From Nitrososphaerota archaeon (GTDB lineage Archaea > Thermoproteota > Nitrososphaeria > Nitrososphaerales > Gagatemarchaeaceae), in assembly GCA_016200045.1 (NCBI GenBank), contig JACQFN010000018.1, positions 124,001 through 188,000 on the forward strand: a DNA stretch of 64,000 bases, given 5' to 3'. The notes below the pieces were generated by a model. That model did not search any database. It was not told the DNA's origin and saw only the letters and a list, made by a program, of their open reading frames with translations. Position 1 is the stretch's first letter; the number at the start of each line of letters is the position of its first letter. Position numbers and translations under genes: made by a program. Below, piece after piece: positions 1 to 64,000 of the stretch.

Positions 1-2
1 TG

Positions 3-596
3 GTTCATGAGAACCTCCTGATGGGAGCCCATACTCTTCTGCTCCTGGAGTACGATGTACAGAGCGGGGAAGGCGTGTCCCCTGCGGATGCCATTTCGGG
101 GTTGCTCAATGCGGAGACGAACTTCAAGAGAGGAGCGCTGGGTGAACGGACATTCGCGCTTGCCCTGACAAGGGTAGGCAGGGAGGACGAGCAGCTTGCC
201 GCAGGAGAGTTCAGTGAGCTCGGACGGAAGAAGTACGGAGAGCCACCTCATTGTCTGGTGATACCCGGGACTTTGCATTTCACGGAGACGGAAGCGATAT
301 CGGCGATTTTCGGCATCGAGATGTCAAGGGTACACGGGAATTCTGAAGAGACGCCCAGGACGGCGCAGACCTTGGTGCCGAGATACGTGGAGAAGACAAA
401 GCGGGCATTGGCGTCGCTCAAGGGAAGGGTGGGGCCTGAACATGCGGCCGTCATCGAGAACGCCGAGCTTTATCTGAAAGACGCCGAGAGCAACATAGCG
501 AACGGGGAGGACGAGATGGCCATGCTCAACGTCGGCTACGCAGAAGGGCTGATCGACTCCCTAGGACTCTCCGGCGCGGCGAAGGTGGAGTGGTAA
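3..596 (+). CDS. dph5: Diphthine synthase C-terminal part fused to DUF357 (5' truncated by window edge)
   Basis: The reading frame is open from the window edge (codons from base 3), so the N-terminal part lies outside. The visible first ~110 residues match the C-terminal half of archaeal diphthine synthase, the SAM-dependent methyltransferase that modifies a histidine of elongation factor 2. Typical motifs are HTLLLLEYD, LTRVGREDEQLAAG and PPHCLVIPGTLHF. The last ~75 residues instead resemble DUF357, a helical archaeal domain usually found as a separate small protein (AELYLKDAESNIANG and YAEGLIDSLGL). There is no stop between the two, so this appears to be a natural fusion. The stop codon directly abuts the ATG of the next gene, suggesting co-transcription. 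The Dph5 assignment is firm. The role of DUF357 is unknown. Confidence 0.85.
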   Translation, partial: VHENLLMGAHTLLLLEYDVQSGEGVSPADAISGLLNAETNFKRGALGERTFALALTRVGREDEQLAAGEFSELGRKKYGEPPHCLVIPGTLHFTETEAISAIFGIEMSRVHGNSEETPRTAQTLVPRYVEKTKRALASLKGRVGPEHAAVIENAELYLKDAESNIANGEDEMAMLNVGYAEGLIDSLGLSGAAKVEW

Positions 597-1193
597 ATGG
601 AAAAGCGGTTCCTGGGAGAAGTCTACGCCTTGCACCTGCTGGGGAGGGAGGCGACGGTCGATGCGGTCGCCCGCAGAATGGGGACGTCCCGAAGTCAGGC
701 AGCGGGGGTGGCTAGGCGCCTAGCGAACGGGAAGATGGTCGGGTCTGAGGGGGGAAAGCTTAGAGTCACACCCAAAGGTCGGAAAAGGATCAAGGTAGTG
801 TTCATCGGCGGGGGGTTCGAAGTAATCCATCCGGGTCACCTCCACACGATAGAAGGGGCGAAGGCATTGGGCGACGTCCTAGTGGTCGTCGCGGCGCGGG
901 ATAGCACAATTAGGAAGAGGAAGGGGAGAGAGCCGATTTCCGGTGAAAGGCAGAGGGTAAAGTTGCTTTCCGCGCTTAGACCGGTTGACGCAGTCCTCTT
1001 GGGGGTAGAGGGGAACATATACCGAACCCTTGCGAAGGTCGCCCCGGACATAGTCGCCCTCGGATACGACCAGCATCACCAGGAGGCGGAAATCCTGAGG
1101 GAGGGCCATAGGCTTGGTATGAAGTTCAAGGTCGTAAGGCTCGGATCCCCGATTCCTTCGCTCAAGACCACGCGGATTCTGGACGTAGCATAG
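597..1193 (+). CDS. ribL: Winged-helix domain fused to archaeal FAD synthetase/cytidylyltransferase
   Basis: This 198-residue protein has a winged-helix-like N-terminus (residues ~1-62, with TVDAVARRMGTSRSQAAGVA as the likely recognition region). It is followed by a nucleotidyltransferase domain like archaeal RibL, which makes FAD from FMN and a nucleoside triphosphate. The HxGH motif is HPGH at residues 78-81, followed by ARDSTIRKRKGREPIS. A SLKTTRIL stretch near the C-terminus takes the place of the usual ISSTxxR motif. The start ATG follows the upstream stop without a gap. Classical RibL is about 150 residues, so the extra ~60 residues are the HTH. A different cytidylyltransferase substrate cannot be excluded. 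The fusion suggests possible flavin-linked self-regulation (inference). Confidence 0.75.
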   Translation: MEKRFLGEVYALHLLGREATVDAVARRMGTSRSQAAGVARRLANGKMVGSEGGKLRVTPKGRKRIKVVFIGGGFEVIHPGHLHTIEGAKALGDVLVVVAARDSTIRKRKGREPISGERQRVKLLSALRPVDAVLLGVEGNIYRTLAKVAPDIVALGYDQHHQEAEILREGHRLGMKFKVVRLGSPIPSLKTTRILDVA

Positions 1194-1195
1194 GC

Positions 1196-1867
1196 TCAGG
1201 GTCTGCGGTCGAGCTTCTTCTGCAGCTTCCCCATCGACGAGATCACAGACTCCCTCCTCATCTCCTCTGTCATCAGGCCGCGGGTGTCTTCGACCAGCAT
1301 CCTGGCGACGTCTATCTTCCGCCGCGCGCCGTTGACTACATGGTCGTACACCGCAAGGGGGGAGCACAGAGAATACAGTTCTTGCATTAACGAAAACAGC
1401 CTCTCAGCCTTCGCGACGTCACCGTGCATTATGGAGTCGAGGACCAGACGCTTGAGCTCCCCGACCGTGTCGAGGAGGCCGAGCAGATACGCCTCCGGCG
1501 AGACGCCAAGTGACTCGCTTGTGGGGATGGCCCTGCCCCTCGCAATCGCGATCACAGAAGCCGCCTCGACGAATTCTGTTTCCGGCGGTATGAGATACCT
1601 TGATGTGTGCCCTTCTCCCCCCTTCCTCAAGGAAACCAGGAGCCTCCGGGCCCCTGCGAGGTCGGCGTCTGCCTGTCTCATCTTGCCGCCATGAACGCTG
1701 ATGATGGCCCTCGAACAGGAGGATATGATATCCCTGCTGTCCTTGAGTAGCTTTTCCCTCCTGTTCAGGTGTTCCGAGAGCGCCGACTCGACCTCGCGGA
1801 GAGAGGACCTGACACCGCTCATGACTTTCCCGACCACACCTGCAGGGCGAGATAAGCTTAGCCTCAT
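1196..1867 (-). CDS. Translin-family protein
   Basis: The all-helical protein carries the translin/TRAX signature around residues 110-145, including ESLGVSPEAYLLGLLDTVGE, followed by further basic helices. Translin-family proteins form oligomeric rings that bind single-stranded RNA or DNA. Eukaryotic translin-TRAX (C3PO) is a ribonuclease that acts in tRNA and siRNA processing, while archaeal homologues are less studied. The ATG at 1867 gives 223 residues. A TATA-like element near 1850-1857 would fit an internal ATG at 1822 better, so the N-terminal 15 residues are uncertain. The gene ends two bases from the convergent FAD synthetase gene. Confidence 0.75.
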   Translation of the reverse strand: MRLSLSRPAGVVGKVMSGVRSSLREVESALSEHLNRREKLLKDSRDIISSCSRAIISVHGGKMRQADADLAGARRLLVSLRKGGEGHTSRYLIPPETEFVEAASVIAIARGRAIPTSESLGVSPEAYLLGLLDTVGELKRLVLDSIMHGDVAKAERLFSLMQELYSLCSPLAVYDHVVNGARRKIDVARMLVEDTRGLMTEEMRRESVISSMGKLQKKLDRRP

Positions 1868-1874
1868 TGCTCAC

Positions 1875-1883
1875 ACTTTAACG
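1875..1883 (+). promoter_or_regulatory. TATA-like box for the EamA transporter gene
   Basis: The sequence actttaacg is centred about 29 bases before the TTG at 1908 and lies between the divergent translin and transporter genes. The spacing fits a leaderless archaeal promoter. The assignment is from sequence only. Confidence 0.4.
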
Positions 1884-1907
1884 ACCTGCGCCCGCTGCCC
1901 GGATGCT

Positions 1908-2861
1908 TTGGCACGAGAGTCGGTGTCCCCCCTCCTGCAGACAGTCGTGACCGCAGTGCTCTGGGGGACGTCGTTTCCGGTCGTAGACTACGGGCTGAAG
2001 TCAGGAGTAGACCCGGGGACGTTTGTTTCCCTCAGGTTCGTAATGGCCGCCCCGATGATGATCGTGGGGCTGATGGTATTCGGGAGGATGCCCCTCGAGC
2101 TACTCAGAAACAAGTGGGTGTGGACCCTGGGAGGGCTCAACGCCGTTGGTTTCGCCTGCCAGTTTTTCGGCCAGAGGTATACGGACGCATCAGTGGCTGC
2201 CCTGCTCGTGAACCTTTCCGTGGTCCTCGCCGCGGCGGGAGGCGCGGCCTTCCTGGGGGAGAGGCTTGGGAGGTCGAAGGTCATCGGCGTCGTCCTGGCG
2301 GTCACGGGCACCACTCTGATAGCGACGAACGGAAACCTGGGCGGCCTCGCCTATGGGCAGTACATCGGAGACGCGCTCTACCTCGTAGCCGCCGTCTCGT
2401 GGGGAGGCTACATAGTATACGCCAAGAAGGTGAGCGACGAGCGAAACGCAGACCCCGCGTCCCTCGCTGCCGCTGTTGTCGCCGCATCGGCGGTGCTGCT
2501 GGCCCCGCTCGGCGTAACTGCCTCGTTTGCAATTCCAAGCGGCGAAGGACTGGCAGCCATCGCGTATACAGCGGTCCTCAACACCGCCGTGCCGTTCATC
2601 CTCTATCAGAGGGGGCTCAAGCATCTGAGCGCGGGGACGTCCGCCTTGATTCTGATGCTCGAGATAGTCGTGGCAGTTGGAATCTCCGCTGCGTTTCTCG
2701 GAGAGTCTTTGACAGAGTATGCGTGGGTGGGCGCAGCCGCGGTTTTGGTTTCAATCCTTCTGGTCTCTGGGGTCGAGGTTCGCGGCAAGAGCTTATCCGT
2801 GGGGGAAGGTGGCGCCCAAGCGAGCGAAGGTACCCCATCAGTTGGTTCAGACGAGGTATGA
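1908..2861 (+). CDS. EamA/DMT-family membrane transporter
   Basis: The protein has about ten hydrophobic segments arranged as two EamA repeats. The first begins VLWGTSFPVVDYGL and the second WGGYIVYAKKVS, and both end in the typical GE(R/S)L loop (FLGERLGRSK and FLGESLTEY). Members of this family export metabolites or amino acids, and the substrate cannot be predicted here. The frame is open much further upstream into the translin gene, but that part has no membrane character. The TTG at 1908 suits the TATA box at 1875-1883, and the GTG at 1923 is the alternative. The C-terminal tail (~25 residues) is polar, and its end overlaps the start of the next gene. Confidence 0.8.
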   Translation: MARESVSPLLQTVVTAVLWGTSFPVVDYGLKSGVDPGTFVSLRFVMAAPMMIVGLMVFGRMPLELLRNKWVWTLGGLNAVGFACQFFGQRYTDASVAALLVNLSVVLAAAGGAAFLGERLGRSKVIGVVLAVTGTTLIATNGNLGGLAYGQYIGDALYLVAAVSWGGYIVYAKKVSDERNADPASLAAAVVAASAVLLAPLGVTASFAIPSGEGLAAIAYTAVLNTAVPFILYQRGLKHLSAGTSALILMLEIVVAVGISAAFLGESLTEYAWVGAAAVLVSILLVSGVEVRGKSLSVGEGGAQASEGTPSVGSDEV

Positions 2862-3150
2862 AAGAGGAAGATCAAAGGAGTACAGGACAATGGCCATCTT
2901 GAAGAGAGATGGCTGGATGGTTTCAAGAAGCGCCGCATCGCACGGCGCGGTTGATGTCTTCGCCGCAAAAGGAGGAAGGATGCTGCTGATTCAGGTCAAG
3001 AGCGGTAGGGCGAGGGTCAAGAAGGAGGAGCTTCAAGAGCTCATAGAATGGGCCAAGAACTCAAACGGTGAAGCGGAGGTCTGGCACTTCAAGGAACGGG
3101 GCAGGTTTGAGAAGAGGCGTGTGTATGCAACAAGAAGGGGAGCGGATTGA
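2842..3150 (+). CDS. Hjc-like PD-(D/E)XK nuclease
   Basis: This short protein of about 102 residues resembles archaeal Holliday-junction resolvase Hjc and related restriction-like nucleases. It has YERGRSKEYR near the N-terminus, SAASHGAVDVFA (the catalytic Asp within the VD pair) and MLLIQVKSG (the Q-x-K catalytic strand). Such enzymes cut branched DNA during recombination, although some paralogues have no known substrate. The start is a TTG at 2842, which overlaps the preceding transporter by 20 bases, and a GTG at 2809 is possible. The stop overlaps the TTG start of the next small gene. The C-terminus is rich in Arg and Lys. Confidence 0.7.
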   Translation: MVQTRYERGRSKEYRTMAILKRDGWMVSRSAASHGAVDVFAAKGGRMLLIQVKSGRARVKKEELQELIEWAKNSNGEAEVWHFKERGRFEKRRVYATRRGAD

Positions 3151-3296
3151 AGCCGAAGTGCTACTTCTGCGACACAGACCTGCAGGTCGTTGTCCACACT
3201 TTCAAGATTGGGCCGAGGGACGAGCCTGTCTGCGACGAATGCTTCACCAAGACCGTGAACAGGCGCAAGGCAGAGTCGGCTGACGGAACCGTCTGA
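3147..3296 (+). CDS. 49-residue zinc-binding protein (two CxxC knuckles)
   Basis: A TTG at 3147 overlapping the upstream TGA opens a 49-residue frame with two cysteine pairs: CYFC at residues 5-8 and CDEC near residues 29-32. It ends in a basic stretch (TKTVNRRKAE). The pattern is that of a treble-clef or zinc-ribbon mini-protein. No specific family was recognised. Translational coupling to the Hjc-like nuclease, and the stop codon exactly abutting the convergent gene's stop, support it being a real gene. A role in nucleic-acid binding is inference only. Confidence 0.65.
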   Translation: MKPKCYFCDTDLQVVVHTFKIGPRDEPVCDECFTKTVNRRKAESADGTV

Positions 3297-3656
3297 TCAG
3301 GCGAAAGCGCAGGCCCTCTTCAGGTCCCGGACCATCGAGGAGCACTCGGTGAACTTCTCTTCGTCGTCGTTCCTGGTGTAGCACTCGAGGGCCCTCTCGT
3401 AGTGTTGCAGGGCGATTAGGGCCTTGAGCTGAGGCGGGGGGCTCGGCTCAGACAGGATGAGCCTCCCAGCGGTCTCGTACCAGCCGGCCGCATCGTTATA
3501 CTGCTCGAGCTGGTAAAAGCAGCGGGCGATTGCCTCGCAGGTCTCTACCTTCTGGGGGGACGAGGTGAAATTCTCGAATTGCTCTCTGAGTATGTAGACG
3601 AGCGGGTTTCCGCTCCTCATCTTGTCGAGATGGAACGACTCGGAGAAGTCGGGCAT
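3297..3656 (-). CDS. TPR-like helical hypothetical protein
   Basis: The 119-residue protein is mostly helical with one or two tetratricopeptide-like repeats (ETCEAIARCFYQLEQYNDAA and LIALQHYERALECYTRND). TPR proteins mediate protein-protein contacts, and no partner can be inferred. The frame is open further upstream, but that portion is arginine/serine-rich shadow sequence overlapping the thioesterase gene, so the ATG at 3656 is chosen. A TATA-like ctttacgg near 3684-3690 lies at suitable spacing. The stop abuts the convergent 49-residue zinc protein. Confidence 0.6.
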   Translation of the reverse strand: MPDFSESFHLDKMRSGNPLVYILREQFENFTSSPQKVETCEAIARCFYQLEQYNDAAGWYETAGRLILSEPSPPPQLKALIALQHYERALECYTRNDDEEKFTECSSMVRDLKRACAFA

Positions 3657-3732
3657 CTCGTCATTCGTGGAAGTACCGCCGTAAAGGGGCGAAGCTCTAG
3701 AATTGTTGAGCCTGGTATGAAGTCGCAGCGCG

Positions 3733-4221
3733 TCAGCGCTGGGCGAGGACCGCGTCCTCGGCCTCCCTGAGCTTCCGTCTCGCCAGAGCCTGTTTGAACC
3801 GTAACTTTTCTCCGGGGGTGACTGGCCTGAGCTTCGGGATTGGTGACGGCTTCCCCTTGCCGTCGAGCGCGACATAGGTCAGGTAGCAGGACCCCGTGTG
3901 GGTGCTCTTTTTCGAGGTCGGATTCATCGCCTCTATCCTCACGCCGATCTCCATCGACGTGTTCCCGACGTAATTGACTGCCGCCTTCAGTACGAGGATG
4001 TTCCCGACGTAGACGGGGGCGTAGAAGTTCATTCTGTCAATGGAAGCCGTCACGCAGTTCTTCCCCGCATGGCGCCAGGCGACGATGGCTGCGACCTCGT
4101 CCATGTAGCGCATTATGGCACCACCGAAGACGTTCCCTAGGACGTTGGCATCGGTAGGCATCATGAGCCTGACCGTGGTCAGCTCGGACTCGGACACCTT
4201 CTTTGAGCCCCCAGATGGCAT
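3733..4221 (-). CDS. Acyl-CoA thioesterase, hotdog fold (YciA/ACOT family)
   Basis: The protein carries the hotdog-fold ACOT signature: VLGNVFGGAIMRYMDEVA, followed by CVTASIDRMNFYAPVYVGN. This is the standard N-terminal helix and strand arrangement of acyl-CoA thioesterases, which hydrolyse acyl-CoA to free acid and CoA. The length of 162 residues is normal. The ATG at 4221 is chosen because a TATA box at 4246-4254 lies 29 bases upstream and the longer frame would run into the divergent gene. It may act with the acyl-CoA degradation genes elsewhere in the window (inference). Confidence 0.85.
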   Translation of the reverse strand: MPSGGSKKVSESELTTVRLMMPTDANVLGNVFGGAIMRYMDEVAAIVAWRHAGKNCVTASIDRMNFYAPVYVGNILVLKAAVNYVGNTSMEIGVRIEAMNPTSKKSTHTGSCYLTYVALDGKGKPSPIPKLRPVTPGEKLRFKQALARRKLREAEDAVLAQR

Positions 4222-4245
4222 CTTCGGGGCGACCTGGCCCTGAGG

Positions 4246-4254
4246 TTCATAAAG
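4246..4254. promoter_or_regulatory. Shared TATA element between divergent thioesterase and MBL genes
   Basis: The sequence ttcataaag is centred 29 bases before the thioesterase ATG (4221, minus strand) and 27 bases before the GTG at 4277 (plus strand). One TBP site could therefore serve both directions, giving leaderless transcripts. Confidence 0.45.
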
Positions 4255-4276
4255 ATGCCATCGCGCCATCGGCGCA

Positions 4277-4900
4277 GTGCGGCCTGTGTCCCCAGAAAGG
4301 ACCGTCAGACAGATCCCGGTCGGACCCATGGCGAATTTCGTCTACGTCTTGGCGGACGGCGCGAGCGGCGAGGCGCTGGTGGTCGATTCAGGCTGGGAGA
4401 CTGGACCTATACTGAAGGTCGTCGCGGAGCTCCGCGCCAAGGTGAAGTATGTCGTCGCTTCCCACGAGCACTTCGACCACACGTCGACGCTCAGGGAACT
4501 GGCGGATGCCACCGGAGCGGAACTTGTCGCCCACCAGGCATCTCCCCTCCAATGCGACAGGAGAGTCTCAGACCGGGAGACGCTGAAGCTCGGAAGGAAC
4601 TCGGTCAGGGTTTTGCACACACCCGGCCACACTCCTGACAGCATCTGCCTCCACGACGGACTCGACCTGTTCTCAGGAGACACCCTGTTCGTGGGGACCA
4701 TCGGAAGGTTCGAGCGGTCGGATGCCGACGCGATCTACAGCAGCCTGTACGAAACTCTGCTGAGGCTACCTGACGCGACGATGATATATCCAGGCCACGA
4801 CTACGGAGACGTGCCGTTCAGGACCCTCGGCGAGGAGAAGAGGTCCAACCCATACCTGATGGCGGGCGACATTAGGAGGTTCAGGTCGCTCTTTTCCTGA
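4277..4900 (+). CDS. Metallo-beta-lactamase-fold hydrolase (glyoxalase II-like)
   Basis: This compact MBL-fold enzyme has the full metal site: H63-x-H65-x-D67-H68 (HEHFDH), H117 (TPGHTP), D135 (FSGDTLF) and H174 (YPGHDYG). The pattern and the 207-residue length match the glyoxalase II/persulfide dioxygenase-like subgroup. The substrate is probably a thioester or a related compound, but it cannot be fixed from sequence. The start is a GTG at 4277, with a second GTG at 4286 also possible. The 3' end overlaps the convergent threonine dehydratase by 20 bases. Confidence 0.85.
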   Translation: MRPVSPERTVRQIPVGPMANFVYVLADGASGEALVVDSGWETGPILKVVAELRAKVKYVVASHEHFDHTSTLRELADATGAELVAHQASPLQCDRRVSDRETLKLGRNSVRVLHTPGHTPDSICLHDGLDLFSGDTLFVGTIGRFERSDADAIYSSLYETLLRLPDATMIYPGHDYGDVPFRTLGEEKRSNPYLMAGDIRRFRSLFS

Positions 4901-5864
4901 GGACGGAAGAGAGGAGCGAGGCAGAGATGTTTCCTCCACTTATGACGAGGACCACCTTCTCCCCTACTTTGCCATTCAGCGGACCCCTTGCCGCTGCGAG
5001 CGGAGACGCGCCCGCCGGCTCCGCGAGGACCCTCGCCTTCACTAGCAAGTCGAAGATAGCGTCCTCAATCTCCTCGTCGGACACGAGGTCTATCCCGTCC
5101 AGGTTCCTTCTGCACGCCTCGAAGGTGAGCTCGCCCGGAGTGGATGCCTGCATCCCGTCTGCGATTGTCTTCTGTGGCGTTACGCTCACCCGCCTCCCCG
5201 CCTTCAGGGATTCCTGCATGGACGGAATCGCAAAGGTCTCTGCGCCGAAGACCTTCACGCCCCGGACCGACTCCTTGAGCGCAATTGAGATCCCGGATAT
5301 CAGCCCCCCTCCCCCGATCGCGACGACGGCAGAATCCATGTCGGGCGCCTGACGTGCCATCTCGAGTCCGCACGTCCCCTGACCAGCGATGATTTCAGGG
5401 TCGTCGAAAGCCGGGATGAATGTGAGCCCCCTCTTGCTGGCGACCTCCCTTGCGTGGGTGTACGTCTCGTCATACCCGCTTCCGGCCTGGATTACCTCGG
5501 CGCCCTGCTCTAGGATGGCGTCGACCTTCTGGGTATTAGCGTTCACCGGGACGCAGACGGTCGCCTTGACTCCGAGTAGCCGAGACACGTACGCGACCGC
5601 GAAGCCGTGATTCCCGGAGGAAGCGGTAATCACTCCCAGGCGCAATGCCGAATCTCCGAGGGTCTGGAGCCTGTTGAGGGCTCCCCGTATCTTGAATACC
5701 CTGATCGGGTGGAACACTTCCAGCTTCAGGCGGACGTCCTTGCCGAGCTCTTCGGAAAGCCGGGTCGAGTGTTCGAGAGGGGTTGGCGGGATGAACCTCC
5801 GGATGCGTGCCTCCGCCCTCTCGATGTCCCTGAGAGTCGGGAGGGTCGCGGTCACCCGAACCAT
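4881..5864 (-). CDS. PLP-dependent threonine/serine dehydratase
   Basis: This fold-type II PLP enzyme deaminates threonine to 2-oxobutanoate (or serine to pyruvate). The PLP lysine is K58 (VFKIRGA), SSGNHG at residues 82-87 contacts the cofactor, and the glycine loop GGGGLISG holds the phosphate. There is no C-terminal ACT regulatory domain, so it resembles the catabolic, unregulated class. Serine racemase is a possible alternative. The ATG at 5864 is preceded in frame only by shadow sequence of fen1. The gene overlaps the end of fen1 by 13 bases, indicating co-transcription. Confidence 0.85.
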   Translation of the reverse strand: MVRVTATLPTLRDIERAEARIRRFIPPTPLEHSTRLSEELGKDVRLKLEVFHPIRVFKIRGALNRLQTLGDSALRLGVITASSGNHGFAVAYVSRLLGVKATVCVPVNANTQKVDAILEQGAEVIQAGSGYDETYTHAREVASKRGLTFIPAFDDPEIIAGQGTCGLEMARQAPDMDSAVVAIGGGGLISGISIALKESVRGVKVFGAETFAIPSMQESLKAGRRVSVTPQKTIADGMQASTPGELTFEACRRNLDGIDLVSDEEIEDAIFDLLVKARVLAEPAGASPLAAARGPLNGKVGEKVVLVISGGNISASLLSSVLRKRAT

Positions 5865-6877
5865 TTCTCCAGGGTCTCGGACTTGGGCGGGGGGTCCGAC
5901 TTCAGCCGCACCAGCGCCGACTCGACCCTCTCCCTGGAGAAGGAATGCTCGTCCACTAGGAAGGAGATGAGCCGCTCCCGGTCGGGGCGCTTCCACGCGG
6001 GCTTGATTCCCGGGACCGACGGCGCGTTCAGGTAGAGCTTGCGGATCTCCTGGTAAGGAACCGACGCGAGCTTGTCCTTCAGCTCGGTCACGTTCTGGAG
6101 GGCACCATATTTCCTCAGATACTTCAGGGCGGTCACAGGGCCGACCCCTTCGAACCCGTCCGGGTTGAAGTCCGTCCCGAGCAGGATGGCAAAATCGACC
6201 AGCTGCTCCCTCGAGAGACCGGTGGAGGAGAGGACGGAGGCCAGGGTTATCCTCTCGGGTATGACGTTGATCATTATCCCTTTGCTCGGGAGCCTCCTCT
6301 TCCCGGAGATCGTCACGTTCCTCACTAAGATCGGAGCCCCGAACACGAGGGAATCGTGGTCCTGGGAGGCAACCGCCTTTACGGTCCCCTCGGCGGCCAT
6401 CACCGAGGCCTGGGCCTCCCCCTCGGATGGCGCGTCGACCCACGGGACCCCCATCCCGTCGAGGAGCTCCTTGGCGTCCGCGACCATGTCCCGTCGGAGG
6501 ACGGTCGACGCCTCTGCGAACTTTCTGGCCTGGGGCAAGTCCCCGCTCTGCAGGGCCCTCAGGTACTGGTCGTTGGCTTCGCGCCTCTGAGCCGAGCGGC
6601 GGGCTATCTCTTCGTTCTTGAGGTCTGGGGGCTTCCCGTCGAAGACGTAGACTGCCTCTATGCCAAGCTCCATGAGGTTGATCGTCCTGTAGAAGAGCCC
6701 CGAAATGTGGGAGGTGACCCTTCCCTTGGAGTCTTTCAGGTGCCCGCCGTCCATCCCCCTGATGATCGCAAGGAACTGGTAGAGGGCGTTGTAACCGTCG
6801 ACGGCGATCCGCCACCCAGAGATGTCTTCTAGCTGAATCTTCTCTCGGGGGATGGCTTTCCCGAAGTCTACTCCCAA
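5852..6877 (-). CDS. fen1: Flap endonuclease 1
   Basis: This structure-specific nuclease removes 5' flaps during Okazaki-fragment maturation and repair. Metal-binding acidic residues are in place: D27 (IAVDGYN), D80 (YVFDGKPP), E152 and E154 (SEGEAQ), and D173 and D175 (SQDHDS), followed by the helix-hairpin-helix GFEGVGP. The C-terminus ends ETLEKWFG, a convincing PCNA-interacting (PIP) motif. The 341-residue length is standard. It overlaps the following dehydratase gene and lies 28 bases from a small winged-helix gene upstream. Confidence 0.95.
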   Translation of the reverse strand: MGVDFGKAIPREKIQLEDISGWRIAVDGYNALYQFLAIIRGMDGGHLKDSKGRVTSHISGLFYRTINLMELGIEAVYVFDGKPPDLKNEEIARRSAQRREANDQYLRALQSGDLPQARKFAEASTVLRRDMVADAKELLDGMGVPWVDAPSEGEAQASVMAAEGTVKAVASQDHDSLVFGAPILVRNVTISGKRRLPSKGIMINVIPERITLASVLSSTGLSREQLVDFAILLGTDFNPDGFEGVGPVTALKYLRKYGALQNVTELKDKLASVPYQEIRKLYLNAPSVPGIKPAWKRPDRERLISFLVDEHSFSRERVESALVRLKSDPPPKSETLEKWFG

Positions 6878-6905
6878 GGAGGACGGTGCGATAACTCGGG
6901 CGGAT

Positions 6906-7154
6906 TTATTCGTTGATGCGCGGTAGGCGGGCTTCTTCCGTGGGCTTCTCGACCAGTTCGATCCTCCTCTTGTCCTTGCTGACCCAGCGGACGGTAATCA
7001 GTCCAAGTATCTCGAGCTGCATAAGGAGCTTGTCCAGTTCGTCGGGAGAGCACCTGCTACCGTTCTTGTTCATGGCTTCCATTAGGTCGTCGTCCGTGGT
7101 GCTCTTCTTCTCCTTCACCCATTCAAATGCAGCGAACCTTAGTGGATAGCGCAT
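6906..7154 (-). CDS. Small winged-helix-like protein
   Basis: The 82-residue protein has a helix-turn-helix/wing pattern: FEWVKEKKSTTDDDLMEAM, then PDELDKLLMQLEILGLITV, then a basic beta wing (RWVSKDKRRIELVE). It resembles single-domain archaeal transcription factors or DNA-binding subunits, but no family is named with confidence. A strong TATA sequence (ttttatacc) lies at 7201-7209, giving a leader of about 25 bases. Its position directly upstream of fen1 on the same strand suggests joint expression. Confidence 0.6.
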   Translation of the reverse strand: MRYPLRFAAFEWVKEKKSTTDDDLMEAMNKNGSRCSPDELDKLLMQLEILGLITVRWVSKDKRRIELVEKPTEEARLPRINE

Positions 7155-7232
7155 AATCTCGACAACGTATGAGAAACGTCTGGCCTCAGTTTCAGGGCGG
7201 GGTATAAAAAGTGTGTTAGGTCGGTCCAGTCT

Positions 7233-7520
7233 CTACGTCGGAGGGAGGCGGCTTGACATCCTGCTGACACCCATCAGCTCGCTCTGCCCTACGAAGGAGG
7301 CCGTGGAGACGGCCTGCTCCACCTTGTCGACCATCCCCTCCTCTTCCGGGGCTACTATGTCGACGATTATCGCCGAGAGCCCGAATGCGATGGGCTCGAT
7401 CTTCTGGCTCCTGACGGAGACTCCGGCTGGGAGCGCAGCGCTCAGAGAATCCACTATCGACTGATGCTCGGTGGTGGCCTCCTGGGGGAGGACCTTCAGC
7501 CTGATGACGTAGGAACCCAA
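7233..7520 (-). CDS. ef1b: Translation elongation factor aEF-1 beta
   Basis: The 95-residue protein matches the guanine nucleotide exchange factor for aEF-1alpha. It starts YVIRLKVLP, has a central IEPIAFGLSAIIVDIV strand-helix region typical of the alpha-beta fold, and ends with the variable QSELMGVSRM strand. It promotes GDP release from EF-1alpha during translation. It is followed by short untranslated sequence and lies immediately downstream of the small zinc-finger gene on the same strand, an arrangement seen in other archaea. Confidence 0.9.
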   Translation of the reverse strand: MGSYVIRLKVLPQEATTEHQSIVDSLSAALPAGVSVRSQKIEPIAFGLSAIIVDIVAPEEEGMVDKVEQAVSTASFVGQSELMGVSRMSSRLPPT

Positions 7521-7530
7521 GGGGCCTTAC

Positions 7531-7713
7531 CTAGGGGCCTTCGAAGCCGCAATTGACGCACTTGTAATGCCTGGAGAATTTCCTGCACTTTTCGGACCGC
7601 CAGATCAGCGAATCGTGGCAGTTGGGGCAGAGGAATTTCGTCGCCCTTTCGCCGGGCTTGACCGGCCTGTTGCATGAAGTGCACAGAGGGAGACTGACGG
7701 TCGACTGAGACAT
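7531..7713 (-). CDS. HVO_2753-type small zinc-finger protein
   Basis: The 60-residue protein has four CxxC-type knuckles: CTSC, CPNC, a cysteine at KC/CRK and CVNCGFEGP at the C-terminus. This is the two-zinc-finger pattern of a widespread archaeal mini-protein family. The family neighbours EF-1beta in other archaea, in agreement with the ten-base gap here. A nucleic-acid or ribosome-related role is likely but not proven. Confidence 0.8.
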   Translation of the reverse strand: MSQSTVSLPLCTSCNRPVKPGERATKFLCPNCHDSLIWRSEKCRKFSRHYKCVNCGFEGP

Positions 7714-7765
7714 TTCTCTGTCACCCCCTCAGCCCCCTGCAATTATAGTTGCTGGCAGAAAATCG

Positions 7766-8914
7766 TCAGGAGCCCGAAAGGAGGGACCTCGCCTCTGCAG
7801 ATGCCACAACCCCCGCCACCTTGAGAAGCCCTGGGATGCCCAGGGCGCCGAGCAGGGCAGAAGCGTGGAAATCGAAGTCCGACTCGGCGAGCTTCCTCAG
7901 GAGCTTCGAGGTCGACAGGACCGAGACCAGGGAGTCGAGGTCCTTGTTGGTGAGTTTCTCGAACACACTCCTCAGCCTCAGCATGCTCTTCATTTCGTTC
8001 ATGAAACGCCCCTCCCAGTCTGGCTGGTAGTTCTCGAGGAGCCCGCGGTCGCCTAGCTGGACGGAGTCGCTGACCCACCTCGCCCCGATGACGGCTCCTG
8101 CGATGGACGTCGTGATCCCGCCCGCAGTCGTCGGTTTCACCTGCCCGGCTGACTCGCCCACGAAGACTTTCCTCCCTTCTACGAAACGGCGTGCTGGTCC
8201 CCCCACGTAGATGGGCGCTGCCACCTTTCTGAGGACCCTGTGGGGCCTCTTGGCCAGAAACTTCTCCAGCGTTCCGAAAGAATCGATCCCGCGGCCAGCG
8301 ACTCCGACCTTGGCGACGCCCGCTCCAAAGGGGATCACCCAAGCGAAGAACCCCGGGTACAGTTCGGCGTCGAGGAAGACCTCGACGACCCTCTCGCGGA
8401 CCCAGTCAGCTTCTATCTCGTATTTTGCGGCCGGAATGATGCCTGAGCGCGGGCTTGAAGCCGGGCCTGTGGCGTCGACGAAGTACTTTGCGTCTACCGT
8501 CCGACCCCCGACTTTTACTGTGACCCCGTCCCCCGACTCCCTGAGGTCCCCCGCCCGGATTCCGAGCCTTACCTCCGCCCCCCAGGACTCGGCCTTCTGC
8601 AGGGCCTGCTTGTCGAACCCGCTCCTGTCGACCACGACGACATCAAGCGCGGACGCGTTGACCGCCATCTCCTTCCCTGAGGGTGAGTGGACCAGTCCTG
8701 AGGCGATGCGGTTCTGGATCACTATCTCCGAGGGTGCGTGGCCATACCTCCTGAGGCCACGGAGGCTCACAAGCCCGTCGCACTTCTCTGGCTCCCCGAC
8801 ATCGCTGTGTTCCTCGGCGAGGAGCACCTTCACCCCCCTCTTTGCCGCCTCCGCCGCGAAGACGAGCCCGGCTATGCTGCCCCCTGCAACGATGACATCA
8901 CATTTCGAGCCCAA
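7766..8914 (-). CDS. Geranylgeranyl reductase-family flavoprotein
   Basis: This FAD-dependent reductase is of the digeranylgeranylglycerophospholipid reductase family, which saturates isoprenoid chains of archaeal membrane lipids. It has the N-terminal dinucleotide fold (VIVAGGSIAG), a substrate-pocket motif GEPEKCDGLVS, and a FAD-binding C-terminal part with GESAGQVKPTTAGGI. The frame runs back over the divergent pth2 gene, but the TTG at 8914 is preceded at 27 bases by ggttaaggc and gives a normal length of 382 residues. Related flavoproteins with other isoprenoid substrates exist. Confidence 0.85.
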   Translation of the reverse strand: MGSKCDVIVAGGSIAGLVFAAEAAKRGVKVLLAEEHSDVGEPEKCDGLVSLRGLRRYGHAPSEIVIQNRIASGLVHSPSGKEMAVNASALDVVVVDRSGFDKQALQKAESWGAEVRLGIRAGDLRESGDGVTVKVGGRTVDAKYFVDATGPASSPRSGIIPAAKYEIEADWVRERVVEVFLDAELYPGFFAWVIPFGAGVAKVGVAGRGIDSFGTLEKFLAKRPHRVLRKVAAPIYVGGPARRFVEGRKVFVGESAGQVKPTTAGGITTSIAGAVIGARWVSDSVQLGDRGLLENYQPDWEGRFMNEMKSMLRLRSVFEKLTNKDLDSLVSVLSTSKLLRKLAESDFDFHASALLGALGIPGLLKVAGVVASAEARSLLSGS

Positions 8915-8936
8915 GAAAACGGTGCCTGGCTGCGCA

Positions 8937-8961
8937 AGCCTTAACCCCACTCGTAATAACC
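8937..8961. promoter_or_regulatory. Back-to-back TATA boxes between the lipid reductase and pth2
   Basis: Two boxes lie side by side. Reading leftward, ggttaaggc (centred ~8941) is 27 bases before the TTG at 8914. Reading rightward, tcgtaataac (centred ~8955) is 24 bases before the ATG at 8979. Both imply leaderless transcripts. Confidence 0.45.
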
Positions 8962-8978
8962 GTTGGGAATCTTCTGAT

Positions 8979-9326
8979 ATGAAACAGGCCGTGGTGGTGA
9001 GGTCGGACGTCAAGATGGGTAAGGGAAAGCTGGCGGCGCAGGTGGCGCACGCCTCGCTCACGGCCGCCGAATTCGCGATGACCAGGAGGGAAGGCTGGTT
9101 CGGCAAATGGAAGAGCGAGGGCCAGGCGAAGGTGGTCCTGAAGGTTGGGTCTGAGGAGGCCCTGACGGACCTCTACAGGAAGGCGAAGAGCGCCGGCCTC
9201 CCGTCCGCGCTGATCGAAGACAAAGGGCTCACACAGGTGGAACCCGGGACGGTAACGTGCCTGGGGATCGGACCCGCACCGGACGATCTCGTGGATTCGA
9301 TTACCGGCAAGCTGAAGCTGCTGTGA
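8979..9326 (+). CDS. pth2: Peptidyl-tRNA hydrolase, archaeal/eukaryotic type (Pth2)
   Basis: The 115-residue Pth2 enzyme releases tRNA from stalled peptidyl-tRNA. It has the diagnostic N-terminus MGKGKLAAQVAHASL, the VVLKVGSEEALTDLY middle strand-helix, and the C-terminal TQVEPGTVTCLGIGPAP motif. The ATG at 8979 follows a TATA box at proper spacing; the frame upstream is shadow sequence. The stop overlaps the GTG start of truD, so the two are translationally coupled. Confidence 0.95.
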   Translation: MKQAVVVRSDVKMGKGKLAAQVAHASLTAAEFAMTRREGWFGKWKSEGQAKVVLKVGSEEALTDLYRKAKSAGLPSALIEDKGLTQVEPGTVTCLGIGPAPDDLVDSITGKLKLL

Positions 9327-10588
9327 CGGGAATCCCGGAAGCCGAGGTAGCCGCCGGAGTCGAGTGTTATGCGACCACTTCGGAGCCCTGCTCGGGCCGC
9401 ATCAAGGGGAGCCCTGAAGACTTTCTCGTGGAAGAGGTCGCCCCGGACCTCGAAGTGGTCGGGGACCCGAGGAGCGGATACGTCCCACTCTACAGGGTCG
9501 AGAAGAGGTCCATCGACACCCTTCACATGGAGAGGGAGTTGGGGGAAGCCCTCAAGAGCCGCGTGAGGACCGCCGGTCTGAAGGACAAACGGGCCCTCGC
9601 AGTTCAGTACGCCACCCCGACCAGCACTAGGTCAGAATCGCCCGAAGTCGTCAGAGCAGGGGAATTCTCCGCAACGAGGATTGGATACGTAGCCAGACCG
9701 CTCTCCAGAGGCTCCTCGCCCGGGAACGCGTTCGTCATAATCGTGAGAGACTGCGGGCCGAGAATCCATGCCTGCGCAGAAGAGACGCTCGCCCTCGGGG
9801 CCCGGCATCGGATACCGAATTTCTTCGGACTCCAGAGGTTCGGGGGAAGCGGGAGCCTCACCCACAGGGTGGGGAAGCTGTTGATCCTTGGAGACTTCGG
9901 GGGAGCGGTGGCCCTTATGCTCCTCGAACCCCGGGGCACGGACTCACCTGGCGCGGCCGAGGCGAGGGAGGAGATGCGTGCGGGGAGGTTCGACGTGGGT
10001 GCGAGGCTCCTCCCGCACGGGATGGACTTGGAGAGGTTAGTTGCTTCCAACCTCGCGAAGAAACCAGGGGACTTCGTCAACGCGATAAGAGGCGTGCCGA
10101 TAAGGGTCAGGCGGCTCTACACGCAGGCCTACCAATCCTATCTCTTCAATCGCACTCTGAGCAGGACGATCGAGACCGGGCTTGACATCGGCGAGGTGAA
10201 GGCGGGGGATAACTGGGGGGAGGTAGCGGGGCTGGGCCTGGTGTCGAAAATCCACGGGGTGGGGGAGCCCGCCGGAATAGGGGCCACTCCGCTGGTGCAG
10301 CTGGCCGGGTTCGCGTGCCGGAACTACGGGTCGAGGTTCGACTCCGCGCTCTTCAGTGTCCTGGACGAGGAGGGGGTTTCTCGCAAGAGCTTCTACCTGA
10401 AAGACATGGACGAGGTCAGTGTGGAGGGAGGGTTCAGGAGACCGGGAATGTTCGTGGAGGGCGCGAGCGTGGAGTCAGGTGGAGGGACTGCAACGTTTCG
10501 GTTCACCCTCGGGAGGGGGAGCTACGCTACCGTCTTCATGCGGGAAGTACTGAAACCGCGCGACCCGGTCGCATCGGGATTCGCCTAA
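9323..10588 (+). CDS. truD: tRNA pseudouridine synthase TruD
   Basis: This enzyme converts uridine 13 of tRNA to pseudouridine. The catalytic aspartate is D88 in GLKDKRALAVQYAT. The downstream family motif is IPNFFGLQRFGGSG, and the TRUD insertion domain spans the middle. At 421 residues it has archaeal length. The start is a GTG at 9323 that overlaps the pth2 stop (GTGA), and longer in-frame extension falls inside pth2. The order pth2-truD is a small tRNA-quality operon. Confidence 0.93.
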   Translation: MTGIPEAEVAAGVECYATTSEPCSGRIKGSPEDFLVEEVAPDLEVVGDPRSGYVPLYRVEKRSIDTLHMERELGEALKSRVRTAGLKDKRALAVQYATPTSTRSESPEVVRAGEFSATRIGYVARPLSRGSSPGNAFVIIVRDCGPRIHACAEETLALGARHRIPNFFGLQRFGGSGSLTHRVGKLLILGDFGGAVALMLLEPRGTDSPGAAEAREEMRAGRFDVGARLLPHGMDLERLVASNLAKKPGDFVNAIRGVPIRVRRLYTQAYQSYLFNRTLSRTIETGLDIGEVKAGDNWGEVAGLGLVSKIHGVGEPAGIGATPLVQLAGFACRNYGSRFDSALFSVLDEEGVSRKSFYLKDMDEVSVEGGFRRPGMFVEGASVESGGGTATFRFTLGRGSYATVFMREVLKPRDPVASGFA

Positions 10589-10599
10589 GGGGTGGAACG

Positions 10600-10609
10600 C
10601 TTATACATT
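10600..10609 (+). promoter_or_regulatory. TATA-like box for the ferredoxin-NADP reductase gene
   Basis: The sequence cttatacat lies about 32 bases before the ATG at 10636 in the short gap after truD, implying a short leader of a few bases. Confidence 0.45.
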
Positions 10610-10635
10610 GTTTGGGGAGGGCAAGTTCGAACCCG

Positions 10636-11631
10636 ATGTCTCAGGACGTCTACGACATCACCATCATCGGCGCCGGTCCGACCGGCCTCTTCGCCACTTT
10701 CTATGCGGGCCTGCGGCAGATGAAGACCAAGCTCATGGACGCACTCGAGGAGCCGGGGGGCCAGGTCGCGGTACTCTACCCGGAGAAGTACATTTTCGAC
10801 GTCCCAGGATACTCCAAGATACTCGCCAAGGACCTTGTGAAGTGCCTGGTGGAACAGGCACTACAGTACAACCCGACGCTCGTCCTGGGCGAGCGCGTTA
10901 CCACCCTTCGGAAGGCCGACAGCACCTTCCAGATTGGAACTGACAAAGGGACTGCTCATTACACGAGGGCCGTGCTCATCGCGGCCGGGGTGGGGGCATT
11001 CTCGCCGAACAAGCTCGAGGCTCCCGGGGTCTCAGAGTATGAGGGACGGGGGATCTCTTACTTCGTCAAGGACAAGTCCGCGTTCGCAGGGAAGAAAATC
11101 CTGATCGTCGGGGGCGGGGACTCGGCGGTCGATTGGGCCCTCAACATGAAAGACACCGCGGCCAAGATAACGCTCGTGCACAGGAGGGACGTCTTCAGGG
11201 CTCACGAACAGAACGTGGCCGAACTGATGAAATCCCGGGTGGACGTCAAGTTGTTCTACGAAGTGCGCAAGGTGCTCGGCGACGGGAAATCGCTGAAGCA
11301 GGCAGTCATCTTCGACAACAGGAACGATGCCGAGACTACGCTCGACGTAGATGCCATCCTCGTGAACATCGGCTTCAGGGCCGACCTGGGTCCTATCAGG
11401 AGCTGGGGCCTCGAGATGAACGGGAGGGACATCAAGGCGAACGGGAAGATGGAGACCAACGTGGCCGGGATATTCGTGGCGGGAGACATGGCAGGACCCG
11501 CAGACGGAGTGAAACTCAACCTGATCGCAACAGGCTACGCCCAGGCCGCCCTGGCGGTCAATGTGGCAAAGGCCTACATCGACCCGAACTCGAAGATCTT
11601 CCCAGGCCACAGCAGCGAGATGAAGAAGTAG
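10636..11631 (+). CDS. Ferredoxin/flavodoxin-NADP reductase, thioredoxin reductase-like type
   Basis: This flavoprotein has an N-terminal FAD Rossmann motif GAGPTG (residues 12-17) and a second NAD(P) motif GGGDSAVDWA (from residue 159). The ending GVKLNLIATGYAQAA is typical of TrxR-like reductases. The CxxC redox pair of thioredoxin reductases is absent (VKDKSAF in its place), which points to the YumC/FNR group that passes electrons between NADPH and ferredoxin. At 331 residues it has the expected length. The likely partner is the zinc-type ferredoxin at 41.2 kb (inference). Confidence 0.85.
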   Translation: MSQDVYDITIIGAGPTGLFATFYAGLRQMKTKLMDALEEPGGQVAVLYPEKYIFDVPGYSKILAKDLVKCLVEQALQYNPTLVLGERVTTLRKADSTFQIGTDKGTAHYTRAVLIAAGVGAFSPNKLEAPGVSEYEGRGISYFVKDKSAFAGKKILIVGGGDSAVDWALNMKDTAAKITLVHRRDVFRAHEQNVAELMKSRVDVKLFYEVRKVLGDGKSLKQAVIFDNRNDAETTLDVDAILVNIGFRADLGPIRSWGLEMNGRDIKANGKMETNVAGIFVAGDMAGPADGVKLNLIATGYAQAALAVNVAKAYIDPNSKIFPGHSSEMKK

Positions 11632-11632
11632 C

Positions 11633-12085
11633 TCAGACTTCGCCCAGGGACCTGCGGAAGTTGAAGTCTTTCTTTACCGACGGGCTCAGGGGGTCGATAA
11701 GGACGCATTCGAACCAGGCGTAGCGCCCGTCCTCCCAGATCAGGTACGAGCCCAGGACTTTCATGTTGGGGTACCTCTCGGACACGCGTCGCTCTGCGAC
11801 TGTCTGCGATGAAACGTCGGACTTGATCTTGAGGACTCCCATGTGCTTGGGCCTGCGCCCCGAGGTTGGCCTCGGCTTTCTCATACCTCCCCTCGAAACC
11901 CGGGCGCGGACTACGACTACCCCCTCCTTGGCCTTGTAACCCAGCGATCGCGCCCTGTCGAGCCTCGAAGGCCGCTCGAGCCGGAGCATCGCAGGCTCCC
12001 TTCTCATCTTCACTACCCTGGCGGAGATGTCCCCCGCCTTTTCGTGGAAGATGGCCTGCCAGGACTTCGAGACCTGTCGGTACAT
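11633..12085 (-). CDS. rpl15e: 50S ribosomal protein L15e
   Basis: The 150-residue protein starts MYRQVSKSWQAIF and contains the basic L15e signatures RLDRARSLGYKAKEG, RVSRGGMRKPRP and SERYPNMKVLGSYLI. It is a structural protein of the large archaeal ribosomal subunit. The ATG at 12085 matches family starts, and the longer frame is shadow sequence. A TATA-like ctttatttg on the minus strand lies about 33 bases upstream. The gene is convergent with, and one base from, the reductase gene. Confidence 0.95.
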   Translation of the reverse strand: MYRQVSKSWQAIFHEKAGDISARVVKMRREPAMLRLERPSRLDRARSLGYKAKEGVVVVRARVSRGGMRKPRPTSGRRPKHMGVLKIKSDVSSQTVAERRVSERYPNMKVLGSYLIWEDGRYAWFECVLIDPLSPSVKKDFNFRRSLGEV

Positions 12086-12131
12086 GAGTGTCGGGCGGCT
12101 CGTTCCAGGTCGGCAAATAAAGTTTGAGGCC

Positions 12132-13043
12132 TCAGGACCCACCGAAGAACGTCCTGACCTTCTCTCCGATTGCGGCCGTCGCGTCCACCTGCGCTTCTTC
12201 TGTCTGACCACCTATGTGGGGGGTCAGCAACACGTTGGGGGCCGACAGGATGACGCCCCTCGGAGGCTCGGTTTCGAACACATCGAGGGCGGCACCCCCT
12301 ATTCGTCCTTCTACAAGGGCTGCTGCGAGAGCGCGCTCGTCTATGACCCCCCCTCGGGAGGTGTTCACGATGACCGTCCCCTTTTTCATCGCAGAAAGCC
12401 TCCCCGCGTCGACCATGTGACGAGTGTCGTCAGTCAGGGGCACATGGAGGGTGACGAAGTCTGCCGAACTGAAGAGTTCGTCGAGCCCCACCACCCTGGC
12501 CTGGAGGCTTTCGAGTACGCCTGCCGGTATCTCGATCACGTCGTAGACGACTATCGTCATCCCGAGGGCACGGGCCAGCTCCCCAATCCTCCGTCCTATC
12601 CTACCCAGCCCGACGATGCCGAGTGTCTTTCCCTTCAGCTCTCTCCCCACCAAGGAGCTCTTCTCCCATCGCCCTCCCTTCGTGCTCTGGTCGGCCGCGA
12701 CAAGCTTCCTGCTGACCGCGAGCATCAGCAGGGTCACATGTTCTGACACCGCCTCCACGAGGGACTCCGGGCTGTTCAACACCTTCACCCCCCTGGCCGT
12801 TGCGTAGTCCACGTCGATGTTGTCAAGGCCCGTCCCTGGCCGAGCGATTAGCTTCAGTCGGGTGGCCCTGTCCACGACCTCCCTGTCGACCTTCGTCCTG
12901 CTTCTCACGATGAGCCCGTCGTATCCCCCCACCACGCGGAGGAGCTCTTCTCTGGAGATGGTAGGGCGATAGTCGACGTCGAAGCCCGTGCCGAGCGCGA
13001 GCTTGTCGGTTTCTATCTGGTCGCAGACTAGGACCTTTGGCAC
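12132..13043 (-). CDS. serA: D-3-phosphoglycerate dehydrogenase-like 2-hydroxyacid dehydrogenase
   Basis: This NAD-dependent D-2-hydroxyacid dehydrogenase has the Rossmann motif GIVGLGRIGRRIG, the conserved Arg/Glu/His set in RPGTGLDNID, DVFETEPP and TPHIGGQTEEAQ, and the SRGGVID loop. It is closest in pattern to phosphoglycerate dehydrogenase, the first step of serine synthesis, but at 303 residues it lacks the ACT domain. Glyoxylate or hydroxypyruvate reductase activity is possible. It overlaps the upstream flavoprotein gene by 16 bases, indicating one transcript. Confidence 0.85.
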   Translation of the reverse strand: MPKVLVCDQIETDKLALGTGFDVDYRPTISREELLRVVGGYDGLIVRSRTKVDREVVDRATRLKLIARPGTGLDNIDVDYATARGVKVLNSPESLVEAVSEHVTLLMLAVSRKLVAADQSTKGGRWEKSSLVGRELKGKTLGIVGLGRIGRRIGELARALGMTIVVYDVIEIPAGVLESLQARVVGLDELFSSADFVTLHVPLTDDTRHMVDAGRLSAMKKGTVIVNTSRGGVIDERALAAALVEGRIGGAALDVFETEPPRGVILSAPNVLLTPHIGGQTEEAQVDATAAIGEKVRTFFGGS

Positions 13044-14263
13044 CGCTTCATACCCTGCCTCGCTGTCTCAGTGAGCGCTGTTATATCGATTGAACCAGGA
13101 GGCTCCAGGTAGACGAGCTCTCTCAGCGATACGCCCTTCGACAGGGCGAACATCACCAGCCCGGTGAGCCCTTTCGCACCTGTCCCGGCCAACTGCGCTC
13201 CAAGGACCTTCGACGTGCCCTGCTCGAAGACGAGCGAGCAGGCGACGCGTTCCTCGACATGCGAAGTCTCTCTGAAGAGGAACCCCGCGGCCCTGGCCTC
13301 CGCGGAGGCAAGGCCGGCGCGGACTACCTCCAGACCGAACACTTCTGTTTCCGCGTGTCTTACGGTCTCGAAGACGTTCGACCCTCCAGCGGCATTAGAC
13401 CCGGCGACCCGCCCCATCGCTGGGCCTGCGGAACCGCTTAGCCCGGGGAAGGTGGCCCTTCCAATCGTGCGTTCGGCGCAGCTCCCAGCCGCGTAGACGC
13501 CGCGCACGCTGGTCTGCGTTGTTCGGTCCACCAGCAGCCCTCCATGGGTGCCGGTCGCGGCCCCGACGGGCGGGAACCGCGGAATGCCAGACGGGACCAG
13601 GACTACGCCGTCGCTTGCGAAAACCGTCCCATCGGCCAGCACCGCCTCGACCTTCCCGATTCCCGCCGCCCTCTCGATAGGGGCGTCGAGGATTCTCAGC
13701 CCCGCGAGTTCGGCCGCAGTCCGGACGGCATCACCCACGGCCCCGTCAAAGTCGAGGAGAGGGCTCCGGCTCCCGCCTGCGGGGAAAAAAGACACTTCGA
13801 GCCCTGCGTCAAGCAGCCTGCTCGCGACCGTGAGTGATTCGAGGGTAGACCCTGCCACGGCCGCGCGACGCATCAGGGGAATCGCTTCTCGGAGTCGGGG
13901 GTATGCGTCGGCCGACCTCAGGGTGAAGACACCGGGGATCCGCCAGCCCTCGAACCTGGGGGTTCTAACAGTGGCCCCCGTGGCAATCACCACCGCGTCG
14001 AACTCCTCCCTCCCCCTCGAGGACAGCACTCTCTTCCTTTCGTCGACGGACGCGACGGTCGTTCCCAGGTCGGTCTCGACCCCCAGGGCGGACAGGTGAG
14101 AGATGTGTAGGCTGCCGACGGACTCGGCCGACCCCCGAAGGCCGCCCACAATCATTGGTTCTTCGCGAGATTCGAAGAGAGAAACACTGGCGCCCCCCTG
14201 CGCAGCTTCTCTTGCGGCGGCGACCCCCGACGCCCCCGCGCCGACTACGCAGACCCTGCGCAT
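13028..14263 (-). CDS. FAD/NAD(P)-dependent pyridine nucleotide-disulfide oxidoreductase-like protein
   Basis: The protein has two dinucleotide folds (CVVGAGASGVAAARE at the N-terminus and AAVAGSTLESLTVA in the middle), the FAD motif VRGVYAAGSCAE and a C-terminal dimerisation-like domain. This is the architecture of CoA-disulfide reductases and NADH oxidases. The redox cysteine expected after the first fold is not visible (LRGSAESVGSLH), so disulfide chemistry is doubtful and its substrate is unknown. The ATG at 14263 is 26 bases from a shared TATA element; the longer frame runs into the GTPase gene. Confidence 0.75.
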   Translation of the reverse strand: MRRVCVVGAGASGVAAAREAAQGGASVSLFESREEPMIVGGLRGSAESVGSLHISHLSALGVETDLGTTVASVDERKRVLSSRGREEFDAVVIATGATVRTPRFEGWRIPGVFTLRSADAYPRLREAIPLMRRAAVAGSTLESLTVASRLLDAGLEVSFFPAGGSRSPLLDFDGAVGDAVRTAAELAGLRILDAPIERAAGIGKVEAVLADGTVFASDGVVLVPSGIPRFPPVGAATGTHGGLLVDRTTQTSVRGVYAAGSCAERTIGRATFPGLSGSAGPAMGRVAGSNAAGGSNVFETVRHAETEVFGLEVVRAGLASAEARAAGFLFRETSHVEERVACSLVFEQGTSKVLGAQLAGTGAKGLTGLVMFALSKGVSLRELVYLEPPGSIDITALTETARQGMKRCQRS

Positions 14264-14284
14264 GTGAGGGGCGAACGCTTTGAC

Positions 14285-14294
14285 GGTTATATCG
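14285..14294. promoter_or_regulatory. Shared TATA element between divergent flavoprotein and GTPase genes
   Basis: The sequence ggttatatcg is centred near 14289, 26 bases from the flavoprotein ATG (14263) and 26 bases from the GTPase GTG (14316). It is the cleanest symmetric case in the window. Confidence 0.55.
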
Positions 14295-14315
14295 AGGCCA
14301 GGCCGCAGTAAGAGG

Positions 14316-15521
14316 GTGCTTGTGGGGGTCGTCGGCAAACCTAATGTCGGGAAGTCAACGTTCTTCGCTGCTGCCACCCTGAAGGACGTCCAGATCGCCG
14401 ACTACCCGTTCACTACGATAAAGCCGAACATGGGGGTCGCCTTCCTTCGTACGAAGTGCGTGTGCAGAGAGATGGGGGTGACCGACAAGCCGAGGAATTC
14501 CGTTTGCGTCGACGGGAACAGGCTGATCCCCGTACGGATTGTCGACGTGGCAGGGCTGGTGGAAGGTGCTTCTCAGGGTAGAGGACTAGGGAACCAGTTT
14601 CTCGACGAGTTGAGGCAGGCGGACGCGCTGATCCTAGTGGTAGACGCCTCGGGCTCGACCGACATGGAAGGGAGAAAGGTCCCCGCAGGCACCAACGACC
14701 CTGTCAAGGACATCGAGATGGTGGAGAGGGAATTCGACCTCTGGGTGTTCGGGCTGCTGAAGAAGGACTGGCAGAAGACTTCCAGGTCCACGGAACAGAG
14801 CGGGGGTAAGATCGTCGAGCACCTCGCGAACCGGCTTTCAGGACTTTCTGTGGCCCTCGGGGACGTGGAGACCGCGCTTCTCCGGTTGCGCATCAGGGCG
14901 GAGAAGCCGAGCAAGTGGACCGACGACCAGCTGATGAGCTTCGTGGTCGAGGTCAGGAAGCTGACCAAGCCCTCACTGATAGCGGCGAACAAGTCTGACC
15001 TCCCCACCGCGGGGGGGAACATCGACAGGCTGAAGCAGACCGGAAGGCGGGTCGTGCCGTGCGCGTCGGAGGCGGAGCTTCTGCTCAGGAGGGCCGCGGA
15101 GCACGGGCTCGTAGGATACACTCCGGGCGATTCTTCGTTCAGCATCAAGGCCCCTGAGAAGCTCAACCCGCCTCAGTCCGCGGCCCTTGCGATGGTGCAA
15201 GATAGAGTGATGAATGGGTACGGCGGGACAGGAGTCCAGGACGCGATCAACGGAGCGTACTTCGGGCTGCTGAACTCCGTGGTGGTCTTCCCGGTGGAAG
15301 ACGAGACGAGGCTCTCCGACAAGTCGGGGTCGGTGTTGCCTGACGCATTTGTGATGAAGGGAGGCTCCACTGCTCTCGACCTCGCCCGGGCCGTGCATTC
15401 AGACCTGGCCGACACCTTCCTCTATGCCATCGACGCGCGATCGGGGAAGAGGCTATCGGCCGACCATGTGCTGGGAAACCGGGAGATTCTGAAGATTGTA
15501 TCAGGCGGCAAGCGGGGCTAA
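14316..15521 (+). CDS. YchF/Obg-like GTPase with TGS domain
   Basis: This P-loop GTPase of the archaeal YchF/OBG family has G1 GKPNVGKST near the N-terminus, G3 DVAGLVEGASQGRGLG and G4 ANKSD. The C-terminal TGS-like region contains SDLADTFLYAIDARSGKRL. Such proteins associate with ribosomes and translation. The GTG at 14316 is chosen because it lies exactly 26 bases after a strong TATA sequence and gives the canonical start just before the P-loop. A TTG at 14280 would lie upstream of that box. The gene is 401 residues long and overlaps the end of rps3ae by 21 bases. Confidence 0.88.
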   Translation: MLVGVVGKPNVGKSTFFAAATLKDVQIADYPFTTIKPNMGVAFLRTKCVCREMGVTDKPRNSVCVDGNRLIPVRIVDVAGLVEGASQGRGLGNQFLDELRQADALILVVDASGSTDMEGRKVPAGTNDPVKDIEMVEREFDLWVFGLLKKDWQKTSRSTEQSGGKIVEHLANRLSGLSVALGDVETALLRLRIRAEKPSKWTDDQLMSFVVEVRKLTKPSLIAANKSDLPTAGGNIDRLKQTGRRVVPCASEAELLLRRAAEHGLVGYTPGDSSFSIKAPEKLNPPQSAALAMVQDRVMNGYGGTGVQDAINGAYFGLLNSVVVFPVEDETRLSDKSGSVLPDAFVMKGGSTALDLARAVHSDLADTFLYAIDARSGKRLSADHVLGNREILKIVSGGKRG

Positions 15522-16121
15522 AGGCTCAGCCTTCTGCTCCGGTCTCGAAATCAGCTTGCTCTTCCGCACCCCGACGTGCCTAAGGTGCGTGACCTTCTTC
15601 GCCTCGTTGTAGACATCCGACGCAACCTTTTGCAGGACCAGCTCCTGCGCGAGCCCCTCGTAGTTGAGGCCGGAGGCTCGTTCTCCGATCACCCTGTCCA
15701 TGATCACCCTGAGGTCGTGCTTCTTGGAGCTGTTCATCTTTCCCGCCGATAGAGCAGTGCAGTAGACGCGGACCGTGTAGCCGTCCTTGGTCTTGTAGTC
15801 TCGGATGAAATCCGACATGGAAGACCCGCGGCGGATAAGGCTCCTCAGAAACTCCCTGGAGTACTCGTGCCCCTTGAACACGGTATGGACGTTCTCCCCT
15901 TCGACCTTGTCAAGCTGGAAGAAGAGCTTGTAGCTGTAGTGCTGCGGGTCCTGCTTGAGGATGTCGTAGAGCGTCGTCTCAACCACCCTCCCCCCTGGCT
16001 TTGCCAGATCAGTCAGAGGGACTCTAGCGATGGGGGCCAGCCCGAACGATGGGGAAGCGAGTACCGTGACCCAGGACTTTAGTTTCCACTTGTCCCGAAC
16101 TTTGGCTACTTTCTTCGGCAA
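15501..16121 (-). CDS. rps3ae: 30S ribosomal protein S3Ae
   Basis: The 206-residue protein matches archaeal S3Ae (eS1), with the N-terminal KVRDKWKLKSWVTVLAS, the central EYSREFLRSLIRRGSSM and the KTKDGYTVRVYCTALS strand. It is a structural component of the small ribosomal subunit near the mRNA exit. It lies 33 bases downstream of serS at the end of the long leftward operon that starts near 22.3 kb. It overlaps the convergent GTPase gene by 21 bases. Confidence 0.95.
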   Translation of the reverse strand: MPKKVAKVRDKWKLKSWVTVLASPSFGLAPIARVPLTDLAKPGGRVVETTLYDILKQDPQHYSYKLFFQLDKVEGENVHTVFKGHEYSREFLRSLIRRGSSMSDFIRDYKTKDGYTVRVYCTALSAGKMNSSKKHDLRVIMDRVIGERASGLNYEGLAQELVLQKVASDVYNEAKKVTHLRHVGVRKSKLISRPEQKAEPLAPLAA

Positions 16122-16154
16122 TCTCGGCGTCCCGCCGTTTTCCAGCTTATAACC

Positions 16155-17435
16155 TCAGTGGTGTGAAAGGGTCTTCACGCCCCCCATGTAGGGTTGCAAG
16201 ACCTTCGGGATCTTGACCGACCCGTCTTCCTGTTGGAAGTTCTCCACCAGGGCGACCATGGTCCTCGTTACTACCGCCGTGGAATTCAGGGTGTGGACGA
16301 GCGCTGTCGGGGAGCTCTGCTTGTCCCTGTATCTGATAAGGAGCCGGCGGGCCTGGAAGTCTGTGACATTGCTTGCGGAAGCCATCTCCCGGTACTTTCC
16401 CTGCCCGGGCAGCCATGCTTCGAGGTCGTACGTCTTGGCGGACATGAACCCGGTGTCACCGCCGCAAAGAGCCACGACCCTGTAAGGAATCCCGATTTCC
16501 TTGTAGATCTCCTCGACATTGGCCACCAGCTCTTCGTGGATCCTCCAGCCGTCCTTGGGTTCGCAGATGACCATCTGCTCAACCTTGTAGAACTGGTGTA
16601 CCCTGAAGATTCCCTTCGTGTCCTTGCCGTGGGCACCCGCCTCCACTCTGAAGCAAGGGCTGAAGCCGCTGTACTTGATCGGGAGATCCGCGGCACTAAG
16701 TATCTCGTCCCTGTGCATCGAAGCGAGGGGGTGCTCCGACGTCGCAATCAGGTTCAGGTCCTCCCCCTCGACCTTGTATATCACTGGCCCGAAGTCCTCC
16801 AGGTTCACCACCCCTTCGTAGGCGGCCCGGTTGAGCATGAACGGTGGCTCGACGGCTGTGAATCCCTTGTCTCTGAGGAAGTCCAGCGCGTACTGCATTA
16901 TCGCGTGCTCCAGCTTGACGGCATCCCCTTTGAGGAACGCGAACCTGGCCCCGGCGACCTTGGAGGCTCTCTCGATGTCGACCATCCCGAGAGCGTTCAG
17001 GATCTCGATGTGGTCCTTCGCCTCGAAGGAGAAGTCACGCCTGCTCCCCCACTCCCTGACCGTGGCGTTTGACGATTCGTCTGCGCCTTCCGGGACGGTG
17101 TCGTGGAGGATGTTCGGAATGCCCATCAGGATGGAATCGATCCGCGCTCTTGTGTCCTCAGCTTTCGCTTCGATGGCCCTCATCTGAGACGGGATTTCCT
17201 TCGCCTCCTTCAGCAGGTCGTCCGCGGAGGACCCTTTCTTCTTGAGCTCCGCGATCTTTGCGGTGAGCTCGTTCTGCCGATGCCGCAGCCTGTCCAACTG
17301 GGTCTTCATCTTCCTCCACTCCGCATCTGCCGCTCCCGCCTCGGCCACTAGGGGCACCTTCCCGGCGGCGCCGCGCCTCTCGAGGCTTCTGACTATCGCG
17401 GACGGGTCTTCCCTGACGAGTTTGATGTCAATCAT
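16155..17435 (-). CDS. serS: Seryl-tRNA synthetase
   Basis: This is a class II aminoacyl-tRNA synthetase of the common (bacterial/eukaryotic-like) SerRS type. It has an N-terminal coiled-coil arm (residues ~40-100, rich in KxxL heptads), motif 2 FSPCFRVEAGAHGKDTKG and motif 3 HTLNSTAVVTRTMVALVEN. It attaches serine to tRNA-Ser and also tRNA-Sec where present. The ATG at 17435 gives the standard start MIDIKLVRED; an ATG five codons upstream is possible. The 426-residue length is typical. It sits 11 bases after pcc1 in the KEOPS-containing operon. Confidence 0.95.
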   Translation of the reverse strand: MIDIKLVREDPSAIVRSLERRGAAGKVPLVAEAGAADAEWRKMKTQLDRLRHRQNELTAKIAELKKKGSSADDLLKEAKEIPSQMRAIEAKAEDTRARIDSILMGIPNILHDTVPEGADESSNATVREWGSRRDFSFEAKDHIEILNALGMVDIERASKVAGARFAFLKGDAVKLEHAIMQYALDFLRDKGFTAVEPPFMLNRAAYEGVVNLEDFGPVIYKVEGEDLNLIATSEHPLASMHRDEILSAADLPIKYSGFSPCFRVEAGAHGKDTKGIFRVHQFYKVEQMVICEPKDGWRIHEELVANVEEIYKEIGIPYRVVALCGGDTGFMSAKTYDLEAWLPGQGKYREMASASNVTDFQARRLLIRYRDKQSSPTALVHTLNSTAVVTRTMVALVENFQQEDGSVKIPKVLQPYMGGVKTLSHH

Positions 17436-17446
17436 GAACCAATCTC

Positions 17447-17704
17447 TCATCCTTCTGGCTTGGACCCAAGCGATAAAAGTGATACCTCCTGAAACAGCGC
17501 AACGTCGTTTAGGACTGCCAGGGCTGTCGCCAGAGACGACACCCCGTCCGACTCGATGTCGAACCGAAGCGACCTCCCTTTCCGGTGCCCGCGGAACTTC
17601 AGGCTTCTCGGCCCGCCTTCGTTGTCCGGCGCAAGGACGTCGGCCAACCGCACGGCCGTGGCAGCCGAAGAGCACGCCGCGAGAAGGGTGACCGACACCC
17701 TCAA
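17447..17704 (-). CDS. pcc1: KEOPS complex subunit Pcc1-like protein
   Basis: The 85-residue protein has the compact Pcc1 pattern: a beta strand with basic residues (GRSLRFDIESDG) followed by a helix SSLATALAVLNDVALF. Pcc1 is the dimerising subunit of KEOPS, which makes t6A37 in ANN-decoding tRNAs. The assignment rests on this weak but characteristic pattern and on location in the operon that also encodes Kae1 and Bud32. Its start overlaps the DHH gene stop by four bases. Confidence 0.7.
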   Translation of the reverse strand: MRVSVTLLAACSSAATAVRLADVLAPDNEGGPRSLKFRGHRKGRSLRFDIESDGVSSLATALAVLNDVALFQEVSLLSLGSKPEG

Positions 17705-19119
17705 CCTGCTAGCATCTCGACGACCATCCTCTCGAACGCTTCTGCCTCAGTTGCCGGGATCTTCGCTCCCGCCGCCATGCTGTGCCCTCCTCCGACCCCT
17801 CTGACTGCTTCCCCTGCTGCCCTCATGACCACTCCGAGGTTCACCTCCCCCTGATGGGCGTCACCGACTCTGGAAGAGACCTTGAGGTCGGATTCCCCGG
17901 ACTTCGTAAGCCCCACCACTATCTTGTCGGTGTACCCCGGGGAGGAGGTGAGGATCGAGATCACGGGCCCGAGTAGCTTGTCCTCTATGACCCCGTCTCC
18001 GTGTACGAAGACCAGCCACCCGGAAGCGGTTATCCTAGCAGGGTCCTCACTCAGGGCCTGCAGTGCCCTGCCTATGCCCATCCTGTACTGGGAAAGGATG
18101 GCCATGGCGGCGGCCAGCGAGTTCCCGCGGTCCCCCAGGCATACCGACACTCCGGTCCCGGGCTCGCCCATCCTTCCGCACGCGTTGAGGAGAGTTCCGA
18201 ACTCGCGTACATCCCTTAGGGGGGTGAAGGCGTCCTCGCCCGCCAGCGTGATGGCGTCCCCGACGAGCTCGGCGATGGAACCGGTATTTCCTCCTGAACT
18301 CGCCACGAGCCCGGCCACGACCTCTGTCACCTTCTTCTTCTCGTCTTCTGTAAGTGTGGAGAGGGTCCTCCAGGACGCGCCCTCCTTGAGGACCAGTCCC
18401 GACTGGTGCAGGGACGAAAGTATCCCCTCTTTGTTCCCGGTCACCCCCTTCAGGTACGGCGTGGAAGTGAGGGCGACGGATTCGTGGACCGGTCGGGTCT
18501 CCCTTCCTATGAAAAGCAGGTCCTTGGAAACGCGGGCAAGTCCGTCCGCAACCGCGTCTTCGAGGGCCATCTTGTTGAGGCCCGTCAGCGACCTATCAGG
18601 TCCCCCGTCCTGCCTGTCTGCGACCGCGCCGACGACGGCGAGGGGAGAGAGGTCCCGGTTCGAAGGGTCGACGGACAGGGCGAACTCGTAAGCCATGGAA
18701 GAGGAGCAGGCCTCCCTTCCCCCGTCGAGCCCGAAGTCCCAGGCGTTCACGACGGCGGCTTTCTTCATGTCCTCCTCCGCCAGCTGGTGGTGGTCGATCA
18801 CGAGGAACCTCTGACCCAAGCCGGATTCGAGTTCCCTGACCAACGCGGACCCGAGGTCGGTGAAGACGTAGAAGTCATAGCGCTGAGATGCGAGCTCGGA
18901 GATCAGACCAGGGTCGAGGTCGGGTATGCATCTGAGCACCACGTTGGCGCCTTTCTTCGCCAGGGAAGAGAAGACCATAGATCCGCTCAAAATGCCGTCC
19001 GCGTCGATGTGGGTGACTACGAGTATCCTTCTGCCTGAGGCAGCGAGGTCGAGAAGGCCCCTGGCAACAGAATCGAACCTGGCCTTCAACGGCTCCATCG
19101 AGACCACGACGGGGCGCAC
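17701..19119 (-). CDS. DHH/DHHA1 phosphoesterase (archaeal RecJ-like)
   Basis: This 472-residue nuclease-type protein has the DHH motifs VTHIDADGILSG, FTDLGS and VIDHHQL, and a C-terminal DHHA1 domain ending GGGHSMAAGAKIP. Archaeal members include the GINS-associated nuclease (GAN) and other RecJ-like exonucleases acting on DNA or RNA. It is placed between rps15 and pcc1, a conserved archaeal arrangement. The start is a GTG at 19119, with ATG at codon 8 as an alternative. Whether it binds the GINS encoded at 59.5 kb cannot be read from sequence. Confidence 0.85.
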   Translation of the reverse strand: MRPVVVSMEPLKARFDSVARGLLDLAASGRRILVVTHIDADGILSGSMVFSSLAKKGANVVLRCIPDLDPGLISELASQRYDFYVFTDLGSALVRELESGLGQRFLVIDHHQLAEEDMKKAAVVNAWDFGLDGGREACSSSMAYEFALSVDPSNRDLSPLAVVGAVADRQDGGPDRSLTGLNKMALEDAVADGLARVSKDLLFIGRETRPVHESVALTSTPYLKGVTGNKEGILSSLHQSGLVLKEGASWRTLSTLTEDEKKKVTEVVAGLVASSGGNTGSIAELVGDAITLAGEDAFTPLRDVREFGTLLNACGRMGEPGTGVSVCLGDRGNSLAAAMAILSQYRMGIGRALQALSEDPARITASGWLVFVHGDGVIEDKLLGPVISILTSSPGYTDKIVVGLTKSGESDLKVSSRVGDAHQGEVNLGVVMRAAGEAVRGVGGGHSMAAGAKIPATEAEAFERMVVEMLAG

Positions 19120-19122
19120 ACT

Positions 19123-19572
19123 CTACGCAAGCTGCGCGACGACTGCCGTGTACTTGAAGTCCTTCGGGAGGGCTCCCGTTTCCTTGTAGTATTTCGAGAG
19201 CCTGTAGATCTTGGCCTCGACCAGCTCTAGGGAATGGACGTTCTTCCTGTCGCTCCCGTGAGTCGTCAGGTGTTTCTGAACCCTCTGGGCGCGGTCGATC
19301 AGGTCCTGCAGGTCCTGAGGTAGCTTCGGTGCCAACTTTCCCTCCGCGAGGACTTCCCCTATCGACTTCCCGAGGACGGGCCTAGCAAGCGGGACTCCGT
19401 AATCGTCTCTCAAGGTTATCCCGATCCTGCTCGGGGTCATCCCCTCCTTGGCGAGCTTCAGGATTGTCGCCTTCACGTCGGCTGGGTCGGTCGTAATCCA
19501 TGTGGGCGCTGCCTTGTTCATGGGCCTCCTCTGATGCGACTTCCCGTGCCTGTGAGAGTGTATTCGCGCCAA
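19123..19572 (-). CDS. rps15: 30S ribosomal protein S15
   Basis: The 149-residue archaeal uS15 begins MARIHSHRHGKSHQRRP, continues with the archaeal N-terminal extension (TPSRIGITLRDDYGVP) and ends with the rRNA-binding helices DRKNVHSLELVEAKIYRLS. It is a primary binder of the 16S rRNA central domain. It lies three bases upstream of the DHH gene and 45 bases downstream of rdgB within the leftward operon. Confidence 0.95.
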   Translation of the reverse strand: MARIHSHRHGKSHQRRPMNKAAPTWITTDPADVKATILKLAKEGMTPSRIGITLRDDYGVPLARPVLGKSIGEVLAEGKLAPKLPQDLQDLIDRAQRVQKHLTTHGSDRKNVHSLELVEAKIYRLSKYYKETGALPKDFKYTAVVAQLA

Positions 19573-19617
19573 GATTTACAGTTAGAGAACTCCTCCGCGG
19601 TCTGCTGATAAACGTTA

Positions 19618-20178
19618 TCAGGAATTTCGAGACCTGAGCCAGGCCGCGAGTTTCCTGAGTGCTACCGCCCTGTGAGATATCTCACACTTCTGTGCCATGG
19701 TGAGCTGCGCCAGGGTCTTCGCGGAGCCCGAGGGGGCGAAGACCGGGTCGAAGCCAAAGCCGTTGGACCCGGACTCCTTGCGAGAGATGTTTCCCTCGAG
19801 CCGACCGATGAACACTCTAGGAGGGTGTTCGGAATCGCAGTACGCGACCGCGGACACGAACACCGCCCTCCTTTCGTCCCTCGGCACCAGTTTCAGGAAA
19901 CGGTCCATCCCCAGAGTAGAGTAAGCGTGAGACGCGTAGGTCCCTGGGAACCCTCCGAGCGATGGTACGAAGAGCGCCGTGTCCTCGGTGAACACCGGCT
20001 TCCGAGAGAGGCGGTGTGACTGACTGGCGGCGAGGCTTGCGATTCGGCCTGGGTCGTCCGACTGCACTTCGTCCCCCTTGGTGTTGAGCCTGCGAAGCAC
20101 GACGTCGGTCCGTCGGAGAACGAAGCGGGCCTCCGCGTACTTGTGGTCGTTGGAGGTCGCGAACCAGGCCTCAGACAA
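19618..20178 (-). CDS. rdgB: XTP/dITP pyrophosphatase (RdgB/HAM1)
   Basis: This house-cleaning nucleotide pyrophosphatase removes non-canonical purine nucleoside triphosphates. It has the N-terminal substrate motif FATSNDHKYAEA, the acidic FTEDTALFVPSLGGFPG loop and GFGFDPVFAPSGS followed by ISHRAVAL. The TTG at 20178 is chosen: it overlaps the bud32 stop by eight bases and starts just before the conserved T/SN motif. The 186-residue length is normal. It is linked to kae1-bud32 and rps15, as in several archaea. Confidence 0.92.
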   Translation of the reverse strand: MSEAWFATSNDHKYAEARFVLRRTDVVLRRLNTKGDEVQSDDPGRIASLAASQSHRLSRKPVFTEDTALFVPSLGGFPGTYASHAYSTLGMDRFLKLVPRDERRAVFVSAVAYCDSEHPPRVFIGRLEGNISRKESGSNGFGFDPVFAPSGSAKTLAQLTMAQKCEISHRAVALRKLAAWLRSRNS

Positions 20179-20806
20179 CCCGGGCGTACCTCCCCCTCCT
20201 TTCGATGTTCCGCAGTTGTGAAGCAACCCTCTTGGCACGCGACTCCCCCGCCACGGACGAATACCCCGCAAGCAAACGTCCGAACGCCAGTCCCGAGATG
20301 GCGGAATGGGCGCCCCTTAGCGTCTCCTTGACAAGTCTGAGGTCCACGGCATGATCTTCCACCTTCGAGGTGTGCATCGAGAGGCCGAAGTCTAGGTAGA
20401 CGTTCCTTCCCGCCCTGCGAACGACGTTCGCGGTGGTGAGGTCGCCATGGACGATCCCGGAGCCGTGAAGCCTCGCGACCTCTTCCCCCATTTCCTCGAA
20501 CATCTTGAACAGACCCTGGGTCGACGAAAGGGCGAGCTCTCTTAGCCGTCGTCCCTCGATGAATTCCATGACAAGAGTGGAAGCGCCGGTGTCGACGTCG
20601 TACACGTACGGGGCCGATACCCCGGCCGACTTCGCGGACTTCAGCATCTCTGCTTCGCGCCCGGTCCTCTGGCGCCGTACCATCCTGTCGAGAGCAGGAT
20701 GGCGGTACGCGAAGGGCTTCCTTACCTTGAACGCCGCCTCCAGACCGCGCCACTCCCCCTTCGACACGTCCGCCTCAGCCCCGCGGTAGATCAGGACACG
20801 GCCCAT
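20171..20806 (-). CDS. bud32: KEOPS kinase/ATPase Bud32
   Basis: This small atypical kinase of the KEOPS complex (211 residues) has the ATP-contacting lysine region FKVRKPFAYRHPALD, the catalytic loop IVHGDLTTANVV (H120, D122) and the metal motif DFGLS (D139). Bud32 drives the tRNA t6A cycle together with Kae1. It is a separate gene here, not fused to kae1 as in some euryarchaea, and begins one base after the kae1 stop. Confidence 0.95.
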   Translation of the reverse strand: MGRVLIYRGAEADVSKGEWRGLEAAFKVRKPFAYRHPALDRMVRRQRTGREAEMLKSAKSAGVSAPYVYDVDTGASTLVMEFIEGRRLRELALSSTQGLFKMFEEMGEEVARLHGSGIVHGDLTTANVVRRAGRNVYLDFGLSMHTSKVEDHAVDLRLVKETLRGAHSAISGLAFGRLLAGYSSVAGESRAKRVASQLRNIERRGRYARVV

Positions 20807-20807
20807 G

Positions 20808-21800
20808 TCAGCTCCTCCAAGGCGTATCTACGCTGTCAAGCCTCCAGGATTGGCTGACCGTTGCCTCGTTCACGGGTACCTCGACACCCTTCGAGTGCGC
20901 CAGATACCCAGTCCAGGCGATCTGCGCACCGCAATCCCCGCTGTACTCAAGGGGAACCCCCCGCAACCGCGCGGAGTGACGTCTGGCCATGGCCGACATC
21001 ATCCGTGACAGCCTCCTGTTGGCCGCCACCCCGCCGACGACCATCACTTCCTTCTTGCCGGTGAAGGCGAGGGCCCGTTCTGTCACCTCGACGACCATTG
21101 CAAACGCCGTTTCCTGGATGGAAAACGCGATGTCGTCGAACCTCTTCCCGGCGTCGAGCATCGTCTCCGCCGCGGTCAGCATCCCCGAGAACGACACGTC
21201 GTTCCCCTTCACCACGTACGGAAGGCCGAGGTATCTTGTCGACCTGAGGGCGGCGCGCTCGATCTCCCCCCCGCATGGAGACGCGAGGCCGGCGTGGCGT
21301 CCGAACTGGTCGAGGAGCTGCCCAAGCGTGAGGTCCAGTGTCTCACCCAACACCCTCCATCTTCCGCCGGAGTGGGAAATGACCATCGTGTGGCCCCCGG
21401 ACACCAGTAGGACGACTGGGTCCTTCGACCGGGTGACCAGGCACCCCAGCTCGATGTGCCCCACTGCATGGTTGACAGGGACGAGGGGCTTTTCCAGGAG
21501 TGAGCAGAGCGTCCTCGCCACGACCGCGCCGACCCGAAGGCACGGTCCCAGCCCGGGCCCCATTGAGTAGGATACGGCCGAGATCTTCCCTACCCCGATC
21601 CCCGATTCCTCGATTGCGACGCCCAGGAGCGAGGCTGCGCTGCTGGCGTGGCTCCTCGACGCTTCCAGGGGGTGTATGCCGCTTCCCTTGGGCGCGACAT
21701 AGACGCTCTTCGCGTTGGAGAGTATCTCCCCGTGCGACGAGACTACGGACGCGGAGAAGGTGTGGGCCGTGCTTTCTATCCCGAGGACGTACCGGTTCAT
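20808..21800 (-). CDS. kae1: tRNA N6-threonylcarbamoyladenosine transferase Kae1
   Basis: Kae1 is the catalytic subunit of KEOPS, which transfers threonylcarbamoyl to A37 of tRNA. The iron-binding histidines H111 and H115 (HAVGHIE) and the ASKHA nucleotide-binding motifs (LGIESTAHT, LLVSGGHT, VVGGVAANR) are all present. The 330-residue length is standard. It begins seven bases after the unknown gene at 21807-22325, which opens the operon. Confidence 0.96.
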   Translation of the reverse strand: MNRYVLGIESTAHTFSASVVSSHGEILSNAKSVYVAPKGSGIHPLEASRSHASSAASLLGVAIEESGIGVGKISAVSYSMGPGLGPCLRVGAVVARTLCSLLEKPLVPVNHAVGHIELGCLVTRSKDPVVLLVSGGHTMVISHSGGRWRVLGETLDLTLGQLLDQFGRHAGLASPCGGEIERAALRSTRYLGLPYVVKGNDVSFSGMLTAAETMLDAGKRFDDIAFSIQETAFAMVVEVTERALAFTGKKEVMVVGGVAANRRLSRMMSAMARRHSARLRGVPLEYSGDCGAQIAWTGYLAHSKGVEVPVNEATVSQSWRLDSVDTPWRS

Positions 21801-21806
21801 GAGCGG

Positions 21807-22325
21807 CTACATCTTTCTGGACTGCCTGTAGAGGTCCCCAAGCAGGTTGATGTAGGGCTTCACCTCCACGAGGAAGTCGTCGAACTTTCCTCTTTCGAAC
21901 GTCGTCTGCCTGCCTCCGTCAGCCGCGAGCCTGGCTGCGAGCACAATCCCCCCGCTCCTCTCTGGGCTCTCCTTCAGCTTCGGGAAGTGAATGAGTGCCC
22001 CGTAGCCTGTCTTCTTTCCTCCCTTCGTGAACACGATGTTGTAGTACATGCTCAGTGTCTTTGTGAACTGTTCCATCTGCCTCTTCCGGCTCTCGCTCCT
22101 CTTGACGTTGTCGAAGTCGGCAGAGGCCAGCCTGTCGATCATTTCTTTGAGTATCTTCATCTCGCTCACCTTGCCGGTGTACCCCGCATATTCGATGGGC
22201 ATCTGGAATACGCTGTGCATCACGGAGTCCCAGTCGTCCAGGACGACGAACGTCTTTGTGTCGAGGTTCATCTCCCGTTTGAGCTCGTCCGAGAGAACGT
22301 CCTCGACAGTAATCTTCTTCGGCAC
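21807..22325 (-). CDS. Unknown conserved-looking protein heading the KEOPS operon
   Basis: No family is recognised. The 172-residue protein is soluble, mixed alpha/beta and charged. It has a helical segment EMKILKEMIDRLASADFDN, a basic patch KRSESRKRQMEQF, and a glycine/basic stretch TKGGKKTGYGALIHFPK. The GTG at 22325 is selected because a TATA element lies 25 bases upstream. The longer open frame reaches past that box into the divergent gene. It stands six bases before kae1 on the same strand, so a link to tRNA modification or translation is possible by context only. Confidence 0.6.
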   Translation of the reverse strand: MPKKITVEDVLSDELKREMNLDTKTFVVLDDWDSVMHSVFQMPIEYAGYTGKVSEMKILKEMIDRLASADFDNVKRSESRKRQMEQFTKTLSMYYNIVFTKGGKKTGYGALIHFPKLKESPERSGGIVLAARLAADGGRQTTFERGKFDDFLVEVKPYINLLGDLYRQSRKM

Positions 22326-22344
22326 GGAGTCCGTGGGGAAAGCG

Positions 22345-22356
22345 CATATAGTTATC
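22345..22356. promoter_or_regulatory. Shared TATA element for the KEOPS operon and the RNA-binding/Pop5 pair
   Basis: The sequence catatagttatc is centred ~25 bases from the GTG at 22325 (minus strand) and ~28 bases from the ATG at 22378 (plus strand), so it could drive both divergent operons as leaderless transcripts. Confidence 0.5.
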
Positions 22357-22377
22357 GATTGCGGACGGGAATCGACG

Positions 22378-22806
22378 ATGAAAGGCGCCATACAATCCCT
22401 CGAGGCATCCTACCACATCCATGCTACCGAGGACTTTGGGAAAGTCGGGGAAGCGGTATCGTCTCTTCTCGGGACTGACACGGAGCCCCGGGTCGCCGAA
22501 GCGGAGGGGCATTTCGGCAATGCCATACTCCAGGTGTCGTTTCATCTTACGGGGAATCAAGCCGGGACTGCGTTTACCCGGGTCGTGAAGTCGTTGTCCC
22601 CGCGCACAAGAGCAGAGATCCTTGCGGCCCTGGGCTCTTTCATGGACGAGCATTCCGCTCTCTACCTGAGGCTGGACAAGCAGGCCCTGGTCGGCGGAGC
22701 TTCCGAGCTCGCCCAGGCTGACACCATCAGGATCAAGGCAAAGCCGAGGCTCTTCTCGCTCAAGGGCGGAGCTTCGGATTTCTACAGGACCGCTTTGGAG
22801 GTGTGA
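22378..22806 (+). CDS. PF01877-type RNA-binding protein
   Basis: The 142-residue protein matches the archaeal RNA-binding domain family formerly called DUF54. It has HFGNAILQVSFHLTG, the helix RTRAEILAALGSFMDE, and the signature LYLRLDKQALVGG followed by ADTIRIKAKP. In many archaea this gene sits beside RNase P protein genes and exosome/proteasome clusters, agreeing with the Pop5-like gene that follows. The ATG at 22378 is 28 bases from a TATA box. The stop overlaps the next start (GTGA). Confidence 0.85.
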   Translation: MKGAIQSLEASYHIHATEDFGKVGEAVSSLLGTDTEPRVAEAEGHFGNAILQVSFHLTGNQAGTAFTRVVKSLSPRTRAEILAALGSFMDEHSALYLRLDKQALVGGASELAQADTIRIKAKPRLFSLKGGASDFYRTALEV

Positions 22807-23468
22807 AGACGGCCAAAAGGTACGTGCTGTTCGAATCCGACTCGGACCTATCGGAAGAGGAGTTCCAGGAGCTCGGGAGGGTGATCACCAAGAGGCACGG
22901 GGAGATGCCAATAATCGGTCTGGCGGCGAGTAGGCGGGCGATGATAGTGAGGACCACTGCGGAGGTCGCGGCCCGGATGAGGGAACCGGAGGCTACGATC
23001 GACATTCGAGGGAAGACTGTGAAGACCGTGCTCGTATCCGGGGCCATAGGTAAGCTCAAAAAGAGAGCGGAGAAAGAGGGACGAGATAGATTGGCGAAGT
23101 TCCTCAGCGACGAGTTCTTCACCGAGTTTCAGTCTGCCCTCTCCCAGGACCAGAAGTGGGGGGAGAGCACAAAGGCCGTCAAGACGAGCATCGCGTTCGG
23201 GGTGACAGACACAGGGCAGAACTATGTCCTTAGCGTGGAGAACGGGACCACGCTCCTCCAGAAGGTCGCCCCAGGGACGTCGGCCGAGTTCTCATTTGAA
23301 GGGACCTACGAAACCTGGACGAAGGTGGTGAAGGGAGAGGTAGACCTTCAGTCGGCGGTGTTGAAGGGGCTCCTGAAGTTCAGGGGGTCGATCACGAAGA
23401 TACTCATGTACAGGGACAGGTTCATGAGAGTTGCGGAAATAATGCGGTCGGTCCCGAAAGAGTTCTAG
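22803..23468 (+). CDS. RNase P subunit Pop5-like domain fused to SCP2 sterol-carrier domain
   Basis: Residues 1-92 resemble archaeal Pop5/Rnp2, a protein subunit of RNase P. They show the opening KRYVLFESDSDLSEEE, the strand AMIVRTTAEVAARM and the family ending TVLVSGAIGKLKKRA. Residues ~97-221 resemble an SCP2 lipid-carrier domain, with TSIAFGVTDTGQNYVLSVEN, GTSAEFSFEGTYETWTKVVKG and LLKFRGSITKILMYRD. The frame is continuous with no stop between. A TTG at 23091 could give a separate SCP2 product, but the Pop5 part cannot terminate on its own. The gene overlaps the upstream RNA-binding gene (GTGA) and the convergent DUF35 gene by four bases. Such a fusion is not one I know. Confidence 0.7.
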   Translation: MKTAKRYVLFESDSDLSEEEFQELGRVITKRHGEMPIIGLAASRRAMIVRTTAEVAARMREPEATIDIRGKTVKTVLVSGAIGKLKKRAEKEGRDRLAKFLSDEFFTEFQSALSQDQKWGESTKAVKTSIAFGVTDTGQNYVLSVENGTTLLQKVAPGTSAEFSFEGTYETWTKVVKGEVDLQSAVLKGLLKFRGSITKILMYRDRFMRVAEIMRSVPKEF

Positions 23469-23896
23469 GCTTTCACGAAGACGTAGTAGGGGTTTCCTTC
23501 CTTGCTCGCCCTGAATTCTATCCGCATCGCCATGCCGAGCTTCGCGTCCTCGGGGCCGATTCCTTCAAGCCAGGCAAGCACCTTGAGCCCCTTCGCGAGC
23601 TCTCCTATCGCAATGATGTACGGGTCGTTCTCGACGAAGCTCGCCGGGGTCACCTGTACATAGGTGAAGGTCAGGAGCTTCGCATCTCGGCCGAGGTCGA
23701 CCCATTCGAATTCGCCCTTCATGCAGTTCGGGCAGTCGGCCTGAGGAGGGAATGAGACGTTCCCGCAGTTCTTGCACTTCGTCGTGATGAAGCGCCCGTC
23801 CCTCAGGCCGTCCCAGAACTCGCGGGTCCTCGAGATCGGTATATCGAACCTGAGGGTGAGCGGCCTTCTCGAGTGGAGCGCAGGGTCATCGGACAA
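23465..23896 (-). CDS. DUF35 zinc-ribbon/OB-fold acyl-CoA-associated protein
   Basis: The protein has an N-terminal helix followed by a rubredoxin-like zinc ribbon (CKNCGNVSFPP and CPNC) and a C-terminal OB-fold (LLTFTYVQVTPASF, AIGELAKGLKVLAWLEG). These proteins pair with thiolases or hydratases as accessory subunits that organise acyl-CoA chemistry, for example in HMG-CoA synthesis and steroid side-chain degradation. Its position four bases downstream of a thiolase strongly suggests a thiolase-DUF35 complex. The 143-residue length is typical. Confidence 0.88.
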   Translation of the reverse strand: MSDDPALHSRRPLTLRFDIPISRTREFWDGLRDGRFITTKCKNCGNVSFPPQADCPNCMKGEFEWVDLGRDAKLLTFTYVQVTPASFVENDPYIIAIGELAKGLKVLAWLEGIGPEDAKLGMAMRIEFRASKEGNPYYVFVKA

Positions 23897-23900
23897 AGGC

Positions 23901-25061
23901 CTAGCTCCTGGAAAGTATGGTGACGTATGCGTAGTGCCCGGTCCCCCCCACGTTGTGGACCAGGCCGACCCCGTTGCGGATTGGAGCTTGATGGGGGCCC
24001 GCCTCCCCCCTGAGTTGCTTGGTTATTTCGACGGCCATCGACACTCCTGTCGCCCCGATCGGGTGCCCCTTGGCCTTCAAGCCTCCGTCGAGGTTCACCG
24101 GTATTTTCCCCCCGACTTCGGTCTGGCCCTCCCTCACCATCTTGGCGCCCTCTCCCTTCTTGCAGAACCCGAGGTCCTCGTAGGCCATGAGCTCGGCGAT
24201 GGTGAAGCAATCGTGCGCGGTCGCCACGTCGACGTCCCCGGGGGCCACCTTCGCCATAGCGTACGCCCTCTTCGCCGCAGCCACCGTGGCTTCCAGTCCG
24301 ACGTAGTCGTTCCTCCTGCTCAGGTTCGCCGAGTCGGAGGAGTAGCCGACCCCCCTTATCCAGACAGGAGTGTCCGTCAGCTTCTTCGCCGCTTCTTCGG
24401 AAGCGAGTATCACCGCGGCAGAGCCGTCGGTCAGCGGGCAGGCGTCGTACAGCTTCAGGGGCCAGGACACGACCTGCGAGCCGAGCGCCTTCTCCAGAGT
24501 GATCTCTTTCTGGAACTGTGCGAGCGGGTTCATCGCGCCGTAGTGGTGCGCCTTGACGGCCACCCTCGACATGTCCTCCTCCTTGGTCCCGAACCGATTC
24601 ATGTGGGCGACTGCGTAGAGGGCGTAGTACGCGGGGAAGGTCATCCCGAAGTTCTCGAACTCCCACATATACGAGCCCGCCCGCCCTATGAGCTCGACCG
24701 AAGTCAGGGTGTCAACCTCGGTCATCTTCTCCACCCCCACAGCCATTGCGACATCGGTCTCCCCGCTGACTATGCTGTTGTACGCGGCCTTCACGGCCGC
24801 GCTCCCGCTCGCGCACGCAGCCTCGACCCTCATGGTCCCGACGGAGTTCAGACCTGCGTATTCGTTGACGATGACGGCGGGGAGGGACTCTTCGTACCAG
24901 CCACCCGCGCTCCCGACGACCACGTTCCCTATCTCTTTCCTGTCCACCTTGGCGTCCTCGACTGCCTGCTTGATCGATTCGAACGCCAGCTCGGCGACGT
25001 TCACGTCGGTCCTCTTCCCGAACTTCGAGTGACCAACCCCGACGATGGCGACCCTTGTCAT
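23901..25061 (-). CDS. Thiolase (SCPx/acetyl-CoA acetyltransferase-like)
   Basis: The thiolase-fold enzyme of 386 residues has the nucleophile C83 in VEAACASGSAAV and the C-terminal GHPIGATG motif. The third family motif is replaced by NVGGTGHYAYV, as in the archaeal SCPx-like subgroup that works with DUF35 partners. It either cleaves 3-ketoacyl-CoA or condenses acetyl-CoA. The surrounding degradation genes favour cleavage, while a role in the mevalonate pathway (acetoacetyl-CoA formation) is an alternative. The gene lies between the acyl-CoA dehydrogenase and the DUF35 gene with gaps of 4 to 10 bases. Confidence 0.88.
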   Translation of the reverse strand: MTRVAIVGVGHSKFGKRTDVNVAELAFESIKQAVEDAKVDRKEIGNVVVGSAGGWYEESLPAVIVNEYAGLNSVGTMRVEAACASGSAAVKAAYNSIVSGETDVAMAVGVEKMTEVDTLTSVELIGRAGSYMWEFENFGMTFPAYYALYAVAHMNRFGTKEEDMSRVAVKAHHYGAMNPLAQFQKEITLEKALGSQVVSWPLKLYDACPLTDGSAAVILASEEAAKKLTDTPVWIRGVGYSSDSANLSRRNDYVGLEATVAAAKRAYAMAKVAPGDVDVATAHDCFTIAELMAYEDLGFCKKGEGAKMVREGQTEVGGKIPVNLDGGLKAKGHPIGATGVSMAVEITKQLRGEAGPHQAPIRNGVGLVHNVGGTGHYAYVTILSRS

Positions 25062-25071
25062 CTGAGGGCGC

Positions 25072-26232
25072 TCACTGCCCGTCGAGGAGCTCCCTCGAGA
25101 GGATCCATCGCTGGACTTCCGAGGTCCCTTCGACTATATCAAGTATCTTCGCGTCGCGGAGGAATCGCTCAAGCGGGAGCATCTTGCTGACGCCGTAGCC
25201 GCCGTGGATCTGGATTGCCCTCTCGCAGACCCACACCGCTGTTTCGCTCGCGAAGTATTTCGCCATCGCCGCCTCTTTGATGAAATCTCCCCCCGAGCCC
25301 TGGACCGTAGCCGCGTAGTACGTGAGGAGCCTGGCGGCAGTAATCCTCGTCGCCATATCTGCTATCGTGAACCTCACCACCTCGTACTTCGCAAGCGGCT
25401 TTTCCGCGATGTGACGTTTGCTGACGTAAGAGATTGCTGCTTCCAGGGCCGCTTCCGCGATCCCGACGGCGGCCGCGGCCGCGCCTATCCTCGACTCGCT
25501 GAGAATCGCCAGAGCTATCAGGAAGCCGTCCCCCTCGTGCCCGATCATGTTGGAGGCCGGGACTCTACAGTCTTCGAACACGAGCTCCGCCGTCCCGGTC
25601 CCCCTCGCGCCCATAACCTCCAGCTTCTGCCCGACCCTGAATCCCTTGGTCCCCTTCTCGACCACGAACGCGGTGATCCCGGCTGCGCCGTCCTCTGCCG
25701 TCCCTGTCCTCGCGAAGAACACCAGGACATCGGCGACCAGCCCCTGAGTGATGAAGATCTTCGACCCGTTGACCACGTATGAATCGCCATCCCTGACGGC
25801 TCTTGTCGAGAGCCCTGCGGCGTCCGACCCCGAACCCGGTTCGGTGAGGCCGTACGCTCCGATCGACTCGCCCTTTACGAGCTTCGGAATGTACTTCGAC
25901 TTCTGCTCGGGAGTCCCGAACTTCGCGAATACGTTCCCGGCAAGGCCGTTCTGGACTCCGACGATAAAGCTCGCCGAGAGGCTGACCTTTGCCACCTCCT
26001 CCCCCACGATCATCGAACCTGTCAGGTCGAGGCCGAGCCCGCCGTATTCCTGGGGCATCGAGATCCCCAGCAGACCGTAGTCGCCCATCCGCCGCTGCAG
26101 GGCCAAGGGGTACTCGTCTGACCTGTCGATCTTGTCCGCCATCGGAAGGATCTCCCTGTTGGTGAACTCTCTGGCCCATTTCCGGAGGTCTTCGTGTTCC
26201 TTTTTGACGTGTATCTCAGGGAAGCTATCCAA
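25072..26232 (-). CDS. Acyl-CoA dehydrogenase
   Basis: This flavin-dependent acyl-CoA dehydrogenase catalyses the first oxidation of beta-oxidation, passing electrons to ETF or a similar acceptor. It has the substrate/FAD loop AYGLTEPGSGSDAAG, the middle beta domain, and the C-terminal catalytic glutamate E368 in DIVEGTSEVQRWIL. The length of 386 is standard. The start is a TTG at 26232. Chain specificity cannot be told. It is transcribed with the thiolase gene ten bases downstream. Confidence 0.93.
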   Translation of the reverse strand: MDSFPEIHVKKEHEDLRKWAREFTNREILPMADKIDRSDEYPLALQRRMGDYGLLGISMPQEYGGLGLDLTGSMIVGEEVAKVSLSASFIVGVQNGLAGNVFAKFGTPEQKSKYIPKLVKGESIGAYGLTEPGSGSDAAGLSTRAVRDGDSYVVNGSKIFITQGLVADVLVFFARTGTAEDGAAGITAFVVEKGTKGFRVGQKLEVMGARGTGTAELVFEDCRVPASNMIGHEGDGFLIALAILSESRIGAAAAAVGIAEAALEAAISYVSKRHIAEKPLAKYEVVRFTIADMATRITAARLLTYYAATVQGSGGDFIKEAAMAKYFASETAVWVCERAIQIHGGYGVSKMLPLERFLRDAKILDIVEGTSEVQRWILSRELLDGQ

Positions 26233-26286
26233 CGTCGGCCATATCCTTCAGGTAACCATCGTTTCCAGTGGAAGATAACCTTTCTG

Positions 26287-28275
26287 TTACTCGCCCTTGA
26301 ATTCGGGCTCTCTCTTCTCGAGCATGGCCGATATCCCCTCCGAGGCATCCTGCGTAGAAAGAAGGAGGCTGAAGACGGTCGCTTCGAAGACCTGCCCGAG
26401 GTCGGTAGGGACCTGGGTCGACATGTTTAGGGCTTGCTTCGCGAACTTCAGGGAAAGCGGAGGCAGTTTCGCCAGCTTTGTTGCGAATTCGGTGACCTTC
26501 AGGTCGAATTCCTGCTTGCTGAAGACCCGGTTCACGAGCCCGGCCTTCAGCGCCTCTTCTGCGGAAAGCCTCTGGGCAAGGAAGACCATCTCCTTCGCCT
26601 TCGGAAGCCCGACGATCTTTGGCAGGCGCTGGGTCCCCCCTGCTCCGGGTATGAGGCCGAGGCCGGTCTCCGTAAGGCCGATCTGGGCGTCGGCCGATGC
26701 GAGCCTGAAGTCGCAGGCGAGCGCGAGCTCGCACCCCCCTCCGAACGCCATTCCGTTTATCGCCGCGATGACCGGCTTCTCCATCCGCTCGACGACGGAG
26801 AATCCTTCGAACCAGTTCCGGGCGAAGTCGTAGACTTTCGAAGGGGTCGAGGCGCTGAAACTGGTCAGGTCGGCTCCTGCGCTGAAAGCCCGGTCCCCTT
26901 CTCCGCGGATGATCACGACCCGGATGGAACCGTCCTCGTCCAGAGACCGCAGGGCCGACACGAGCTCGTTGACGAGCTGCTGGGTGATCGTGTTGAGCCT
27001 GTGCGGCCTGTTCAGGACGACCCATGCAAGCGGGGGCGCCTTCCTCACCAGGATTTCATCCATGGTGGATGTTGAGGAGGGATAGTCGTAAAACCCTTTG
27101 CCGGCGTTGCGACCGACTCTTCCCGTTGAAACCATCTCCTTCAGCAGGAGGTCTGGGGCGTAGAACTCCCCGTGGGAGCGCCTTTTCGCCTCCAGAGACT
27201 CGACCACTCTGTCAACCCCCCAGGCGTCGGCCATCCGCAAGATCCCTTCGGGGAACCCTAGTCCGAGTCTGACCGAACGGTCTAGGTCCTCCATAGAGCA
27301 GACGGCATTCCGGATGAGCCACGCGGCGGCGTTGATCGCTGGCGAGAAGACTACGAGAGGGTCGGTGGACTTTCCGTCATCACTGCCTATCTTGGGGCGG
27401 TCCCGACCCCCCGCCTGGTAGGTGTAGAACCCCTCGCCTGTCTTGCGGCCGAGCTTCCCCTGTTCGAACTTGGCTTTGAACAGCGGGGCGACGAGGACGT
27501 TCGAAGGGTCGCGCGAACGGACCGCCTCACCGGCCTTGTAGATCGTGTCAATCCCGCTGTAGTCGGCCAGCTCGAAGAGCCCCATCGGGAGTCCGACGCC
27601 GTGGATGGCCATGGAATCGATCTGTGCGACAGATGCCTCTCCTCTGGTCACTTCCCAAGCGGCCTCGTTCAGGAGCGGGCCAAGGATCCTGTTGACTATG
27701 AAGCCAGGCACGTCCTTGTTGCAGACGACGACCGTCTTTCCGAACTTCTTGCCGAGAGAGACGGCATATGCGACCGCCCCGTCTCCTGTCTTCGGCCCCC
27801 TGATGACCTCGAGGAGGGGCATCAAGGGAGGCGGGTTGAAGAAGTGCATGCCTACGAAGTTGTCTTCCCTACGGGTCGAGGATGCGATTTCGCCAATGGG
27901 AAGCGTGCTCGTGTTCGATGCGAAGAGCGCACCCGGCGGCGCCAGTCGGTCGACCTCCGCGAACAGGTCTCGTTTCGTCCGGAGGTCCTCAGGGGCGGCC
28001 TCGACGACGATGTCTGCGGATCTCACTGCGTCTGACAGGACCAAGGTCCCGCGGATCCGGGCCATGGCAGAATCTGCCTGGGTCTTCGTGAGCGTCCCCT
28101 TCTCGGAGAACTTCGAAAGACTCCAGCGAATCTTTTCGAGGCCGGATGCAACGAACTCGTCCTTGATGTCGTAAAGCGTGACTTCGAAGCCTGCAATCGC
28201 CGAGACTTCCGCGATGCCGTGCCCCATGACGCCCGCGCCCAGGACGGAGAGCCGAGAGCCACCTACCGGTTCCAA
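26287..28275 (-). CDS. Bifunctional 3-hydroxyacyl-CoA dehydrogenase / enoyl-CoA hydratase
   Basis: The 662-residue fusion has an N-terminal NAD-binding 3-hydroxyacyl-CoA dehydrogenase (LGAGVMGHGIAEV, then HFFNPP and KDVPGFIVNRIL, plus a second C-terminal HCDH repeat). This is followed from about residue 408 by an enoyl-CoA hydratase (FSAGADL, GGGCELALACDF and ETGLGLIPGAGGTQRL, both catalytic glutamates present). The order is dehydrogenase first, as in Thaumarchaeota and Sulfolobales. It performs two middle steps of beta-oxidation. A crotonyl-CoA hydratase/3-hydroxybutyryl-CoA dehydrogenase role is also possible. Confidence 0.93.
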   Translation of the reverse strand: MEPVGGSRLSVLGAGVMGHGIAEVSAIAGFEVTLYDIKDEFVASGLEKIRWSLSKFSEKGTLTKTQADSAMARIRGTLVLSDAVRSADIVVEAAPEDLRTKRDLFAEVDRLAPPGALFASNTSTLPIGEIASSTRREDNFVGMHFFNPPPLMPLLEVIRGPKTGDGAVAYAVSLGKKFGKTVVVCNKDVPGFIVNRILGPLLNEAAWEVTRGEASVAQIDSMAIHGVGLPMGLFELADYSGIDTIYKAGEAVRSRDPSNVLVAPLFKAKFEQGKLGRKTGEGFYTYQAGGRDRPKIGSDDGKSTDPLVVFSPAINAAAWLIRNAVCSMEDLDRSVRLGLGFPEGILRMADAWGVDRVVESLEAKRRSHGEFYAPDLLLKEMVSTGRVGRNAGKGFYDYPSSTSTMDEILVRKAPPLAWVVLNRPHRLNTITQQLVNELVSALRSLDEDGSIRVVIIRGEGDRAFSAGADLTSFSASTPSKVYDFARNWFEGFSVVERMEKPVIAAINGMAFGGGCELALACDFRLASADAQIGLTETGLGLIPGAGGTQRLPKIVGLPKAKEMVFLAQRLSAEEALKAGLVNRVFSKQEFDLKVTEFATKLAKLPPLSLKFAKQALNMSTQVPTDLGQVFEATVFSLLLSTQDASEGISAMLEKREPEFKGE

Positions 28276-28318
28276 CCTTGTCCAGACGTTCGGGAGCCTT
28301 GTTAAAGGAGATGAAGGG

Positions 28319-29467
28319 TCACTGAACTACCCCCGCCTTCTTCAGTCTGGATGTCTGAGAAGCGGAGTAGCCCAGAGATTTCATGATCCGACCGGTGTGC
28401 TCTCCCAACTCTGGCGCGCGCGTGAAAGGCCCGGACCGAACCTCCGGAGACGCCTTGACGGGATTGTTCAGGATCTGACCGTCCCCGTCCAGGGAGAAGA
28501 GGAGTGAGCCAGCCTTTGCCCACTCGCTTCCCAGCGCTTCGTCCACCTCGAGGACCGGGGTCACGCAGGTGTCCTTTGACATCAGGCGGGATTCCCAATG
28601 GGCTCGGGGCCTGCCGGCGAAGATCCGGGTGAGCGTCCTGGCGACAACAGCCCTGTCGTCTTTCGTGCCGAACCTCTTCTGTTCGATCTCTGGGACCCCA
28701 AGCTCCCTGACGAGGTTCCTCCAGAATTCATGCTCTATCGCGGCGACCGCGACGCGCTTCCCGTCCGAGGTCCGGTACGTGTTGTAGTAGGGGGTGGACC
28801 CGAAGATGAGGCTGCTCCCCTCCGTCGGGGCCTCTCCAGTGGCGATATAGGCCGAGACCGGCATGACCATCCAGGAGAGTAGAGATTGGACGATCGGGAC
28901 GTCAATCCTGACCGCCTGACGCTTCTTCATTGCGAGCGCCCCGAGTATCGCGACAGCCGCGTACATGCCGGAGACCATGTCCCCGAGCTGAAGCTGCGGG
29001 ACGGAGCCGTATTTCCCGTAGGCGAGGGTCCCTGCCATCGCCTGGAAATTGACGTCGTGCGCCGGCATCGAACTGAGTCTGTCTCCCTGGCCGTAGGCAG
29101 AGATGGAGCAGTAGACAATCTTCGGGCTAACCCTCCTCACGTCAGGGAAAGAGAACCCGAGCCTCCCGATTGCGCCCGGCCTGAACCCCTCCACGAATAC
29201 ATCGGCGTCCTTCAGCAGTCTTCTCATCACCTGCTTTCCTTCGGGTTCTTTCAAGTCGATTCCGATGCTCAGCTTGTTCCGGTTGACCGTTTCATGCAGA
29301 GGGCTCCTCCCCTTCCTGGTCGGAGGGGTGGCCCGCATGTAGTCCCCCAGGCCCGGCTGTTCCACCTTGACCACTTCCGCCCCCATGTCCGACAGGAGCA
29401 TTGTGCAGTAACCTCCGGGGAGTAGCCTGGTCGCGTCAACCACTTTCAGGTCGTCTAGGAAGCCCAC
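28319..29467 (-). CDS. Family III CoA-transferase / alpha-methylacyl-CoA racemase-like protein
   Basis: The protein belongs to the CaiB/BaiF family, with the N-terminal LDDLKVVDATRLLPGGY, the CoA site MGAEVVKVEQP and RNKLSIGIDLK. At the active site it has H137-D138 in PAHDVNF and D163 in LQLGDMVSG, an arrangement like alpha-methylacyl-CoA racemases, although transferase activity is not excluded. The start is a GTG at 29467 with a TATA-like ctttattt about 27 bases upstream. It is the first gene of the leftward acyl-CoA cluster. Racemisation of 2-methyl-branched acyl-CoA would suit the thiolase, dehydrogenase and hydratase downstream (inference). Confidence 0.85.
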   Translation of the reverse strand: MGFLDDLKVVDATRLLPGGYCTMLLSDMGAEVVKVEQPGLGDYMRATPPTRKGRSPLHETVNRNKLSIGIDLKEPEGKQVMRRLLKDADVFVEGFRPGAIGRLGFSFPDVRRVSPKIVYCSISAYGQGDRLSSMPAHDVNFQAMAGTLAYGKYGSVPQLQLGDMVSGMYAAVAILGALAMKKRQAVRIDVPIVQSLLSWMVMPVSAYIATGEAPTEGSSLIFGSTPYYNTYRTSDGKRVAVAAIEHEFWRNLVRELGVPEIEQKRFGTKDDRAVVARTLTRIFAGRPRAHWESRLMSKDTCVTPVLEVDEALGSEWAKAGSLLFSLDGDGQILNNPVKASPEVRSGPFTRAPELGEHTGRIMKSLGYSASQTSRLKKAGVVQ

Positions 29468-29673
29468 GCGCGCGACCTCACGTCAGTGAAATAAAGCCTA
29501 AATCCATGGAAGGGGGCTGAATACCGACGATGAGGTAAACGCCGTCCCAGTCATAGCCCGGGTTAGCTCCATGGGCAGATGATGAACTCGCGACGATACC
29601 GAGTCAGACAACCCTAAACGCCGGCGGAAGCGATAAGACAGAAATACGGAACGCCCCCGCCCAAAGGTCGCAA
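29468..29673. other. Intergenic gap, mostly unexplained
   Basis: Bases 29490-29497 hold the TATA-like box of the CoA-transferase gene (minus strand), and a weak box near 29640-29649 precedes the small gene at 29674. The ~140 bases between contain an isolated ATGATGA at 29579-29585 and no convincing gene, tRNA or snoRNA. A 60-codon open frame on the minus strand here has no features of a real protein. Confidence 0.4.
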
Positions 29674-29820
29674 ATGGCAAAGTTCGACGGGATAGTCGGG
29701 AAGGCGCTGCTGACCGTTACCGAAAAGGAGAACGAGCTCACCCTCGTGTTCGCGGACAACAGGTACCTGTTCGTCACTCTCGACGACGGAAAGATAAAAT
29801 CGAACAGCGTACCTGAATAG
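29674..29820 (+). CDS. 48-residue hypothetical protein
   Basis: The ATG at 29674 opens a short frame encoding a 48-residue, mainly beta protein (KALLTVTEKENELTLVF, RYLFVTLDDG, KIKSN) with alternating hydrophobic and charged residues. This suggests a small, folded beta domain. No family is recognised. Codon use is like that of neighbours, and the stop lies two bases from the convergent MBL gene. It is preceded by a weak TATA-like agaaatacgg. I cannot exclude a chance ORF. Confidence 0.5.
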   Translation: MAKFDGIVGKALLTVTEKENELTLVFADNRYLFVTLDDGKIKSNSVPE

Positions 29821-29822
29821 CC

Positions 29823-30488
29823 CTATTCTTCTTCGAGGATCCGCACTTCTCTGGCGGCGCCGACCAGCTCCCTGAACCTCTCCGCGTCGGCCATGGTTCC
29901 GACGATCTTGTTGACGTGGAAGGGAACCAGCACCTTCGCCCTGATCTCCTTCGCAGCCGAGGCCGCCTCTTCGGCCGTCATGACATAGGTCCCTGACACG
30001 GGAAGGAAGGCGACGTCGACGTCGACAGCTTTCATCTCCGGGGTCGCGTCGCTGTCTCCAGAGTGGTAGAACCTCGCGCCGTCAAGCCCGACGATGTATC
30101 CCACCCTCCCGTCTTCCCTCGGATGGAAGAACTTCCCTGGCTCCCTGAACTTGTTGAGGTTGTAGGCAGGGATCGCCTCGATCGAGACCCCCTTCGTTTC
30201 CAGCTTGGACCCGGGCTCGACCCAAACCTTCTCGAGGCCGAACTTCTCGAGCGCCCCCTTGCAAAGTTTTGGCGCAACGAGTGTTGACGAGGTGTCGGTG
30301 AAGTTCCTGATGTCGTCGGGGCTCAGGTGGTCTGAATGCTCGTGTGATATCAGTAGAATGTCCGCCTTGAAGTTCCCTCTGGCCTTGAACGGGTCGATCA
30401 CGACGGTCCTTGTCCCCTTCAGGACGATGGAGTCGTGTCCGAGCCAGTGGACTTGTACCTTGCCGAACGTCCACATGGTCCCACCCAC
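29823..30488 (-). CDS. Metallo-beta-lactamase-fold hydrolase, UPF0173/UlaG-like
   Basis: The 221-residue MBL protein starts with VQVHWLGHDSIVLKG and contains ISHEHSDHLSPDDI (H-x-H-x-D-H), FYHSGDSD and the terminal FHVNKIVGT. This pattern matches the UPF0173/UlaG-like subgroup of cytosolic metal-dependent hydrolases with unknown or diverse substrates. It begins one base after the stop of proteasome subunit psmB, so it is probably co-transcribed with it, but no functional link is known. Confidence 0.82.
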   Translation of the reverse strand: MGGTMWTFGKVQVHWLGHDSIVLKGTRTVVIDPFKARGNFKADILLISHEHSDHLSPDDIRNFTDTSSTLVAPKLCKGALEKFGLEKVWVEPGSKLETKGVSIEAIPAYNLNKFREPGKFFHPREDGRVGYIVGLDGARFYHSGDSDATPEMKAVDVDVAFLPVSGTYVMTAEEAASAAKEIRAKVLVPFHVNKIVGTMADAERFRELVGAAREVRILEEE

Positions 30489-31088
30489 CTACAGATTGAT
30501 GGATTCCTCTTTGATCCCGGACCTGTCGATGCTCAGGATGTCTATCCCGTTTCCGCTCATCGCGTCCCTCGCGATGGCAGCCTTCACCGATGATACGAGC
30601 AGGTCGTGGGCATCTTTCTGGGTCATCCCGGGGCTGTACCCCGCCTCCACGACTCCTATCGCTGTCTCCTCTCCAGTCCCGACCGTCGCGTACTGGTCGG
30701 AGATCACGCTCCCGAGCGGGTCGAGGACGTAGACTATTGGCTTTGATCCGACTCCCCCGAGAATGACCTGGGTGAGCAGGGGCGCGTACCTGTTTTGAAA
30801 CATGAGCGTGGACATCAGTTTCGCCACCGAGTTGGGCTTCATGGACTTCCGCGACTCCAGCTCCTTCAGTTTCGAGTAGACGCTCACCTCCTTCACCAGG
30901 TTCTGCATGTCGGCGACCATCCCCGCGCAGACTGCCCCGACGGAGTCGGTCACCTTGAACACCTTCTTGCCAGACTTGCTCCTGACGAAGCTGCCGAGCG
31001 TTATCCTCCGTTCGGCTCCGAGGAGGACTCCGTCCTTGTATGCTATGCCGACCGCGGTTGCGCCCGGCATGTATGCTTCATACGCCAA
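30489..31088 (-). CDS. psmB1: Proteasome beta subunit (first paralogue)
   Basis: This 20S proteasome beta subunit has a short propeptide (MAYEAYMPGA) ahead of the catalytic threonine of TAVGIAYKDG. Residues equivalent to E17 (GAERRIT) and K33 (KKVFKV) are in place, so it should be active. A glutamate at position 17 also occurs in Thermoplasma. It is 199 residues long. A second beta paralogue is at 35949. A promoter candidate is in the 74-base gap upstream of 31088. Confidence 0.93.
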   Translation of the reverse strand: MAYEAYMPGATAVGIAYKDGVLLGAERRITLGSFVRSKSGKKVFKVTDSVGAVCAGMVADMQNLVKEVSVYSKLKELESRKSMKPNSVAKLMSTLMFQNRYAPLLTQVILGGVGSKPIVYVLDPLGSVISDQYATVGTGEETAIGVVEAGYSPGMTQKDAHDLLVSSVKAAIARDAMSGNGIDILSIDRSGIKEESINL

Positions 31089-31162
31089 GTATGATTCTGA
31101 AGCCGGGCGAAAAGCTCCGCCTTTTTAGGCATTGTGTCCCAGATCTTGAAATCTGTGGGCGC

Positions 31163-32197
31163 CTACTTCGGGATGACTTTCACTTTGAAGGCCTTGCCGA
31201 AGCTCTCCGTGGTATGGCTGCATCCGGTGAAGAGTTCCGCAAGGTGGAGCCCGGTCCTCAGATGTGCCGTGACCGACGGGACCGTGAACACGGATTCCTC
31301 ACGGGCGAGGGACAGCCACGGCGCGACCATGTCGGCGACGTTGAAATCCATCGCGGCTCCCGAGGCTGCGGTTTCTGCGAATCGAGTGGCAGCATCCTTG
31401 CCCACCTCCTCGGCCGGCTTCCCTCTGGCGCCGATCGAGTCCGCTCCCATCGTCCGGCCCCCTGATTCCGTCCTCACCAAGACGGACGAGCCGGGAGAAC
31501 CCGACTCTTCCTCCGAAATGAGAGGCTGGGAGCATCCGATCCCTCTATCGGTGAGGACCCTGACCGCAGCGCCGGCCTGTCGCTCGGCGACGTGCCTCGG
31601 AAGCGCGGCGCACCTGCTGACTATCTTCGCTGAGGGCGAGCCGATGACTTTCGTGAGGTCGACAGGACTGACCTCGTCGCAGCTTTCAATCTTCACTTCG
31701 ACGCTGCCGCCTCCGACAGGGTAGTAGCCTCGTTTGAGGCACTTCAGATCGAACTTGATTCCCAAAGAGCGGTATAACGGCGAGGCGACGTCTGTAAGAT
31801 AGTCCAGTGTGGGGCTCCACGGCACGTCGGTCCCTCCTCTGAGCTCCAGCTCCAGGCTCGAGCGCGAAATCGATACGGCCGGTACCACGGCCTGGAGGAC
31901 CAGCGTTATGCTCGCTGCGGTCCTCGCGTCGACCACGATCCTCGACGCATGCGGTGCCCCCGGCGCGAAAGAAACATCCGTCGACCCCTCCGATGCCCCT
32001 TCCAGGTCTGCTTCGAAGACCTGGGCAAGGATCCTGAGGGCGGAAGCGTGCTGGGCTTTCAGTCCCGGGTCTCGGCGCCCTGCCCTGATGTTCCTGACCC
32101 TGACCGGTAACGATTTGATGGCGGAGAAGGCGACCGCAGTCCTGACTATCTGCCCCCCGCCCTCCCCGAACGAGCCGTCTATCTCTAAGAACTCCAT
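31163..32197 (-). CDS. rtcA: RNA 3'-terminal phosphate cyclase
   Basis: The enzyme forms 2',3'-cyclic phosphates at RNA 3' ends with ATP. It has the N-terminal FLEIDGSFGEGGGQIVRTA and IRAGRRDPGLKAQH, the central HVAERQAG and the C-terminal LRTGLHLAELFTG pattern. The 344-residue length is archaeal. The ATG at 32197 is preceded at 26 bases by attaatcg (32221-32228). The window also encodes RtcB ligase and archease, so both RNA-end cyclisation and ligation occur in this organism. Confidence 0.92.
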   Translation of the reverse strand: MEFLEIDGSFGEGGGQIVRTAVAFSAIKSLPVRVRNIRAGRRDPGLKAQHASALRILAQVFEADLEGASEGSTDVSFAPGAPHASRIVVDARTAASITLVLQAVVPAVSISRSSLELELRGGTDVPWSPTLDYLTDVASPLYRSLGIKFDLKCLKRGYYPVGGGSVEVKIESCDEVSPVDLTKVIGSPSAKIVSRCAALPRHVAERQAGAAVRVLTDRGIGCSQPLISEEESGSPGSSVLVRTESGGRTMGADSIGARGKPAEEVGKDAATRFAETAASGAAMDFNVADMVAPWLSLAREESVFTVPSVTAHLRTGLHLAELFTGCSHTTESFGKAFKVKVIPK

Positions 32198-32220
32198 GGC
32201 AGGCCCAGAAACTCGGGTGG

Positions 32221-32250
32221 ATTAATCGATGCCGCGAATTCTCTTAAATA
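32221..32250. promoter_or_regulatory. Two adjacent TATA boxes between rtcA and nadM
   Basis: The sequence attaatcg (32221-32228) is 26 bases from the rtcA ATG on the minus strand. The sequence ctcttaaata (32241-32250) is 24 bases before the nadM GTG at 32270. Both suggest leaderless transcripts. Confidence 0.5.
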
Positions 32251-32269
32251 CGGTAGGCAGGGAGCGGCC

Positions 32270-32809
32270 GTGAAAGTGGGTTTGAAAGTCGGGCTGCTGG
32301 TCGGCCGATTTCAGCCGTTTCACTTCGGGCACCTGGCAGCGGTGAGGTTCGCCCTGAAGAGGGTCGGATACCTGTACATCGTAGTGGGGAGCGCCCAGAG
32401 GAACCACGAAAGGGACAACCCCTTCACCGCGGGGGAGAGAATAGCCATGATCAAGGAAGCTCTGGACGGGAACGGGGTCGACCCGGCGTCCTGGATGGCC
32501 ATCCCCATAGCCGACGCGGACTCCCACTCTCTCTGGGTTTCCACCGTCCAGTCGATGGTCCCCAGGTTTCAGGTGGTCTTCACTAACGACTCGCTCACGT
32601 ACTCGCTGTTTGAGGAGGAGGGCATCGAGGTGACGGCGGTCCCCTACCTCGACAGGGGCAATTACTCCGCGACCAACGTCAGGGACAGGATTCTGGAGCG
32701 GAGAAACTGGGCGAGGCTCGTCCCCCCTCAGGTCGCAAGGCTGGTCAGGCAGTTCGGGGGGGTGGAGCGGGTCCGTTCGCTGAAAAGGAAGGACCTCTCG
32801 GGTGTATGA
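32270..32809 (+). CDS. nadM: Nicotinamide-nucleotide adenylyltransferase, archaeal NadM type
   Basis: The enzyme makes NAD from nicotinamide mononucleotide and ATP. It has the nucleotidyltransferase N-terminus LLVGRFQPFHFGHL (H-x-G-H), the NPFTAGERIAMI loop and the second motif YSATNVRDRI near the C-terminus. It is 179 residues long. The GTG at 32270 has a TATA box at 24 bases. Its end overlaps the aminotransferase start by eight bases. Confidence 0.93.
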   Translation: MKVGLKVGLLVGRFQPFHFGHLAAVRFALKRVGYLYIVVGSAQRNHERDNPFTAGERIAMIKEALDGNGVDPASWMAIPIADADSHSLWVSTVQSMVPRFQVVFTNDSLTYSLFEEEGIEVTAVPYLDRGNYSATNVRDRILERRNWARLVPPQVARLVRQFGGVERVRSLKRKDLSGV

Positions 32810-33911
32810 GGTGAACGCCAGGCAGAAGCTGATCATGCTTCCAGGGCCCACGAACGTGTCGGAACGGGTCATGCGGGCGATGCTTCAGCCAGTGATCAAT
32901 CACAGGGGCGACGCCTTCAGGGAGCTCCACAGGGGAGTCCTCGAAAAGACACGCCGCCTCTTCCAGACGGAAGGGGACGTCGTCGTGTTCTCCGCGTCAG
33001 GGACGGGAGGAGTGGAGGCAGCCGTGTGGAACCTGATAAGGCCGGGGGACGTGGCTGTGGTCCCCGTATTCGGGGAGTTCAGCTCAAGGCTCGCGGAGGC
33101 GGTCGAGATGGCCGGGGGGACGGCGGTGAAGGTCGCTTCGGAGTTCGGGTCCGTCCCCTCTCTCGGACAAATCGAGGAAGCCATGGCCGAGGCGGGGAAC
33201 TTCAGGGCGATGTTTCTGGTGCACAACGAGACGAGCACCGGGGTCGCCGCACCGTACGTGCAGGAAGCGACAAAGATGGCGCGCGACCATGGGGCGTTTG
33301 CGGTAATCGACGCGATCTCCAGCCTCGGCGGGTATGCCATTCCGGTCGACGCGTGGGGCGTGGACATGTGCATCACTGGGAGCCAGAAGTGCGTCGCCGC
33401 CCCTCCCGGACTTTCATTGTTGTCGGTGAGCAAGCGTGTGGTCGAGTTCCTGCGGCAGTCCCCCACGAAGACGCGCTACTTCGAGATCTCGCGCTATCTC
33501 GAGTACGGAGCGAAGGGGGAGACCCCCTTCACACCAGCCCTGCCCCTGTTCTACGCCCTCGACGAGGCGCTGAAGGAGCTCCTCGAGGAAGGCCTGGCGA
33601 AGAGGGTCCAGAGGCACGGTGAGATGTCCGCAAGGTTGTACGACGGGCTCTCGAATGCGGGAGTGAAGGCGGTGGCCAAGCCCGAGGTGAGGTCGAAGAC
33701 GGTCATAGCTTCTTACTACCCTCCCGGGGTCGAGGACGGGGTATTCAGGAAGACGCTCGCGATTGAAAAGGACATACTCGTCGCAGGGGGGTTCGGCCCT
33801 TTCGCCGGGAAGGTCTTCAGGGTAGGGTGCATGGGACACGTCAACGCGGAAATTGTCGACAGGACAATCCGGGCCGTCGATGAGACCCTCTCAAAACTTC
33901 GCGCCATTTGA
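32802..33911 (+). CDS. Class V aminotransferase (alanine-glyoxylate/serine-pyruvate type)
   Basis: This PLP-dependent aminotransferase of the AGT/SPT group has the start LIMLPGPTNVSERV, the SASGTGGVEAAV loop, AVIDAISSLGG and the PLP lysine K196 in TGSQKCVAAPPG. It transfers amino groups between alanine or serine and glyoxylate or pyruvate. The exact substrate is uncertain. It would fit next to phosphoglycerate dehydrogenase (12.1 kb) in serine/glyoxylate metabolism. The GTG at 32802 overlaps the end of nadM. Confidence 0.85.
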   Translation: MYEVNARQKLIMLPGPTNVSERVMRAMLQPVINHRGDAFRELHRGVLEKTRRLFQTEGDVVVFSASGTGGVEAAVWNLIRPGDVAVVPVFGEFSSRLAEAVEMAGGTAVKVASEFGSVPSLGQIEEAMAEAGNFRAMFLVHNETSTGVAAPYVQEATKMARDHGAFAVIDAISSLGGYAIPVDAWGVDMCITGSQKCVAAPPGLSLLSVSKRVVEFLRQSPTKTRYFEISRYLEYGAKGETPFTPALPLFYALDEALKELLEEGLAKRVQRHGEMSARLYDGLSNAGVKAVAKPEVRSKTVIASYYPPGVEDGVFRKTLAIEKDILVAGGFGPFAGKVFRVGCMGHVNAEIVDRTIRAVDETLSKLRAI

Positions 33912-33948
33912 AAGTCTATAAACCCAAGCGGGCCGAGTTCACAAAATC

Positions 33949-34749
33949 ATGTCCCTCGATAAGGGCACCCTCATCTACGCCAACCTGACCGCAAAGGTAA
34001 AGGACACCAACGAAGCAGTCGACACGACACGGGAGGAGGACGCGAAGAAGATGAACGTGTTCGACGCGACTAGGAAATACGAGCCGAGGCTCTTCGCGGT
34101 CGGGGACGGCTGGCTGCTTTCCGGCCTCGACGACGAGGTCAGGAAGATGGACGCGGGACAGCGGAAAGAGATCGAGCTTTCGCCTGAAAAGGCGTTCGGA
34201 CAGAGAGACCCCACTCAGACTAGGATGGTCCCCCTGAGGAAGTTCGGAGACAGGGAGCACGAGCTGGGAGTGGGGGACTCTGTGGACATCGACAACAGGG
34301 TCGGGATAGTCAGGTTCATCGGCTCGGGGAGGGCCCAAGTAGACTTCAATCACAGGTTGGCGGGGAAGACAATCGTCTACGACTTCGAGGTCGTGAAGAA
34401 GGTCGAAGGAGACGAAGAAAAGCTCCGGGCCCTCGTGGACAGGAGGTTCGGGGATGAAGGATCAAAGGTGAATTTTTCCTTCAAGGAGGACGACGTCGAG
34501 GTGGTCGTCCCCGAGGAGATGTTTCTGACGGACGGTCTTCAGATCATAAAGAGGGGGCTTTCGGCAGACGTCTTCAAGTACGTCCCGAGGGTAGCGAACA
34601 TCACCTTCGAGGAGAAGTTCGTCAACAAGACCCCCGAGAAGCCTGCCGAGAAGGAACCCGAGGAAGCTGCAGCGAAGACCTCGGAGCACGAAAAGACTGC
34701 GGAAAGGAAGCCGAGGCGGAAGAAGCAGGCAGTCGAAGCTAAGGCCTAG
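33949..34749 (+). CDS. FKBP-type peptidyl-prolyl isomerase, SlyD-like, with long tail
   Basis: The protein has an FKBP-type domain with the insert-in-flap topology typical of archaeal long FKBPs: GDGWLLSGLDDEVRKMDAGQ, ELSPEKAFGQRDP and VDFNHRLAGKTIVYD. A C-terminal domain and a Lys/Glu-rich tail (residues ~225-266) follow. It accelerates proline isomerisation and acts as a chaperone. At 266 residues it matches archaeal long FKBPs. The sequence gtctataaac at 33914-33923 is a good TATA box. It overlaps the convergent G1P dehydrogenase by four bases. Confidence 0.9.
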   Translation: MSLDKGTLIYANLTAKVKDTNEAVDTTREEDAKKMNVFDATRKYEPRLFAVGDGWLLSGLDDEVRKMDAGQRKEIELSPEKAFGQRDPTQTRMVPLRKFGDREHELGVGDSVDIDNRVGIVRFIGSGRAQVDFNHRLAGKTIVYDFEVVKKVEGDEEKLRALVDRRFGDEGSKVNFSFKEDDVEVVVPEEMFLTDGLQIIKRGLSADVFKYVPRVANITFEEKFVNKTPEKPAEKEPEEAAAKTSEHEKTAERKPRRKKQAVEAKA

Positions 34750-35786
34750 ATTACCCCGGTAGACTTCGCGAGTCTCGACGCAGAAGCCTTCGACATCTTC
34801 CTGGTCGAGAGGATGGTGTACCTGTCCGGCCGGATGGAGCTGGCCTTCACCAAGGACTCGACAACTTCAGAGTCTGAGACCCCTATCTGTTCCGCCGCGA
34901 CCGGGGCGCCCACGTCCACGAGGGCGGACCGGATCTTCCTCCAATTCATCCGATGAAGCTTGGCCATCATTATCGTCCCTATGCCGCACTTCTCTCCGTG
35001 AAGGCCTTTCTTGGGTTCGAGCAGGTCGAGGTAGTGGCTGAAGAGATGCTCTGAACCGCTGCAAGGACGGGAGCTCCCGGCAATCCCCGCTGCCACCCCC
35101 GCGCTTATCAGGGCCTCGACAAGGTCTCGCACGCTCTCCCGCCCGAACTTCTTGATTTTCTTGGAGCCTTCCAGAACCACCTCCGCGCTCATAAAGGCCA
35201 AGTTTGCGGCGTAGGTGCCGTAGTACTCTCCTTTCACCCTGTGCGCCAACTGCCAGTCCTTCACGGCCGTAGCCTTCGAGACGAGGTCCCCGCATCCGGA
35301 TGCGAGAAGCCTCCTCGGGGCTGATGCGATGATGTCGATGTCTGCGAGTATTCCCACCGGAGGCTTGGCCATGAAGGAGTACGGCTTGTCCAGCCCCTTC
35401 AGCGAAGCGAACGGGCTGGAGATGCCATCGTGCGACGCGCTGGTGGGGACGGAGTAGAACGGGAGGTGCTCCCTAAAGGCCGCGAGCTTCCCCACGTCGA
35501 CGCTCTTCCCACCGCCGACCCCCACGATGCAGCCCACCCCACTCGACGCGCGCTGAATCCGTTCGACGTTGGCGATGTCCGCCGCTGAGACTTCGCGCCA
35601 TTCCGCCTTCCCCTCCAGGACCGAGTCAATCGATGACCTTACCTTCCCCGTGACCGTCGAGCCTGACGCAACAAGTATCTTCTTCCCCCCGGCAGAGTCT
35701 TGCAGGAACTCCCCGAGTTTGCCAATCACCCCCGAGCCTATCAGGACCTTCGTGGGCAGCTCCATCAAGTGGAAATTCTGGTCCAC
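34746..35786 (-). CDS. egsA: sn-Glycerol-1-phosphate dehydrogenase
   Basis: The enzyme makes sn-glycerol-1-phosphate, the archaeal-type backbone of membrane lipids. It has the NAD site VGGGKSVDVGKLAA and VPTSASHDGISSP, and metal-site residues in GCGDLVSKATAVKDW, SGSEHLFSHYLD and LHGEKCGIG. The GTG at 35786 gives 346 residues and is about 28 bases after a TATA-like atttaagc (35811-35818). An ATG at 35765 is the alternative. This is one of the strongest archaeal markers in the window. Confidence 0.95.
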   Translation of the reverse strand: MDQNFHLMELPTKVLIGSGVIGKLGEFLQDSAGGKKILVASGSTVTGKVRSSIDSVLEGKAEWREVSAADIANVERIQRASSGVGCIVGVGGGKSVDVGKLAAFREHLPFYSVPTSASHDGISSPFASLKGLDKPYSFMAKPPVGILADIDIIASAPRRLLASGCGDLVSKATAVKDWQLAHRVKGEYYGTYAANLAFMSAEVVLEGSKKIKKFGRESVRDLVEALISAGVAAGIAGSSRPCSGSEHLFSHYLDLLEPKKGLHGEKCGIGTIMMAKLHRMNWRKIRSALVDVGAPVAAEQIGVSDSEVVESLVKASSIRPDRYTILSTRKMSKASASRLAKSTGVI

Positions 35787-35948
35787 AGAGTCGGAGCCCT
35801 CCCGCTGGCGATTTAAGCTCGATGAAGCGATGCCCGTTCTCCGTTCCCCGTGATCCCCCCGGTCAGGGCTGGAATTCAACGTCAGAAAGATTAAAAAAGG
35901 AACTGACCTGGCTTCGAATTTGCCGTTCTAGGAAGGTAAGTATCCAAG

Positions 35949-36620
35949 TTGTCAATAGGCATCAAACCGACCGCAGGGAAGTCACTCGGCTCCGCTGTGT
36001 ACCACGGAACTACGACGGTCGGGCTGGTCTGCAGCGACGGCGTGGTCTTGGCGACGGACACCAGGGTCACCGCGGGGGGTTTCATCGCCCACAAGAGGGG
36101 GAAGAAGCTGCTGAAGATCGACGACAACATCGGCATGACGATCTCGGGAGGAGTGGCCGACGCGCAGAACGTGGTCGACACCCTCAAGTACTACTCCAAC
36201 CTCTACCGGATCGAAAAGGGGAGGCAGATGCCCGTCAGGGCCGCGGCCCAGGTGGTCTCCAACGTGCTCTTTTCTTCAAGACTGTATCCGTTCATCGCAG
36301 ACGTCCTGGTGGGAGGGGTCGACCCGACAGGGGGCTCCATCTACAACGTGGACTTCTTCGGGTCCAAGAACCCGGAGAAGATGCTCGCGACCGGGAGCGG
36401 CTCACCAGTCGCATACGGGATCCTCGAGGCCGAGTTCAAGGAAGGGATGGCGGCGGCGAAGGTGTATCCGCTGGCGGCAAAGGCGATAATCGCGGCCATG
36501 AGGAGGAACATCGCCACGGGCGACCACTTCGACATAGCGATCCTGGACAGACAGGGGTTCAGGGAGGTCGCGGAACAGGAGAAGGACAAACTCCTGGCCC
36601 AGTTCACATCAAACAGTTAG
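35949..36620 (+). CDS. psmB2: Proteasome beta subunit (second paralogue)
   Basis: This second 20S beta subunit has a propeptide ending HG and the catalytic threonine in GTTTVGLVCSDG, aspartate 17 (ATDTRVT) and lysine 33 (KKLLKID), so it should be proteolytically active. It is 223 residues long. The TTG at 35949 is selected. The TATA-like attaaaaaagg lies upstream near 35888-35898, so some leader is expected. It is followed after two bases by the aCPSF1 gene, a linkage seen in several archaea. Confidence 0.93.
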   Translation: MSIGIKPTAGKSLGSAVYHGTTTVGLVCSDGVVLATDTRVTAGGFIAHKRGKKLLKIDDNIGMTISGGVADAQNVVDTLKYYSNLYRIEKGRQMPVRAAAQVVSNVLFSSRLYPFIADVLVGGVDPTGGSIYNVDFFGSKNPEKMLATGSGSPVAYGILEAEFKEGMAAAKVYPLAAKAIIAAMRRNIATGDHFDIAILDRQGFREVAEQEKDKLLAQFTSNS

Positions 36621-36622
36621 GC

Positions 36623-38536
36623 TTGGAACAGAAGGCAAACGGTATCAGCTTGATGAGCGCGATACTGAACAACATCCCAGCGGACGCTAAGATCACGAGG
36701 ATAGAATACGAAGGCCCCAGGATCGCGCTCTACACCCGGAACCCCGCCTTCCTCCACAACAACAGCTACGTCATTTCGGAGATCGTGAACACGCTGAAGA
36801 AGCGGGTGGTGACCCGGACGGAGAAGTCAATCAGAAAGCCCGAGAGCGAGGCGAGACAGACGCTCGAGAAGATGTTGCCTCCCTCGGCGGAAGTCTCGAA
36901 CTACTTCTTCGACGACGCGCTGGGGGAGATAACCGTCGAGGCAGGCAACCCGAGGGTCCTCGGCCAGGAGGCCGGGTTCGACCTCGGGAGCACGATGGAC
37001 CAGACCGGGTGGAAGGTGAAGGTCAGGAAGGCTCCCCACATCAAGTCGACGGCAATCCAGAACGTCTACTACGCCATGAAGGCGGGGAGCGACCTGAGGG
37101 AGAAATTCTACAAGGAGCTCGGGGAAGCTATCTTCAGGCCCAGGCTAACCTCCGCTGAGCACGTCACGATCAAGACCCTCGGCGCGTTCCAGGAGGTAGG
37201 GAGGTCGTGCGTCCTCGTTGAGACGTCCGAGAGCAAGGTCCTGTTGGACTGCGGAATCCATCCAGGCTCAAGGAACGCATGGGACGCCTACCCCAGGCTG
37301 GACTGGGCCGACGTGTCGCCCGGCGACCTCGACGCGATAATCATCAGCCACGCGCACCTCGACCACATGGGGTTCCTCCCCGCCATGTACAAGTACGGAT
37401 ACGACGGGCCGGTCTACTGCACCGAGCCGACCCTGCCGCTCATGAGCCTGCTGCAGAACGACTTCGTCAAGATCGCCCTGATAGAGGGCGGGCGCCTGAT
37501 CTACGACCAGAAGGACATCCGCGACATGGTGCAGCACGCGATAACGCTGCCGTACGGGATGGTCACCGACGTCACCCCGGACATCAAGCTAGTCTTCAAC
37601 AACGCAGGGCACATACTCGGGTCGGCGACAGTCCACCTCCACATCGGGGACGGGGCGCACAACATAGTGTACACAGGGGACTACAAGTACGGAAGGACGC
37701 AGCTATTCGACTCCGCCACCTGGAACTACCCGAGGGTCGAGACCCTGATCACGGAAGGGACGTACGGGAACAAGGAAGACATCATGCCAGTCCGGGAAGA
37801 AGTGGAGATGAACTTCGTGAACGCCATCAACGGGACACTGAAGGGGGGAGGGAAGGTCCTGATCCCGATACCCGCGGTAGGAAGGGCGCAGGAGATCCTG
37901 CTTGTCATCGACCAGTACATGCGGAACAAGGTCCTCGTGGAGGCCCCGGTCTTCACGGAAGGGATGATATCGGAGGCCACGGCGATTCACGTTTCCTACG
38001 CGGACTATCTCTCGAGGGAGCTCAGGACCAAGATCCTGGAAGAGGGGGTGAACCCGTTCAAGTCGGAGTACTTCACGGAAGTGGAGCACCCGTCCAACAG
38101 GGAGGAGGCGTTCAGGGAGGGACCCGCGGTGATCATGGCCACGTCTGGGATGCTGGAAGGGGGACCGGTCCTGGACTACTTCGAGAACATCGCCCCATCG
38201 GAAAGGAACCAGATACTCTTCGTTTCGTACCAGGTGCAGGGGACGCTCGGTAGGAGGGTCCTCGACGGGAGCAGCCAGGCGAGCCTGATGGACCAGGGTG
38301 GGAAGATCAAGATCGTCGACGTAAGATGTGGGGTGCAGAAGATAGAAGGGTTCAGCGGGCACAGCGACTACAACCAGATCATACGGTTCATCGGGAAGCT
38401 CAGGCCCAAGCTCCAGCAGGTCCTCGTCGGGCACGGCGAAAAACGCAAGACTGAGAACCTCGCCTACGCGATTCAGAGGATCTACCGGGTGCCGACCCTG
38501 CATCCGGCGGTGCAGGAAGCGATCAGGGTCTATTGA
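36623..38536 (+). CDS. fttA: aCPSF1/FttA ribonuclease (KH-MBL-beta-CASP)
   Basis: This archaeal CPSF73-like endo/exoribonuclease terminates transcription and matures 3' ends. It has N-terminal KH-type domains (residues ~1-160), then the metallo-beta-lactamase site H243-x-H-x-D-H (SHAHLDHMGF), GHILGSATVHL and YTGDYKYGR. The beta-CASP motifs are TEGTYGN, IPAVGRAQE and EGFSGHSDY. The TTG at 36623 lies two bases after psmB2 and gives 637 residues, normal for the family. An ATG at 36653 is also possible. The frame further upstream is shadow sequence of psmB2. Confidence 0.95.
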   Translation: MEQKANGISLMSAILNNIPADAKITRIEYEGPRIALYTRNPAFLHNNSYVISEIVNTLKKRVVTRTEKSIRKPESEARQTLEKMLPPSAEVSNYFFDDALGEITVEAGNPRVLGQEAGFDLGSTMDQTGWKVKVRKAPHIKSTAIQNVYYAMKAGSDLREKFYKELGEAIFRPRLTSAEHVTIKTLGAFQEVGRSCVLVETSESKVLLDCGIHPGSRNAWDAYPRLDWADVSPGDLDAIIISHAHLDHMGFLPAMYKYGYDGPVYCTEPTLPLMSLLQNDFVKIALIEGGRLIYDQKDIRDMVQHAITLPYGMVTDVTPDIKLVFNNAGHILGSATVHLHIGDGAHNIVYTGDYKYGRTQLFDSATWNYPRVETLITEGTYGNKEDIMPVREEVEMNFVNAINGTLKGGGKVLIPIPAVGRAQEILLVIDQYMRNKVLVEAPVFTEGMISEATAIHVSYADYLSRELRTKILEEGVNPFKSEYFTEVEHPSNREEAFREGPAVIMATSGMLEGGPVLDYFENIAPSERNQILFVSYQVQGTLGRRVLDGSSQASLMDQGGKIKIVDVRCGVQKIEGFSGHSDYNQIIRFIGKLRPKLQQVLVGHGEKRKTENLAYAIQRIYRVPTLHPAVQEAIRVY

Positions 38537-38826
38537 AGCCCGCGCCAGATCTTTACCCCGGGAGGGGTGATGACCACCCTTTCGTCCCCGAGCCTGGCGA
38601 TGTCCCCGCCGACCGAGGTCGCGAATTCGTAGAGCTGCTCTACCGATGACTTCAGCTCTTCAAGGCTCTTCTGAGCGAGCGGGGTGACCTTGAGTATGAC
38701 TATGGTCTTGTTGGTGACGTCTTCCTGGATCTTGGGGATGTCTTCGACGCTCCGGAGCGCGAGTGCCTTCAGCAGGATCTCCTTTGCCTTCCCCTCGACC
38801 CTTCGCTCCTGAATCACGCCTGACAA
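38530..38826 (-). CDS. sepF: Archaeal SepF, FtsZ membrane anchor
   Basis: The 98-residue protein matches the SepF fold with KALALRSVEDIPKIQEDV, TIVILKVTPLAQKS and the helix-strand region GGDIARLGDERVVITP. SepF links FtsZ to the membrane in FtsZ-using archaea through an N-terminal amphipathic helix, seen here as VEGKAKEILLKAL (tentative). The ATG at 38826 is about 28 bases from a TATA-like gcattattaag on the minus strand. It overlaps the end of the aCPSF1 gene by seven bases (convergent). Confidence 0.85.
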   Translation of the reverse strand: MSGVIQERRVEGKAKEILLKALALRSVEDIPKIQEDVTNKTIVILKVTPLAQKSLEELKSSVEQLYEFATSVGGDIARLGDERVVITPPGVKIWRGLQ

Positions 38827-38987
38827 CTTGATTTCTCCTTGGACCTCACGGGCATTATTAAGCGTGAACCGCGTCTCGCATTATAACGTCGCTGTAACAT
38901 AGTTAGACCAAGTTGTAATCTATTGTTCAGAAATCGGAAAATCCGTTCTCAGAATATAAAGGGAGGGTAAGGCGAAAGTGTCCTCGG
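38827..38987. other. AT-rich intergenic region
   Basis: Only the sepF promoter (gcattattaag near 38850-38861) is recognisable. The remaining ~110 bases are markedly AT-rich for this genome, with two extra TATA-like tracts (cattataacg, near 38880, and agaatataaagg, near 38952) and a short palindrome ggaaaatcc. No ORF or tRNA is seen. Confidence 0.4.
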
Positions 38988-39467
38988 TCAGACCTGCTTG
39001 AACAGAGTCCAGTATCTGTCCCCGACGTGGTGCAGGTTCCTGAGGCAGCTCCCCTTCGTCATCTTCCGGGCCTCGTCGCTGGAGACGGTGGAAGTTCCAA
39101 CGGCGATGGCCCGTCCCTTCTTCTCCTCCTTCACCACGACCAGCCTTCCCTGGCCTCCCCACTCGTCGAACGACCTCACCCCGGGGCGCATGACATCCGC
39201 CCCGTTCAGCAGGAACCTGATCGCCCCCTCGTCTACGGTGGCCGAAGGAAAGAGCTTGAGCGCGTCGGGCGATCCCAGGAAAGGAAGGTAGGCTTCCTTT
39301 GAATGAACGAACACCATCCCGTCCAGGTGGACGAAGACCACCCCCTCCTCGGGCTCCTCGCAGCTCGCCTGCGCCGACTTCTGCAAGTCGAGGGCCACGC
39401 CGAGCGAGGTCTGGATCCTTTCTATCGTGTCGAGAGACTCCCGCCTCGACTGGACCCAGCGTTTCAA
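38988..39467 (-). CDS. PUA-domain protein (MCT-1/Tma20-like)
   Basis: The protein has an N-terminal helical part (MKRWVQSRRESLDTIERIQT) and a C-terminal PUA domain with DEGAIRFLLNGADVMRPGV and GRAIAVGTSTVSSDEA. Related archaeal proteins bind RNA and may act in translation initiation, like eukaryotic MCT-1. The start is a TTG at 39467, 28 bases from a TATA element that it shares with the divergent Lsm gene. Earlier start codons would lie in or beyond that box. It is 159 residues long. Confidence 0.85.
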   Translation of the reverse strand: MKRWVQSRRESLDTIERIQTSLGVALDLQKSAQASCEEPEEGVVFVHLDGMVFVHSKEAYLPFLGSPDALKLFPSATVDEGAIRFLLNGADVMRPGVRSFDEWGGQGRLVVVKEEKKGRAIAVGTSTVSSDEARKMTKGSCLRNLHHVGDRYWTLFKQV

Positions 39468-39487
39468 CGTCGTCCGCGCGCATGATT

Positions 39488-39501
39488 CCTTAAATAAATC
39501 C
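39488..39501. promoter_or_regulatory. Shared TATA element between divergent PUA and Lsm genes
   Basis: The sequence ccttaaataaatcc is centred ~28 bases from the TTG at 39467 (minus strand) and ~36 bases from the TTG at 39531 (plus strand), implying a leaderless and a short-leader transcript. Confidence 0.5.
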
Positions 39502-39530
39502 ATTCGAGGAGGCGGGTCGAGGTTCAGAAT

Positions 39531-39761
39531 TTGTCTGTCGACATGGCAGTCAAGGTCCTCGACGAAAGCGTCGGGAAGATCGTCCTGATCAAGCTCAAGG
39601 GCGGGAAGGTGATAAGGGGGATCTTGCAGGGGTTCGACCAGCACATGAACCTGGCCCTGGAGACCGCGGAGGAAGTGATGGAGGACGGGAAGTCGAACTC
39701 GCTCGGAAGCCTCATCGTGAGGGGGGACAACATAATCATGATCTCCCCGCCGCCGTCATAA
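39531..39761 (+). CDS. Sm-like RNA-binding protein (Lsm/SmAP)
   Basis: The 76-residue Lsm protein has the Sm1 motif VLIKLKGGKVIRGILQGFDQHMN and Sm2 motif SLGSLIVRGDNIIMIS. These proteins form RNA-binding heptamer rings. The start is a TTG at 39531, with an ATG four codons downstream (39543) as an alternative. It has its own TATA box shared with the PUA gene. No snRNA-like partner gene is visible nearby. Confidence 0.93.
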   Translation: MSVDMAVKVLDESVGKIVLIKLKGGKVIRGILQGFDQHMNLALETAEEVMEDGKSNSLGSLIVRGDNIIMISPPPS

Positions 39762-39842
39762 GCTGGATACCAGCCGGACCGGCCGCAATCCCAATCTAAC
39801 TTTAATACCGAATCCTTTCGTCCACAGGCAAGGAAATTTCGG

Positions 39843-40502
39843 ATGACCGATGTTCCCACCCTCGTCCTGGCGGCAGCGATAGGAGCAAGCCTCGGCGGGG
39901 TGGCCACGTACTTCGTCTTCTATGCGAAGCCCAGGAAGCAGGCTGCGGCCGCGCCCTCCGCCCGGGCGTCCGAAGGCAGCCGCGAATCGTCTATGACGAA
40001 CTCCGAGCTTGAGAAGTCGAGGCGGGAGATGAGGACCATAATGGTGGAGAGAGACCTGCTCTCGTCGGCGCTGATGAAGCTGTACGAGGCCGAGACTGAA
40101 GGGAGGATAACGAAGGAGGAGCGGGAGATGATATCGAAAAGATACTCGGAGCAGATCAAGGAGCTACAGTCGAAGATGAAGGACGTGGAGCTCGTCGTGG
40201 AGGTCGGGGAGCTCGAGAACCTCAGGAATGAGCTGCTGTCGCTCTTCGAACAGAAGGTCCAGAACATCGAGACCAGGCTCGATTCTGCGAGGCAGAGGCT
40301 GGGGGTGTCCACACCGGTCGCGATGAAGAAGGAGCCCTCTCCGAAGGCCGAGAGGCCCACCGACCTGGAGAAGGCCGTCGAAAAGAGGGCGAAGCCGGAG
40401 ATGAGCGAATCCGAAAGGCGCGTCAAGGAGCTGAGGGACGAGGTCATGGACGCGCTGACCAGGCTGGAACAGATAGACATCGAGAAAAAGCAGGAAGCGT
40501 AG
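39843..40502 (+). CDS. Membrane-anchored coiled-coil protein of unknown function
   Basis: The 219-residue protein has an N-terminal membrane segment (residues ~5-28, LVLAAAIGASLGGVATYFVF) followed by a cytosolic helical coiled-coil stretch (~55-150). A charged, proline-containing linker and a final helix rich in Glu/Arg (ERRVKELRDEVMDALTRLEQ) complete it. No family is named with certainty. It could be an envelope, division or RNA-related scaffold. It is preceded by a TATA-like ctttaatacc (39798-39807), and its TAG directly abuts the rpiA ATG, indicating co-transcription. Confidence 0.65.
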   Translation: MTDVPTLVLAAAIGASLGGVATYFVFYAKPRKQAAAAPSARASEGSRESSMTNSELEKSRREMRTIMVERDLLSSALMKLYEAETEGRITKEEREMISKRYSEQIKELQSKMKDVELVVEVGELENLRNELLSLFEQKVQNIETRLDSARQRLGVSTPVAMKKEPSPKAERPTDLEKAVEKRAKPEMSESERRVKELRDEVMDALTRLEQIDIEKKQEA

Positions 40503-41195
40503 ATGGACATGCTCGCCCCTGCGCTGAAGGGAGTCGCAAGGGAACTCTCGAAGTCCATCTCCTCCGGCTCGACCATCGGGCTCGGGAGCGGCTCGACCGT
40601 GGCGGGGCTGATGGACGAGATTGCCCCCCTTCTGGTCGCAGGCTCGAAGCAGGTGAACGGGGTCCCCACCTCCACCCAGATCGAGCTCGTCGCGAGGAGG
40701 AACGGGATAAGGCTCGTCCCCTTCTCTGGCGCGGTGGACCTGTGCGTCGACGGGGCGGACCAGGTCGACGAGAGGATGAACCTGCTGAAGGGAGGAGGGG
40801 GTGCCCTCCTGAGGGAGAAGGTCGTGATGGGGAGCGCAAAGAGCGTGGCGATCGTGGCGTCGGCGAAGAAGTTCGTGAAGAGGCTCTGCGAGAAGGGGGT
40901 CCGGGTCCCGGTCGAAGTGGTCCCGATCGCGAGGGAGAGCTCGAAGGCGAGGATCTCCCTGCTTGGCGGAGTCCCGGAGGAAAGGCTCCTCCCGAAGGGA
41001 TACCCGTACTTCACGGAGAACGGGAACATGATCCTGGACACGATGTTCGAGCCTTTGGACGACCCGGTCGCGATGGAGTCGAAACTGAAGGCCGTTCCCG
41101 GGGTGGCGGAAGTCGGGATCTTCACGTTCAAGCCCCTGACAGTTTACAGGCTCAACGACGATGGAACTTTCGACGTCTTGAAGTGGCGCGATTAG
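40503..41195 (+). CDS. rpiA: Ribose-5-phosphate isomerase A
   Basis: This enzyme of the non-oxidative pentose phosphate pathway interconverts ribose-5- and ribulose-5-phosphate. It shows IGLGSGSTVAGL, LCVDGADQVDE, LLKGGGGALLREKVV and the C-terminal TMFEPLDDPVAMESKL. The 230-residue length is typical of RpiA. The ATG abuts the previous stop. In an archaeon it supports ribose supply for nucleotides. Confidence 0.93.
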   Translation: MDMLAPALKGVARELSKSISSGSTIGLGSGSTVAGLMDEIAPLLVAGSKQVNGVPTSTQIELVARRNGIRLVPFSGAVDLCVDGADQVDERMNLLKGGGGALLREKVVMGSAKSVAIVASAKKFVKRLCEKGVRVPVEVVPIARESSKARISLLGGVPEERLLPKGYPYFTENGNMILDTMFEPLDDPVAMESKLKAVPGVAEVGIFTFKPLTVYRLNDDGTFDVLKWRD

Positions 41196-41231
41196 ACTTA
41201 TAACATCCTTTCAAAGAAGAAACGCCCAACA

Positions 41232-41660
41232 TTGACAAGAGACGCCGGCTACAAGTCCGCTCCTATCGACCCGAACTTCATGTCGAAGACCGACCAGTTC
41301 CCCCTGACCGGAGACCACAACAACCACAAGGTAAGGGCCGCGGGCGCGTTGAGGATGGACGGGGAGGGGAAGCCCTACCCCACGACCCAGGGGCTCCACG
41401 GGACCGCTGTGGCGGTCGACTGGGAATCATGCGTAGCGGACGGGGTCTGCATGGACGTCTGCCCAGTGTTCGTCTTCGAATGGAACCTGAACCCCGGACA
41501 GGCCGGGACGGGGAAGGACAAGATCGTCGAGCAGGGGACCCCCGAGTGGGACCAGTACAGGACCGACAAGTCAGACCCGATAAGGGAGAGCGACTGCATC
41601 TACTGCATGGCGTGTGAGACTTCTTGCCCTACACAGAGTATCAAGATCACTCAGCCCTAA
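41232..41660 (+). CDS. Zinc-containing ferredoxin
   Basis: This dicluster ferredoxin has the N-terminal zinc-binding region GDHNNHKVRAAG. Its first cluster motif is CVADGVCMDVCP, with an aspartate at the place of one cysteine (a [3Fe-4S] type site), and the second cluster is CIYCMACETSCP ([4Fe-4S]). The pattern matches zinc ferredoxins of Sulfolobales and Thermoplasma, which carry electrons from oxoacid oxidoreductases. The TTG at 41232 follows the TATA-like cttataac near 41196-41203. It is 142 residues long. The end overlaps the convergent endonuclease gene by 14 bases. Confidence 0.88.
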   Translation: MTRDAGYKSAPIDPNFMSKTDQFPLTGDHNNHKVRAAGALRMDGEGKPYPTTQGLHGTAVAVDWESCVADGVCMDVCPVFVFEWNLNPGQAGTGKDKIVEQGTPEWDQYRTDKSDPIRESDCIYCMACETSCPTQSIKITQP

Positions 41661-42708
41661 TCGGATGAGTCTTCAGATAGTGTTGCTCGGCTGACTGAAC
41701 GAAAGCCCGAACATCCTCTTTGATTTCCGCCCGGATTCCCTTCACGACCCCCCCTACATTCATGAAGTCGAGGTCCTTCGAAAGAGTCGACGCCAGTTCC
41801 GCCTTGCGGACTTTCTCCTGATGCCTTGGTTTGACCTTTCCCAAGAGGACCTGGACCTCTCGGACACCCCAAGAGGAGAGTTGCCAGTAATCTGATCGGT
41901 GAACAATTCCAAACTTTTTCGTCTTGTACCCCGCGTGCTTGTTTCTACGAAGACTGCTTCGATGCCCTAGCCGGGTCAGCTCACTTTGGACCCAGCTCAG
42001 CAGGGGAAGGTCACATCCATAGTAGTCCATGAAAGTGGTCACCTTTCCGTTATTTGTCTTCGTGATCACTATGGAGCCGTCTGAGTCCAACAGACCTGCC
42101 ATGAAGGAGCAAACCGTCGCATCAGTTGAGCCAACCCAAGCCAGAGCTTCTCCTGAGTCCCAAAGCAGAAAAGAAAAAGTGTCGTCAAGAATGACCGCCA
42201 GATTCCACTCGTACGAGTTCATGTCCTTCTTGTACCTCGGCATCTGGTAGACGTGACCGTGTCTGCCGAATAACTCATGGAACAGGCGAGCCATTGCCGG
42301 ATGTGTTGTGCTGGTCGTTACTTTCACGACACCTCTCCATGGCTTGGAAGCGGTCAGGTCGCCTCGTTTCAGGCCCATTAAGTACGCCTTGTCCTCGTCG
42401 GTCCCGTCGAACGGCCTCCGCTCGTACTTCCTCCGCTTCTCCCTCATCGCCTTGAGCCTCGCCTCCTCGAAAGGGCGGGCCGGGACCCCTAGCTCGCGGC
42501 ATAGCCATGACGTGTACCCGCTCGTTTTGTTTCCGATCAGCCTTGCTATGTCGGAGAGCGAGACACCCTGCTCGACGTGGGTCTTCAGCAGGTATCCCCT
42601 TATGGCCGCCCTTGGGCCTTCGTCAAGCGACCTGATGCTCAGTCCTTTGGTCCTGAGGAGGGGGAGGACCCGCGCGTCTTCCTTCTCGCCGGCGGCCAAC
42701 AATTCCAA
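41647..42708 (-). CDS. Freestanding LAGLIDADG homing endonuclease with N-terminal HTH-like region
   Basis: The 353-residue protein has an N-terminal HTH-like region (SLSDIARLIGNKTSGYTSWL, residues 50-69) and two dodecapeptide motifs: a diverged one (YLMGLKRGD, 109-117) and a good one (FMAGLLDSDGS, 202-212). Both are followed by the basic and aromatic segments usual for monomeric LAGLIDADG nucleases. Base composition over the distal two thirds looks lower in GC than neighbours, consistent with recent gain. The start is one of several TTG codons (42708, 42702, 42699), with gctaaatacgcc as the likely TATA. It is not inside an intron or intein. Its end overlaps the ferredoxin gene. Confidence 0.82.
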   Translation of the reverse strand: MELLAAGEKEDARVLPLLRTKGLSIRSLDEGPRAAIRGYLLKTHVEQGVSLSDIARLIGNKTSGYTSWLCRELGVPARPFEEARLKAMREKRRKYERRPFDGTDEDKAYLMGLKRGDLTASKPWRGVVKVTTSTTHPAMARLFHELFGRHGHVYQMPRYKKDMNSYEWNLAVILDDTFSFLLWDSGEALAWVGSTDATVCSFMAGLLDSDGSIVITKTNNGKVTTFMDYYGCDLPLLSWVQSELTRLGHRSSLRRNKHAGYKTKKFGIVHRSDYWQLSSWGVREVQVLLGKVKPRHQEKVRKAELASTLSKDLDFMNVGGVVKGIRAEIKEDVRAFVQSAEQHYLKTHPIRAE

Positions 42709-42834
42709 GAATCATTGGCGTATTTAGCGCCCATCTCGGCAAAATCGCGGACGGCCTCTCGGGGAGGAGGAGCGGCCTGCCGGCGTCCTGGTAGAACGAG
42801 TGAGTTTAAGCGAAAGGGGATTTGGGGGCGACTG

Positions 42835-43707
42835 TTGGTCAACCTCAGGGCATACTCCCTCCTCGTCACGCTTTCGGTAATCTGGGGGATGGCTTTCGTC
42901 GCTATCAGGGTCGCCGATTTCGAGCTGTCCGCCGTGAACCTGACCCTGCTCAGGTGGCTGATCGTGAGCGGGTCGTTCGCTGTCCTCTACCCGTTCATCG
43001 GGAAGCCTAAGGTCCCCTTCGAAAGGAAGGACGCTCCGAGGCTCCTCGTGGTCGCGTTCGCGACCGTCGCCGCCTACCATCTCGCCCTGAACTTTTCGGA
43101 AAAGATAGTCAACGCGTCGCTCGCGGGGCTCCTGATCTCGCTCGCTCCTCTGTTCGTGGTGATACTGTCCGCCCTCGTCCTCAAGGAGAAGATTGGCAGG
43201 ACCCTCAGGGTGGCGCTGCTGCTGGCGCTCGCCGGGGCGGTGACGATATCCCTCCCCGACCTGAGCCTCGGCTCGGGGGGGATCCTGGGGCCGCTCCTGG
43301 TCGTGGTTGCGAGCCTCTCGAGCGCTGTGAACACAGTCCTGTCGAAGCCCCTGGTCCTGAAGTACGGCCCCTTCCCCGTCGCCATCTGGGGGGCGCTCCT
43401 CGGGACGGCGATGCTCCTCCCCCTCGCGTCCGGGTCTCTTTTGCGGGAGGCCGCCACGCTCTCCGTGAATGGATGGACGTCCGTGCTCTACCTCTCTCTC
43501 CTCAGCACAGTGCTTGCCAACCTGATTTTCTATACCCTGGTCGGGAGGGGGGCGCTGTCGAGGCTCGGGGTACAGCTTTACCTCGTCCCGCTCGTCAGCG
43601 TTATCGGCGGGGTCGCGATCCTCCACGAGTCCCTGGTCGTCGAGACTGTGGCGGGAGGGGCTCTGCTCCTCGTCGCGGTCGGCCTGACGACGAGGGTCAG
43701 GCACTAA
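42835..43707 (+). CDS. EamA/DMT-family membrane transporter (second)
   Basis: This ten-helix transporter of two EamA repeats has VIWGMAFVAIRVADFELSAV at the start, the ALVLKEKIGRTLR loop at the end of repeat one and ILHESLVVETVAGG in repeat two. The substrate is unknown. The TTG at 42835 is chosen because gtttaagcg at 42804-42812 lies 28 bases before it. The long open frame further upstream overlaps the endonuclease gene and has no membrane character. It is unrelated in sequence to the copy at 1.9 kb beyond family level. Confidence 0.82.
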   Translation: MVNLRAYSLLVTLSVIWGMAFVAIRVADFELSAVNLTLLRWLIVSGSFAVLYPFIGKPKVPFERKDAPRLLVVAFATVAAYHLALNFSEKIVNASLAGLLISLAPLFVVILSALVLKEKIGRTLRVALLLALAGAVTISLPDLSLGSGGILGPLLVVVASLSSAVNTVLSKPLVLKYGPFPVAIWGALLGTAMLLPLASGSLLREAATLSVNGWTSVLYLSLLSTVLANLIFYTLVGRGALSRLGVQLYLVPLVSVIGGVAILHESLVVETVAGGALLLVAVGLTTRVRH

Positions 43708-43752
43708 TCAGGAAGCGTTTTATCCGCCCGCCGGACGAAAGAGGCGGAATCC

Positions 43753-44136
43753 GTGGAAGAAGACGTAGAGATCAAGCTCATCGAAAGGAGGAAGCTGGAG
43801 GCGCTGAGGAAGAGGATCAAGACCGCGGCGGCTCCTCCCAGGCCCGAGAAGACCGACAGGGAGGTGGTCGAGTCGATGCTGTACGACCGGGGTGATGAAG
43901 TCCTCGACGCCGCCTATTCCTTCTTCCCCGCCCAGACGGAAAGGCTGGTGAAGGAGATCTCCGGGATGGTCCGGGACGGTAGGCTGAAGGACAGGGTCTC
44001 GGGGGGGGAACTTTACTCCATCTTCAGGCAGCTTGGGCTCAGGTTCAACCTGAAGACATCGATCAAGGTCCAGGACAAGGGGAAGCTGGTCGACCTGAGC
44101 GAGAAGCTGGCGCGGACAGAGGGGGGGAGCGGCTGA
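43753..44136 (+). CDS. PDCD5-family DNA-binding protein
   Basis: The protein of 127 residues belongs to the archaeal PDCD5/TFAR19 family: an N-terminal charged helix (KLIERRKLEALRKRIK), a compact helical core and the C-terminal GELYSIFRQLGLRFNLKTSIK followed by a lysine-rich stretch. Archaeal members bind double-stranded DNA, and their biological role is not settled. The start is a GTG at 43753 after a TATA-like ttttatcc. It precedes the PAC2-family gene by 17 bases. Confidence 0.85.
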   Translation: MEEDVEIKLIERRKLEALRKRIKTAAAPPRPEKTDREVVESMLYDRGDEVLDAAYSFFPAQTERLVKEISGMVRDGRLKDRVSGGELYSIFRQLGLRFNLKTSIKVQDKGKLVDLSEKLARTEGGSG

Positions 44137-44153
44137 CGGCCACCTCCGGCGTA

Positions 44154-44906
44154 GTGCGCGAGACAGTCTTTTCCACTCCCAGGACGGCGAGGCCCGTCCT
44201 AGTTTGCGGGCTCCCCGGGAGCGGGTATGTGGGGAAGCTGGCGGCTGACCATCTCGTCGAGCTCTTCGGGCTGAAGAGGGTGGCGGAATACCGCACCCGG
44301 ACCTTCCCGCCGCAGCTGAACGTCGGCGCGGACGGGGTCGGGGTCATGCCGAAGGGGGAGCTGTTCTACGGGAAGGGGGGAAAGGGGGCGGGGGTCTTCG
44401 TCTTCACCGCAGACGCCCAGCCGACCACCTCCGAGGGGGAGTACGAGCTCTCGGACAAGGTGGTGGGGTTCGTGAAGAAGTGCGGGGTCAAGAAGGTCTA
44501 CGCCCTGGCGGCGTACATTACGGGCTCCTTTTCGACGGCTTCGAAGGTCTACGGGGCTGCGACGTCTGAGGGGATGCTGAAGGACCTGTCGGCGGGAGGG
44601 GCGACCCTGATGAAGGACGGAGGGATCAGCGGGATGAACGGGCTACTGATCGGGATGGCGTCCCTTCGGGGGCTGCACGGGGCGTGCCTCATGGGGGAGA
44701 CGTCGGGGTACGTCGTCGACGCCGGGGCGTCGCAGGCGGTCCTGGAGCTCCTTTCGAAGCTGACGGGGATCCCGATAGACACCTCGAAGCTCAAGGAGAA
44801 GGCGGATGAGACTCAGAAGATGATCAGCCAGCTCCAGAGCATGTCCGAGCAGGAAAGGGAGACTGCGCCTCCACCCAGCCGCGAAAGGCCCGGCTACATC
44901 GGCTAG
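44154..44906 (+). CDS. PAC2-family protein (proteasome assembly chaperone-like)
   Basis: The 250-residue protein carries the PAC2 domain pattern: VLVCGLPGSGYVGKLAADHL, GVFVFTADAQPT, and ALAAYITGSFS followed by the SGMNGLLIGMASLRG and CLMGETSGY region. Archaeal homologues relate to proteasome assembly chaperones, and the window encodes two proteasome beta subunits, though far away. The C-terminus is a helical tail (DETQKMISQLQSMSEQE). The GTG start at 44154 is a best guess. It overlaps the convergent rtcB gene by four bases. Confidence 0.85.
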   Translation: MRETVFSTPRTARPVLVCGLPGSGYVGKLAADHLVELFGLKRVAEYRTRTFPPQLNVGADGVGVMPKGELFYGKGGKGAGVFVFTADAQPTTSEGEYELSDKVVGFVKKCGVKKVYALAAYITGSFSTASKVYGAATSEGMLKDLSAGGATLMKDGGISGMNGLLIGMASLRGLHGACLMGETSGYVVDAGASQAVLELLSKLTGIPIDTSKLKEKADETQKMISQLQSMSEQERETAPPPSRERPGYIG

Positions 44907-47860
44907 CCTTTGATGTTCCCGACCGGCCGGAGTGCGACGACCTTCTTGGATATCCCGGCCCTGTCCATGGTCTCTACGACCTCGGAGATGTCCTTGTACG
45001 CCATCCCGGCTTCCTCCGCGAGGCCGTCCATGGTGGCGGCCTTCACGTAGATCCCGCGTTCGAGCATCTTCCTCTGCAGGTCGGCGCCCCTGACCGTCCG
45101 CTTGGCTGCGGTCCTCGACATCGTCCTCCCCGAGCCGTGGGCCGTCGACCCGAAGGTGTCCTCCATCGCCTTGGCGGTCCCGACCAGGAGGTAGGAGCCG
45201 GTCTCCATCGAGCCCCCTATGATCACCGGCTGTCCGATGCTTCTGTACGGGGAGGGGATGTCCGGGTGCCCCGGCCCGAAGCTCCGGGTCGCCCCCTTCC
45301 TGTGGACGAGCAACTCCTTTGTGGTCCCGTCGTAGGTGTGCCTTTCGACCTTCGCGACGTTGTGGCAGACGTCGTAGACCAGGCGCATCTCCATCGACTC
45401 GGCGTCCCTGTGGAAGACCTGGGAGAACGCGTCCCTCACCTTCTGGACTATGATCTGCCTGTTGGTGAAGGCCATGTTCGCGGCGCAGACCATCGCGCCG
45501 TAGTAGTCCTGCCCCTCCTTCGAGGAGAACGGGGCGCAGGCGAGCTCCCTGTCCCTCACGGCCAGGCCGTACTTCCTCATGGCCCCGTCGAATACCCGGA
45601 GGTAGTCGCTCCCTATCTGGTGGCCGAACCCCCTGCTCCCGCAGTGGACCATGACCAAGACCTGGTCGTCGTGGACGATCCCGAATTTCTGCCCGAGGTC
45701 TTTGTCGAAGTGCCTGGCCGGGTCGACGACCTGTATCTCGAGATAGTGGTTCCCGGACCCGAGGGTCCCAAGCTGGTCGATACCCCTGCTCCGGGCCTGC
45801 CTGCTGACCTTCGATGGGTCCGCGCCCTTGATGAAGCCCCCCTCTTCGACGTGCCCCGGGTCGTCCTTCCAGGCGAGCCCGTTCTCCGCGCACCATTTCA
45901 CTCCGTACCTCATGACCTCGTCGAACTGCGATTCGGTGATCCTGAGGGTCCCCTTGACGCCCACACCGGCGGGGACGAGCCTGAACATGAGGTCCACCAG
46001 TTCCTTTACCTTTGGTCTGACCTCGGAATAACGCAAAGAGGTCGAAATGAGGCGCATTCCGCAATTGGAGACCACTATCCCGTCTGAGATGAAGTTGTGC
46101 TCGGGGTCGCCTATGGTCACATCGTAGACTTGTCCCTCGTAGGGCACCGATTCGAGCGAGTCGATACTGTCGAATATCAGACCGGTCTTGCCAGCCTCCC
46201 TTTCCGAACAGTACTGCTCGAACTTGGTGGACTGCCAAACCCGTGCCTTCCCCCTGCTGCTCCAGATCGAATGCCGGATGAAGCTGGGACCTGCGGTGGG
46301 CGTGGAGAGCGATTCGACTGTCTTTGATGCGCCAACTCCGGCCGCATACGTCTGAATCGCCTTCAGCCGGACGGCGTTCCTTTCCTCCCGGATGGACTCG
46401 TTGTGGACGATGAACGACACTGCCAGGCTTGCGATCCTCTGCTTGCCGCGATTGTAGAGATACCCAACCTTGCTCAGGAAACCGAGCAGGTTCTTGACGT
46501 TAGATAGGACCCCGGCCCGGACGCCGATGGAGAGCCCATCCACCCCGGCGTAGTCATAGCCCTCGACCCTGGTGGGCTCGGTTGACTCAATTCCCAAGGA
46601 CCCGAGAAGGGCGGTGAAATCAGCGACGAGTTCCTTTGCGTTCGCTTCGAGAGTGGCGAGCTTGTTAACGCTGAAGAGCAGCATCTGGAAATCGTATCCG
46701 TTCACGGTCGTTGGCGTCGAGAGCTCTGCCCCGAAATACGCGGCCAAGAAGAGTCTCTTCTGCCAGTCCTCTGAGGCGAACAACCACCTCGGGAGCCTGT
46801 ATTCCACCGAAGCCTTCTTGCCGTACGGCGCCCCGAGGGCGACCATGAGGACTGCAAAGGCAGTGGAGGAGCTGTAGAGCGAATCTTCCTTGAAGTCGAA
46901 CTCCGAAGTCCCATACTTCGTGTTCATCCTGTGATGCCTCTGTCTGCTGTAGGAGTGGGACTCGAACCCGATTTCTGCCAGGTCCAGCTTGATGTCAAGA
47001 AGGTCCTCTGCCTTTCCGAAGAAGGAGACGTACTGTCCCTTTTTGACCCTGGGGATGGAAGCGTCACCGAAGATGAACCCCAGTAGCTTCAGGAGCTGGC
47101 TCACCTTGGGGTCGTTCAGAAGAATCCTGTCGAGACCCCGCCTCCTGAGCTGGTTCATTACCAGGCCCCGCGCATTCCCTGCTCCGGTGATTCCCATCTT
47201 GTCCATAGCCTGATTCAGCGTCTCGGCAGAAACGAGTTCGATGCCTGCGGGGCTCGAACGAGGGTACCCGGTGAACCCGGAGGAGACCACTTGATCTTCC
47301 AACGAGAGGTCACCCGCGGGGACCATTCCTCTCCGAGTCTGAACTGGATGGTCAGCCGTGGCCAACAACGTCTTTCCTGCCTTCGTCCTAATCTTGACCA
47401 GGGCTCCTGATTCCCAACGAGATTCCTTCAGGATCGACTTCGTTCTTCGGAGACGACCCCCGCTCGGGTCGTAGGTGATGAAGCCCTGTGTCCTAGCGTC
47501 CAATTCTGAGATCTTCGTCCATGTGCCGTCGCCATCGTACACCTTGGAATCGGGGTGGAGGCAATTAATGTCGAAACCTATTCCTCCAGGCGATATGACC
47601 CCATTTTCAGGCTCAAATGCCGCAACACCCCCGATCGGGAACCCGTAGCCCCAATGGGCATCGGCCATGGCGTAGGCGTGGCGGACGATCCCCGGGAGAC
47701 AGGCGACGTTGGTTAGCTGTTCGAAGACCCCGTCGTCCATTCCCTCGAGGAGCTTCCTGCTGGCGTAGACCCTGGCAGGAACGTTCATTCCGGGCTTGAA
47801 CGTGGTCGGGATCTCCCATGACACCTCGGATATCTGCCTTGTCGATTCGGGGATGGGCAT
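44903..47860 (-). CDS. rtcB: tRNA-splicing ligase RtcB, interrupted by an intein
   Basis: RtcB joins RNA with 2',3'-cyclic phosphate or 3'-phosphate ends to 5'-OH ends, using GTP and Mn2+. The precursor is 985 residues. Residues 1-99 and 600-985 form the ligase (485 residues, normal size), with motifs ADAHWGYGFPIGGVAA, GGIGFDIN followed by CGMR, SGNHYLEIQ and the C-terminal GRTMSRTAAKR. Residues 100-599 are an intein inserted exactly before the metal-binding Cys of the DINCG motif. The gene lies directly downstream of the archease gene on the same strand, and archease is the known activator of RtcB. It overlaps the PAC2 gene end by four bases. Confidence 0.95.
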   Translation of the reverse strand: MPIPESTRQISEVSWEIPTTFKPGMNVPARVYASRKLLEGMDDGVFEQLTNVACLPGIVRHAYAMADAHWGYGFPIGGVAAFEPENGVISPGGIGFDINCLHPDSKVYDGDGTWTKISELDARTQGFITYDPSGGRLRRTKSILKESRWESGALVKIRTKAGKTLLATADHPVQTRRGMVPAGDLSLEDQVVSSGFTGYPRSSPAGIELVSAETLNQAMDKMGITGAGNARGLVMNQLRRRGLDRILLNDPKVSQLLKLLGFIFGDASIPRVKKGQYVSFFGKAEDLLDIKLDLAEIGFESHSYSRQRHHRMNTKYGTSEFDFKEDSLYSSSTAFAVLMVALGAPYGKKASVEYRLPRWLFASEDWQKRLFLAAYFGAELSTPTTVNGYDFQMLLFSVNKLATLEANAKELVADFTALLGSLGIESTEPTRVEGYDYAGVDGLSIGVRAGVLSNVKNLLGFLSKVGYLYNRGKQRIASLAVSFIVHNESIREERNAVRLKAIQTYAAGVGASKTVESLSTPTAGPSFIRHSIWSSRGKARVWQSTKFEQYCSEREAGKTGLIFDSIDSLESVPYEGQVYDVTIGDPEHNFISDGIVVSNCGMRLISTSLRYSEVRPKVKELVDLMFRLVPAGVGVKGTLRITESQFDEVMRYGVKWCAENGLAWKDDPGHVEEGGFIKGADPSKVSRQARSRGIDQLGTLGSGNHYLEIQVVDPARHFDKDLGQKFGIVHDDQVLVMVHCGSRGFGHQIGSDYLRVFDGAMRKYGLAVRDRELACAPFSSKEGQDYYGAMVCAANMAFTNRQIIVQKVRDAFSQVFHRDAESMEMRLVYDVCHNVAKVERHTYDGTTKELLVHRKGATRSFGPGHPDIPSPYRSIGQPVIIGGSMETGSYLLVGTAKAMEDTFGSTAHGSGRTMSRTAAKRTVRGADLQRKMLERGIYVKAATMDGLAEEAGMAYKDISEVVETMDRAGISKKVVALRPVGNIKG
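46064..47563 (-). mobile_element. Intein inside RtcB (500 residues, LAGLIDADG-containing)
   Basis: The intein begins with Cys (precursor residue 100, CLHPDSKVYDGDG) and ends SDGIVVSN, followed by the +1 Cys of the C-extein. Block B is ATADHPVQT with the conserved Thr and His. The DNase motifs are LGFIFGDAS and FLAAYFGAELS, the second carrying Glu for Asp. Block F is VYDVTIGDPEHNF. The penultimate residue is Ser rather than the usual His, which could slow or modify Asn cyclisation. GC content looks lower than in the exteins. Precise removal restores GGIGFDIN-CGMR. Confidence 0.93.
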
Positions 47861-47926
47861 CAGAGGATCGATTCTCTCGGCAACGACCGAGTTCGTTCTA
47901 TAAGCATTTGTCCGCGGTAAGCAGGG

Positions 47927-48352
47927 TCAGATGTCCAGGACGACCGTCGTGGTCCATGTCCCGCCATGCTTCTTCACTCCGAACATGTGCATGGTCACAG
48001 CCTTCACATCGTTTCGGAGCGCGTGCCTTTTCCTGTCTATCGGCTCACCGCGGAGGATCGCAGACAGCGACCGGTCGTCTCCGGCGACGACTACCCGGAT
48101 ATCCCGGAAGAGGAGGGAGTCTACGTCTTTCATTATGATGAGCTCCGTGAGGAAATCGTAGAGCAGACGGTCGAGCGAGTCTCCGGCAAGTGTGAGCGTC
48201 TTCTCCACCTTTCGGCGGACCCCTCTCCGGTCGACCATCACGTCGGTCATCGCCCTAGCGCAAGACTCGAACAGCCCCGCTTTCGTTTTCGATTCGGCCT
48301 CGAACGCGATGTCCGCTAGAGCCACGTCCGGGAGCAGCCTGTACGGCATCAC
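47927..48352 (-). CDS. Archease, RtcB activator
   Basis: The 141-residue archease assists RtcB guanylylation and turnover. It shows the family C-terminus VKAVTMHMFGVKKHGGTWT with the ending VVLDI, the middle LDRLLYDFLTELIIMKD, and an N-terminus YRLLPDVALADIAF that replaces the usual EHTADIGI with the Asp kept but the His lost. The ATG at 48352 is 26 bases from a TATA element shared with the divergent ligase-like gene. It is followed by rtcB after 66 bases. Confidence 0.9.
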   Translation of the reverse strand: MMPYRLLPDVALADIAFEAESKTKAGLFESCARAMTDVMVDRRGVRRKVEKTLTLAGDSLDRLLYDFLTELIIMKDVDSLLFRDIRVVVAGDDRSLSAILRGEPIDRKRHALRNDVKAVTMHMFGVKKHGGTWTTTVVLDI

Positions 48353-48373
48353 TTCGGGGCATGCCTCCGAACG

Positions 48374-48383
48374 TTCTTAATCT
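48374..48383. promoter_or_regulatory. Shared TATA element between archease-rtcB and the lipoate ligase-like gene
   Basis: The sequence ttcttaatct is centred near 48378, 26 bases from the archease ATG (48352) and 27 bases from the TTG at 48405. An upstream ATG at 48384 would lie only about six bases from this box, which argues against it as the start. Confidence 0.5.
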
Positions 48384-48404
48384 ATGCGGGCCGCGGAGCT
48401 CGCC

Positions 48405-49151
48405 TTGTCCGCGAGGTTCCTTGATTGCACTTTGGGCGACCCATATGCAAATCTGGCCATGGAGGAGGCCCTGTTCAGGCTTGCCGAGACGCCTGCGCTG
48501 AGAGTGTGGGAGAACCAGCGGTCCGTCGTGATAGGGAGGGGGCAGCTCGCGGAGGCAGAGACCGACCTGGATTACTGCAGGCGTTTCGGGGTCCCGGTGG
48601 TGAGGAGGTTCACCGCCGGCGGGACGGTTTACAACGGCCCCGGCAACACGAATTGGACGTTCGTCGTCCCGAGGGGGTCCTCTGGAGGCCTGCCGTTCGA
48701 CCCGGACCCAAAGAGGGTCTTCTCCGCGTTTGCTGAAGTCCTGGTGAAGGCCCTGGGGGCGAACTCCTATAGGGCTTCTTTCGACCCGCCCAACCGAATA
48801 ACCGACGGCGACGGGAACAAGATATCCGGGATGGCCGCATACGTCTCTAGATCGGCCCTGATATGCCACGGGACCCTCCTCTACAAGGCGGACCTGGCAG
48901 AGGTGGAGCGGCTTACGAAAGGGTCGGGGGAAGGCGTTCCCGGTCGCTACCCCAGGAGCAGGCACGCCGTAGTGGCGAACTGCGGGGTGGGAAGGGAAGA
49001 GTTCGTCGGGGCGCTGCGGGACGCATCGGGCGCGAAGGGAGAGGGGCTCCCCACGATCGAAGAGGAGAAGCTTGCAGAGGAGCTGTCGGAAAGGAAATAC
49101 CGGAGGCCCGAATGGAACCTCGGGGACCCGTTCAGCCTAGACTACACCTAG
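48405..49151 (+). CDS. lplA: Lipoate-protein ligase A/BPL-LPL family protein
   Basis: The protein has the BPL/LplA catalytic fold: NLAMEEALFRL near the start, VIGRGQLAEAETD, VVRRFTAGGTVYNGPGN and the lysine motif DGDGNKISGMAAYV followed by ICHGTLLYKADL. It would attach lipoate (or octanoate) to lipoyl domains using ATP. Archaeal LplA often needs a separate C-terminal subunit, which is not seen here. The TTG at 48405 gives 248 residues and fits the shared TATA box; the ATG at 48384 is an alternative. The end overlaps the convergent kbl gene by 15 bases. Confidence 0.85.
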   Translation: MSARFLDCTLGDPYANLAMEEALFRLAETPALRVWENQRSVVIGRGQLAEAETDLDYCRRFGVPVVRRFTAGGTVYNGPGNTNWTFVVPRGSSGGLPFDPDPKRVFSAFAEVLVKALGANSYRASFDPPNRITDGDGNKISGMAAYVSRSALICHGTLLYKADLAEVERLTKGSGEGVPGRYPRSRHAVVANCGVGREEFVGALRDASGAKGEGLPTIEEEKLAEELSERKYRRPEWNLGDPFSLDYT

Positions 49152-50330
49152 CTCTTTGCCGGCCTTTTCGAACGCGCCTATGGCGAAGTCGAGGTCCTCT
49201 TTTTGCAGGGCGGCGTTCATGATCGTCCTGATCCTGGCCTTGCCCTGGGCTACCATCGGGTAGATGATGGGGAGGGCGAACACCCCGATTTCGAACAGCT
49301 TCGCGCTCAGCTGTTTGGCCTTGCCGCTCTCTCCGACCATGACCGGGGTGATCGGGGTCTCGCTCTTGCCTATGTCGAAGCCCAGGTCCTTCATGGCCTT
49401 CTTGAAGTATCTGGTGTTCTCCCAGAGCCTCTCCACGTGCTGAGGCTCCCGCTCTAAGACATCGACCGCCGCCAGACAGGCGGCCACGACGGCCGGCGGG
49501 TGCGAGCCGCTGAGGAGCCAGGTCCTCGACTTGTTGTATGCGAAATTCCTCAGGTCTTTGGAGCCTGAGACGTGCCCTCCGACAACCCCGAACGCCTTCG
49601 AGAATGTCCCCATCTCCACGTGGACCATGTCCCTCCCGAGCCCGAAGTGCGAGACTATCCCCCTCCCCCCGGGTCCGAGGACCCCCTCGCCGTGCGCGTC
49701 GTCCACGTAAACCATCGCACCGTGCTCCTTGGCCAGGGAGGCCACCTCATCCAGAGGCGCGATGTCCCCGTCCATTGAAAAGACGCCGTCTGTTATGATT
49801 AAGATGCGCCTGTGTTGCGTCGCTCCCCTCTCTGCTTCGTCGAGGACCTTCGCCAAATCTTCGGGATCGCCGTGCCTGTACACGCCCCTTTCTGCGTGGG
49901 AGAGTCTGACCCCGTCGATGATGCTCCCGTGGTTCAACTCGTCGCTTATGATCAGGTCTCCCTTCCCTGCCAGCTGAGGGATTAGGCCCGAATTGGCCGC
50001 GAACCCTGTCTGGTAGACCAGGGACGCCTCGGCCCCCTTGAACTTCGCCAACCGTGTCTCCAGCTCCACGTGGAGGTCCATGTTGCCGGCGATCGGCCTC
50101 ACCGAACCCGACCCAGCGCCATGGGTTTCGACGGCCCTCATTGCGGCCTCCTTCAGCTTCGGGTGGTTGCTCAGGCCGAGGTAGTTGTTCGAGCAGAACA
50201 TGAGCACCTTCTTCCCGTCGACCGTACACCAGGGAGTGCTGGGCCCTCCCAGGACCCTGAGCTTCCATTCGAGCTCCTGCCTCACGAGGTCGTCATATTC
50301 CTGCTTCAGAAACGAAGCGGCGTCGCGCAT
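49137..50330 (-). CDS. kbl: 2-Amino-3-ketobutyrate CoA ligase (glycine C-acetyltransferase)
   Basis: This PLP enzyme of the alpha-oxoamine synthase family cleaves 2-amino-3-oxobutanoate with CoA to give glycine and acetyl-CoA. Motifs include FCSNNYLGLSNHP, SDELNHGSIIDG, YVDDAHGEGVLG and the PLP lysine in MGTFSKAFGVVGG. The 397-residue length is standard. It lies 30 bases downstream of the threonine dehydrogenase gene, so together they degrade threonine. Confidence 0.93.
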   Translation of the reverse strand: MRDAASFLKQEYDDLVRQELEWKLRVLGGPSTPWCTVDGKKVLMFCSNNYLGLSNHPKLKEAAMRAVETHGAGSGSVRPIAGNMDLHVELETRLAKFKGAEASLVYQTGFAANSGLIPQLAGKGDLIISDELNHGSIIDGVRLSHAERGVYRHGDPEDLAKVLDEAERGATQHRRILIITDGVFSMDGDIAPLDEVASLAKEHGAMVYVDDAHGEGVLGPGGRGIVSHFGLGRDMVHVEMGTFSKAFGVVGGHVSGSKDLRNFAYNKSRTWLLSGSHPPAVVAACLAAVDVLEREPQHVERLWENTRYFKKAMKDLGFDIGKSETPITPVMVGESGKAKQLSAKLFEIGVFALPIIYPMVAQGKARIRTIMNAALQKEDLDFAIGAFEKAGKELGVV

Positions 50331-50360
50331 TGTCTCTGGGCGCCGTGTCTGACGAGGGCT

Positions 50361-51329
50361 CTAAACGCCTTTCTGTGCCGAGGCCAGCCTCGGGCCCAGC
50401 CTCGCCAGCATGTCCCCGGTCATCTTGGAAAGGTCGAACCGATGGGCCCACCCCCAGTCTCTTCGCGCCTCTGAATCGTCGATGGACATCGGCCAAGAGT
50501 CGGCGATCTTCTGGCGCTGGTCTGGGGAGTAGGTCACCTTGAAGGCGGGCATCTGCTTCCTGATCTCGGCTGCGACCTCCTCAGGAGAGAAGCTGATCGC
50601 CGCTAGGTTGTATCCTGAGTGCCTCTTCACCTTCGACGGCTCGGCCTCCATCAGCTTCAGGGTCGCCTCGACGGCGTCGGGCATGTACATCATCGGGAGG
50701 GTCGAGTTCTTCTCTAGGAAGCATGAATACGACCCCTTCTGGATAGCCGAATAGAATATCTCTACCGCGTAGTCGGTCGTCCCTCCCCCGGGGAGGGCCT
50801 CGCTGCTTATGAGGCCCGGGTACCTGATGCACCTGACGTCCATGCCGTACTTCAGGAAGTAATAGTTGCACAGGAGCTCCCCTGCGACCTTCGACACTCC
50901 GTACATGGTCGTGGGGTTCAGGGGGGCGTTCTGGGGTGCATTCTTCCTTGGGGCGTCGGGACCGAAGACCGCGATCGAACTCGGCCAGAAGACCCGCCTC
51001 AGTTTAGCCTGCCTGGCGACGTCGAGGACATTCTTGAGGCCCTGCATGTTCACTTCCCATGCTAGGTCTGGGCTCTTCTCGCCCGTCGCGGACAGGACGG
51101 CGGCCAGGTGGTAGACTGTGTCGATGCCGTACTGCCTCACCACTCTGCTCACCGCGGACGAATCCGATACGTTAAGCGTCTCGACGGGCCCTTCTCTCAG
51201 GAGAGGGGACCCCGCGGCTTTGTGGATCGCAGCCACTATCTGGTCGCGTCCGTATCGTGCGCGAAGGGCTGGGACGAGTTCGGCCCCGATCTGCCCAGCC
51301 GACCCTGTGACTAGAATCTTGGGGGTCAT
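50361..51329 (-). CDS. tdh: L-Threonine 3-dehydrogenase, SDR/epimerase type
   Basis: The protein is an NAD-dependent extended short-chain dehydrogenase: Rossmann motif VTGSAGQIGAEL, the TVYHLAAVLSATGE strand-loop typical of this threonine dehydrogenase group, and the catalytic YGVSKVAGE (Y-x-x-x-K). It oxidises threonine to 2-amino-3-oxobutanoate, which Kbl (next gene) cleaves. This class differs from the zinc medium-chain Tdh. It is 322 residues long. A sugar epimerase alternative is unlikely because of the neighbour. Confidence 0.9.
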   Translation of the reverse strand: MTPKILVTGSAGQIGAELVPALRARYGRDQIVAAIHKAAGSPLLREGPVETLNVSDSSAVSRVVRQYGIDTVYHLAAVLSATGEKSPDLAWEVNMQGLKNVLDVARQAKLRRVFWPSSIAVFGPDAPRKNAPQNAPLNPTTMYGVSKVAGELLCNYYFLKYGMDVRCIRYPGLISSEALPGGGTTDYAVEIFYSAIQKGSYSCFLEKNSTLPMMYMPDAVEATLKLMEAEPSKVKRHSGYNLAAISFSPEEVAAEIRKQMPAFKVTYSPDQRQKIADSWPMSIDDSEARRDWGWAHRFDLSKMTGDMLARLGPRLASAQKGV

Positions 51330-51374
51330 CGAGCCTGGCCCCGAATTCGGGGGAGTTAAAACGTTGGCAGCACG

Positions 51375-51611
51375 TCAGTTGAGGACCTTCATCGTTATCG
51401 TGGACACGACGCCCGGCTTCGACCTGAGGTTGTCCGCGATCACAGACTTCACGGTCTGGTCGTCCTTCCCCTCGACCACTACGAGGAGGTCGTAGAGACC
51501 GTACAGCTGGTACACGGAGAGGACCCCGGGGATGCTCTTGAGGGCGGAGATGCTGTGTTCCTCGGACCCGGGCGCCAGGTTTACGAGGACTATCGCCTTC
51601 TCCAATGCCAT
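51375..51611 (-). CDS. Stand-alone Lrp/AsnC ligand-binding (RAM) domain
   Basis: The 78-residue protein is a single RAM domain: AIVLVNLAPGSEEHSISALKSIPGVLSVYQLYGLYDLLVVV-type strand-helix pattern with the glycine-rich ligand loop, and no HTH. Such proteins form dimers or octamers that bind amino acids and modulate full-length Lrp relatives. A TATA-like tctttaatc is 25 bases upstream. It precedes the threonine dehydrogenase and kbl genes by 45 bases on the same strand, so it may sense their amino acid (inference). Confidence 0.85.
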   Translation of the reverse strand: MALEKAIVLVNLAPGSEEHSISALKSIPGVLSVYQLYGLYDLLVVVEGKDDQTVKSVIADNLRSKPGVVSTITMKVLN

Positions 51612-51754
51612 CCGTCAGTGCTGGGATGTCTGATTAAAGACTATCTGGAAGACGGTCTCGGATTGGGTACCCTTGATTGGCGAAGGAGGGCATTCCTGGC
51701 TCTGAACGGGTTGGTCGTCTGGCGCCAGTGAGAGGGTGGTTAGCAGCCGGGAAG
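51612..51754. other. Intergenic gap between the RAM gene and hisS
   Basis: It holds the TATA-like element of the RAM gene (tctttaatc, minus strand, near 51632-51640). Nothing else is recognised, and no RNA gene is apparent. Confidence 0.4.
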
Positions 51755-53029
51755 CTATCTGACTGTCTTCAGCGCGTCCTGAATGCTGACCTGCCGCTCC
51801 GACCTGTCCTCCATGTTGCGAAGCGTCACCACGTCCTTTTCTTGTTCTCTCTTCCCGATTATGACCGCCCAGGAAGCTCCCGACCCAGCGGCTTCCTCGA
51901 GCTGTTTCCCGAGGCTTTTCCCTCTCTGGGAAACTTCCGACCTGACTCCCGTGTTCCTGACAGCAGAGAGGACCTTGAGTGCCTCCAGGTATGTCTCCTC
52001 GGACGCGAAGGCGACGTGCACCTTCACGGGGTCCTGGCTCCCCTGGCCGGCCATCGACATCGACTCTCTTTCGACCCCTCCCGCGGCCCCGGTTGCGGAA
52101 AGCTCTGGCCTCCCGAAGAGCTTGGGAAGCGCGTCGTACCTCCCTCCTCCGAAAAGGGACCCTAGGCGGGGACGACCCTCGTCGACCCCTTCGAAGACGA
52201 TGCCGGTGTAGTAGTCGATACCTCTGACAATGCTCATGTTGTATTCCACTTCGCGGACCCCTCTTGCTCGCAGGGCGTCGCTGAGGGCGGCCAGCTCGCC
52301 GGTGGACTTCAGCTTCATCTCGGAAGCCTTCCCCAAGACCTTCTCAGGAGGACCGGCAAGGTCGCCGAGTTTCATCAGCGATTCGAACTCGCCCTTCTTG
52401 AACCCTTTCGCGAAGTATTCGTCGGCGAGTTCCTTCTTAGACTTCTTCCCGACCTTGTCGAGCGCTCGCATGAGCTCGGTCACCTTTCCGCGTTCCGACA
52501 CCCCGATTTCGGTCCTGACGTAGTCCTCGACGACGCGCCTGTCACCCACCCTGACCTTGAACAGGCCTACCCCTGACCGCCTCAGGATGGCCGCGCTTGC
52601 GTCGATGACTTCTGCGTCCGAGTCGACCGACGGAGCGCCGAAGACCTCGAGGTCCCACTGGTGGGCCCACCTGTACCTTGCGTACTGCGGCTCGTCGTAC
52701 CGCCACATCCCCCCGAACGAGGCGAGCTTTGCCGGGAGCTTCAGGTCCCTGCGGGAACAGACGTACCTCGTCATTCCGACGGTCAGGTCGAAACGGAGGC
52801 CGACCTCCCGTCCCCCCTTGTCCTTGAAGGAGTAGATCTCTTTGTCCACTTCCTCTCCGCTCTTCGCGCGGAGCGTCGAGAGGCGTTCGAGTGAGGCAGG
52901 CTCCATCATCCGGAAGTTGTACGACCTTGCGACCCCTTCGAAGGCCTCTCTGACCCTGGAGTGAAGCTCGTATTCGGCAGGCTCGATGTCCCTTATGCCT
53001 CGGGGGAGCGAAAGGTCCGAGTCACTCAC
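51755..53029 (-). CDS. hisS: Histidyl-tRNA synthetase
   Basis: This class II synthetase charges tRNA-His. Motif 1 lies near the start (LPRGIRDIEPAEYELHSRV). Motif 2 is FGGMWRYDEPQYARYRWAHQWDLEVFG-like, with conserved Arg and Gln, and the histidine-binding RGIDYYTGIVFEG and the GGGRYD motif follow. The C-terminal anticodon domain covers residues ~330-424. The length is typical. It overlaps the upstream rfcS gene by eight bases, indicating one transcript. Confidence 0.94.
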   Translation of the reverse strand: MSDSDLSLPRGIRDIEPAEYELHSRVREAFEGVARSYNFRMMEPASLERLSTLRAKSGEEVDKEIYSFKDKGGREVGLRFDLTVGMTRYVCSRRDLKLPAKLASFGGMWRYDEPQYARYRWAHQWDLEVFGAPSVDSDAEVIDASAAILRRSGVGLFKVRVGDRRVVEDYVRTEIGVSERGKVTELMRALDKVGKKSKKELADEYFAKGFKKGEFESLMKLGDLAGPPEKVLGKASEMKLKSTGELAALSDALRARGVREVEYNMSIVRGIDYYTGIVFEGVDEGRPRLGSLFGGGRYDALPKLFGRPELSATGAAGGVERESMSMAGQGSQDPVKVHVAFASEETYLEALKVLSAVRNTGVRSEVSQRGKSLGKQLEEAAGSGASWAVIIGKREQEKDVVTLRNMEDRSERQVSIQDALKTVR

Positions 53030-53990
53030 CCTTCCTTCCGAGGAGGGAGAGCTGGGCCAGCATCGCCGTCAGCTGGAGCTCGGGCTGCGCGCCCTGGACC
53101 AGCCGGTAGTCGTATTCGGCGAGTATCGCGACAGCTTTCGCCATCCCGTCGATTTTCATCTCCCCGACGGCCTCGTTGGCGAAGCGCAGGAAGTCTCGTT
53201 CGGGAATCCCGTACACGCGGGTGAGCTCCAGCATCTTCACACGGGAAGCCTCGAAGTTGCCTTCGACCGCGAGCTTGATCACTCCCGCGACCCTCGACTT
53301 CACCGAAGCCCCGGTCACGGAGTTCACCGACTCTTCGGTCAGCTCTCCCGAGGCAGACGCCGCCTGAAGCAGGTTTATCGCCTGCCGTAGGTCGCCCTGG
53401 GTCGCCTCGAAGACCGCCCCGAAGGCCGCTTCATCGGATGACTTCAGCGCCTCTCTCTTCGCGATTGACCTCAGGTGGGCGACGACGGCCGCCTCGCCGA
53501 GCCTCTGGAAGCGGAGGATGGCGCACCTGCTTTGGAGCGGTTCGATGATGCCCGTTGAGTAGTTGCACAGGAGCATGAACCTCGTGAAGGTCGCCGTCTC
53601 TTCCATGATCCTGCGGAGCGCGGTTTGGGCGTCTTTTGTCATTTCATCGCACTCGTCAAGGATGACCATCCTGTACGGGACCCCCTCCCTCCTGTCTGCG
53701 AAGCGGGCGAACTTCTTGACCCTCTCCCTGACGATGTCTATCCCCCTTTCGTCGCTCGCGTTGAGAGACAGGGTGTAGTCCCTCCAGTATTCCCCCAGGA
53801 TCTGCTTCGAGACGATCAACGCAGTCGTGGTCTTTCCCGACCCGGGCGGGCCAGCGAGCAGCAAGTGGGGGAGCTCGGCCTTTCTTTCGAGCATGAGCTT
53901 GAGCCTCTGCTTGATCGTCTCCTGGTCGACGAGTTCAGAGAGCTTCTCGGGCCTGTATTTCTCTACCCACATCAGTTGTTCGAGTGGCAA
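53022..53990 (-). CDS. rfcS: Replication factor C small subunit
   Basis: This clamp-loader AAA+ ATPase loads PCNA onto primed DNA. Walker A is AGPPGSGKTTTAL, Walker B is ILDECDEMTK (slightly altered from the usual DEAD), and the sensor/arginine-finger region is NYSTGIIEPLQSRCAILRF (SRC motif). A C-terminal collar domain follows. At 322 residues it is the small subunit; the large subunit is not in the window. The start is a TTG at 53990. It is followed by hisS with overlap. Confidence 0.95.
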   Translation of the reverse strand: MPLEQLMWVEKYRPEKLSELVDQETIKQRLKLMLERKAELPHLLLAGPPGSGKTTTALIVSKQILGEYWRDYTLSLNASDERGIDIVRERVKKFARFADRREGVPYRMVILDECDEMTKDAQTALRRIMEETATFTRFMLLCNYSTGIIEPLQSRCAILRFQRLGEAAVVAHLRSIAKREALKSSDEAAFGAVFEATQGDLRQAINLLQAASASGELTEESVNSVTGASVKSRVAGVIKLAVEGNFEASRVKMLELTRVYGIPERDFLRFANEAVGEMKIDGMAKAVAILAEYDYRLVQGAQPELQLTAMLAQLSLLGRKGE

Positions 53991-54043
53991 ACCTACCTTG
54001 GCACCAAGTTTCTGTCACCGGGTCTTCCGGAGCCCTATGAAAT

Positions 54044-54072
54044 CCGTTGCGTTCGAGTACAGACCGCAACGG
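54044..54072. terminator. Perfect 8-bp inverted repeat (possible stem-loop)
   Basis: CCGTTGCG at 54044-54051 pairs with CGCAACGG at 54065-54072 across a 13-base loop, in the gap downstream of livF and upstream of rfcS (both minus strand). It has no adjacent T-tract, so a classical intrinsic terminator is not certain. An RNA processing or regulator-binding site is also possible. Confidence 0.45.
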
Positions 54073-54094
54073 AGGGGTGGCTGGAAGTGCCCGG

Positions 54095-54817
54095 TCAGGC
54101 CGCCTTCAGCCCGAGGTACATCCGTGCGAGCTCGCCGTGAGAGAGCAGCTCACTCGCTCCCCCCTCGAACACGCGCTTCCCTCCGACCAAGAGGTAGGCC
54201 CTGTCGCCTATCTCCAGAGCCCTCCTAGCGTTCTGCTCGACCAGCAGGACGGTGAGTCCGCGCTCTTTGGCAAGGGACCCCACCGTTTCCAGCACACGGG
54301 TAGCTATCTTAGGCGAGAGGTTTGCCGTCGGCTCGTCGAACATGATGACGCGGGGGTCGCGGACCATCGCCATTATCATCGCCACCATCTGGCGCTCCCC
54401 GCCGCTCAGGTTGGAGACCTTCGCCCGGAAGTAGGCATTGATCTGCGGGAACATCTTCATCGCGCTCTCGAGCCTTCCTTCGAACTTGTCCGCAGGCACG
54501 GTGTATGCTGCCATCCTGATGTTCTCGGATACGGAGAGCTGCGTGAAGACGCTCTCGTTCTGCGGAAGGTAAGCCAGACCTCTCTTGGCTATCTCGTGCG
54601 GAGGAACCCGGGAAATGTCCTGGTCCCCAAGAGTGATCTTCCCCTCGTACAGGCTCGTCAACCCTGCTATCGACTTCAGGAGAGTGCTCTTCCCTGAGCC
54701 GTTCGGCCCGACGACGACTGTGACCTCTCCCTCCTTGGCCTCCAGCGAGAAGTTCGACAGAATCTGAAGCTTCCCATATCCTGCGGAGATGTTGTCGACC
54801 TTCAGCAACCTATCCAC
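54095..54817 (-). CDS. livF: Branched-chain amino acid ABC transporter ATPase LivF
   Basis: This ABC ATPase has Walker A VGPNGSGKSTLLKS, the Q-loop YLPQNESVF, signature NLSGGERQMVA, Walker B VIMFDEPTANLS and the switch His in LLVEQNAR. It is 240 residues long, as usual for LivF, and carries the LivF-type start LKVDNISAGYGKLQI. It acts with LivG, H and M to import leucine-type amino acids. It overlaps livG by eight bases and is the last gene in the leftward livK-livG-livF set. Confidence 0.93.
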   Translation of the reverse strand: MDRLLKVDNISAGYGKLQILSNFSLEAKEGEVTVVVGPNGSGKSTLLKSIAGLTSLYEGKITLGDQDISRVPPHEIAKRGLAYLPQNESVFTQLSVSENIRMAAYTVPADKFEGRLESAMKMFPQINAYFRAKVSNLSGGERQMVAMIMAMVRDPRVIMFDEPTANLSPKIATRVLETVGSLAKERGLTVLLVEQNARRALEIGDRAYLLVGGKRVFEGGASELLSHGELARMYLGLKAA

Positions 54818-55568
54818 CCAGGTAGGCGTCGATGACCTTTGGGTCCTTCATCACGACCTTCGGGTCTCCGCCTGAAATCATCCTTCCGTACGCCATCGCC
54901 TGCACGTAATCGACGTAGTCGAGGGCGATGTCGAGCCGGTGCTCGACGATCAGGAACGTCACGCCCAGTTCGTCCCTCAGCCTCACAAGCTTCGTGAATA
55001 TCTCGTGCGCGAGGGTCGGATTTACCCCCGAGACCGGCTCGTCGAGGAGCAATATCCTCGCGTCGCTCATGAGGGCCCTCCCGATTTCGACCAGTTTCAT
55101 CTGGCCGCCGCTCAGCTTTGAAGCCTCGCTGTTCCAGGCGCCCGCGAGCCCCAGAAGCTCGAGGATTCTCAGTGCCTTCTCGGTAGCCTGGGTCTCCGCG
55201 CCCTCCCACGCGCTCTTGAAGACCGACCTTACGAAGGATTCACCCGGATGATTCTTCTCTGCCGCCACGAGGTTCTCAAGAACGGTGAGCTTCCAGAAGA
55301 GTGCTGGAATCTGAAATGTCCTGGCTATTCCTTTCCTGTAGACCCGGTGGGGGGGGAGGCCCGTTATGTCCTCCCCTTGGTAGAGAATCTTCCCCTTGTC
55401 TGCCTTATAGAAGCCGCTGACCACGTTTATCAGGGTAGTCTTGCCGGAACCGTTAGGTCCGATCAGGATCGTTAACTTCCTCTCTTCGACGGAGAGGGAA
55501 ACTCGGTCGAGGGCCACCAAACTTCCGAAGGTCTTGGTTACGTCTTGAACCTCGAGTAGGACACCCAT
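54810..55568 (-). CDS. livG: Branched-chain amino acid ABC transporter ATPase LivG
   Basis: This second ATPase has Walker A IGPNGSGKTTLIN, the LivG-specific RTFQIPALFWKLTVLENL region, signature KLSGGQMKLVEIGRAL and Walker B ILLLDEPVSGVNP. It is 252 residues long. It lies 30 bases downstream of livK and overlaps livF by eight bases, so the three form one transcript. Confidence 0.94.
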   Translation of the reverse strand: MGVLLEVQDVTKTFGSLVALDRVSLSVEERKLTILIGPNGSGKTTLINVVSGFYKADKGKILYQGEDITGLPPHRVYRKGIARTFQIPALFWKLTVLENLVAAEKNHPGESFVRSVFKSAWEGAETQATEKALRILELLGLAGAWNSEASKLSGGQMKLVEIGRALMSDARILLLDEPVSGVNPTLAHEIFTKLVRLRDELGVTFLIVEHRLDIALDYVDYVQAMAYGRMISGGDPKVVMKDPKVIDAYLGG

Positions 55569-55598
55569 CGAGCGTCACAAAAAGATTGGAGGACTCTA

Positions 55599-56987
55599 TT
55601 ACTGTGGATACCCAGGATTCCAGGTTACGATATCTGCGACGTTGTCCCAAGTGCCAGCCAGTTCCCAAGTTGGGGTACCGCCCTCGTTCAATACCGTCCA
55701 GATGACGTAGGGCGCCGGCGCTCTGTCTCCGGCCGAGTTCAGCTCGGTCCAGCCAGTGACACCGAAGTAGTTGCTGGCGATAGAAGGTAGGACGCTTTGA
55801 ACGCATTGACCGTCGCTTGCGTTGCACGCTAGAATAGCGAGCGCGCCCACCCAGACGCTGTCGTATGCCTCAAGCGTATACGAGTCACACGCAGTGCTTG
55901 GCTGGTGGATTTGGTCTACGAACCTCGAACAGAAGTCCTGCAGCTTGGGAGTGTTCGGAGAACCGCCCCACAGAGTCGCAAGGATTCTCACCTGCGCCAT
56001 CAACGGTCCGACCGTGTCGTTGGCCGTGAGGACAGGGTCGTTCGCCGGGCCGTCTGTGCTGTACCAAGGTTGGGTTGTGTTCAGCAGTGGTTGGAATCCA
56101 GGCTGCGCATTGGCTTGGACGAGCATGTTCCCTATCTCCTCGAACGCTATGACATCGAATGCCACCTGGTCCGGAGGAAAGGTTGCCGTCGCTGCTGCCC
56201 ATGCGTCATTCATGGCAGTGAGGGTGGATGTGAAGTCGGTCGCATCCTGTGGATAGCTGATCAGTGTTGAGTTGCCGCCCAGTGCCGCGAAATCGGCAGC
56301 GGTTCCGTTGGCCAGAGCGCTCCCGTAAGAGTCCTGCCTGTAGACGATTATCAGGTCTCTAACCCCTTGCGTGTAGGGCATCCGGGCGTCGGCCTGGGCT
56401 TGGATTGTGTCGTTGGTCGGTAGCCTGTACAGGTAGTCGTTGGGTATTCCGAGCGTCGGAGCTGTGGAAGAGGGGCTAATCATCACGATGTGATGAGAAT
56501 TGGCCTCGTCCAGCAGGCCACCGGCGGTGCCGCTGTTGAGCGGTCCTACAACGACTGAAACCCCCTGGCCTTCCCACGTCTTCATGAGGTTAAGCGCGGT
56601 GGGGGTGTCTAGGTGGTAATCTCCTATTACGGCTTGGAACTGCAGGTCTCCCCTTCCGATGGAGGAGAGGTAGGCGTTGATGTCCTGGACAGCCATGATA
56701 GTCGAGGTGTTGACCCTCAAGCCTTCGCCTGAGAGGCCGTCGCTGAGGTCAGTCAAGACGCCGATGGGGACTGTGCCGGAGAGTTGCCCATTGATAGTGG
56801 TAGTCGCGGTACCGCCACCGCCTCCGGAGACGGTGACCGTCTTAGTGGAAGTGGAGCCTCCCGAGACCGTAGTTGTTGAAACTGTGCTTGATGGAGGGAC
56901 GGCGACGTAGGTTACGGCAGCGCCGATCAAGAGTCCAATGATCAGCAGGCCTACGGCACCTGATGTTGAAATACCAGTTCTGTGCAT
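55599..56987 (-). CDS. livK: Periplasmic-binding-type substrate protein LivK, membrane-anchored
   Basis: The 462-residue solute-binding protein of the branched-chain amino acid family starts with a hydrophobic segment (residues ~9-30, AVGLLIIGLLIGAAVTYVAV). A Thr/Ser/Gly-rich linker (STVSTTT and VSGGGGGTATT) follows, then a LivK-like binding domain (GVLTDLSDGLSGEG, VVVGPLNSGTAGGLLDEA and AYDSVWVGALAIL). There is no lipobox Cys, so it is probably tethered by the uncleaved membrane helix outside the cell. The ATG at 56987 lies ~32 bases after a shared TATA element. Confidence 0.9.
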   Translation of the reverse strand: MHRTGISTSGAVGLLIIGLLIGAAVTYVAVPPSSTVSTTTVSGGSTSTKTVTVSGGGGGTATTTINGQLSGTVPIGVLTDLSDGLSGEGLRVNTSTIMAVQDINAYLSSIGRGDLQFQAVIGDYHLDTPTALNLMKTWEGQGVSVVVGPLNSGTAGGLLDEANSHHIVMISPSSTAPTLGIPNDYLYRLPTNDTIQAQADARMPYTQGVRDLIIVYRQDSYGSALANGTAADFAALGGNSTLISYPQDATDFTSTLTAMNDAWAAATATFPPDQVAFDVIAFEEIGNMLVQANAQPGFQPLLNTTQPWYSTDGPANDPVLTANDTVGPLMAQVRILATLWGGSPNTPKLQDFCSRFVDQIHQPSTACDSYTLEAYDSVWVGALAILACNASDGQCVQSVLPSIASNYFGVTGWTELNSAGDRAPAPYVIWTVLNEGGTPTWELAGTWDNVADIVTWNPGYPQ

Positions 56988-57013
56988 ATCTTCATCTTCG
57001 GCTTCTCGCACAA

Positions 57014-57026
57014 GGTTATTTAACAC
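57014..57026. promoter_or_regulatory. Shared TATA element between livK and livH
   Basis: The sequence ggttatttaacac is centred ~32 bases from the livK ATG (56987, minus strand) and ~42 bases from the livH TTG (57061, plus strand). The longer distance to livH suggests a short leader on that side. Confidence 0.4.
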
Positions 57027-57060
57027 TTAGCGGATTGCCGATGATTGAGAACGTCTCATT

Positions 57061-58062
57061 TTGGTCGATGCGTTGGTCTCGACGACGGTCGTTTACGGGT
57101 CGCTGTTCGGGCTGATGTGTGTCGGCCTGACAATGACTTACTTGACGACAAAGGTGCCCAACTTTGCTCACGCCTCCTTCGTCGTAGTCGGGCTCTACGC
57201 CAGCTACTCCGCCTTCTGGCTGCTGAAGATAACGCCCTACCTGACGCTTCCGGTATCCTTCCTGGCCGGCGGCATCTCCGCCGTGCTGCTGTACGTCCTG
57301 TTGCTCAGGCCACTCAGAAACAGGGGGGCGACGATTGTCCATCTGATGATCGCGAGCTTCGCTGCCGACATCATCATCACTGCCCTCATCCAGATTTTTG
57401 CGGATTTTCTGAATTCGAACTTCGGCTCGAAGCTGTTCGCCAAGGGGTTCAATCCGTACCAGATCTTTACCATCCCCGACTTCCAGATAGCAGGAATTCA
57501 CGGGCTGACGTTCACGGCCCCGGTAGCGTTGGTGTCGATCACTCTGTCGTTATACTTCCTGCTGACGAGGACAAGGCTCGGGGTGGCGATGCGCGCAGCC
57601 ATTGAAAATCCGGACCTTGCGAAGGTAGTCGGGATAGACATAGAACGCGTGTACCTCCTGTCGTGGTTCTTGGCCGGCTCCCTCGCAGGGATTTCGGGGA
57701 CCTTCTGGGTTCTCTACTACGGGGCGAACCCCAACCTGTCCACAGCCCTCATCGTCACGATCTTCTCGGGCAGCGTCCTTGGCGGCCTGGGGAGCATATA
57801 CGGGGCGGTCGTGGGCGGACTGATAGTGGGCGGCGCCGAAAACGCCGGGACCACGCTCCTGCAGGGCTTCCTAACCTCGCACTTCGGCAGCAGCATCGGA
57901 CAAAACGTCTCCTACTTCCAGAAGGGCATCCCGTTCGGAATAATGATCCTCGTGTTGCTCTTCATGCCCCATGGAATCGTGTCGGTCGACTGGAGGAGGA
58001 AGTTTCGGAGGATTGTCTCGCCATCCAGGGGGTCAGAGGCAAGCGGAGAGGTCCGAGCATGA
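57061..58062 (+). CDS. livH: Branched-chain amino acid ABC transporter permease LivH
   Basis: The inner-membrane permease of 333 residues has about eight to nine hydrophobic helices, the LivH start SLFGLMCVGLTMTY and PNFAHASFVVVG, the conserved RTRLGVAMRAAIENPDLAKVVGI loop in three parts, and the VLGGLGSIYGAVVGGLIVG motif. It forms the channel with LivM. The start is a TTG at 57061. It overlaps livM by four bases (ATGA). Confidence 0.93.
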   Translation: MVDALVSTTVVYGSLFGLMCVGLTMTYLTTKVPNFAHASFVVVGLYASYSAFWLLKITPYLTLPVSFLAGGISAVLLYVLLLRPLRNRGATIVHLMIASFAADIIITALIQIFADFLNSNFGSKLFAKGFNPYQIFTIPDFQIAGIHGLTFTAPVALVSITLSLYFLLTRTRLGVAMRAAIENPDLAKVVGIDIERVYLLSWFLAGSLAGISGTFWVLYYGANPNLSTALIVTIFSGSVLGGLGSIYGAVVGGLIVGGAENAGTTLLQGFLTSHFGSSIGQNVSYFQKGIPFGIMILVLLFMPHGIVSVDWRRKFRRIVSPSRGSEASGEVRA

Positions 58063-59357
58063 CCACGTTCATCGAATCAATACTCCTCCTGTTGGCAATC
58101 AATGTGTCAATCTACGTGACCTTGACCCTCACTCTGAACTTGGAATTCGGATACGCAGGCCTGCCCAACTTCGGGAAGGTGCTATTTGTCGCCGTCGGCG
58201 GGGCCCTGGGCGGGGCGGCCAGCTACTTCTTTTCGATCAGGCTGTTCAACATTCCTACCCACGGCGACCCGATTGCCTTCAACGCTGCGATTCACTCTGC
58301 GACCCAGAAGATAATCGGGACCAGCATCCCACTGTCCATGGAAATATTGGTCTTTGCGCTACTCGTCGCCAGCGTCCTAGGAGGCACATTCGGGTTTCTC
58401 GTTTCTTACCCCGCGATAAAGCTGAGGGAAGACTATCTGGGGATGTTCCTCCTTGTCTCGGGAGAGTTCTTCATCGTGTTCATGAGATTCCTGTATCCGA
58501 TAATGGGGTACCCCGGGCAGGGGATCCTTCTACCCAACGTCTTCCAGTGGGGAGACATCCTGTACGGACTGAGGGACGAGTTGGTCGTCGCGGCCTTCGG
58601 GACGCTTGCGGTGATTACATACCTGTACCACGAAAGGATAGCGAGGTCACCGTTGGGGCGGACGCTGAGGGCGATGCGCGACAATGAGGCCGCCGCTGCG
58701 GCGGTGGGCAAGGATATCGTCGGTCTGAGGAGGAGGGTGCTGATAATCGGGTCTGCGATAAGCGCAATGGTCGGATGCCTCTACGCGCTCTATCTGGCCC
58801 ACATCGACTCGGACCTGTTCACCAGGACGGAGTTCACCTTCTGGCCCTGGGTGATGGTCATCCTGGGGGGAGCCGGCAACAACGTGGGAGCGTCCGTCGG
58901 AACGGTCATCTTCGTCCTGATCCTGGTCTCAACCACTGAGGCGGGGGCGCTGATCCAAGGGGGAGGAACCCTGCAGTATTCGTTTCCGATAAGCTACGAA
59001 GGCTCTGTGCTGCTGATTGTGGGAGCGCTTGGAGCCTACTGGGCCCTTCACAGGCGGAAGAGGCTCGCAATCGGGGCCCTCGCGGTCGGGGGGGCGATCC
59101 TGGCGGCCGGGGTGTTCAGTCCTTCCTTGCCCGCCACCGTCGGGACGCTTCCCGTGAGCATCCTGAGGGTCCAGCCGATAATATTCGGCCTCATATTGGT
59201 ATGTGTTCTGCTGTTCAGGGCACAGGGACTCCTGCCCGAGAAGTCGTCCGCGACCATTGGGAAGTCCAAGATCAGGAGGCTGATTGGGCCCGTCATCACT
59301 CAAGGGGGACCTCCGGGCCATCGGGACTCGAGCGAAAGTAAGGTAGACAAATCATAG
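58059..59357 (+). CDS. livM: Branched-chain amino acid ABC transporter permease LivM
   Basis: The 432-residue permease has the LivM pattern, with YAGLPNFGKVLFVAVGG at the start, KLREDYLGMFLLVSGEFF, RSPLGRTLRAMRDNEAAAAAVG and the ILGGAGNNVGASVG motif, in a protein of about ten hydrophobic segments. An extra C-terminal pair of helices and a polar tail make it longer than the usual ~330-residue LivM. The ATG overlaps the livH stop. With LivH it makes the channel that LivG and LivF power. Confidence 0.92.
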   Translation: MTTFIESILLLLAINVSIYVTLTLTLNLEFGYAGLPNFGKVLFVAVGGALGGAASYFFSIRLFNIPTHGDPIAFNAAIHSATQKIIGTSIPLSMEILVFALLVASVLGGTFGFLVSYPAIKLREDYLGMFLLVSGEFFIVFMRFLYPIMGYPGQGILLPNVFQWGDILYGLRDELVVAAFGTLAVITYLYHERIARSPLGRTLRAMRDNEAAAAAVGKDIVGLRRRVLIIGSAISAMVGCLYALYLAHIDSDLFTRTEFTFWPWVMVILGGAGNNVGASVGTVIFVLILVSTTEAGALIQGGGTLQYSFPISYEGSVLLIVGALGAYWALHRRKRLAIGALAVGGAILAAGVFSPSLPATVGTLPVSILRVQPIIFGLILVCVLLFRAQGLLPEKSSATIGKSKIRRLIGPVITQGGPPGHRDSSESKVDKS

Positions 59358-59460
59358 ACTCCGGGTTGTGAGGGCTGGGCACGGCCGATGGGCGAGGAAG
59401 ACGGGGATCCAGGCCGCGCTTTCGCCGGGGACCAGTCCGGCCCCTGAATTCTGTTCAACG

Positions 59461-59470
59461 TTTATTATTC
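59461..59470 (+). promoter_or_regulatory. TATA-like box for the GINS gene
   Basis: The sequence tttattattc is centred about 28 bases before the TTG at 59494, in the 136-base gap after livM. Nothing else is recognised in that gap. Confidence 0.5.
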
Positions 59471-59493
59471 AGATGTGAGTCGCGAGCGTCCCT

Positions 59494-60057
59494 TTGGCCG
59501 AAGCCCGCCTCGACGTCAGGGAAATAATCGAGAGCCGCGAGCGCGACTTCCTCTTCTCGAAAGTAAGGGTCAGGATGCGGACCGACGTTGAGAACATCGA
59601 CGCTGGGGACTACAGCATAGGCGAGGCCCACGAAGGCGAGTCTCTGGAAGTGCCGAGATGGATGGCAGAAGAGCTGGTCGCCTTGAACCTTGCGGATTCC
59701 CCCGACAAGCCGTTGGACCTTGAGGTGTCCTGGGCGCTGAGCAGGGAGAAGATGATGGGGCCCCTGCAGCTCTCTGTGCTTCCCCCGGACTTCTATGTCA
59801 GGATGAGGAGGACGGTGGCGAGGCTCTCGGAGGGGGTGAAGGCCGGGACCGCGAAGAAGGAGGAATTCATGAAGTTCAAGAGCGCCTGCTACGACCTCGT
59901 CGGGATGAGGGTCGGCAAGGTGCTGTCTCTGTCCAGCGCCTCGACGAGCGCCAGAGACCTGGGGGACAACATTGCTCCGGAGGAGAAGTCGTTCTTCACG
60001 GTGGCCCAGGCTCTGTCGAAGGAGTGGAGGGCGGCCCTTTTGGGGGAGCCGAAGTAG
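59494..60057 (+). CDS. GINS complex subunit
   Basis: The 187-residue protein has an A-domain helical start (DVREIIESRERDFLFSKVRVR) and the archaeal GINS-type pattern VPRWMAEELVALNLAD, followed by LPPDFYVRMRRTVARLSEG. GINS stimulates MCM and ties it to primase or polymerase. Assignment to the Gins51 or Gins23 type is not certain. It is placed directly before mcm, whose ATG follows the stop with no gap, as in other TACK archaea. Confidence 0.85.
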   Translation: MAEARLDVREIIESRERDFLFSKVRVRMRTDVENIDAGDYSIGEAHEGESLEVPRWMAEELVALNLADSPDKPLDLEVSWALSREKMMGPLQLSVLPPDFYVRMRRTVARLSEGVKAGTAKKEEFMKFKSACYDLVGMRVGKVLSLSSASTSARDLGDNIAPEEKSFFTVAQALSKEWRAALLGEPK

Positions 60058-63000
60058 ATGGCCACGCTAGCGGCGGGGAAGCTCTCGGAGATGTTCGAGG
60101 ACTTCCTGAAATCGGTCACTGATAGGTCCGGGGAGTCACTCTACAGAGGAAGGATATCTCGGCTCATTTCGTTTGAGGGAAAGTCCCTCGTCGTCGATTT
60201 CGGGGACCTGCTCAGGTACAACGGGGACCTCGCGAACAGGGTCCTCGTCGACCCGGATTCGTCACTGACCGCGTTCAGGACCGCGGCCTTCGAAACCATG
60301 AGGAGCGAGAACGCCCTCTACGCGGACAGGGTGAAGAGGGAGCTCATCGTAAGGATCAGGGGGATACCAGACCAGGTCCCGCTCAGGAAGGTCGACACGT
60401 CTTACCTCGACCGGCTTCTCGCGGTCGCCGGCATGGTCGTCAGGACGTCAGAGCTCAGACCCCTGATGACCGAGGCCGCCTGGGTCTGCCAGAGCGGCCA
60501 TCTGACATATCAGACGCAGGACGAGATGGCGCTGAAGAGGCCCCCCAGGTGCGAGCTCTGCGGAGAGCTCAGGAACTTCGAACTGGACAGGAAGAAGAGC
60601 AGGTACATCGACTTCCAGGTGCTCAGGGTGCAGGAGCTCCCGGAGGAGCTCCCCCCGGGTCAGCTTCCGCAGTTCTTCGACGTCAACGTGGAAGGGGACA
60701 TCGTCAACACGGCCAGGCCGGGGGACAGGGTCGTCCTCACGGGGGTCGTCAGGGCAGTCCAGGACTTCTCGCTCGGCCAGATCAAGACTCGGCTCTTCAG
60801 GTCGCAGATCGACTGCAGCCACATCGAGGTGAAGGGGAAGGAGCCGGAGGTCATCCAGATCACGAAGGAGGACGAGGCCCTGATCAAAGACATAGCGAAG
60901 TCCCCCGACGCATATGAGAACCTGATCCGCTCCATAGCGCCCGTCATCCTGGGGCACCAGCCCGAGAAGGAGGCGATCCTGCTTCTGCTCGCGGGAGGCT
61001 CGGCTACTCTCCTTCCCGACTCTACGAAGCTCAGGGGGGACCTGAATATTTTGCTCGTGGGCGATCCTGGATGTCTAGTCGCTGATGAAAGGGTCATCCT
61101 CGGGAACGGGGCGATAGCGAAAATAGGCAGGATGGGCTCCGAACATCTTCAAAGAATAAATCAGCAGGTCCTGACAGGTGAAGGAGGAGGCAAGCGGGCG
61201 ATTGCCTCGACCTTCCATCTCTACAGGAATCAACCCGTCATGGAGGTCGTCACCGAGAGCGGGAAAAGCATCAAGGGGACGCATAACCATCCTCTGCTCA
61301 CCCTCAGAAACGTCAACGGGAGGGTTTCGAGAGTGTGGACGACTCTCGACAGGCTCAAGGTCGGTGACAGGATTGCCTCGACCACTTTCATCCCGTGCAC
61401 GATAACTCAACAAGTAAGCACAGGCTTCGAAATGATTCCGCATGGCTACGGGCCCCGATTCAAGGGCAGGCTCCCGATGACGCTAGACGTGAACCTGGCC
61501 GAACTACTGGGCTACGTCCTGGGGGACGGTTTCGTTGACGATTACAGCGTGGTGATGTCGATAGCCGAACCCGAGATTGACATCCTGCCGAAGCTCAGCA
61601 ATATCGCCAAGACACTCTTCGGTATCGAGCCGAGAACGACACGGAGATTGAGACCTGACCGGAATGTACCAATGACCGACCTCTACGTTAACAGCAAATG
61701 CGTCGCCTGGAACCTGCGGTTCATGAAAGAGAGACGGGTCCCCGACATCATTCTTCGGTCAGGCAATGAAGTTGTATCAGCTTTCCTCCGCTGGTTGTTC
61801 GAAGCAGATGGGACGGTGTTCTCCAAGGGGAGAGGCAGAAGGGCGGTGGGTTTGAAGGCGAAGGATGTCGAACTGCTGAGGGATGTACAGGTTCTTCTTC
61901 TCAGGTTCGGGATTCATTCCAGGATTGTGGAGAACGCTCTACTCATACGCCGAGGGGCGGAAATCCGGAAGTACGCGAAGAGCATTGGATTCGCGTCGAA
62001 GAAGAAGAAAGCGAAACTGGAGGCCCTTGCAAGTCAGGCTAAGGATTTCCAGAGGTTCCGAGGTCAGAGAAGCGAGAAGGTGGTTCAGATCAACCACTGC
62101 CCGCCGGAGGATGTCTTCGACATCGAGGTACCGAGGGGCCACAGATTCATCGCCAACGGGCTGGTATCCCACAACACAGGAAAATCCGAGATGCTGAAGT
62201 TCACGTCGCAAGTCGCACCGAGGGGCCTCTACGCCTCCGGCAGGGGGACGACGGCCGCGGGGCTCTCGGCAGCGGTCATCCGGGAAAAGAACGTCCTGAT
62301 GCTCGAGGCCGGGGTCGTGGTTCTGGCCGACCTTGGGATAGCGGCGATCGACGAGTTCGAGAAGATGAAGCCGGAGGACAGGACTGCACTTCATGAGATG
62401 ATGGAACAGCAGACCGTTACAATAGCCAAGGGAGGAATCTATGCGACCCTGAACGCCAGGACGGCGATCCTCGCCGCGTGCAACCCAGTCCTCGGGAGGT
62501 ACAACCCGTTCCAGAACCTAACAGAGAACATCGAAAACATCCCGATTCCCCTCCTGACCCGGTTCGACCTGATCTTCGTGGTGAAGGACCAGCCTGCCCC
62601 GGCGGAAGACGACAGGCTGGCGAGCCACATACTTTCGGTCCACTCGAAGAAGGGGTACGCCGCGCCTCCCCCGATCGAGTTCAGCCTCCTGAAGAAGTAC
62701 ATCTCGTACGTCAAGCGGATCACCCCCAGCCTCACGAAGGAGGCCGCTGAGAGGCTGAAGGAGTACTACCTGGAGCTCAGGAAGGCGGGAGGGGACGAGG
62801 GACAGATCCCGGCGACCCCGAGAACCCTGGAGTCCCTCATCAGGATAGCGACCGCGAGGGCGAGGGTTCTTCAGAAGACAGAAGTCTCGGAGGAGGACGC
62901 GCTCGCTGCGGTGGCGCTGATGAACAGGATGGTCGAGGACGTCCTGACGGACGCGACCACCAGGAAGACCGACTTCGGTATCCAGCTCGGGAAGCCTGTC

Positions 63001-63210
63001 GGGGAGACGAAGAACCTCAGGGCTGCGATGGAGGTCTTCAGGACGATCGAAGGAGCGGAGAAGAAGCCTGTCGAAAGGAAGGCATTCAAGGAGGAGCTGA
63101 TGAAGGCAAAGTTCACCGACGAGGACGCGGAGAAGATGATACGCACGATGTTCAGGGAAGGCATAGTTTACGAATCCAAACCTGGCTTCATAAGAAGACT
63201 GGGCGGCTAG
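60058..63210 (+). CDS. mcm: Replicative helicase MCM, interrupted by an intein
   Basis: This AAA+ hexameric replicative helicase is 1050 residues as precursor: 682 of mature MCM plus a 368-residue intein. It has an N-terminal OB domain with a zinc site C144, H148, C165 and C168. Walker A is GDPG-TGKSEML, split by the intein. Walker B is DLGIAAIDEFEKM, sensor 1 is AACNPVLG, the arginine finger is LLTRFDLIFVV, and a C-terminal winged helix follows. It abuts the GINS gene stop and precedes hel308 by 12 bases, forming a replication operon. Confidence 0.96.
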   Translation: MATLAAGKLSEMFEDFLKSVTDRSGESLYRGRISRLISFEGKSLVVDFGDLLRYNGDLANRVLVDPDSSLTAFRTAAFETMRSENALYADRVKRELIVRIRGIPDQVPLRKVDTSYLDRLLAVAGMVVRTSELRPLMTEAAWVCQSGHLTYQTQDEMALKRPPRCELCGELRNFELDRKKSRYIDFQVLRVQELPEELPPGQLPQFFDVNVEGDIVNTARPGDRVVLTGVVRAVQDFSLGQIKTRLFRSQIDCSHIEVKGKEPEVIQITKEDEALIKDIAKSPDAYENLIRSIAPVILGHQPEKEAILLLLAGGSATLLPDSTKLRGDLNILLVGDPGCLVADERVILGNGAIAKIGRMGSEHLQRINQQVLTGEGGGKRAIASTFHLYRNQPVMEVVTESGKSIKGTHNHPLLTLRNVNGRVSRVWTTLDRLKVGDRIASTTFIPCTITQQVSTGFEMIPHGYGPRFKGRLPMTLDVNLAELLGYVLGDGFVDDYSVVMSIAEPEIDILPKLSNIAKTLFGIEPRTTRRLRPDRNVPMTDLYVNSKCVAWNLRFMKERRVPDIILRSGNEVVSAFLRWLFEADGTVFSKGRGRRAVGLKAKDVELLRDVQVLLLRFGIHSRIVENALLIRRGAEIRKYAKSIGFASKKKKAKLEALASQAKDFQRFRGQRSEKVVQINHCPPEDVFDIEVPRGHRFIANGLVSHNTGKSEMLKFTSQVAPRGLYASGRGTTAAGLSAAVIREKNVLMLEAGVVVLADLGIAAIDEFEKMKPEDRTALHEMMEQQTVTIAKGGIYATLNARTAILAACNPVLGRYNPFQNLTENIENIPIPLLTRFDLIFVVKDQPAPAEDDRLASHILSVHSKKGYAAPPPIEFSLLKKYISYVKRITPSLTKEAAERLKEYYLELRKAGGDEGQIPATPRTLESLIRIATARARVLQKTEVSEEDALAAVALMNRMVEDVLTDATTRKTDFGIQLGKPVGETKNLRAAMEVFRTIEGAEKKPVERKAFKEELMKAKFTDEDAEKMIRTMFREGIVYESKPGFIRRLGG
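61072..62175 (+). mobile_element. Intein inside MCM at the Walker A motif (368 residues)
   Basis: The intein starts with Cys339 (CLVADERVILGNGAIAKIG) right after GDPG and ends GLVSHN before the Thr of TGKSEML. Block B is GTHNHPLLT. Dodecapeptide endonuclease motifs are LLGYVLGDGF and FLRWLFEADGTV, both with the acidic catalytic residues. Block F is EDVFDIEVPRGHRF. The penultimate His and final Asn are canonical. GC content looks lower than in the exteins. Excision restores the intact ATP-binding loop. Confidence 0.95.
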
Positions 63211-63222
63211 CGGGGACGTCCA

Positions 63223-64000
63223 ATGAGGATAGACGAGCTGGAGATTCCCGCCGAGCTGGCGTCATACTTCGCGCGAAAGGGGATCGCCGAGCTCTACCCG
63301 CCGCAGGCGGAGGCAGTCAGGGCTGGCCTCCTCGAAGGGAAGAGCCTGGTGATCAGCAGCCCGACCGCATCCGGTAAGACCCTTACAGCGGTCTTGGCGG
63401 CGTTCGTGACCGCGCGGAAGGGGCGGAAGGTGGTATACCTCGCCCCGCTCCGGGCGCTGGCCTCGGAGAAATACCAGGAGTTCTCCGAACTCTCCGAGTT
63501 CGGGATAAGGACGGTCATCTCTACCGGGGACTATGACTCCAGCGGGGAGTCGCTCGGGCGGGCGGACATAGTGGTGCTGACGAACGAGAGGTTCGACTCG
63601 ATAATGAGGCAGAGGGCGAGCTGGATCCGCTCGGTCGGCCTCTTCATAGCGGACGAGGTGCACCTCGCCGGAAATGACTCCAGGGGGCCGACTCTGGAAA
63701 TGATTCTGACCAAGATCCGGCACCTCGGGCTGGACGTGCAGCTGCTTGCCCTTTCTGCCACAATAAGCAATGCTGGGACCGTCTCCGAGTGGCTGGGCGC
63801 GTCCTCGGTCGAGCTGGACTGGCGCCCTGTCCCGCTCAGACAGTCGGTCTACGACTACGGCCGGATAATCTTCGCCGACGGGCAGGAGAAACAGGTGGTC
63901 AGGTCGAGCTACGGGCCCCCCATCGACGCGGCCATAGACACCCTCCGGGACGGGGGGCAGGCCCTGGTCTTCGCTGGGACCAGGAGGAGGGCGGTCAGCC
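63223..64000 (+). CDS. hel308: Hel308/Hjm-type Ski2-like helicase (3' truncated by window end)
   Basis: The frame from the ATG at 63223 stays open to the window end, giving 259 visible residues. Motifs are those of Ski2-like superfamily 2 helicases: Q-motif LYPPQAEAV, Walker A SPTASGKT, YLAPLRALASEKY, motif Ib VLTNERFDS, DEVH in FIADEVHLAG, motif III LSATISN and motif IV ALVFAGTRR. Hel308 unwinds lagging strands at stalled forks. The C-terminal domains lie outside the window, so other Ski2-like members cannot be wholly excluded. It follows mcm by 12 bases. Confidence 0.92.
   Translation, partial: MRIDELEIPAELASYFARKGIAELYPPQAEAVRAGLLEGKSLVISSPTASGKTLTAVLAAFVTARKGRKVVYLAPLRALASEKYQEFSELSEFGIRTVISTGDYDSSGESLGRADIVVLTNERFDSIMRQRASWIRSVGLFIADEVHLAGNDSRGPTLEMILTKIRHLGLDVQLLALSATISNAGTVSEWLGASSVELDWRPVPLRQSVYDYGRIIFADGQEKQVVRSSYGPPIDAAIDTLRDGGQALVFAGTRRRAVS

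Follow-up and report, generated by a model that had tools for sequence, protein, structure and literature searches.

A Pop5-SCP2 gene fusion found in a single Nitrososphaerota genome, and a predicted promoter of SCP2 embedded in the Pop5 coding sequence

The window analysed here is a stretch of 64,000 nucleotides from a Nitrososphaerota archaeon, the genome assembly of which comprises 1.54 Mb in 25 contigs. ORF translation confirmed what had been reported in the initial annotation, namely that one frame of the plus strand (22803..23468) stays open and uninterrupted over 221 codons. The first gene of the operon (22378..22806, plus strand) lies directly upstream and codes for a COG1325-like RNA-binding protein of 142 amino acids, for which the proposed assignment to PF01877 was borne out with 84.4 bits. 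The GTG start of the long frame overlaps the TGA of this gene by 4 nt. Within the frame, a Pop5 (RNase P component 2) part (22803..23072), with the codons of its SG motif at 23037-23042, is followed by the linker EKEGRDR (23073..23090), where the Pop5 stop was lost, and by an SCP2 part (23091..23468). No second copy of the fused frame was detected in the genome, as the search of its own contigs returned the self match only. Among the 70 nt upstream of the PF01877 gene, the top-scoring site was a weak BRE/TATA-like sequence (GAAAGCGCATATAG, 22338..22351, plus strand, 5.2 bits) located 40 nt 5' of the ATG. A frame of 194 codons (21807-22391, minus strand), divergent to the operon, is kept in the relative L002 and gave no Pfam match; the true start probably lies within this frame, as the L002 counterpart begins with MPKKLTVED.

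The last 4 nt of the SCP2 part overlap a convergent DUF35 gene (zf-ChsH2 / OB_ChsH2_C, 23465..23896, minus strand), which is followed by a gene for a thiolase of 386 amino acids (Thiolase_N / Thiolase_C_1, 23901..25061, minus strand). This convergent pair, already recognised in the initial annotation, was confirmed by Pfam profiles. The thiolase belongs to a longer convergent run (23901-29467, minus strand) with acyl-CoA dehydrogenase-like, 662-aa hydroxyacyl-CoA dehydrogenase/enoyl-CoA hydratase-like and CoA-transferase-like frames. The run is a probable acyl-CoA degradation cluster; the profile searches covered the thiolase and the adjoining DUF35.

When searched separately with profiles, as proposed in the initial annotation, the two halves of the long frame behaved differently: the SCP2 half was matched by PF02036 and PF01900 remained silent on the Pop5 half. 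The SCP2 match reached 35.6 bits (cut-off 21.3) over residues 110-201 and covered positions 2-94 of the 101 in the profile, and structure matches were obtained in the PDB (1wfr, 2cx7). With the SCP2 sterol-carrier domain (PF02036) the match is full-length, and the gene stands beside thiolase and DUF35, as it does in the relatives, where it is a stand-alone gene in every case; the copy joined to Pop5 is found in the window genome only. At the position where SCP2 starts, an ATG is present in 37 of the 43 loci. The window carries a TTG there instead (23091-23093). The same TTG occurs in four sister loci (L031, L063, L069 and L072), which makes TTG 23091 a credible start. From the thiolase/DUF35 neighbourhood, SCP2 would be expected to serve the neighbouring acyl-CoA/thiolase genes.

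For the Pop5 half, neither Pfam nor NCBIfam gave a match when the window copy and 26 relatives were scanned. The PF01900 search does score control genomes and is thus functional; the single profile misses this family on account of its strong divergence. When a profile built from 27 N-terminal halves was compared with the PDB, the best three matches were archaeal Pop5 proteins (2czv, 3wz0 and 2av5; E-values of 0.0023, 0.0053 and 0.32, the first being the match to 2czv). Comparison by hhalign of the family with PF01900-positive Pop5 sequences from other families of the same order gave a probability of 97.1%. The AlphaFold model of the half (pLDDT 92.5) was used for a fold search in the PDB, in which the top seven matches were all Pop5, from archaeal RNase P and yeast RNase MRP, with TMq values of 0.56-0.61. 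By profile search, profile-profile comparison and fold search of the predicted model, the N-terminal half is a divergent Pop5, in agreement with the initial reading as a Pop5-type domain.

The near-universal residues of Pop5 are, in Pho numbering, R17, Y18, R71, S103, G104 and T105 (PMC4919917). Mapped through the profile, the first five are kept in the window as R6, Y7, R50, S79 and G80, and T105 is replaced by A81, a position that is mostly A or S across the family. At the position of R71, most relatives have K and the window has R. The window copy shares with archaeal Pop5 (PF01900; PDB 2czv, 2av5, 3wz0, 6k0a) the RRM-like fold, the R-Y of the N-terminal strand, the R of the middle strand and the S-G loop before the last helix, as well as its single copy and its place next to PF01877. 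It differs in being shorter, by about 25 residues with respect to Pyrococcus Pop5, in lying below Pfam detection, in having A for T after SG and in a C-terminus that runs into SCP2. The short domain, the replaced threonine and the silence of Pfam and NCBIfam for all 27 members would suit some other small RRM-like protein. Such an identity is nonetheless hardly probable, as the top profile and fold matches are Pop5 chains only, five of the consensus residues are kept, the gene adjoins PF01877 (near which Pop5 also lies in a sister-family operon), and the genome has RNase P RNA and further subunits without another Pop5.

RNase P RNA was found in the same genome with 191.5 bits, along with Rpp29 (44 bits) and Rpp21 (48.9 bits). 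For Rpp30, no match in the genome exceeded the Pfam cut-off, which does not by itself prove its absence. No second Pop5 was found in the genome by PF01900 or by sequence search, and Pop5 is taken as single-copy. Since these RNase P components are present and Pop5 is single-copy, the fused Pop5 is most likely the one used by RNase P. In archaea, an exosome/RNase P superoperon is known in which PF01877 neighbours an RNase P subunit. The window shares this adjacency, and so does a sister family (L033), where an Rpp30-like gene lies between PF01877 and Pop5; in the window, PF01877 and Pop5 are directly joined without Rpp30 between them and SCP2 comes after Pop5.

Relatives were searched in 201 genomes of the order, in 31 genomes of the genus and in a scan of GTDB contigs. 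This yielded 42 other loci with both genes, 28 from the same genus and 14 from the same family, in one of which the contig ends within Pop5. The gene order, PF01877, Pop5 and SCP2 facing DUF35 and thiolase, is constant across the family: PF01877 lies upstream in 41 of the 42 relatives, the remaining locus being cut off, and DUF35 and thiolase are kept in all 42. The fusion was encountered in none of them (0/28 in the genus, 0/14 in the family) and is not a conserved domain architecture; among the loci examined, it is private to one genome as judged from the sequences. The initial annotation had left two readings open. One of them, an accident of gene order that is now read through in frame, is favoured by the separate genes in 42 of 42 other loci. 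The other, a real multifunctional protein, is not supported, in view of the same counts and of the promoter-like element of SCP2 inside Pop5 described below. Two separate genes with a frameshift in related genomes had been named in the initial annotation as evidence against the fusion, and this applies by half: the genes are indeed separate, but their frames overlap and neither gene is broken.

The junction itself varies widely. In the loci of the same genus, Pop5 and SCP2 overlap by 1-23 nt and SCP2 is in the +1 or +2 frame. Across the wider family, the genes may be set apart by a few bases or may overlap by more than 50 nt. In two loci of the same family (L031, L063), both genes are in frame with a TGA between them. 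The Pop5 tail beyond LK[RK]RA is not conserved, so that its length and frame drift. In the window, the relative frame is 0 and there is no intervening stop. Insertion of one T (GATGG to GATTGG) as the sole fusion event was considered and rejected, because without this T the Pop5 frame runs stop-free until 23205. Prediction of the whole-chain structure, as suggested in the initial annotation, gave two folded domains connected by a joint of low confidence (pLDDT below 50 at residues 93-98). A search of the accessible literature for a link between Pop5 and SCP2 found nothing.

A shared function of the two domains in one real protein, for instance an RNase P tethered to a lipid or acyl-CoA state, would agree with the open frame, with the conserved cores kept in both domains and with the constant gene order over the family. 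Against it stand the absence of the fusion from every other genome examined, the short and unconserved linker, and the promoter-like element of SCP2, which argues for separate regulation. This reading of the fusion as a bifunctional protein was judged very unlikely. There is only the faintest chance that the cell makes and keeps the fused chain in such a way that the sole, presumably essential Pop5 carries SCP2 and a module for binding lipid or acyl-CoA is exposed on RNase P particles. If true, an SCP2 borne by RNase P could couple tRNA maturation to the acyl-CoA state.

An error of assembly or sequencing was weighed as a rival explanation. A TAG lies out of frame at 23087-23089, within the linker; if one base were missing from the 15-nt linker stretch 23073-23087, Pop5 would end at this TAG and SCP2 would be a separate gene from TTG 23091. 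The occurrence of the fusion in one genome only, the position of the TAG in a suitable alternative frame just 5' of the SCP2 start, and the in-frame stop shortly 5' of the TTG in two loci of the same family are in favour of such an error. Chance alone would nevertheless often place a TAG in one of the two other frames near the junction, and the lengths of DUF35 and thiolase are equal to those in L002. Over 146 kb of matched genes on the contig, frameshifts were found in one gene only; a second candidate proved to be an over-extended start, and the check detects shifts in conserved genes only. At this low level, an error in the given 15-nt linker is improbable (about 0.02%, or about 1% over some 60 junctions of the window). 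Overall, an error was considered improbable, yet it is the most serious of the alternatives. The one affected gene, S53-protease-like (L080, C24 at about 55,750-55,850), changes frame twice within about 90 nt with respect to the genus-mate G010, and is either a pseudogene or a site of local sequence errors.

A feature that the initial annotation had missed is that, across the family, the codons following the Pop5 SG motif (GGTAAGCTCAAAA) show hardly any synonymous change although the protein varies. A Gly codon is GGT in 29 of 29 cases as compared with 6% elsewhere in the same genes, a Leu codon is CTC in 36 of 37 (background 36%) and a Lys codon is AAA in 37 of 37 (background 13%). In 27 representatives with less than 65% Pop5 identity, GGT and CTC were the codons of Pop5 that deviated most from expectation. 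Some SCP2 columns were also raised, mainly Ser AGC and Arg AGG, which indicates that codon bias by itself yields moderate signals. The synonymously frozen stretch covers 23046-23063 in the window, with equivalent sites in L003-L031 and L063-L075.

A BRE/TATA matrix learned de novo on 165 other upstream regions of the window genome and of G010 was applied to this stretch. The learned motif (YAAMGCTTAAAT) consists of BRE plus TATA and reached a log-likelihood of 109.6, as compared with a maximum of 50.8 over 20 shuffles. The frozen block (GTAASCTCAAAA) scored 5.3-9.7 bits over the 43 loci, and every one of these scores exceeded the 97th percentile of operonic controls (4.8 bits). In the window, the promoter-like element (GTAAGCTCAAAAAG, 23050..23063, plus strand) scored 9.6 bits, a value attained at 6 of the 63,986 plus-strand positions of the window, and it includes a TATA-like sequence (CTCAAAAA, 23055-23062, plus strand). 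The embedded TATA, CTCAAAA, deviates at a single strong position from the CTTAAAT consensus. Across the loci, the TATA begins 31-42 nt 5' of the SCP2 start, a spacing from which leaderless or nearly leaderless messages are predicted. A programmed frameshift at a slippery site CTC AAA AGG was rejected as an explanation of the frozen codons, as the sequence is constant yet the frame of SCP2 relative to Pop5 varies (0, +1, +2); the promoter matrix fits. The embedded element agrees with the genome's own promoter motif in sequence and position and is conserved beyond coding need. SCP2 probably has its own predicted promoter inside Pop5. Promoters inside upstream coding sequences are known from haloarchaea, with BRE/TATA within the preceding gene. 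The present case shares this arrangement and differs in that the promoter was deduced, from sequence alone, by way of codons that stay synonymously invariant throughout an archaeal family.

The best explanation of the locus, and a probable one, is a lineage-private, near-neutral gene fusion, in which Pop5 and SCP2 were joined by drift of the junction. With frame 0 and no stop, any ribosome on Pop5 runs on into SCP2, and the PF01877-Pop5 message would yield a joined Pop5-SCP2 product of about 25 kDa. The two modelled domains with their low-confidence joint suggest that Pop5 can fold as usual; it would act in RNase P, and SCP2 would be a passenger tolerated at its C-terminus behind a flexible linker. 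From the internal promoter, a near-leaderless SCP2 message would give free SCP2 from TTG 23091, which would supply the adjoining acyl-CoA/thiolase cluster. The strength of the window copy of the promoter suggests that free SCP2 is probably still produced from this TTG; a near-leaderless message may initiate weakly at a TTG. A fusion by drift does not require any joint function of the two domains.

The observation is real and its parts were correctly read, yet what it shows is an ordinary accident and no new protein architecture. It provides a case of unrelated, merely overlapping genes that fuse through drift of an unconserved linker, and a caution that a domain fusion from a single genome is a poor guide to function. 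The embedded promoter, as predicted, is a more general result than the fusion. It would shield a downstream gene from within the upstream coding sequence, and the synonymous codons frozen across an archaeal family offer a case in which the use of one sequence for both coding and regulation can be tested directly.
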